Translations under genes and position numbers: made by a program
Assembly: GCA_947427325.1 (NCBI GenBank)
Contig: CANEHP010000003.1
Coordinates: forward strand, 1 to 32,704
Direction: 5' to 3'
DNA length: 32,704 bases
Source: an uncultured Clostridia bacterium
GTDB lineage: Bacteria; Bacillota; Clostridia; Oscillospirales; Ruminococcaceae
In this document: one piece after another, positions 1 through 32,704 of the stretch
Layout: every line of letters starts with the position of its first letter
Numbering within the stretch: position 1 is the stretch's first letter
The notes under the pieces: model-generated
Databases searched by the model: none
The model's input: the letters and a program-made list of their open reading frames with translations, nothing else
What the model was told of the DNA's origin: nothing

Positions 1-58
1 TGCTTTGTCGGATATTCTATTAACAAATGTATCGACGGCGGGATTGTAAAAAAATAAG

Positions 59-128
59 AAAGTTTCCGTTCAGAGAATTACCCTTGCGTAATTCTCAAGC
101 CCTTCTTCAAGGGGCGGACGGAAACTTT
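59..128. repeat. Intergenic repeat predicted to fold as a three-way junction; may double as terminator for the leu operon
   Basis: Outer stem AAAGTTTCCGT (59-69)/ACGGAAACTTT (118-128); arm 2 GAGAATTAC (73-81)/GTAATTCTC (88-96); arm 3 CCCTT (100-104)/AAGGG (109-113). A second, truncated copy is at 32655-32704. T-rich tails on both sides. Confidence 0.8.
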
Positions 129-208
129 TTATATTATTTTAACAAGAAGTTTTTACCAACATTTTTTACGGCTTATTAAAACCATAAAGACCAACAGTTG
201 GGAGACTG

Positions 209-1282
209 CTAAATCTCGGCAGCAATTCTGTCGCCCATTTCGGAGCAGCTTACAAGGGTCATGCCCTCGCTCATAATATCTCCTGTGCGAATGCCATCGC
301 CGAGTACCTTATCCACCGCAGCCTCAACAGCGTCGGCTTCGGTCTGCATATCAAAGCTGTAGCGAAGCATCATAGCGGCGGAAAGAACGGTAGCTATGGG
401 ATTGGCTTTGTTCTGTCCCGCAATATCGGGAGCAGAGCCGTGAATAGGCTCGTAGAGTCCCAAGCTTCCCTCGCCCAGGCTTGCGGAGGGGATCATTCCC
501 AAAGAGCCTGTGATCATGCTTGCCTCATCGGAAAGAATATCGCCGAACAGGTTTTCGGTAACTATTACGTCAAACTGAGCGGGATTTCTTACCAGCTGCA
601 TGGCGGTGTTGTCCACCAGCATATCCGAAAATTCAACATCGGGGTAATCCTTTGCAACCTTGTGAGAAATCTCTCTCCAAAGTCTTGAGCTGTCAAGCAC
701 ATTTGCCTTGTCAACAGAAGTGACCTTTTTTCTGCGCTTTCTTGCCATATCAAAGGCTACACGGCAAATTCTCTCTATCTCATAATCACTGTATATCATT
801 AAATCCGAAGCGCATTTGTTTCCGCTGCTGTTGACGCAGGTTTTCTTTTCACCGAAATATGCGCCGCCGATAAGCTCGCGAACTATAACCAAATCAAGAC
901 CGTTGTCCGTAATATCGCTTTTTAAAGGACAAGCGGAGGCGAGAGGCTTCAGAAGCTTTGCGGGACGGATATTTGCAAAGAGCTTTAACGCTCCCCTTAT
1001 GCCCAAAAGTCCTGCTTCGGGACGCATACTGCCCTCTCCCTTATCCCATTTCGGACCGCCTACCGCTCCCAGCAAAACGCTGTCCGAAGCAAGACACTTG
1101 TCTACGGTTTCCCGGGGAAGGGGAACGCCCGTTTCGTCAATGGCTATCCCTCCCATAAGAACCTGTGTGTAATTAAAGGTGTGACCGAACCTTTCTCCCA
1201 CCTTATCCAATACCTTCATGGCTTCGCTTACAATTTCAGGGCCGATGCCGTCGCCCTTGATTACCGCTATATTTTTGGTCAT
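209..1282 (-). CDS. leuB: 3-isopropylmalate dehydrogenase
   Basis: [21 protein letters not shown]...; [27 protein letters not shown] and [20 protein letters not shown] are characteristic of the isopropylmalate dehydrogenase family. Confidence 0.97.
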
Positions 1283-1355
1283 AGCCGTTTATCCTTTCTT
1301 TTGTCGTATTTTATTTTACTTTGCTTTTTTCCTGTCTGCGCCGCCGATTTCCGTC

Positions 1356-1844
1356 TTATTTTCCCGCCTTAATGGAATTAAGCAGTCCGCCCTTATCTAT
1401 AATATCCTTGATAAATTCGGGAAAAGGCTCGGCGGTAAAGGTTTTTCCCGAGGTGATATCCGTGATTTTGCCTGTGTCAAAGTCCACCTCTACCTCGTCT
1501 CCCGCCTTTATCTCCTTTGCCGCTTCGGGACATTCCAAAATAGGCAGTCCTATGTTTATTGCGTTGCGGTAGAAGATCCTGGCAAAGGTAGCCGCAATTA
1601 CGCAGGCGATACCCGATTCCTTAATGGCGATAGGCGCATGCTCTCTGGAGCTGCCGCAGCCGAAATTGGCTTCCCCTACCATAATATCGCCCTGTTTTAC
1701 ATTGTTTACAAATTCCTTGTCTATATCCTCCATACAGTGAGCGGCAAGCTCCTTATGGTCGGCTGTGTTAAGATATCTTGCAGGGATAATTACATCGGTA
1801 TCCACATTATCCCCATATTTATGTACTAAACCGTGTGCGTTCAT
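1356..1844 (-). CDS. leuD: 3-isopropylmalate dehydratase small subunit
   Basis: [37 protein letters not shown]; LeuD/aconitase swivel domain. Confidence 0.97.
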
Positions 1845-1915
1845 ATTTCAAAATCGATACAAGGCCCTAAGCATACAAGCCTTGTATCTCTCCTTTCAAA
1901 TCAAATCATTTCAAT

Positions 1916-2215
1916 TTAGGCAATAAAGTCAGCTGTATATGTCTTTTCAAGATTTTCGTCGAGAACGTTTCTGAAATTAAAGGCAAGAGGGCTTGTGTGA
2001 TAATTTTGCAGCGCTTCCTTGGTTTCAAACTGCGCCATTACCACCATATCTACGTTTGAGGAGCTAAGAAGAAGGTTTTCCACCTTAATGCTTATCATTC
2101 CGTCGATTTTACCTGCCAAGTTCTCAAAGCCGCTTTTCAGCTTAACGGAAGCGAGCCTTTTCTCGCTTTCCTCCAAATTCTTTTTGAATCTAAATAAAGC
2201 AATATGTGTAAGCAT
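1916..2215 (-). CDS. Dabb (stress-responsive A/B barrel) domain protein
   Basis: MLTHIALFRFKK...SSNVDMVVMAQFETKEALQNYHTSPLAFNFRNVL; Dabb-like pattern; lies between leuC and leuD in the same orientation. Confidence 0.8.
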   Translation of the reverse strand: MLTHIALFRFKKNLEESEKRLASVKLKSGFENLAGKIDGMISIKVENLLLSSSNVDMVVMAQFETKEALQNYHTSPLAFNFRNVLDENLEKTYTADFIA

Positions 2216-2306
2216 AACTTTCCCTTTCCTGAATTTGCCGTTATTGTAGTTTGTGTTTTCGTTTTCTTTTTATTTTTCTGTTTTATTTTTATTTTTATTT
2301 TTTGCC

Positions 2307-3563
2307 TTAGCCCTTGTATCCCGCAATTTTTCCCGCAATGGCGCTTGCCGCCGCAACGTATGGGCTTGCAAGATAAACCTCGCTGTCTACATGACCCATT
2401 CTTCCCACAAAGTTGCGGTTGGTGGTGGAAACTGCCCTTTCTCCTGCCGCTAAAATGCCCATATGACCGCCGAGACATGGTCCGCAGGTGGGCGTGGAGA
2501 ATACGCAGCCCGCATTTATAAAGATTTCCGCAAGACCCTCCCGTATACACTGTAAATAAATCTTTTGCGTGGCGGGGATTACTATGCAGCGAACGCCCTT
2601 AGCGACCTTTTTGCCTTTAAGCACGCTTGCGGCTTGGCGCATATCGCTTATTCTTCCGTTGGTGCATGAGCCTATAACCGCCTGATCGATTTTTACCTCG
2701 CCCCAATCCTTTTCCGTTCTGGCATTTTCGGGAAGGTGAGGGAAAGAAACAGTCTGCTGGATTAAGTCAAGATCAATGTCGATAACCTGTGAATAAAGAG
2801 CGTCCCCGTCCGCCTTAAACACTTCAAAATCCCTGTCGGTGCGTTCCTTTACATAATCTATTGTCTGCCGGTCAACCTCAAATATACCGTTTTTCGCTCC
2901 CGCTTCAATAGCCATATTAGCCATACAAAGCCTGTCCTCAACGGTAAGAGAGGCAAGACCCTCGCCGCCGAACTCCATACTCTTGTACAATGCGCCGTCA
3001 ACGCCTATCATACCTATAATATGGAGAATAACGTCCTTACCCGTAACATAAGGCTTAAGTTTTCCGTGAAGATTAAAGCGGATAGCGGCGGGAACCTTGA
3101 ACCACGCTTCTCCCGTCGCCATACCTGCCGCCATATCCGTTGAACCTACGCCGGTGGAAAATGCGCCCAGTGCGCCGTATGTGCAGGTGTGACTGTCTGC
3201 GCCTATACATAATTCTCCGGGAGCAATAAGTCCCTTTTCGGGAAGCAAGGCATGCTCGACGCCCATATCTCCCGCATCGTAAAAGTTTACTATATCGTAT
3301 TTTCCCGCAAATTCACGGCACTGCTTACATTGCGCAGCCGCCTTAATATCCTTATTGGGCGCAAAGTGATCCATTACAAGGCTTATGCGACATTTATCAA
3401 AAACGCCCCCAAATCCCGCCTTGTTAAATTCATTGATCGCCACAGGGCCTGTAATATCGTTAGCCAGCACCATATCCAGCTTTGCACGGATAAGCTGTCC
3501 TTCTCTTACCTCGTCAAGTCCCGCATGCTTTGCCAAAATCTTTTGGCTCATAGTCATACCCAT
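2307..3563 (-). CDS. leuC: 3-isopropylmalate dehydratase large subunit
   Basis: [59 protein letters not shown]; aconitase-family Fe-S motifs. Confidence 0.96.
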
Positions 3564-3709
3564 ATTATTTTCTTCCTTTCTTTTAGAGCTTTTTTCTCAT
3601 ATTCTTGTTTTCATATTCTTGTTCTCGTATTATTATATAGTTTTTTTCGTACTTTTGCAAGGCTGTTTCAGAAGTTCTCGTTCGGAAGTTATTGTTCAGC
3701 AGCTTTCGT

Positions 3710-5311
3710 TCAGAAGTTCTTGTTCAGCAGCTTTTCGGCTTCCTTCGCCGTATGATAAAGGTAATAGTTTATTGCGTCAAGGAGCGCAGTAAGACTTGCG
3801 TCTATTACATCCTTGGACGCTCCCACCGTCGTCCAGATTTTTTCGCCGTCGGTGCTTTCGATTAAAACCCTTGTTACTGCGGCTGTGCTGTCCCCCTTGG
3901 CAATTACTCTTACCTTATAGTCAATAAGATGAGTGCGCTTCAGCTGCGGGTAAAATACCTCAAGGGCTTTTCTCAGGGCTTTGTCTATTGCGTTAACGGG
4001 ACCGTCCCCTTCGTCTGCGGTTATCTCGTATTTATCGCCGACCTTGACCTTTACCATTGCGCCCGCCTTTTCAAGACCGTATGTGCCGTAATTCTGGCTG
4101 GATACCACGTGAAAATGCTCAATTCTGAAAAAGGGCTGAAAATAACCCAATTCCTTTAACACCAAAAGCTCAAAGCTTGCCCCTGCCGCTTCAAACTGAT
4201 AGCCTAAATTTTCCAGCTTTTTCAGCTTATCCATAATCCTCTTGGTTTCGGGGCTGTTTTTATCAAGGCTTTTATCGAATGCAGCAAGCTTTGACAATAC
4301 CGTGCTTCTGCCGCTGACCTCGGAAAGCAGAAAGCTTCGTTCGTTTCCCACTGCCTCCGGAGGAATATGCTCGAAGGTTTTGGGATTTTTTGCCACTCCG
4401 TCGGCGTGCATTCCGCCCTTGTGCCCAAAAGCGTTTCTCCCTACATAAGCCATACTGCCCGCTAATTTTGTATTGGCGATTTCCGCAATGTAGCAGGCGG
4501 TGGGAGTTAACTGCTCCATGCTTTCACGAGGTACGCAGTCATAGCCTTTTTTCAGCTGTAAATTGGGGATAATAACCGAAAGGTTGGCGTTTCCGCAGCG
4601 TTCGCCGATACCGATAAACGTTCCTTGAATATGAACCGCCCCCGCCTTTACCGCCGCCATAGTGCAGGCTACGGCGCAGCCCGTATCGTTGTGACAGTGG
4701 ATTCCCACGGGGATATTTACCGCCCGAACCGCTTTTTTGGTGATTTCCTCGATTTCCTCGGGGAAAGAGCCGCCGTTGGTATCGCAAAGAGCTATTGTTA
4801 CCGCTCCCGCTTTTTCCGCCGCCCTCAAGGCTTCAAGGGCAAACTCGGGATTGTCCTTATAGCCGTCAAAAAAATGCTCTGCGTCAAATATTACTTTTTT
4901 CCCCTTGCCTGTAAGATAACTTACAGTATCGCTTATCATTGCGAAATTTTCCTCTGCCGACGCTCCGAGAATAATATCGGAATGAAGCTTCCAGCTTTTG
5001 CCGAAAACGCTTACATACTCGGTTTCGGCGATAAGAAGCGCATTCAGGTTTTCGTCCTCCTCGCAGGTAAGGTTTTTTCTTCTTGTAGAGCCGAAAGCCA
5101 CCGGCTTGGTGTAGTTCAGCTCAAGGTTTTTTGCTCTTTTAAAAAACTCCAGATCCTTGGGATTTGAACCCGGGTTTCCCGCTTCGGCAAAAGCAACTCC
5201 AAAGCTGTCTAATTTTTGCAGAATTTTCAGCTTATCGTCTGCGGAAAAACTGATTCCTTCCCCCTGTGCGCCGTCTCGAAGGGTTGAATCAAAAATTTCT
5301 ATTTTTTTCAT
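3710..5311 (-). CDS. cimA: (R)-citramalate synthase; start probably at 5311 rather than 5323
   Basis: MKKIEIFDSTLRDGAQGEGISFSADDKLKI, CDTNGGSFPEEI, GIHCHNDTGCAVACTMAAVKAGAVHIQGTFIGIGERCGN, N-terminal HMGL-like plus C-terminal LeuA allosteric-type domain. GGAGG lies just upstream of the internal ATG at 5311, favouring that start. Confidence 0.9.
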   Translation of the reverse strand: MKKIEIFDSTLRDGAQGEGISFSADDKLKILQKLDSFGVAFAEAGNPGSNPKDLEFFKRAKNLELNYTKPVAFGSTRRKNLTCEEDENLNALLIAETEYVSVFGKSWKLHSDIILGASAEENFAMISDTVSYLTGKGKKVIFDAEHFFDGYKDNPEFALEALRAAEKAGAVTIALCDTNGGSFPEEIEEITKKAVRAVNIPVGIHCHNDTGCAVACTMAAVKAGAVHIQGTFIGIGERCGNANLSVIIPNLQLKKGYDCVPRESMEQLTPTACYIAEIANTKLAGSMAYVGRNAFGHKGGMHADGVAKNPKTFEHIPPEAVGNERSFLLSEVSGRSTVLSKLAAFDKSLDKNSPETKRIMDKLKKLENLGYQFEAAGASFELLVLKELGYFQPFFRIEHFHVVSSQNYGTYGLEKAGAMVKVKVGDKYEITADEGDGPVNAIDKALRKALEVFYPQLKRTHLIDYKVRVIAKGDSTAAVTRVLIESTDGEKIWTTVGASKDVIDASLTALLDAINYYLYHTAKEAEKLLNKNF

Positions 5312-5396
5312 TCCTGCCTCCATTTCTGACTTTTTCCTTTTTTATCTTTTTTTGATTTTGGAGGATGAAGGCGTACAAAAATAAGTAATATAAAAA

Positions 5397-5681
5397 TAAC
5401 CTTCATCTCCAAAGAGATGAAAGTCACAACTTCCACGGTACCACTCTAATTGACATTGCCGTAAAGCAACGCCCACTCATAGACATCAAACAATGCCTGC
5501 CCCTGTAACGTGAGGACACGTTCCGTTCTCCGAATGAAAAAAGCTTAGGCTGATTATTCACTCATTGACGGAAGGCTCAAAGGTGATTTAGAAAGAAGTT
5601 CCGCCGCTGTCTTACACCAACCGACAGCTCTCTGTGGGCTTCCGTACTTTCCGCTCCTTGTCACAGCCTTTTTTATATTAC
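5397..5681 (-). ncRNA. T-box riboswitch leader upstream of cimA; specifier proposed as ATC (Ile)
   Basis: On the minus strand: AGAGTGGTACCGTGG T-box, GACAAGGAGCGGAAAGTACGG, CAGAGAGCTG, GGTTGGTG and AAATCACCTTTGAGC stem I/specifier landmarks, followed by a terminator hairpin TTCATCTC-tttg-GAGATGAA and a T-rich tail. Confidence 0.92.
5402..5421 (-). terminator. Intrinsic terminator of the T-box leader
   Basis: TTCATCTC(5402-5409)/GAGATGAA(5414-5421), followed on the minus strand by GGTTATTTTTATATT. Confidence 0.8.
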
Positions 5682-5687
5682 AATGAC

Positions 5688-5716
5688 ATAATAACATATT
5701 ATTAGCGGATTGTCAA
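5688..5716 (-). promoter_or_regulatory. sigma-A promoter for the T-box/cimA-leu operon
   Basis: Minus strand TTGACA-17 nt-TATTAT. Confidence 0.8.
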
Positions 5717-5824
5717 TACATTGACGCAGATTTTTGCGCTTATATGCTGCAATTTTTGATTGTTTTCCCGTTTTTCCCCGTTACGGTTTTTTCAAATTTA
5801 TGTGCCTAAGATTTCTAAAAAATA

Positions 5825-5853
5825 TTGACATAAACTTAAAATTATGATATACT
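5825..5853 (+). promoter_or_regulatory. sigma-A promoter for tRNA-Gln
   Basis: TTGACA-17 nt-TATACT ending 18 nt before the tRNA. Confidence 0.8.
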
Positions 5854-5870
5854 GATTCTTGTTTGAATAT

Positions 5871-5946
5871 TGGGCTATAGCCAAGCGGTAAGGCAACGGA
5901 CTTTGACTCCGTCATTCCGGTGGTTCAAATCCACCTAGCCCAACCA
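5871..5946 (+). tRNA. tRNA-Gln (anticodon TTG), CCA encoded
   Basis: Acceptor TGGGCTA/TAGCCCA, anticodon arm ACGGA-CTTTGAC-TCCGT, T arm GGTGG-TTCAAAT-CCACC, 3' A-CCA. Confidence 0.95.
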
Positions 5947-5961
5947 GCCCGCAAGGCGGGC
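5947..5961 (+). other. GC hairpin immediately 3' of the tRNA
   Basis: GCCCGC-AAG-GCGGGC; no clean T tract follows. Confidence 0.5.
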
Positions 5962-6080
5962 GGCTAATATGCTTCCAATTTTACGGGAGCGTATTATTAT
6001 GGATTTATACCAAAAATCTTTTTGGTAACGATAACACAGAAGGGAATTGAACTGTAATCTTTTATTTAGGAGGGATTGGT

Positions 6081-6281
6081 ATGCCTGATTACAAGGCTAT
6101 GTACTATCACTTGGCGGGGCGCATGGCGACTGCTATCGATGCGCTTGAAGCCACCACCAATGCGTTAACCGATATTACCGAAAGGTTGAAGCTGGCGCAG
6201 CAGACCACGGAGGAAATGTTTATTTCCGCCTCCGACGACGATGAAGATTTTTCGGATAACTCGGATAACGTTTCGGAGTAA
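6081..6281 (+). CDS. Small conserved-looking hypothetical protein (66 aa) with acidic tail
   Basis: RBS AGGAGG upstream of ATG; MPDYKAMYYHLAGRMATAIDALEATTNALTDITERLKLAQQTTEEMFISASDDDEDFSDNSDNVSE. Confidence 0.75.
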   Translation: MPDYKAMYYHLAGRMATAIDALEATTNALTDITERLKLAQQTTEEMFISASDDDEDFSDNSDNVSE

Positions 6282-6465
6282 GAGCCGCAGTCACTGTTTT
6301 TATAGGCGTCTTTTACGATAATAGGATATTATGGGTCGGAATGAGTTGTGTTCATTCCGTTTTTTATTTATAACTTATGCTATCTCTTTTTAAGTTGGAT
6401 TATTAGACGTAATTCCTTTAACCGTTTTGAGGATTACGCCATACATTTTTAAAACACTTTTACAA

Positions 6466-6501
6466 AAAACCTCCCCAAAGCCTAAGCTTTGAGGAGGTTT
6501 T
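6466..6501. terminator. Bidirectional terminator hairpin
   Basis: AAAACCTCC..AAAGC-ctaa-GCTTT..GGAGGTTTT, placed between the 66-aa ORF (+) and the S8 peptidase (-). Confidence 0.85.
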
Positions 6502-6550
6502 AATATTTATTTAAGCTGTTTGATCTTAAGCTTAAACGGGGAAATAAGCA

Positions 6551-9500
6551 TTACTTGCGCTTATCTCTCTTTCTCGCAAATACAACTGCGGCAGCTGCTG
6601 CCACGGCAGGTACAAATGCGATTGCAATACCGGTAGGCTTGTTCTTATCGGGATCATCCTTTCCGGGATCGCCTGCAACGCCTGTTGTAGTTTCCTCGGG
6701 AGTTGTCTCGGAAGCTTCGGTGTCCTCGGGAGTTGTCTCGGGAGCTTCGGATTCCTCGGGAGTTGTTTCGGAAACGGGAGCTTTTTCTTCGGCTATAACA
6801 AATTCGCCTACTTGGTCGCCGTTTACCGTAAATACAAGGAAGCCGTCAACAATCTCCGCTTTCACCTGAGTGTATGTGCCGTCTGCATTCTTGACGGATA
6901 CGGTGGTTTTTTCAGGATCAAAGCCCTCGGGAACGGGAACCTTAATGGTTACGGGTCCGTCTACAGGGTTGCCTTCCGCATCGGTCAATGTTACGCTGTA
7001 GGTGACGGACGATTCGTTGGAAGCCACCACTTCGGGAGCTTTATAGATCACGCCCTCCGTAACGGGATAGGTGATCTCAATGCCTGTTTCTTCATCTGTT
7101 ACGGTTACTACCGTAGACTTTGCGCCGGTGAGAAGCATAGGCCATACGCCGTCGCCTGCATCGCCGATCTTTCTTGAAGAGCAGTCTACTACCGTGTAGG
7201 TTTCATTGTATTCTTCATCTGTCTCTTCATGGGTGCTTACGGCGATCTGATAAAGGTTGTTTGTGTTGCCGTCACAAGCGGAGAGATAGAGATAACCGTC
7301 TTCTCCCGCTACCATAGAAGCAACGATATCGTCTTCCATAGCTAAGGGGTATGTTTCGGAAATACATGACTTTTCACTTACATCGAAGGTGCATCCGTAT
7401 GCCGGATTGCCTTCTTCATCAATAGTAGCATAAATATTGAACATCCATAAATATCCCAAGTCATCCAATGCGGCAAATTGTTCTGCGACACAAACCTCAC
7501 CGGTAATGTCGTCAACTACCTCGGTTTCGCCCATGCTTGCAATAGCTACAACGTACTCGGCGCCGGTAGCGAGCATAAGATAATATTGCAAGTTAAATGC
7601 GTAAGGCTGCAATGCCATAGGATTGGTAGGACCTATAAGCATAGAACCGTAAACACCGACGATCAAAGGCTCTTCCTCGGTAGAGAATACTTGGCTGTAT
7701 GCCATATCCCACAGCGGAACGCCTAAGGGGTTGCTTGCAACGGCAACCTCGCTGCCGTCGGTAGGGTCGATTTCGTGCATACCATATGAACCTTGAACAC
7801 CGTCAAACATATAAATATGTCCGTTATCGGTATTGAGGGTTGCGGAAATCATAGAGGACTTAAGAGGATAGGTTTCGGACCATGTGGTGTCCTTTGACAT
7901 ATCCCAGCTGTAGATAAAGGGATTGCCTTCTTCGTCCTGCAATGTACCGCCGAGAAGAATGTTGAGAGTTTCAACCTTGATCTCGATAGAATCGGAAACA
8001 TTTTTGTCTGCCTTGGAGGAAGCTGTGATTACTGCTTTTCCGTCGCTTACGGCAGTAACTCTGCCATTGCCGTCAACAGTCATAACATCCTCGTCGGAGG
8101 AGCTCCAATCCAAATCCGCATTGGTTAATGTCCAAGGCAATGCGGTAGCGTTTACCTTCTGTGAAGAGCCCTTGATCATTACCGTATCCGCATTGAGGAT
8201 AACGGCTGAAACCTTATCGGTAGGCTTTGCCCAATCGGGGTTAACGGAAGGAGTGGACTTATCGGGAATAATCAATGCGCAAAGCTGTGCGTTAATATTT
8301 TCGCTTGCCTCAAAGGTCTTAGTTGTGGGATCAATTTCAACAAAGTAGGATTCGACATTGAAATTGTACAAAGCCCAGCAAACCTTCTTGGTGTTGGGAT
8401 CATATTCCATCGCCTGAATTGAATAAATGCCGGAAACAAGCTTTTCGTCAGTTGCAGCCAAATCAACTACAAGCTCAGGCGCCGCTTTGCCTGCAAGACC
8501 CTCCGACGTGTACTTGTAAACCTTGCCTGTGCCGCGCTCTGATGAGTAGAAGCTGCCGTTCTCGTCACATGCCAATGTGAATGTTGCAAAAGGAATCAAT
8601 CCTACAAGCTCGGGAACACAGTTAAGCTTATCGAAGGAAATAAGGTAAGTTTCATCGCTGATATCATAGCCCATTGCCTTTCCGACAATAGCGTAGATCT
8701 TGCCGTCCTTTGCGTTGTAAGCCATATCCAAAGGAATAATTTCATCCTCAAAGAAGTTCTGAATATTGATAACTTCCTTAGTATCCGTCAGATCGCTTTC
8801 GGGCATTACAATAAGCGTGCCCTTTTTGTCTAATGCGTATACGATATGATCTGCAATAGTTGCGGCGTTTATCATATACTTGGAATTTTCATACTTGACC
8901 TCAGGGTCTTCGGGAGTTACGTTCACTCCGTCAAAGCTGGTCCAATAGTAATGACCGTATTCGGTGTTGAATGCGATTCTGCCGGGAAGAATCGTGCCTT
9001 CGCCGAACTTTTCGTCAATTTCAACGGTTACGGTATTGCATGCATAGTCGCAAACCTGCAAATAAAGCATATCTGCATTGACTTCGGAAACATCGATTTC
9101 AACTTTATACTCGTCACCCGCCTTAGCCGCTTCGTCAGGACCGACAGAAGCGTAAACTCTGGAGCCGCTCTTGTTGGTGAGAAGAACCGCAGCGATAAAC
9201 TGGTTATCCTTAACGGTAACGGTAAGCTTGCCGTCCTTAACAACAGGATCGGAAACAATTACGGGCTTGGTGTTATCAATGGTAACAGAGGTCTTAAGCG
9301 CATTGGTAAGATCAATATCCTCCCAGCGAACATTGCCATTTGCGTCCTGATAATATTCGGGAGCAAGCGCAAAGGTGATGTTCAGCCTTTCGCCTTCCTT
9401 AGCGCCGCTGAAATCATAGTTGGGTTTAAGGGTCTGAACGGTTTTTTGCCATGAACCCGCATTAGTATGATAGTATGCGCAGTCAACAGCGCCGATTGAG

Positions 9501-12500
9501 TTATCTATAACGGTTTTTCCTGTGGTTTCATTGTAAACAACGAATCTGGAATCTACCGCATTGCGGATAGCGGCAAACTGCACCATATTGAGCAATGTGC
9601 CGTTGGTGTTGTTTACTGCGTTTCGGTTGGGATTGTAAACTTCCTCTTCTTCAAGATAGTTAAAGTAAGGGTTGCCGCCGAAATAATAAGCGTCGCCGCT
9701 TTCGCCGTAGGTTACCCCGAACGCATTTGCACGGAAAGAGTTTTCATCGCTTGCGACATAAAGGTAAGGTACTCTGTGTTCAGCGCCGGAAAGGTAATAA
9801 GCTTCGTAAGAGCCTTTATCGAACATGGACGCTGTGGACCAGTCGCCATAGTATCCCAATACGGGGATCGAGTGAGAGGTTGAAAGAACGCCCTCCTCGT
9901 CTGATACGCCGTCAGCGTAAACAAAGCCCTGGATATATGCGCCTGCATCCTCATAGTAACGATCTAACCAATTCTTGCTTTCATCGGAAAGAGTAAGAGT
10001 GACTTGTACATGAACCTTGCCGTTTGCGGGAACAACAGCCGTATCGCCGCAGTCAAATTCGGCTGTTGAAGGCAGCAGCTGAGTGCTCTGACCCATTACA
10101 AGGCTGGGTAAGCCTGCTAAGCTTAATCCTTCTATAGGTCCTGCTTCCTGAGTGAAGATATCTGCGTCAAGAGCATAGCTCTTTTCGGTATTTGTAAGAT
10201 TATAAAGAGTGAAGCCGAAGGTGTAAACACCCTTTCTTGCGGGGTCGTCGCCCAGCTCAACCTTAACCTTGCCGTCCTTTGCGCCTGCATTGGCGTTTTC
10301 GTCCATAAGGATATAGCTTTCCGCCTTAACAACATTGCCGATGTTGGCAAGACCTGCGCCCTGGCGCAATACGGGATAGTATGCAAGTCCGTACTCGCCC
10401 AAATCTTCAATCATAGGCTCTGCCGTAGACATAAGCAGGCTTTGGGCAAGAACACGTGCGGAAAGACCCGTTTTCTTGTCAAGACCCTTTTCCTTTATGT
10501 ACTGTGCCGCCAAAGCCGCCATACCTGCAATCTGAGGAGAAGCCATGGAAGTACCCGACATATTTACGTATTTATCGGTTTCAGCGGGTTCGCCGTCAAC
10601 GGAATAAATGTTTCCGCCGGGTGCGGTAATCTCGGGCTTTAATTCCAGAGAACCGGGAACGCCCCAGGAGGAGAAGTCGCTGATAACGGACTTGTCGGGA
10701 GTTGTGATGACTATAGCTTCAGGCTTATCCTTATTAACGATTTTGCCTGTGTAGTATTTTCCGTCCTCGGAAGGAACGGCGTTAGCTTTTAAGAGCTGAC
10801 CCTCTGCCTGTGTAACGGTTATAGCGGGAGCGTCTTGGGTATAGTCGGAAAGATCCATACGGATAACGCCCGGTTGGTTATTGTAAATAATGGTTGCGGC
10901 TGCGCCTGCCTTAACGGCATTTTCGCATTTTTCAACGAAGCTGATATCGCCTCTGGAGCATACCGCTATCTTGCCCTTAAGAGCGTCGCCCACAGCTGCC
11001 CAATCCTCGGGAGTGCCGAAACCGTCGATAAGCACGTATTCCAGCTCGCCCTTGAGAGTAGCAAAAGGCTTGTTGGTATAAGCTTCGCCGTTGTTGCCCA
11101 CAGTGGATTCAGTGTAAACAACGGGGTAACCGTCAACGGTAAAGTATACGCTGTAAGCGCCGATATTCTCCGCAGAAGCTACGGTAAAGGCATTGGTGAA
11201 AGATCCGGGAGAACCGTCGGTCTGTGAGTTTACGTCGTCGGTATAAAGGAAGCCCTGAGTTTGAGCGTTATCCGCCCAGTGACCTGCGTTGCCTGCGGAA
11301 ATAGCGACAACCGCGCCGCTATTGGTGATATCCTCAAGTATCTGCTGATATTCGGGATTGCTGTTTCTCGAGCTGCCGCCGTTGCCTGAACCCAGTGAAA
11401 GGTTGACAGCGTCAGCGCCTAAAACGATAGCGTCCTCAATAGCAAGCATATAGTCGGAATCGTAAGCTCCGCCGCCCTTGCCGAATACCTTCATGGTAAG
11501 GATCTGTGCGTCGGGAGCTACGCCCTGTACTCCTGTGGAGCTGATGGCTGCGACGTAGTCGCCGTACTGATCCTCGATAAACCTGTTGGCTGCCGAAATG
11601 CCCTCAACGTGAGAACCGTGACCACCCTGTGAATCGTTGTCATGGGTAATGTCATAGTCGCCGTCGATATAGTTGTAAGCAAAAGGAATTTTCTCGCTGA
11701 GGAATACCTTTGCGGGATCGATTTTTACATTGAGCTGATCCAAAACCGCCTCGATCTTTGCAGCGCTGAGGAGGTTAAGAGAAGTCTTATAATCGGCAAA
11801 ATTTTTGCCCAATGCCTTCGCATTCTGCTTTAAGGAATAGAGGAATGCGCCTTCTGCAAAGGATTGATGGTCGGAATCGATACCCGTATCGATAACCGCA
11901 ATCTTTGTGCCTGCGCCTGTGTATCCCTCTGCCCAAGCTGCGCTTGAACCGATCTGCAAAGCAGATGTAGCCATATTGGGGTCGTTGGGTACATCCTCTA
12001 CGGTTTTAGCCGCCTCGTATTTTGTTTCAATAAGTACGGTCTTAACACCGCTGATTTTTTCGATTGCCTTGATTTGACCGAATTTTACATTTGCGGAAAT
12101 AATATTTGCCGCCAAAGTTAAATTATGAACAACATCAAGATTTTCTTTTGTGGCCTTTTCGATTTTTTCTTCAACCGTTTGCTGTTTAAGCTTCAGACTG
12201 TCACGGTAAGCGACTGCCTTGGAGTTTACGGCAATAGTTTCGATATCGAAACCGGCCTTAATGGTGGAGGCGTCCTCAAGAACGATGGATACGCGAACTT
12301 CGTCGTCATTTGCATAACCAAGGTCTTCAGCTTCTGTCATCTTGTCCTTGCCGGGAGAAACAACAGAAATGCCCTTGCCGCTTAAATCCGAAATATTTAC
12401 TCCGCTGGCGTTGGCTGTGGTAGGGACGACTACCGCAGAAATCGTTACAGCAGCAGCTAAAATTCCGGCAAGCAAGCGTTTTAACACTTTTTCTTCTTTC

Positions 12501-12502
12501 AT
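6551..12502 (-). CDS. Secreted subtilisin-like (S8) peptidase, lactocepin/C5a-peptidase-like, with PA domain, Big_2 domain and C-terminal membrane anchor
   Basis: Signal peptide MKEEKVLKRLLAGILAAAVTISAVVVPTTANA; triad motifs IAVIDTGIDSDHQ, GGHGSHVEGISAANR, NMSGTSMASPQIAG; PA-like GKIAVCSRGDISFVEKCENAVKAGAAATIIYNN; Big_2-like VTAVSDGKAVITASS; C-term TTPEE linker-NKPTG-TM-RKRDKRK. Confidence 0.93.
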   Translation of the reverse strand: MKEEKVLKRLLAGILAAAVTISAVVVPTTANASGVNISDLSGKGISVVSPGKDKMTEAEDLGYANDDEVRVSIVLEDASTIKAGFDIETIAVNSKAVAYRDSLKLKQQTVEEKIEKATKENLDVVHNLTLAANIISANVKFGQIKAIEKISGVKTVLIETKYEAAKTVEDVPNDPNMATSALQIGSSAAWAEGYTGAGTKIAVIDTGIDSDHQSFAEGAFLYSLKQNAKALGKNFADYKTSLNLLSAAKIEAVLDQLNVKIDPAKVFLSEKIPFAYNYIDGDYDITHDNDSQGGHGSHVEGISAANRFIEDQYGDYVAAISSTGVQGVAPDAQILTMKVFGKGGGAYDSDYMLAIEDAIVLGADAVNLSLGSGNGGSSRNSNPEYQQILEDITNSGAVVAISAGNAGHWADNAQTQGFLYTDDVNSQTDGSPGSFTNAFTVASAENIGAYSVYFTVDGYPVVYTESTVGNNGEAYTNKPFATLKGELEYVLIDGFGTPEDWAAVGDALKGKIAVCSRGDISFVEKCENAVKAGAAATIIYNNQPGVIRMDLSDYTQDAPAITVTQAEGQLLKANAVPSEDGKYYTGKIVNKDKPEAIVITTPDKSVISDFSSWGVPGSLELKPEITAPGGNIYSVDGEPAETDKYVNMSGTSMASPQIAGMAALAAQYIKEKGLDKKTGLSARVLAQSLLMSTAEPMIEDLGEYGLAYYPVLRQGAGLANIGNVVKAESYILMDENANAGAKDGKVKVELGDDPARKGVYTFGFTLYNLTNTEKSYALDADIFTQEAGPIEGLSLAGLPSLVMGQSTQLLPSTAEFDCGDTAVVPANGKVHVQVTLTLSDESKNWLDRYYEDAGAYIQGFVYADGVSDEEGVLSTSHSIPVLGYYGDWSTASMFDKGSYEAYYLSGAEHRVPYLYVASDENSFRANAFGVTYGESGDAYYFGGNPYFNYLEEEEVYNPNRNAVNNTNGTLLNMVQFAAIRNAVDSRFVVYNETTGKTVIDNSIGAVDCAYYHTNAGSWQKTVQTLKPNYDFSGAKEGERLNITFALAPEYYQDANGNVRWEDIDLTNALKTSVTIDNTKPVIVSDPVVKDGKLTVTVKDNQFIAAVLLTNKSGSRVYASVGPDEAAKAGDEYKVEIDVSEVNADMLYLQVCDYACNTVTVEIDEKFGEGTILPGRIAFNTEYGHYYWTSFDGVNVTPEDPEVKYENSKYMINAATIADHIVYALDKKGTLIVMPESDLTDTKEVINIQNFFEDEIIPLDMAYNAKDGKIYAIVGKAMGYDISDETYLISFDKLNCVPELVGLIPFATFTLACDENGSFYSSERGTGKVYKYTSEGLAGKAAPELVVDLAATDEKLVSGIYSIQAMEYDPNTKKVCWALYNFNVESYFVEIDPTTKTFEASENINAQLCALIIPDKSTPSVNPDWAKPTDKVSAVILNADTVMIKGSSQKVNATALPWTLTNADLDWSSSDEDVMTVDGNGRVTAVSDGKAVITASSKADKNVSDSIEIKVETLNILLGGTLQDEEGNPFIYSWDMSKDTTWSETYPLKSSMISATLNTDNGHIYMFDGVQGSYGMHEIDPTDGSEVAVASNPLGVPLWDMAYSQVFSTEEEPLIVGVYGSMLIGPTNPMALQPYAFNLQYYLMLATGAEYVVAIASMGETEVVDDITGEVCVAEQFAALDDLGYLWMFNIYATIDEEGNPAYGCTFDVSEKSCISETYPLAMEDDIVASMVAGEDGYLYLSACDGNTNNLYQIAVSTHEETDEEYNETYTVVDCSSRKIGDAGDGVWPMLLTGAKSTVVTVTDEETGIEITYPVTEGVIYKAPEVVASNESSVTYSVTLTDAEGNPVDGPVTIKVPVPEGFDPEKTTVSVKNADGTYTQVKAEIVDGFLVFTVNGDQVGEFVIAEEKAPVSETTPEESEAPETTPEDTEASETTPEETTTGVAGDPGKDDPDKNKPTGIAIAFVPAVAAAAAVVFARKRDKRK

Positions 12503-12858
12503 TTAAGTGCTCCTTTACTCCTTATTTTATTTATATCACGCCCATAGGCATAACACATACAAGGCTAAGAACTTGTTCTCATATTAACGCTTTTGCGCTT
12601 TTACTTGTTAAAATGCATTGGTATATGTATGTGCAAGCAGCAAACAGCATTATGATTTGTGAATTTTTATTTCACAAAACCGACACTTATATACAATTTT
12701 AATTTTACAGCACTTTAATTTAAAAATCAATGCATTTATCACAAAATCTTTACATATTCACTTAAAATGTCACTTTGCATTTTTTTAAATGCGTATAGCG
12801 GGTAATTGTTGTGGAATGTTACAAAAGGGCAGTCGAAAAAGGTTGGTTAAAATCAAAA

Positions 12859-12897
12859 AAACCGCCCTCCCTGAGCGTTTTGAATAGGGCGGTTTGG
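12859..12897 (-). terminator. Terminator downstream of the fliB-like gene
   Basis: AAACCGCCCT...AGGGCGGTTT hairpin just 3' of the minus-strand CDS ending at 12911; minus-strand tail GGTTTTTTTGATTTT. Confidence 0.8.
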
Positions 12898-12910
12898 TGT
12901 TATTGATTTT

Positions 12911-14137
12911 TCAGCTTACTAAAAATGCGGCGTGGGGGAGGTCGAAGGAGTCGGTTGCTATAAAAGAACCGACAGTCCATGTATCAGCAACCTTACTGTT
13001 AAGTATAATTTTTGCGGCATGAGTAAATGCCAGGGCTAAATCTCTGTCGTTCCAATTCTCCGGCAAAAAGGCGGGAACACAGATTTTGAGCATATTGTAA
13101 AAAACAACGAGAACAAAATAATTTTTAAATATTCCGTCTAAAGGAGATTGGCACAGGATTTGATTAACCAGCAGATTTTCCAAAATATACGGGCGCTCCG
13201 CTTCTATACTTCCGAACAGCTCTTGATTGTTTAAATATTTGTCTTTGCTGTAAACAAAATCAATTTTGTCATTGTTTTTTTCTGTTTTGACGCCCAAATT
13301 TTGCCTTACCTCCGAAAACAGCTGTTTTATAAAGCTTAAGCCTTCAGCTTCTTCAGCCCAATCCGCCATTCTTACAAGAATATCAATAGATTTGAGAGCG
13401 GCGCTGTCATCGGTTTGAGGAGCTTTCAGGGAATCGGCAATTTTCCGGCACGTTTCATGGTCAAGCATCATTTTGCAAAGACTTGCAATTTTTTCATCAT
13501 TTCCTTCATCTATGTATTCATCGGCCTTTTTACTGAAATATCCTAATATGAGCAGTCTTTCCCGAACAGAAAATCTGCGGTTTTGAAGAATATCTATTTC
13601 CGCATTTTTTACGATCCAAAAATAAGGATATCCTTTCCAGCTCTTTGGAACATTATAATTGGACATACGCCCCTTGTTTATATATTTGTCCTTTCCGTCA
13701 TACTCTTCCTCAAGAATTTCAAGACCCTCGGGATGATTCATAAGTATTTCGGTTACGTGAGGGCATGTAATATTAAGGGTGAAGATCATTGCGCTGTCTT
13801 CCACAACAGCATGAAGTCGGGGAAAGGTATTGCATACATAACCCATTTTTTCCTCCCCAAGCTCTTTTTGAAGCCGACAAAGTCCATCGTCGCACAGCAT
13901 AGGGCAGTATCCGCCGTCTCCGAATTTTATTGCCGCATATTGCAGATCGTTTGCGTTGTTTATTCTGACAAAGGCGTTAGCGATTATTTTTCTTAATTCG
14001 GGACTGCAGCGGGCGTGCTTTATATTAAGATAATCTCTTTTGCCGAAGAGTATACCCCAGTGCTGACAGCAGGTTTCGGGACACTGCGAGCCTATACAGT
14101 GAAACTCATCATAATACTTGAACTTAACTACCTTCAT
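12911..14137 (-). CDS. fliB: FliB-family flagellin lysine-N-methylase
   Basis: N-terminal Cys-rich FKYYDEFHCIGSQCPETCCQHWGILF, CPMLCDDGLCRLQKELGEEKMGYVCNTFPR; genomic adjacency to flagellin. Confidence 0.85.
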   Translation of the reverse strand: MKVVKFKYYDEFHCIGSQCPETCCQHWGILFGKRDYLNIKHARCSPELRKIIANAFVRINNANDLQYAAIKFGDGGYCPMLCDDGLCRLQKELGEEKMGYVCNTFPRLHAVVEDSAMIFTLNITCPHVTEILMNHPEGLEILEEEYDGKDKYINKGRMSNYNVPKSWKGYPYFWIVKNAEIDILQNRRFSVRERLLILGYFSKKADEYIDEGNDEKIASLCKMMLDHETCRKIADSLKAPQTDDSAALKSIDILVRMADWAEEAEGLSFIKQLFSEVRQNLGVKTEKNNDKIDFVYSKDKYLNNQELFGSIEAERPYILENLLVNQILCQSPLDGIFKNYFVLVVFYNMLKICVPAFLPENWNDRDLALAFTHAAKIILNSKVADTWTVGSFIATDSFDLPHAAFLVS

Positions 14138-14350
14138 CTTGATTCTCCTTATTTATTAAAGCATTGTATCAAAAGCTGCGGAAATTTCAAAGCAATAAAG
14201 CTGTTTCTGTTTTATTTATATTTTAACATTTTTCCTGCCATTTGTCTATATGTTTTTTCAACAATAAGAACTCCCGCCGTTCTGTATATTTTTTCATTAC
14301 CTCGTCCTGCGCAAAAGCGGCGGGAACATCGCTTTTCCAATTATACAAAC

Positions 14351-14374
14351 AATACCCCCGCCGAAGCGGGGGCA
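14351..14374 (-). terminator. Terminator of the complete flagellin gene
   Basis: CCCCCGC-TTCG-GCGGGGG on the minus strand, then TATTGTTTG. Confidence 0.75.
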
Positions 14375-14424
14375 ATGTATTTGTAGGAATTGTAATAAGT
14401 ACAATAAAGCTTGCGCTGAATATA

Positions 14425-16062
14425 TTAGCCGAGGAGCTGGAGAACTGCCTGAGGCTGCTGATTAGCCTGAGCCAGCATAGCCTGAGAAGCCTGCTGCAAG
14501 ATGTTGAACTTGGTGTAGTTAATCATCTCGGTAGCCATATCTGTATCCCTGATCTGAGATTCAGCGTTTGTTAAGTTCTCGTTAGTAGTGGTTAAGTTGT
14601 TTACAGTGTACTCAAGACGGTTCTGGAGAGCACCGAGGTCAGCTCTCTGCAAGGAAACCTTCTTAACTGCTGCGTCAACTGAGGTGATAGCCTTGTTAGC
14701 TGCTTCTCTGGTGGAAACGTCTATGTTTGCAACACCCAATGAATCTGCGCCCATATCGTCAACATTAAGAGCAACTCTCTGATCCTTAACGCCGTTAGCG
14801 CCGATCTGGAATACTAAGCCTTCGCCGTTGCTGCCTGTGAAGTTCTTACCAAGACCTAAGCCTTCGGTTACATCTGCTGCGCCAATGGCATCAACTTTAT
14901 TGAAGTAAATATGACCGTTGTTAGCTCCGTCAGGATTCTTAGCGTCGGTCAATTTAACCTCATAATCATATCCTGCCTTAGCCAAAAGGTTTTCAATATC
15001 CTTTTCGGAATAGTCAACGCCTGTTGACAGGTGCAATGTAACCGCTGCGCCGCTTGTGCCTATAACGGGAGCTGTATCGGTAACAACCTCTTCCTTGCCG
15101 GCTGCTCTGTCAAACGAAATAGCAACGCTTGCAACAAGAGATTCGTTAAGCTTAGAATCACCGTAAGAGTTAGCTGTAAGGGTGATAGTATCGGAAGAAC
15201 CAACGCCGCCGTTTGTGCCGTCCGCTACGTTAGTCGATGCGTCAATTTCAATGGTTCCGCGAGTGCCTGCTACGGTTGCAGTTGTGGTGGCTGCTGCTGC
15301 TGTGATAACGCCATATTCACTCTTAAAAGTAATATCACCAAAAGGAGCGGTCATACCTGCGTCCTTGGGAACGGTTGCGTTCTTGATTAAGTCGTTGATC
15401 TCTTCATCAGTATAGGATTTATTAGCAACCAGGTTAACAGTAACCTTAAGTCCGGCTTTATCCCAAACAGCATTCTCTCCGCCTGCTCCGGAAGCTGAGT
15501 TCGTTGTAAACGCAATCTGCATTCCCTTAACGGAAGATGTGGTGGAAATGCGTCCGCCGCCGATAGCAGCAACCTTTTCGTTCATTCCGTAAAGAGCGCC
15601 GTAGTTATTGGTGTTTCCGCCTGCGCCCGAAAGAGAACCGTCAAGCAGCTGCATTCCGTTGTACTCGGTAGCTGTGGAAATTCTGTCGATTTCGCTCTTA
15701 AGAGCGTCAACTTCCTTCTGGATAGCCTCACGGTCTGTATCATTCTGGTAAGTACCATTAGCGGACTGTACAGCAAGTTCTCTCATTCTCTGGAGAATGG
15801 AGTGAGTTTCGTTCAAGCCGCCTTCAGCAGTCTGGATAAGAGAAATACCATCGTTAGCGTTTCTTGTAGCCTGAGCAAGACCACGGATCTGAGATCTCAT
15901 TTTTTCGGAGATAGCCAAGCCTGCAGCGTTGTCGCCTGCACGGTTAATCTGATAACCGGAGCTGAGCTTTTCGGTAGCCTTCTTAAGACCGGCTACGTTT
16001 GTGTTCATCTTGTTGTTCGCATTGAGAGCGGACATATTATGTTGTACTACTAATCCTGCCAT
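14425..16062 (-). CDS. hag: Flagellin, complete copy (545 aa)
   Basis: N-term VVQHNMSALNANNKMNTNVAGLKKATEKLSSGYQINRAGDNAAGLAISEKMRSQIRGL; C-term LTNAESQIRDTDMATEMINYTKFNILQQASQAMLAQANQQPQAVLQLLG; RBS GGAGG. Confidence 0.97.
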   Translation of the reverse strand: MAGLVVQHNMSALNANNKMNTNVAGLKKATEKLSSGYQINRAGDNAAGLAISEKMRSQIRGLAQATRNANDGISLIQTAEGGLNETHSILQRMRELAVQSANGTYQNDTDREAIQKEVDALKSEIDRISTATEYNGMQLLDGSLSGAGGNTNNYGALYGMNEKVAAIGGGRISTTSSVKGMQIAFTTNSASGAGGENAVWDKAGLKVTVNLVANKSYTDEEINDLIKNATVPKDAGMTAPFGDITFKSEYGVITAAAATTTATVAGTRGTIEIDASTNVADGTNGGVGSSDTITLTANSYGDSKLNESLVASVAISFDRAAGKEEVVTDTAPVIGTSGAAVTLHLSTGVDYSEKDIENLLAKAGYDYEVKLTDAKNPDGANNGHIYFNKVDAIGAADVTEGLGLGKNFTGSNGEGLVFQIGANGVKDQRVALNVDDMGADSLGVANIDVSTREAANKAITSVDAAVKKVSLQRADLGALQNRLEYTVNNLTTTNENLTNAESQIRDTDMATEMINYTKFNILQQASQAMLAQANQQPQAVLQLLG

Positions 16063-16085
16063 AATAATTTTCCTCCATGATTTCT

Positions 16086-16108
16086 GCTGTCAATTTCCTT
16101 TTGACAGC
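16086..16108 (-). promoter_or_regulatory. 5'-UTR hairpin with GGA in the loop, candidate CsrA site
   Basis: Minus strand GCTGTCAA-AAGGAAA-TTGACAGC, followed by a second GGA in the Shine-Dalgarno (ATGGAGG). Confidence 0.65.
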
Positions 16109-16201
16109 TCGCAGCAGCATTAAAAATTTTACGGCTGCGATTGTTAAAAATTAATGATAAGATTTGCAAATCTTCAAGGCTTCTTGAACCTTTCAGAAAT
16201 A

Positions 16202-16228
16202 ATATCGGCGGTGACGAAAAAAACTTTA
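16202..16228 (-). promoter_or_regulatory. sigma-28 (sigma-D) promoter for the complete flagellin
   Basis: Minus strand TAAA-15 nt-GCCGATAT, a perfect match to the sigma-28 consensus. Confidence 0.92.
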
Positions 16229-16342
16229 GCGTTTTTTAGTAATTTTTTTGTAATTTTTTTGGATTGGCGGTTCTGCGGTATGGTTTGGGTACTGTTTTGG
16301 GAGTTTTTACAAGGAAACGGGTATAATTTTGCGTTTTTGCTG

Positions 16343-16371
16343 TTGACAAAAGCGGTAAAGCCGTGTATAAT
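16343..16371 (+). promoter_or_regulatory. Consensus sigma-A promoter driving the putative antitoxin RNA
   Basis: TTGACA-17 nt-TATAAT. Confidence 0.85.
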
Positions 16372-16377
16372 ATAAAT

Positions 16378-16461
16378 AAAGAGGGCGATAGGCGTGTCGC
16401 TCCCGATTTGGTTATGAAATAACCGCCTACGGTCGTGAAACGTGAAGGCGGTTATTTTTTA
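16378..16461 (+). ncRNA. Putative type I antitoxin RNA (about 80 nt)
   Basis: Starts just after the consensus promoter and ends at hairpin AAATAACCGCC(16417-16427)/GGCGGTTATTT(16447-16457) plus T run; overlaps the 3' end and terminator of the convergent toxin ORF. Confidence 0.72.
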
Positions 16462-16556
16462 TTGCTCTTGAAAAAATTCAGAGCAAGGAGCAGTACAGTT
16501 ACAACATCACACAAAAGCATGAACAGCTGTATTAACTCGGAAAGAGTTATGTACAT
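16452..16556 (-). CDS. Putative Fst/holin-like type I toxin peptide (34 aa)
   Basis: MYITLSELIQLFMLLCDVVTVLLLALNFFKSNKK*, preceded by AGGGGTGAGG. Hydrophobic TM plus basic tail. The stop codon lies within the bidirectional terminator. Below the ORF-track length cutoff. Confidence 0.78.
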   Translation of the reverse strand: MYITLSELIQLFMLLCDVVTVLLLALNFFKSNKK

Positions 16557-16720
16557 ATCCTCACCCCTGCGTAAAATAACCGCCCGCTTTCACAAAAACA
16601 GTGAAAGCGGTTATTTTTTTGCAGTCGGTTAAAATGAAGCAATTCCTGTCTAATATGGCGTAAAGCAAAACAATTTTGTTTGCCAAATTCTTCCATTAGC
16701 CACGCAAAGCCGCATTATAA

Positions 16721-18124
16721 AGGCAAAGTTCCAATAATGGTACTTATCAGAACGACACTGACCGTGAGGCTATTCAGCTTGAGGTTGACGCTCTTAAGTC
16801 TGAAATTGACAGAATTTCCACTGCTACCGAGTATAATGGTATGCAGTTGTTGGATGGTTCGCTCAGCGGAGCAGGCGGTGCTGTTACAGAGTATGGTCCT
16901 AAGTATGGCGTTGTTGACACTGCAACAACAAATTTCACAGGTGCAATTATTACTTCTGACGTTGCAGGTGTTACATTGAAAACTACAGCTAATGCAACCG
17001 AAGGCGGCGAAAGCGCAACATGGGATGCTGATGGCAGAGAACTTACCTTTAATTTAGTTGCAAACAAAACTTATTCTCAAGCAGATATTGATAAGCTTAT
17101 CAGAAACGCTGATACTCTTAAGGCAGACGGCGACAAGCCTAATATTACCGTTGCTCTTAAAAACGGTATAATGACAATGGATGACGGTACTATCACAGCC
17201 GCCACATCAGCAACCGCTGCCGGTGTAAGAGCCACAACCACAAGTCAATCTATTGTTGGAACCACTGCTCCTTTAAGTGCAGCGATTTCCGGATATGGCG
17301 ATACAATTAAGCTTACATCTAATAGTTATGGCGTTGATGTGAGAAATATTGTCATTGCAACAGACGCAGAAGCAGGCAAGGAAAGTGTTGAAACTTTGCA
17401 GTCTGATAATACTGGGTACAAAGACGGTACTTTTGTACTTCACTTGTCAACAGGTAAAGAATATTCTAAAAAGGATATTGAAGCTTTATTGGCAAAAGAA
17501 GGACTTGATTACTCAGTAGAAATTACTGATTCTAACGCACCTGACGGCGATGTTTCTTTGAAGTTTGACCAAAAACAAGCAACGGCAAAATTTACTGCCA
17601 GCGCTACTGCTGGTACTGCCGGTACTTTTGCCACCGCTGCAGCTGGAACTGGCGCAATAGTTTTAGCATTAGGCGGTGGTACCTTGGGCGTAGGCGTAGG
17701 CAAGGAATTTTCTCCTACAACCGGTGAAGGTTTGACCTTCCAAATCGGTGCTAACGGCGTTGAAGACCAGAGAGTAACTCTTAACATTGACAATATGGGC
17801 GCAGACGCTCTCGGAGTAGCTTCCGCAGACGTTTCCACAAGAGACGCCGCTAACGAAGCTATCGATGCAGTTGACGTAGCAATTAAAAAGGTTTCCATGC
17901 AGCGTGCAGGACTCGGTGCTCTCCAGAACCGTCTCGAGTACACAGTTAACAACCTGACTACAACCAACGAGAACTTAACAAACGCTGAATCTCAGATCAG
18001 AGACACAGACATGGCTACAGAGATGATCAACTACACCAAGTTCAACATCCTGCAACAGGCTTCTCAGGCTATGCTGGCTCAGGCTAATCAGCAACCTCAG
18101 GCAGTTCTCCAGCTCCTTGGCTAA
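16721..18124 (+). pseudogene. 5'-truncated flagellin cassette (lacks about 100 N-terminal residues)
   Basis: Homology starts at QSSNNGTYQNDTDREAIQLEVDALKSEIDRISTATEYNGMQLLDGSLSGAGG, preceded by in-frame TAA; continues through a variable middle to an intact flagellin C-terminus. No flagellin N-terminus or flagellar promoter upstream. ATG at 16841 is internal and has no RBS. Confidence 0.85.
17825..18124 (+). repeat. Left arm of the 300-bp inverted repeat (partner 18392-18691)
   Basis: By-eye alignment shows 3 mismatches over 300 bp; the terminal 189 bp (17936-18124 vs 18392-18580) appear identical. Confidence 0.88.
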
Positions 18125-18224
18125 TTTATTTTCGGCGCAAAGCTTATAATTCTTTCTTATTATCTTATTACAATTCCTACAAATAATAACACACGGCTTT
18201 GGCAAAAAGTTAATAACTTATGTT

Positions 18225-18260
18225 AAGCAGAAAACCCCGCTTCGGCGGGGTTTTCTGCTT
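18225..18260. terminator. Strong terminator hairpin after the + flagellin cassette
   Basis: Perfect 16-bp stem AAGCAGAAAACCCCGC-TTCG-GCGGGGTTTTCTGCTT. Confidence 0.85.
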
Positions 18261-18391
18261 GCTGTCTTGTTTTGTGCTTGCCGTCTTTATAAGGCAAAGG
18301 GCGTTAACGCATACAAACAAAACCCCCGCCGAAGCGGGGGAAATGTATTTGTAGGAATTGTAATAAGTACAAAAAGCTTTTGCTGAATATA

Positions 18392-18691
18392 TTAGCCAAG
18401 GAGCTGGAGAACTGCCTGAGGTTGCTGATTAGCCTGAGCCAGCATAGCCTGAGAAGCCTGTTGCAGGATGTTGAACTTGGTGTAGTTGATCATCTCTGTA
18501 GCCATGTCTGTGTCTCTGATCTGAGATTCAGCGTTTGTTAAGTTCTCGTTGGTTGTAGTCAGGTTGTTAACTGTGTACTCAAGACGGTTTTGGAGAGCAC
18601 CGAGTCCTGCACGCTGCATGGAAACCTTTTTAATTGCTGCGTCAACTGCATCGATAGCTTCGTTAGCGGCGTCTCTTGTGGAAACGTCTGC
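18392..18691 (-). repeat. Right arm of the 300-bp inverted repeat (partner 17825-18124)
   Basis: See left arm. Confidence 0.88.
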
Positions 18692-19150
18692 ATTAGCTAC
18701 GCCGAGAGCGGAAGAACTCATATCGTCAACTGTCAAAGTAACTCTCTGGTCTTCAACACCGTTAGCTCCTATTTGGAAGGTCAAGCCGGTACCTGTGGAA
18801 GTTACTTGTTCTTTTCCAACGCCTGCACCATCAGTAATACTTACGTCTGCCGTTCCTGCAACATTAAAGTAAACATGACCATCGTTATCACCGTCAGTAG
18901 CCTTGGAGTCGGTTAACTTAACATCAAAATCATAGCCCTCTTTAGCAAGAATGAGTTCAATATCCTTTTCGCTGTAATCAACACCGGTAGCCAAGTTAAG
19001 GGTGAGTTCAGTAGGTTTTGCGGCGTTTGCAACTGTTACAGATTCTTTACCCTTGTCAACTCCCGAAGTGTTAATTGTAATCTTTGTAGCACCGTGAGTA
19101 TCGGCAGCCAATCCATAGCTATTAGCGGTAAATGTACCATTATTTTCCAA
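18392..19150 (-). pseudogene. 5'-truncated flagellin cassette (variable middle plus C-terminus only)
   Basis: ENNGTFTANSYG...GVDYSEKDIELILAKEGYDFDVKLTDSKATDGDNDGHVYFN...flagellin C-terminus; no N-terminal D0/D1 coding sequence upstream; ORF opens at a TTG. Confidence 0.85.
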
Positions 19151-19193
19151 ATAACACCCTACTTAGTTGCCAAAAATTGTCAAAACGGCAGCA

Positions 19194-19226
19194 AAAACCG
19201 CCCTAACCAAAAGGTCTAAGGCGGTA
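19194..19226 (-). terminator. Terminator downstream of the cheV-like gene
   Basis: ACCGCC..ACC-aaaa-GGT..GGCGGT hairpin; minus strand continues GGCGGTTTTTGC. Confidence 0.7.
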
Positions 19227-19262
19227 AATATACAATAGCAAATATACCATATTATAATAGTA

Positions 19263-20180
19263 TCACTTATTATTTTTACTGAGATATTTATAAAGCGTCT
19301 CCACAAGTATACCGATCTGCGGCTTGGAAAATTGCTCGTCTGCGCCGATGCTTTCGCCCTTTATTCTCATCTGCTCGTTAATAAGCGAGCTGAACAGGAA
19401 TACGGGAATCTGCTTCATAACGGGATCGTCCTTTATTCTCTTGGTAAGGTGATGTCCGTCCATCTGCGGCATTTCGATATCGGAAATAATCAGCGCCACT
19501 TCACTGCGTATATCGTCTCCCAGCTCCTTAAAGCTGCTGATATAGTCAAAGGCGTCCTTGCCGTTGGTAAAGGACATAACATTTCTGAAGCCTGCGGTGT
19601 GCAGAGTATCCATTATCATCTTGTTAAGCAATGCGCTGTCCTCTGCAATAACAATATGGCTTGTAAAGTCCACCGACTCCATTTTCTTCAGCTTATCCAT
19701 ACCTGAGGTGTCAAGACCTGCCGACTTGTTGATATCCGCAACGATTCTTTCAAAGTCGAGAATAAGGATCATTCCGTCCTCAAGCTTTGCAACGCCCGTA
19801 ATAAGTCCGCCGTTTTCGTTCTGTGCAACTGAGGGCGGCTTCTCAATGCTTGCCCAGCTTAATTTTACAATACCGTTTACCGAGCTTACATGGAACGCCA
19901 CATGCATACCGTTAAACTCGCATATGATCATCATACCCTCGGAGCTTTCGTCCGCAGGGGATTTAAGAACCCTGTGCAAATCCACCACAGTGATAAGAAT
20001 ATCACGGGGCATAAATATACCTTCCACAGCGTCAGGAGCGTCGGGCATGGGCGTAACGGTGGAATAGCGCATCATTTCGCTGACCTTGGCAATATTTATT
20101 CCAAAACACTTTTTGCCCACATAAAATTTCAGAAGCTCTAATTCGTTAGTGCCGCTTTCAAGCAGAATACCTGTATCCAT
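19263..20180 (-). CDS. cheV: CheV-like chemotaxis coupling protein (CheW domain plus response-regulator receiver)
   Basis: LKFYVGKKCFGINIAKVSEMMRYSTVTPMPDAPDAVEGIFMPRDILITVVDLH; C-terminal VIAEDSALLNKMI...LIISDIEMPQMDG. Confidence 0.92.
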   Translation of the reverse strand: MDTGILLESGTNELELLKFYVGKKCFGINIAKVSEMMRYSTVTPMPDAPDAVEGIFMPRDILITVVDLHRVLKSPADESSEGMMIICEFNGMHVAFHVSSVNGIVKLSWASIEKPPSVAQNENGGLITGVAKLEDGMILILDFERIVADINKSAGLDTSGMDKLKKMESVDFTSHIVIAEDSALLNKMIMDTLHTAGFRNVMSFTNGKDAFDYISSFKELGDDIRSEVALIISDIEMPQMDGHHLTKRIKDDPVMKQIPVFLFSSLINEQMRIKGESIGADEQFSKPQIGILVETLYKYLSKNNK

Positions 20181-20356
20181 AGCAATCCTCCGATATTATG
20201 TAAATTGTGCTTAAATGCTTTTTTTTATTATACTACATTTTTAAAGGGATTTCAAGAGCTTTATTTAAAAAACTCAAAAGCCGCTTCAGGGTCAGCTTTT
20301 TAAGCAGCGCCTTAAATTGGAAAAAATGCAAATAATAATTTTTATCGTTACTTAAC

Positions 20357-20404
20357 AAATCACTCAAGAAATCACTCAAGAAATCGCTCAAAAAATCACT
20401 CAAG
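20357..20404. repeat. 12-bp tandem repeat, 4 units
   Basis: aaatcactcaag x2, aaatcgctcaaa, aaatcactcaag; overlaps the stop codon of the ABC exporter gene. Confidence 0.9.
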
Positions 20405-22309
20405 CTCAAAAGCTCCCGTATAAAGCCTGTAATACTGCCCCTTTTCCTCAATAAGCTTTTGGTGGCTTCCTCTCTCAATAATTCTTCCGTGGTCAAGCAC
20501 CATAATAACGTCGGAGTTCTGCACGGTGGAAAGTCTGTGAGCGATTACAAAAACGGTTCTGCCCTTCATCAGGGCGTCCATTCCCTTTTGCACGATCGCC
20601 TCCGTTCTTGTATCAATGGAGGAGGTAGCCTCGTCAAGTATCATAACGGGCGGATCGGCAACCGCCGCTCTGGCAATCGCCAAAAGCTGCCTCTGACCCT
20701 GTGAAAGATTTGCGCCGTTGCCGCTGAGCTGGGTATTGTACCCCTCGGGAAGTCTTGTAACAAAATCGTCTGCTCCCGCAAGCTTTGCCGCCCTGATGCA
20801 CTCCTCGTCGGTGGCGTCAAGCTTGCCGTAGCGGATATTATCCATAACCGAACCCGTGAAAAGGTTGGTGTCCTGCAAAACGATACCGAGAGAGTGACGG
20901 AGATCGGCTTTCTTTATTTTGTTTATGTTAATTCCGTCATAGCGTATCTTTCCGTCCGCAATATCGTAAAATCTGTTTATCAGGTTTGTGATAGTGGTCT
21001 TTCCTGCGCCTGTCGCACCCACAAAGGCAACCTTTTGTCCCGGCTCTGCATAAATGGTTACGTCATGGAGAACCGTTTTGCCCTCCTCGTAGGCAAAGTC
21101 CACGTCAAACAAGCGGACGTCGCCCGTAAGCTTTGTGTAGGTAACCGAGCCGTCCTCGGAATGCGGGTGCTTCCATGCCCAAAGACCCGTTCTTTCCCTG
21201 CACTCGGTAATAACGCCGTTTTCTTCCTTAGCATTTACAAGGGTAACATAGCCCTCGTCGGTTTCAGGCTCCTGATCCATAAGCTCAAAAATACGCTGTG
21301 CGCCTGCAATACCCATTACAACCGAGTTTATCTGGAAGGAGACCTGACCGATATTTCCCGCAAACTGCTTTGTCATATTAAGGAAAGGTACGGTTACGCT
21401 TATACTGAACGCCATTCCCGAAATACTGATGTTTCCCGCTCCCGAAATCAGGAAAAATCCTCCCGCAAGAGCAATAACCACATAAAGGATATTGCCTAAA
21501 TTTCCCATAACCGGACCTAATATGTTGGAGTAGCTGTTAGCCCTTTCGGAGTCATGGTAAAGCTGATCGTTGATACGGTCAAAGTCCTCCTTGCTTTCCT
21601 CCTCATGGCAGAAAACCTTTACCACCTTCTGACCGTTCATTATTTCCTCGATATAGCCTTCTTCCTTACCGATGGCTCTTTGCTGTTTTACAAAGTATTT
21701 GGCAGAGCCGCCGCCGATTTTCTTTGTAAGGAATATCATAACCGCCGTTCCCGCCAATACCACAAGTGTGAGCCACAGGCTGAAATACAGCATTATTCCC
21801 AAAACTGTGGCAATAACCACGCCCATGCTGAACAGCTGGGGCAGGCTTTGCGAAATAAGCTGGCGGAGAGCGTCTATATCGTTGGTGTAAACGCTCATGA
21901 TATCGCCGTGATTGTGGGTGTCAAAATACTTTATGGGCAATGTCTGCATCTGCCCGAACAGCTTTACACGCATTTTCATAAGCACGCCCTGGGTAACGGT
22001 TGCGCCCATTTGATTGTAAATAACGGAGGAAATAAGGGACAGCACATAAAGCGCCGCCAAAACTCCCGCAATGGATAAGATCTCGCCGCTTACCGCCGCC
22101 CAGTCGCCCGATTTCCAGCTTTCCTCGATTATGCCTATGATTTTTTGCATAAACACAGAGGGTATTGAGCTGACTGCCGCATTAAACAAAATACAGAAAA
22201 TAATAATGGGAACTCTTACAGGGTAAAATTGAAAGACCATTTTAAGGGTGCGCTTTACTGCGCCCTTTTTCAGCTTGGGCTTAGGTCCTCTCGGTCCTCT
22301 CGGAGGCAT
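20396..22309 (-). CDS. ABC exporter, TMD-NBD fusion (second subunit)
   Basis: Walker A VGATGAGKTT, signature LSQGQRQLLAIARA, Walker B PVMILDEATSSID, H-loop IAHRLSTV. Confidence 0.95.
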   Translation of the reverse strand: MPPRGPRGPKPKLKKGAVKRTLKMVFQFYPVRVPIIIFCILFNAAVSSIPSVFMQKIIGIIEESWKSGDWAAVSGEILSIAGVLAALYVLSLISSVIYNQMGATVTQGVLMKMRVKLFGQMQTLPIKYFDTHNHGDIMSVYTNDIDALRQLISQSLPQLFSMGVVIATVLGIMLYFSLWLTLVVLAGTAVMIFLTKKIGGGSAKYFVKQQRAIGKEEGYIEEIMNGQKVVKVFCHEEESKEDFDRINDQLYHDSERANSYSNILGPVMGNLGNILYVVIALAGGFFLISGAGNISISGMAFSISVTVPFLNMTKQFAGNIGQVSFQINSVVMGIAGAQRIFELMDQEPETDEGYVTLVNAKEENGVITECRERTGLWAWKHPHSEDGSVTYTKLTGDVRLFDVDFAYEEGKTVLHDVTIYAEPGQKVAFVGATGAGKTTITNLINRFYDIADGKIRYDGININKIKKADLRHSLGIVLQDTNLFTGSVMDNIRYGKLDATDEECIRAAKLAGADDFVTRLPEGYNTQLSGNGANLSQGQRQLLAIARAAVADPPVMILDEATSSIDTRTEAIVQKGMDALMKGRTVFVIAHRLSTVQNSDVIMVLDHGRIIERGSHQKLIEEKGQYYRLYTGAFELE

Positions 22310-22310
22310 A

Positions 22311-24086
22311 TCAGCTCACCTCGCTTTCACTGTTATTCCGACTGCCGTCAACCTTGTTTTGTGAGGTGTAAACTTCACGGTAGATCCTGTTGGTTTTCAA
22401 AAGCTCCTCATGCGTTCCCACACCGTCAATTCTGCCGCCCTCCATAATTACAATGCGGTCGGCGTCCTGAACGGAGGAGGTTCTTTGAGCTATTATGATT
22501 TTTGTGGTATCGGGCATATACTTTTTAAAGCCGTTCCTTATCAGGGCGTCGGTCTTTGTGTCAACAGCGCTGGTGGAGTCATCAAGAATAAGTATCTTGG
22601 GCTTTTTTAACAGCGCCCTTGCTATGCAGAGCCTTTGCTTCTGTCCGCCCGAAACGTTTGCGCCGCCCTGCTCGATATAGGTGTCGTAGCCGTCGGGGAA
22701 GCCCTGAATAAATTCGTCCGCCTGTGCGATTTTGCAGGCTTCGATCATTTCCTCGTCGGTGGCTTCCTTATTGCCCCAGCGGAGATTTTCTTTGATCGTG
22801 CCGCTGAACAGCACGTTTTTCTGTAAAACAACGGCGACCTGATTGCGGAGAGCCTCCACGTCATAATCCCTTACATCGACGCCGCCCACCCTTACATCGC
22901 CCTCGGTGGCGTCGTAAAGACGGGATATAAGCTGAATGAGAGAGGATTTTGAAGAGCCTGTTCCGCCGATAATACCAATGGTTTCCCCGCTTTTTATATG
23001 CAGGTCGATATCCGACAGCGCAAATTTTTCCGCCTGCGCCGAATATCTGAAATTAACATTATCAAAGTCAACAGAACCGTCCTTTACCTCCCAAACGGCA
23101 TCGTCGGGGGAAGTAATGGTGCTTTCCTCGGTAAGAACCTCCGAAATTCTTCTTGCGGATTCGTTTGCCATAGTTATCATAACAAATACCATGGAAACCA
23201 TCATAAGGCTGCTTAAAATCTGAAAGCTGTATGTAAGCAGTCCCGAAAGCTGTCCCACCTGCAAATCAATGCCCGTGGAGGTAATAACCGTATAAGAGCC
23301 GAAAATCATAACGAAAATCATAACGCTGTATAAGCAGAACTGCATTAAAGGACCGTTAAACGCCAGGATCTTTTCCGCCCTTGTAAAGTCCTTTCTTACG
23401 TCCTCGGCTGCGTTTGTGAACTTCTCCGTTTCGTAATCTTCCCTGACGTAGGACTTAACGACTCTCATACCCTTAACGTTTTCCTGTATGGACTCGTTGA
23501 TTTTATCGTACTTTTTAAATACTCTTTTAAATAAGGGCATTGCCTTTTTTATAATTATAACAAGGCAAATACCCATAAAGGGCATAAGAGCCACAAAGAT
23601 CCACGCCATTTTTCCGCCCATAATAAAAGCCATGGCAAAGGAAAATACCAGCATTATGGGACAGCGTACCGCCATTCTTATAATGGTCATAAACGCCATC
23701 TGAACATTGGTAACGTCGGTAGTCAGACGGGTAACCAGAGATGATGTGGAAAAGCGGTCGATGTTTTCAAAGGAAAAGCTCTGTACCTTATAGAACATAT
23801 CCTTGCGCAGATTTTTTGCGAATCCGCAGGAAGCTACCGCACAGGTTTTTCCCGCTCCTACGCCGAATATAAGCGAGATAACCGCCATTACGGCAAGGAT
23901 GACGCCGTATTTGACTATCACCTCAAATTCGCAGCCCGCCTGTATCTCGTTTATCAGCTTGGCAATTACAAACGGCAGCATACATTCCATAGCTACCTCG
24001 CCTATAATAAGGATGGGCGTCCAGATTGCAGGGGCTTTGTATTCCCTTACGGACTTCATAATCGTTCTTATCATTTTCTCAGTCAT
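22311..24086 (-). CDS. ABC exporter, TMD-NBD fusion (first subunit)
   Basis: Walker A IGGTGSSKSS, signature VSGGQKQRLCIARA, Walker B ILILDDSTSAVD, switch position IIIAQRTSSV (Q instead of H; the Asp after Walker B also suggests a degenerate site). Confidence 0.95.
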   Translation of the reverse strand: MTEKMIRTIMKSVREYKAPAIWTPILIIGEVAMECMLPFVIAKLINEIQAGCEFEVIVKYGVILAVMAVISLIFGVGAGKTCAVASCGFAKNLRKDMFYKVQSFSFENIDRFSTSSLVTRLTTDVTNVQMAFMTIIRMAVRCPIMLVFSFAMAFIMGGKMAWIFVALMPFMGICLVIIIKKAMPLFKRVFKKYDKINESIQENVKGMRVVKSYVREDYETEKFTNAAEDVRKDFTRAEKILAFNGPLMQFCLYSVMIFVMIFGSYTVITSTGIDLQVGQLSGLLTYSFQILSSLMMVSMVFVMITMANESARRISEVLTEESTITSPDDAVWEVKDGSVDFDNVNFRYSAQAEKFALSDIDLHIKSGETIGIIGGTGSSKSSLIQLISRLYDATEGDVRVGGVDVRDYDVEALRNQVAVVLQKNVLFSGTIKENLRWGNKEATDEEMIEACKIAQADEFIQGFPDGYDTYIEQGGANVSGGQKQRLCIARALLKKPKILILDDSTSAVDTKTDALIRNGFKKYMPDTTKIIIAQRTSSVQDADRIVIMEGGRIDGVGTHEELLKTNRIYREVYTSQNKVDGSRNNSESEVS

Positions 24087-24196
24087 ACACTCCTTTCGTT
24101 TTGCCTTTTAAATTAAAAATCCTAACTAAAACTCCGCAAAAAAAGAAAAAGTTATACGAATAAATTTGTTTGTGTACAAAACTTATTGCAAATTGA

Positions 24197-24225
24197 ATTA
24201 TAGCACAACAAATTTTTATTGTCAA
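24197..24225 (-). promoter_or_regulatory. sigma-A promoter for the ABC exporter operon
   Basis: Minus strand TTGACA-17 nt-TATAAT. Confidence 0.85.
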
Positions 24226-24283
24226 TAGGTTTTGGGACAATAAATCAGTTAGACGGGCTAATTTGTTATAATACGGCGGAAGA

Positions 24284-24440
24284 TATTGCTCCCCCAATTA
24301 AAGTTTGCCACAGGATGCAGGCGCAAATGAAAAATATCAAGGAAAAAAGCACAGCAATATGCCATATTGCGAGCATTTTTGACGCAGAGATTTTTTATTC
24401 GCATCAAGTATTGTGGCAAGATTTAATTGGGGGAGCAATA
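24284..24440. mobile_element. MITE-like element bounded by 29-bp terminal inverted repeats
   Basis: TATTGCTCCCCCAATTAAAgTTTGCCACA (24284-24312) vs reverse complement of 24412-24440 TATTGCTCCCCCAATTAAAtCTTGCCACA; 27/29 identical. Confidence 0.65.
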
Positions 24441-24453
24441 AGAACAAGTTCTA

Positions 24454-24515
24454 AAATTCGTGCTGCCGAGAAAGCGGGCATAAATTCCCGCAGCTTCCCT
24501 GACAGCACGAATCTT
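24454..24515 (-). terminator. Long terminator-like hairpin after the 65-aa ORF
   Basis: ATTCGTGCTG...GCGGG-loop-CCCGC...CAGCACGAAT followed by TTTTAG on the minus strand. Confidence 0.75.
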
Positions 24516-24530
24516 GAGATCGGTAATTTA

Positions 24531-24728
24531 TCAGATCCACATAGTCTTATCCATATTGTTAACAAATTTTTCCATCTCTTCCTTGGACCGAATAGTATGG
24601 GTATGGGCAATTATCTCCCTTCTGTGGGCGGGAGTAAGAGTCGAAAAATACTCCATAGCGTCGTTATTCTTAGCCAAAGCGATACCGAAGCCCAAAGGCA
24701 GCTCGGTATAATTATCCTTGATATCCAT
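24531..24728 (-). CDS. Small protein (65 aa) with YdeI/OmpD-associated-like C-terminal motif
   Basis: GGAGG RBS; MDIKDNYTELPLGFGIALAKNNDAMEYFSTLTPAHRREIIAHTHTIRSKEEMEKFVNNMDKTMWI; 17 nt downstream of the large GT84/GH94 gene. Confidence 0.75.
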   Translation of the reverse strand: MDIKDNYTELPLGFGIALAKNNDAMEYFSTLTPAHRREIIAHTHTIRSKEEMEKFVNNMDKTMWI

Positions 24729-24745
24729 TTGATCTGTTCCTCCTT

Positions 24746-27700
24746 TTAATCTCCGAATTTTACCTCGAAATCTCCCTCTTCCCCTATTGCCGTTTCCTTA
24801 TTCTTTCCGCCTGCATAGCTGAATCTCACGCTTATATTTTTCCCGTTCAGCCGCATTTTCAAAACCGTACCGTCAAGTTCCGGGGGGAGATTGGGCTTAA
24901 AGCTGAGCCTGCCCTTTTTCATTACGGCGCCCAGCAATCCCTCAAAAATACATTTCCAATACCAGCCCGCCGCTCCCGTATACATGGACCAGCCGCCTCT
25001 TCCGTAACACTGCGGATTTGTGTAAATATCCGCCGTCATAAAATAAGGCTCTCTGCCGAAATTTTTGTCGGGATAGAGAATCACCCTGTTTTCTTCCTTT
25101 TGGTCGGCTGTCTCTTCACCGCCCTCCCCTGCGTTGTCCGTAAAGCCTGCCGCTTCGGAGATTTCAGCCCCCTCCCGACCCGGCATAGCGCTTAAAATAC
25201 TGTCAAGCTCTCTTTCCTTTTCCCTCTTGTAGCTTTCCTTATAATCCCATTCTCTTTCGCCCTTTAAAGCAGGGTTCAGCATATTTAAAAGCTCATAGGC
25301 TCTTTCCTTCTGTCCCGCCTTAAAGCAAGCAAGACAGTACCACACTGCGCCGTGAGTATACTGACCGCCGTTTTCTCTTACTCCCTCGGGATAGGACATA
25401 ACATAGCCGGGACGCTGTGAAAGAATCCGCTCCCCGTTCTGCTTTGCCGCTTCGGACTTTTTACCGTCCTTTTCCCCGTTTTCGCCGATTTTGCCCTTTT
25501 CCTTTTCCGCTTCCGCCCTGCTCATGGTATTTTCTTCCGTAAAGGGCGGAGTGAACAGCTTTATTATTCCCGCTTTTTTGTCAACCAATCTGTCCCATGC
25601 GGAATTAAGAGCGGTTATATTTCTGTCTCCGTCGGGCAGCTCGGCCAATACCGCAAAGGCTTGGGGCAGAATGTCTATCTGACAGGCGGCGCTGCTTTTG
25701 CCGCCCATTTTGTCGCCGCTGTCGTAAAACGCCCTTAAATACCAATCTCCGTCCCAAGCGTTTTCCTCCAGGCTTACGCACAGCTCGGCTATCCTTTTTT
25801 CCAGCTTTTCCGCATAGCCGCCGTCGTTGTTGCTTCTCGCCGCTGCCGCAAACTTTCTTCCGCAGATTATATAGAACATGGCAAGCCAAACGCTTTCGCC
25901 CTGCCCCTTAACTCCCACGTTGTTGTAGCCGTCGTTCCAATCGCCGCAGCCTATTTTTATAAGTCCGTTTTTACCTTTGTTAAAGCCCTTTTCCATTGCC
26001 CTTTTACAATGCTCGTACACGGTTTCGGCAAGCTGCGTTACCTCCGCCGCCATAAACAGCTCCTGCTTATCCGGGGGCAAAGGCTCTCCCTTGCAGAAGG
26101 GGATCTGTAAATCCCAAAAGCCCTCCTCGCCATACGCCTCGTCATAACAGCAGGCGGTATAGGGCAGCCATAGCAAATCGTCGCTGTACCTTGTGCGCAC
26201 TCCTGTTTTTTTGCCCTCCAGGTCATGCCACCAATGCAGCACATCGCCCTCTTCAAACTGACTTTGACAGCAAAGTAAAATATGCTCCTTTGCAAGCTTT
26301 GGCGAAATATACATTGCCGAAAGGCAGTCCTGAAGCTGATCTCTGAAGCCGAAGGCGCCGCCGTTCTGAAAAAATCCCGTCCTTGCCCAAATTCGGCAGG
26401 CAATAATCTGATGAGGCAGCCAGGTATTGAAAAGGTGATTTAAAGCCTTGTTGGAGGTGCGGAGGGCTATGGAGTTTTCAAATTCATTTCCGCAGGGGCT
26501 TCCCTCGGACTTTTTAAGATAATCCAAAGCCGAATTGGCAGCCTTTTCCATAGCGGCGTTTAAACGGTCTGTACCGTTTTTGGGCGTTTCGGCGTTTAAA
26601 AGGTTTATACCGGTTTTGGGCGTTTCGGCATTTAAACGGTTTTTACCGTCCCCCTGCGCCCTTTGGATATTTTCATTATTCAGGGCGTTTTGCAGAGCAA
26701 ATTCTTCATTATAATACCCCAAAATAAATCTTATCCGCAAATTTTCCTTGGGGGGCAGCTTTATAGGCACTATAACCGCTGCAACGGGGCTGTTGTAAAC
26801 ACCCTCGCCGCTGACTGCGTTCCCGAAATTACCTGAGGCAAAATCAAGAGCCGAAAAGCAGAATTTCGGCTTTTGCGGGCAGTACAAAGCAGTTAAGCCG
26901 CTAAAGCTTTGATTCCTGCTGTTAAAAAATACCGCTCCGTCCTTTAAGGTATAAGCCGCAGGCATGGAAGACTCTTTATCCGACGCCATTAAAGGCGTCA
27001 GCTTGTACACAAGGTCAAAGCTCTGTTCGGTATCGGCATTGTTCGCAAGAGTAAGGGAGATCTCTTTGCCTAAGCCGCTTGTATAAACCTTTACCTCGGT
27101 TGTCGCCTTAACCGACAAAACCGTCCCCTCATAAACGCAGGAATAAGGGGAAAACTCCGCCCTGCTGCCCCTTATTAAATCATAATAGGCATTGCTGAGC
27201 TTAATCAGCAGCATTTCGCCGTAATTGTCCTTAATAATATCGTTGCTCCAGGGGGTAAGCTTGTTTTCTCTGCTGTTCAGGGCGTAGGTGAAGCCAAGGC
27301 TGTTTTGGGAAAGCAATGTGCCAAATTCCGAATTTGCAAGAATATTGCACCAGGTATTACGCTCGTTTCCTATAACAAAGCCGTCCTCCTTGAAACCGTT
27401 TTCCTTATCCGAATGAGAACAGGGAAGAACGGGCAGAGCCTTCGGCATCTTTTTAATTTTTATATCCGCAATACTGTTGTCGGAAAATAAATCCTGCAAG
27501 TTTACAAAGGCTGCAAGGGAATAAATCAAGGTGATAAGCTCCTTGCTGCTTTTCTCCTCTTTCTCCGCAAAAAGCAGGGGAAAACCGTTTCCCGCCAAAA
27601 TGCCTGCCGCTTCGCTCTGTTCTAAGGCATTGCCGCAGATAACAACCAGATCGCAGTTTATGCCGCAGCCGTTAAGTCCGGATTTAAGCAGGGTTATATA

Positions 27701-30700
27701 CTCCAAGCCCTCTGTTCCCTTGGTGACCAGCAGGGGAAAATCTCCCGAAATACCGAACCGCCACAGCTCCTTTTTATTAAGGGTATTGCTTTTTTGAGCC
27801 TGCAAAATTTCCTTTTGGAAAATTTCTCCGTACAAAACGGCCGCCAGAACTCTTTCCGCCATTCTGCCCTGCAAGGTGTTAATTGAAAGAGGGGATAAAA
27901 AATCTTCCTCAAAGGCGGAATTTTGATTTGAGCCGTTTGTCTGTTCCGCTGCTGCCGGCAAATTCTTTTGGTTTAGCGCATTTGCTGCCTGCTGCTTTTG
28001 CGTTTTGTTTTTGAATAAGGTTTTTTTGCCGCAAACGCCGCCGTTCCCTCTCAAAAGGACAGTACAGCCCTTTCGCAAATCCAAAGCCGCCTTTTTTGCC
28101 TCCTCCCTGCTGTCCCCGTAGCAGTAAAACAGGGTACACTGCTTTTCTTCTCCTGCGTCAAGCTCAATGCTGTTTTTTATAAAAAGACAGGGTGCGGGGA
28201 TGCTGTTTTCGATATTTTCCCTTATAAAAGCATTTTTAAAAAATGAAAAAGGCCGGTAATCGGTGCAGCTTTCCCTTGATAAGCAGTAAGTGAAATCCTC
28301 GTCTTCAAGAAATCCTGCGGCGCAGGCGGTAACATTATCGCTGTGTCTGTCCTTTCTGCTGTATTCAAAAAGCCTGTTGTCCCTGTCATAGGAAATTTTC
28401 AAAAACAGATCCATAAACATAGGGTGGGCGGTATAATCTCTTGAAGCGGCAAGAACAGGCTCGCTGTAACAGCACAAAACAAGCTGCTTTTTGGATTTGG
28501 TTTTGTTTTTTACGGAAAATTTGCGTATTTCCGCATTATGCCCGCCCTCCGCCTTAACCGTCATGGAAAAGTCAAATTCTTTTTCTTTTATGGTATATTC
28601 GGTTTCCTTAGTCGAAAAAACCGTTGTTAAATTATCCTTAAGCATCGGATGGGCAAAAAAGGGATAAACGTTTTTCTCGTCGCAAAAGCCGTAAAAAGCG
28701 CCTTGGGGGCGGTTTAAATAATCCGATGTTTTGTTTAATGCCGACAAGCCCTTATAGGATGAATAAAAACAGCCGTTGGCAGAGGTGAACAGCGCAAGCT
28801 GTCCGCTCCACAGCACATTTACGGGCGAGCCTTGGGCCTTCTGCACCGTTATTTCCTCTCTTTCGCAGCTTGTTATTCCGCTGTCATAATGCCTTTCCGT
28901 TATTTTCAGCACCTTTTCTCCCGCCATAACCTTTTCCTCCAATAATTCCTCGGCTCTTTTCATTCTTTGGTCGCTTAAAAACAGCTCTGAGCAGATATTG
29001 CTTTTAAGGGCGTTTGCCGCTCCGCAGATCGCCATTCCCGTATGATGAGCCATAAAGCTTTTAATAACCGCCTTATCTCCCACACGACCCTTTGTATAGT
29101 CCACCGCCTCATAAAAACCGTAGTCGTTGTTAAAAGCTCCCTCTTTTTCAAGCAGAGCCAAATTATTCCAGCTTTCAAGAGGGTGGGAGGACAGGGTTAA
29201 ATAAGAGGAATAGGGACTTACAACATATTCCTTATCCATTCCTCCCTTTAAGGCGGTTTTCTGCACTCCGTGAGCCTTGTACTGATAGTTTAAGTCCTTG
29301 TCAAAGGCATAGTAGCCGCTTTCGGAAATTCCGAAGGGTATACGCCTTGTTCCCGCCCCTCTGTTTCCCGCAGGTCTGTGACTGTGCTTTTGACAGTAAA
29401 AGGCGTATCTTAAAGCCTCATAGCTCATACTTCCCTCCTTTGACGTCAGCAGCAGCTCGGGCATATAAAACTCGAACATTGTGCCTGTCCATGCTATTGC
29501 TCCCGCATAGCGTCCGTTTCTCGACATGGCTCTTGACAAGGCTCTCCAGTGCTTTTTCGGCGCTTGCCCCAGGGCTATGGCCGTGTAGCTTAAAAGCCTT
29601 GCCTCGGACATAAGCATATCATAGCGGTGATGGGACAATTTTCCGGTTTTGCAGTCATAGCCTATGCTGAAAAGCTGCTTTTTTTTGCAGTAAAATTCGT
29701 CAAGCCTTGTTTCGTTTATAATTTTTTCACATCTTTCCGCAAGCCTGAGAGAAATTTTGTTTTGGATTAAACATTCTTTAACAGCGATAAGACAGGCTAA
29801 AAAATTTCCGCTGTCCACCGAAGAAACAAAGCTGCTTATTACTGTAAGGCTGTTCAGGTCATACCAGTTATAAAGATTTCCCTTCCATTTTTCCAAGTTT
29901 TCAACAGTTTCAACCGAGTTTTCCACAATTTCCTCAAAACGCTTTTTGTTGATTATGCCTAAATTAAACACTGCCGCCGCCGCTAAAAGATACATACCTA
30001 TATTTGTGGGCGAGGTGCGCATTGCCACCCTATATATGGGGTAAAGCTGAACATTGTCGGGAGGGAGAAAATGTGTGCTTTCATTGGTGTAATCCTCAAA
30101 AAACCGCCACATCTTTTTTATTTGTGCAAACAATTCTTCCCCTGCGCTTTTGGGCAGGGCGGGCTTGTGTGTTTTTGACGGCTTGTCTGCGTAAAGAAAA
30201 TAAGGAAAGGCGGCGCACATAATAACTGCCCCCAAAAGGACAAGGAACGCCCCCGCATTAAAACCCCCAAAGCTGCCTGCGCCATATTCCGCTAAGTCGC
30301 CACCCGAAAAGCCGATTGCGCTCAAGCCGCATCCCGAAACCCCGCACACCAAAAGAATAAGCGAAGCGGCAAAGGCGGGCAAAAGCGAAAAAACGCTGCC
30401 CTTAAAGGCGGTTTTTTCCAAAATTCCGCTGGTAGTCCATTCCAACAGCTTTTTCTTGCTGAAAACACCTCTCCAAAGAGCCTTGATCCCTGCGTCAAGG
30501 GAAACCAAGGCAGCCTTCGGCAAGGTCATAAGCTCCATAGCCGCTCTTAAGGCAAGCTGTTTTGTCTCACTGACTATGGGAGAATAAAACTGTCTTGTAA
30601 TTCCAAAGCCAAAGCCCCTTTTCACCGAACCGATAAAAGGCGGCAAAAAGGGAAGAAGCAGAGAGCAATAAGCGGTGACTGCCCCAATATAGCCTTTTGC

Positions 30701-32524
30701 GGTAAAGCAGGAAATAAACAAAAGAGCTAAAATTAAAACGGGGTTTATTCCTCTTCTGAAATTGTCAAAAAGCTTAAATTTGGTAAGAGGGGAAAACTCC
30801 TTTTTGAAAATAAAGCGGATATTCTGAAAATCTCCTCTTATCCAGCGGTGCGCCCTTTTAAAATATGCCTTGGAGGTGGCGGGAAAGCCGTCGGAAAACT
30901 CCGTGCTTCCGCTGTAAGCCACTCCCGTAAAGCCGCCCTCCAAAATATCGTGGGAAAGCACCCTTTCCGCAGGCAGCTTATCCTTGCAGCTTTTTAAAAA
31001 TTCCCTTTTTTTAATCAAGCCCTTTCCGCAAAAAATTCCCTCGCCGAAGCAGTCAAAATAAAACTCTCCTCCGAAGCTGTCATAGGAGGAAATGCCGCTT
31101 ACTCCGCCGTTTCCCGCCATTCCTCCCGCAAAGGGCGTTTTTAAGGTGGAATCAAGAGTAGAGGTGCAGCGGGGTGCGATTATGCCGTATTTTTGATTTA
31201 AAGGGTGAAGCGCCGCCGCCGCCAAATCCTTTATACTGTCCATTAAGGGGACGGTGTCAAGGTCAAGGGCGGCTATAAATTCGCATTGTCTCGCATTGGC
31301 GGCGTTTCCCGAAACATAGGCAAAATCCGACCATGTGCCGCACATATATTCCGCCAGCTGCTCGATTGCTCCACGCTTGCGTTCGTACCCCTGCCACTTG
31401 TTCATGGTTTTGCAAAAGCCGCGTTTGCGAAAAAAGATAATGCTTTCGGGGAAGATCCTTTGTCTCAGCTTTTCCGAGGCTGCAAAAAGCGGCTTGTCCG
31501 AGGAGTCTTTTTCCTTGTCCTTTGGCGGCAGATCCAAAAGAAGAGCAAAATATATGCCCTTTTGGGTATTTTTAAGCTTGGCGTTTTTCAGCTTTTCAAG
31601 CGCTTCCTCCAACGCCCTCCCGTCATTTACCAGCGCAGAGATCACACAAAGGGTTTTTCCGCCTTCCCCGAGATCGCCGCCTATATCCATACGGGGCAGG
31701 GGACTGCTTTTCACCCTTCTTGCCGTAAGCAAATCCGCAAAAGGCTTAACAATGGCAAAAACAGGGAAAAACAAAAGGGGAATAAGCAGGGGGTTCCACA
31801 AAAGACCTATGCCTGTGCTCAGCAGGGCGGCAATAAGAAAAACGGACATAAGATAAAGACCGACCTTGCGGTAAGGGAATATGTTTCTGTAATCGGTTTC
31901 CAGCACTTCCGTTACGGAAACACCCTCTGTCTGCGCTCTCTTTGTTACCTCGGGGGTATAGCGTTCCTCTCCTATTCCTATTTCTCTTGCTATCAGCGCC
32001 GCTTTGGTTCTGAACGCCGCCTTGGTTTCTTTGGAGGAGCTTTGGTAAACCCGGTCCGAGCAAAAGGCGGTATGAACGGGACTTAGCTCAGCCAGCCGTT
32101 CCATATCCAAATCCCGCAGAGCATACATTTTTTCATAATACTTCCCGGGATTGTATTTTTCCCGGGTTTGATTTTTACAGCTTTCCTGCCATACCTTTAG
32201 GGCTTCCCGAATAAGGCAGAGCTTACTCTGCCATAAAAGGCTGTTAATATCTCCCTCGCCTATATAGCTGCTTTGGGACAGCTCCTCTATAAGCTGTGAA
32301 ACCGTGCTGTCGTTAATATCGGAGAGAGAAAGCATTTTTTCTCCCAAAATAATTTTATTTTCGGAAACAGTGATATACTGCTCCTTTGCGGTTTTTATAA
32401 GCTCGGTCAGCTCCCTTTCAAAAAGGCGGTTTTCCCAAAGTGGAGGACAGCCCTTTAAAGCCTTCGCCGCTTGTCTCAGCTCTTTAAGTAAGGTTTTTCC
32501 GCATAAAACAGTGCTTTGTGACAT
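24746..32524 (-). CDS. Cyclic beta-1,2-glucan synthase-like protein (GT84 glycosyltransferase plus GH94 phosphorylase-like domain)
   Basis: GT motifs FIAALDLDTVPL, RVLSHDILEGG, RAHRWIRGDFQ; GH94 motifs NGGAFGFRDQLQDCLS, HWWHDLEGKKTGVRTRYSDDLLWLPY, IGCGDWNDGYNNVG, GVRENGGQYTHGAVW, YGRGGWSMYTGAAGWYWK. Confidence 0.9.
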   Translation of the reverse strand: MSQSTVLCGKTLLKELRQAAKALKGCPPLWENRLFERELTELIKTAKEQYITVSENKIILGEKMLSLSDINDSTVSQLIEELSQSSYIGEGDINSLLWQSKLCLIREALKVWQESCKNQTREKYNPGKYYEKMYALRDLDMERLAELSPVHTAFCSDRVYQSSSKETKAAFRTKAALIAREIGIGEERYTPEVTKRAQTEGVSVTEVLETDYRNIFPYRKVGLYLMSVFLIAALLSTGIGLLWNPLLIPLLFFPVFAIVKPFADLLTARRVKSSPLPRMDIGGDLGEGGKTLCVISALVNDGRALEEALEKLKNAKLKNTQKGIYFALLLDLPPKDKEKDSSDKPLFAASEKLRQRIFPESIIFFRKRGFCKTMNKWQGYERKRGAIEQLAEYMCGTWSDFAYVSGNAANARQCEFIAALDLDTVPLMDSIKDLAAAALHPLNQKYGIIAPRCTSTLDSTLKTPFAGGMAGNGGVSGISSYDSFGGEFYFDCFGEGIFCGKGLIKKREFLKSCKDKLPAERVLSHDILEGGFTGVAYSGSTEFSDGFPATSKAYFKRAHRWIRGDFQNIRFIFKKEFSPLTKFKLFDNFRRGINPVLILALLFISCFTAKGYIGAVTAYCSLLLPFLPPFIGSVKRGFGFGITRQFYSPIVSETKQLALRAAMELMTLPKAALVSLDAGIKALWRGVFSKKKLLEWTTSGILEKTAFKGSVFSLLPAFAASLILLVCGVSGCGLSAIGFSGGDLAEYGAGSFGGFNAGAFLVLLGAVIMCAAFPYFLYADKPSKTHKPALPKSAGEELFAQIKKMWRFFEDYTNESTHFLPPDNVQLYPIYRVAMRTSPTNIGMYLLAAAAVFNLGIINKKRFEEIVENSVETVENLEKWKGNLYNWYDLNSLTVISSFVSSVDSGNFLACLIAVKECLIQNKISLRLAERCEKIINETRLDEFYCKKKQLFSIGYDCKTGKLSHHRYDMLMSEARLLSYTAIALGQAPKKHWRALSRAMSRNGRYAGAIAWTGTMFEFYMPELLLTSKEGSMSYEALRYAFYCQKHSHRPAGNRGAGTRRIPFGISESGYYAFDKDLNYQYKAHGVQKTALKGGMDKEYVVSPYSSYLTLSSHPLESWNNLALLEKEGAFNNDYGFYEAVDYTKGRVGDKAVIKSFMAHHTGMAICGAANALKSNICSELFLSDQRMKRAEELLEEKVMAGEKVLKITERHYDSGITSCEREEITVQKAQGSPVNVLWSGQLALFTSANGCFYSSYKGLSALNKTSDYLNRPQGAFYGFCDEKNVYPFFAHPMLKDNLTTVFSTKETEYTIKEKEFDFSMTVKAEGGHNAEIRKFSVKNKTKSKKQLVLCCYSEPVLAASRDYTAHPMFMDLFLKISYDRDNRLFEYSRKDRHSDNVTACAAGFLEDEDFTYCLSRESCTDYRPFSFFKNAFIRENIENSIPAPCLFIKNSIELDAGEEKQCTLFYCYGDSREEAKKAALDLRKGCTVLLRGNGGVCGKKTLFKNKTQKQQAANALNQKNLPAAAEQTNGSNQNSAFEEDFLSPLSINTLQGRMAERVLAAVLYGEIFQKEILQAQKSNTLNKKELWRFGISGDFPLLVTKGTEGLEYITLLKSGLNGCGINCDLVVICGNALEQSEAAGILAGNGFPLLFAEKEEKSSKELITLIYSLAAFVNLQDLFSDNSIADIKIKKMPKALPVLPCSHSDKENGFKEDGFVIGNERNTWCNILANSEFGTLLSQNSLGFTYALNSRENKLTPWSNDIIKDNYGEMLLIKLSNAYYDLIRGSRAEFSPYSCVYEGTVLSVKATTEVKVYTSGLGKEISLTLANNADTEQSFDLVYKLTPLMASDKESSMPAAYTLKDGAVFFNSRNQSFSGLTALYCPQKPKFCFSALDFASGNFGNAVSGEGVYNSPVAAVIVPIKLPPKENLRIRFILGYYNEEFALQNALNNENIQRAQGDGKNRLNAETPKTGINLLNAETPKNGTDRLNAAMEKAANSALDYLKKSEGSPCGNEFENSIALRTSNKALNHLFNTWLPHQIIACRIWARTGFFQNGGAFGFRDQLQDCLSAMYISPKLAKEHILLCCQSQFEEGDVLHWWHDLEGKKTGVRTRYSDDLLWLPYTACCYDEAYGEEGFWDLQIPFCKGEPLPPDKQELFMAAEVTQLAETVYEHCKRAMEKGFNKGKNGLIKIGCGDWNDGYNNVGVKGQGESVWLAMFYIICGRKFAAAARSNNDGGYAEKLEKRIAELCVSLEENAWDGDWYLRAFYDSGDKMGGKSSAACQIDILPQAFAVLAELPDGDRNITALNSAWDRLVDKKAGIIKLFTPPFTEENTMSRAEAEKEKGKIGENGEKDGKKSEAAKQNGERILSQRPGYVMSYPEGVRENGGQYTHGAVWYCLACFKAGQKERAYELLNMLNPALKGEREWDYKESYKREKERELDSILSAMPGREGAEISEAAGFTDNAGEGGEETADQKEENRVILYPDKNFGREPYFMTADIYTNPQCYGRGGWSMYTGAAGWYWKCIFEGLLGAVMKKGRLSFKPNLPPELDGTVLKMRLNGKNISVRFSYAGGKNKETAIGEEGDFEVKFGD
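26558..26650. repeat. In-frame 36-bp tandem repeat (about 2.5 units) in the GT84/GH94 gene
   Basis: Units at 26558, 26594 and 26630 (partial); encodes LNAETPKTGINL/LNAETPKNGTDR. Confidence 0.9.
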
Positions 32525-32654
32525 AGCCTTCTCCTATTAGTTGCAATAATCTGTGATTAGTATGCCACATCAGGTTTAAATCATACTTTTTTGGAAGAAT
32601 TTCAAAAGCAAAAAGGGGCTGTAAAAAAACTACCTGTTAAAAAAAGAGCTTAAT

Positions 32655-32704
32655 AAAGTTTCCGTCCGGAGAATTTCGCTTGCGAAATTCTCAAACCCTT
32701 CTTC
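32655..32704. repeat. Second copy of the three-way-junction repeat, truncated by the window end
   Basis: AAAGTTTCCGTCCGGAGAATTTCGCTTGCGAAATTCTCAAACCCTTCTTC, matching 59-108. Confidence 0.85.

Follow-up and report, generated by a model that had tools for sequence, protein, structure and literature searches.

A multi-copy family of type I toxin-antitoxin-like modules in gut Oscillospiraceae, with a truncated copy beside a flagellin gene

A gene for a tiny membrane peptide and an opposing small RNA gene form a putative type I toxin-antitoxin-like module in the window, the 32,704-nt stretch of DNA from an uncultured Clostridia bacterium analyzed here. We assign a probability of about 0.78 to the reading that this module belongs to a multi-copy chromosomal family related to Hol-Tox and has lost its toxin promoter and leader. 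The predicted gene pair as such is real, conserved, widespread in gut bacteria and undescribed so far, the family being found in numerous species of a single gut-associated Oscillospiraceae genus. According to a 2019 review, experimental evidence on type I modules in the class came from C. difficile alone (PMC6563280); should the toxins prove active, that class would gain a large set of such modules, defined by sequence. Naturally truncated copies, that of the window included, moreover offer a test of lone antitoxins as antidotes.

Table 1. Positions of module elements and neighboring flagellin features within the window
Feature	Position	Strand	Basis or remark
Antitoxin-RNA promoter TTGACA-N17-TATAAT, 12/12	16343-16371	+	Same element perfect in 52/65 homologous modules
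Antitoxin RNA of about 85 nt (predicted, as are its ends), a 5' hairpin (GGGCGAUAGGCGUGUCGCUCCC) being followed by the terminator hairpin	16378-16463 (approx.)	+	Folding; sibling copies on contig C143 81% identical
Bidirectional terminator stem AAATAACCGCC...GGCGGTTATTT, common to both RNAs, takes in toxin stop codon	16417-16457	both	Repeat search, folding
Toxin-like 34-aa hydrophobic membrane peptide ORF, MYITLSELIQLFMLLCDVVTVLLLALNFFKSNKK	16452-16556	-	ORF translation, homologues, purifying selection
Shine-Dalgarno AGGGGTGAGG of the 34-aa ORF	16568-16559	-	Read directly from sequence
Terminator-like hairpin private to the window copy, holds second AAATAACCGCC	about 16573-16619	–	Occupies place of canonical toxin leader/promoter; absent from sibling
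Sigma-28-type promoter TAAA-N15-GCCGATAT upstream of fliC	16202-16228	-	Read directly from sequence
Flagellin lysine-N-methylase FliB-like ORF adjoining fliC	12911-14137	-	Judged by eye

Layout, conservation and distribution of the module

The first-pass annotation had described a hydrophobic minus-strand ORF with a good ribosome-binding site, its stop codon lying inside a bidirectional terminator, and a perfect plus-strand promoter; all of these were recovered (Table 1), the Shine-Dalgarno (SD) sequence being strong and the terminator stem overlapping the toxin stop. The short plus-strand RNA said to run into the same terminator is likewise predicted from sequence and folding, with a folding energy of -31.4 kcal/mol (z = -3.3). 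A gene for a small hydrophobic peptide, faced by an antisense RNA gene that has a promoter to itself, is a type I trait, and at the sequence level the module shows it. Comparison of the window ORF with the two copies nearest to it gives a dN of 0.13-0.14 and a dS of 0.9-2.0, and it is therefore the peptide sequence that selection keeps; close homologues of the 34-aa peptide are under strong purifying selection (dN/dS about 0.1).

A second copy in the same genome, its peptide 85% identical (tblastn), lies on contig C143 as part of a tandem array; the contig ends within the second module of that array. A profile search of 71 same-genus genomes returned matches in 36 at E <= 0.1, about 21 of these at E < 1e-4. 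A single genome holds as many as nine copies, and head-to-tail arrays are frequent; in one of them (G014:C1:291061-292498; L092, L192), five toxin modules follow each other at a spacing of about 330 nt. From fetched loci of same-genus genomes we took 65 distinct modules that share one layout, commonly ordered as toxin promoter, leader, SD, ORF, stop/terminator and opposing promoter. The canonical leader motif reads AGGAAACC...GGCGGTYA...CUCCC, and the stop codon is fused to, or placed just ahead of, a CCGCC...GGCGGTTA-type terminator, the arrangement TAA-CCGCC...GGCGGTTA recurring among the modules. On the antitoxin strand the promoter is free of mismatches in 52 modules and has one mismatch in 13, vs 2-6 mismatches in shuffled flanks, a control that, like the other comparisons with shuffled sequence made here, takes no account of how closely the modules are related. 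Because so many promoters are perfect and shuffled flanks never have fewer than two mismatches, the layout is not due to chance. The toxin-strand promoter has 0-1 mismatch in 38 of 64 modules.

Named records with the canonical leader belong to Oscillospiraceae, Ruminiclostridium and uncultured Clostridia MAGs; one is labelled Bacteroides sp. and is probably mislabelled. Most of the inspected copies are placed in gaps between ordinary genes, and in one case an insertion-sequence-like ORF pair lies next to the module (functions judged by eye). Phage and plasmid records (tblastn) and viral contigs (leader pattern) gave no match, a search in which a 34-aa query has little power. A separate element of this genome is a 149-nt palindromic MITE-like repeat with GCTCCCCCAATTAAA ends, found at 24288-24436 of the window and 5352-5500 of C143; seven full-length copies (at least 91%) plus fragments occur in the genome, one copy sitting within the toxin leader of a C143 module.

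Predicted silencing and the truncated window copy

In the mechanism that we propose, a canonical module would give rise to a short mRNA for a single-helix membrane peptide of ~33 aa with a Lys/Arg tail, the leader hiding the SD, whereas an opposing RNA of ~80 nt would start from the near-perfect promoter and end in the terminator of the toxin mRNA. As the terminator is shared, the 3' ends of the two RNAs match each other as complements for about 50 nt, and it is most likely this terminator that mediates pairing between antitoxin RNA and toxin mRNA. Kissing of the terminator loops would pass into a duplex along this stretch, followed by silencing or decay of the toxin mRNA, such that the opposing RNA probably silences the peptide. 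Folding supports the hiding of the SD in canonical copies, with a mean predicted unpaired probability of 0.10 vs 0.37 with shuffled leaders and lower values in 59 of 64 modules; in the window copy hiding is weak (0.25 vs 0.35 shuffled).

The conserved 5' CUCCC of the antitoxin might help by contacting the SD. C[CT]CC is found in the antitoxin 5' part of 62/65 modules (10% expected), and its predicted pairing with the SD region is stronger, at -16.7 vs -12.6 kcal/mol, than that of shuffled antitoxin. Covariation between antitoxin and SD was rejected, cognate pairs performing no better than non-cognate ones (p = 0.34), and the CUCCC is largely paired within the antitoxin's own 5' hairpin, which is why we treat an anti-SD action in trans only as a hypothesis. 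An extended version, which would make the antitoxin design an unusual one, is rather doubtful: toxin mRNA and antitoxin RNA would begin with homologous 5' elements (AGGAAACC..GAUAG(G/A)CGGUU..CUCCC), inverted around the ORF, and the antitoxin's copy of the leader anti-SD strand would complete silencing in trans once the terminator loops have kissed.

DNA homology between the window copy and its C143 sibling (L139) covers window positions 16363-16567 and ends at the SD, and the segment 16569-16733 is not repeated in full anywhere else in the genome. The canonical toxin promoter, the GGCGGTYA leader and the CUCCC anti-SD strand are missing from the window copy, and the best toxin-strand promoter within 200 nt of its ORF has three mismatches, which is chance level. 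Judged by this comparison, the window copy is one that has lost the usual toxin front end, promoter and leader being lost or replaced by other sequence. Its antitoxin gene looks intact, its toxin gene is without a recognizable promoter, and the copy is probably expressed as antitoxin only, unless read-through alone gives rise to its toxin. One might go further and regard it as a solitary antitoxin, whose RNA neutralizes in trans the toxins of related modules such as the C143 tandem array. Its truncated toxin side and an intact antitoxin gene 81% identical to those of C143 would suit this role, but terminator loops differ between copies and Clostridioides difficile type I antitoxins are usually specific to the cognate toxin (PMC6563280), so that we hold it to be rather doubtful.

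The hairpin found in place of the canonical leader is similar to the terminator of the module itself (92% over 24 nt) and could be the remnant of a lost neighboring module. Within it lies the second AAATAACCGCC copy, the two direct repeats being present at 16417-16427 and 16574-16584 as previously described. They had been interpreted as a pairing contact between antisense RNA and toxin mRNA near the ribosome-binding site, and as a conserved contact this could not be upheld: the repeat is absent from the sibling, and leader-antitoxin pairing across the family is at the level of shuffled sequences (mean z -0.5 in 64 modules), with the window copy as the sole strong outlier (z -5.8). Given its position in a non-canonical hairpin, the second repeat makes the 11-nt pairing with the antitoxin private to the window copy; it is outside the conserved module and already paired in cis. 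Conservation across homologous loci holds for the ORF and not for the repeats. Consequently, it is unlikely that the window carries a fully working two-gene toxin-antitoxin module in which the repeat provides a second, Fst-like contact close to the ribosome-binding site. Intact ORF, strong SD and intact antitoxin promoter speak for such a module, as does the unusually stable leader-antitoxin duplex (-64 kcal/mol), but no toxin promoter above chance is found within 200-400 nt, and the repeat shows the cis-pairing and the lack of conservation described above. Loss of the toxin promoter and leader remains our preferred reading of the window copy.

Two further roles for these sequences were considered and rejected. 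Across the family, the leader GGCGGTTA pairs with the terminator arm of the antitoxin no better than with shuffled or non-cognate partners. As to a generic terminator of the genome, 23 GGCGGTTATTT sites were found, and the inspected ones outside modules almost all have no hairpin arm; the hairpin is therefore not a common terminator of this genome.

Relation to Hol-Tox, Fst and other type I systems

Pfam and NCBIfam yielded no model match for the window peptide, and a comparison with Hol_Tox (PF16935, putative holin-like toxin) gave none at E <= 10. A profile of 49 members nevertheless recovered the same layout from further genera across the order and class, and three of ten scanned order- and class-level peptides pass the curated Hol_Tox cut-off of 23.3 bits, scoring 24.5, 33.3 and 37.1 bits. 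Within the genus, Hol_Tox weakly matches 7 of 49 members (best E 7.7e-4), and a match above cut-off occurs in only 1 of 71 genomes. Peptides of both families have about 30-34 aa, a T.S(D/E)LIQ-like N-terminus, one hydrophobic helix and a basic tail. The Hol-Tox link put forward by the first-pass annotation stands by way of the distant order- and class-level homologues, but not for the window peptide itself. Conserved layout, purifying selection and distant copies above the Hol_Tox cut-off together argue that the family is type I toxin-antitoxin-like and related to Hol-Tox by intermediates. No NCBIfam or Rfam model covers the family, and Pfam Hol_Tox does so only at its margins; Rfam identities for the modules were rejected as chance-level matches at gathering and relaxed thresholds, BsrG among them (20.2 bits vs 55). 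That the peptide is a small membrane regulator instead of a toxin, its level set by the opposing RNA, would fit inspected copies mostly placed in intergenic gaps of ordinary genes and not clearly on mobile elements, but is improbable given a layout, peptide features and a Hol-Tox link that resemble type I toxins.

For the type I toxin-antitoxin-like family, a close comparison in organization is par/Fst of pAD1 and the Fst/Ldr family, with which it shares predicted convergent RNAs, a bidirectional terminator, a putative toxin of about 33 aa and, in canonical copies, an SD predicted to be hidden in the leader. Convergent promoters with a bidirectional terminator, an Fst/Ldr trait, occur in the family, the antitoxin promoter alone being recognizable in the window copy. 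The Fst/Ldr signature consists of a Trp between the transmembrane helix and the charged C-terminus and a P/D/S/TXXXG motif, Fst-pAD1 itself being without the Trp (PMC7472228). Unlike these toxins, the present peptides have no conserved Trp before the tail and no PXXXG, and their tail is basic vs an acidic one in Fst-pAD1 (Fst features: PMC7472228). Conserved direct repeats are absent as well, and a U-turn (YUNR), a motif missing from the toxin terminator loop of some Fst homologues (PMC7472228), is found in 18/29 parsed toxin terminator loops vs 16.1 expected. With the Trp/PXXXG signature and conserved direct repeats absent and the U-turn close to its expected frequency, Fst membership of the family is not supported. 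For the window peptide, membership as first suggested had to be abandoned, with no Trp after the transmembrane helix, no PXXXG motif and no Fst match; of the Fst (par) logic there remain the convergent two-RNA layout, the shared terminator and the basic-tailed membrane peptide, but not repeat-mediated pairing near the ribosome-binding site.

In B. subtilis, the TxpA/RatA and BsrG/SR4 pairs overlap at their 3' ends. In these systems and in C. difficile modules of the CD2517.1-RCd8 type, too, the toxin is a small membrane protein, and the antitoxin RNA is convergent with the toxin gene and overlaps it, whereas the overlap in the present family is short and confined to the terminator. C. difficile type I toxins have 34-53 aa and many lie in prophages or next to CRISPR arrays (PMC6563280); the likeness to them is one of description.

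The flagellin setting

A stabilizing role of the module at the flagellin locus had been proposed. Flagellins were searched in the 71 genus genomes and 30 flagellin loci were fetched with about 1.5 kb flanks; a module is present at two of them only, those of the window and of G033. In the closest flagellin locus (G069, N-terminus 98% identical), the 218 nt upstream of fliC are shared at 85%, and this region holds no module. We saw no supporting evidence for stabilization, and the position beside the flagellin gene appears incidental. In G033 (G033:C14:20695-23257; L169), two divergent toxin modules lie close to the flagellin gene, which may be chance.

Several other features of the region were recorded. 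ORFs similar to the FliB-like one of the window (Table 1) adjoin the flagellin gene in G069 and G014, as judged by eye. Between fliC and a headless flagellin cassette, a 144-nt inverted repeat (81% identical) occupies 15617-15760 and 16735-16878; were this repeat to recombine, the fliC 5' end would be flipped together with the fliC promoter and the toxin-antitoxin copy. Two cassettes are linked by another inverted pair (17729-18185 and 18346-18787, 91%). Farther away, a tRNA is located at 5871-5943 (+), and a T-box leader (Rfam RF00230, 102 bits) at 5410-5673 (-) lies just upstream of leucine-type biosynthesis genes.
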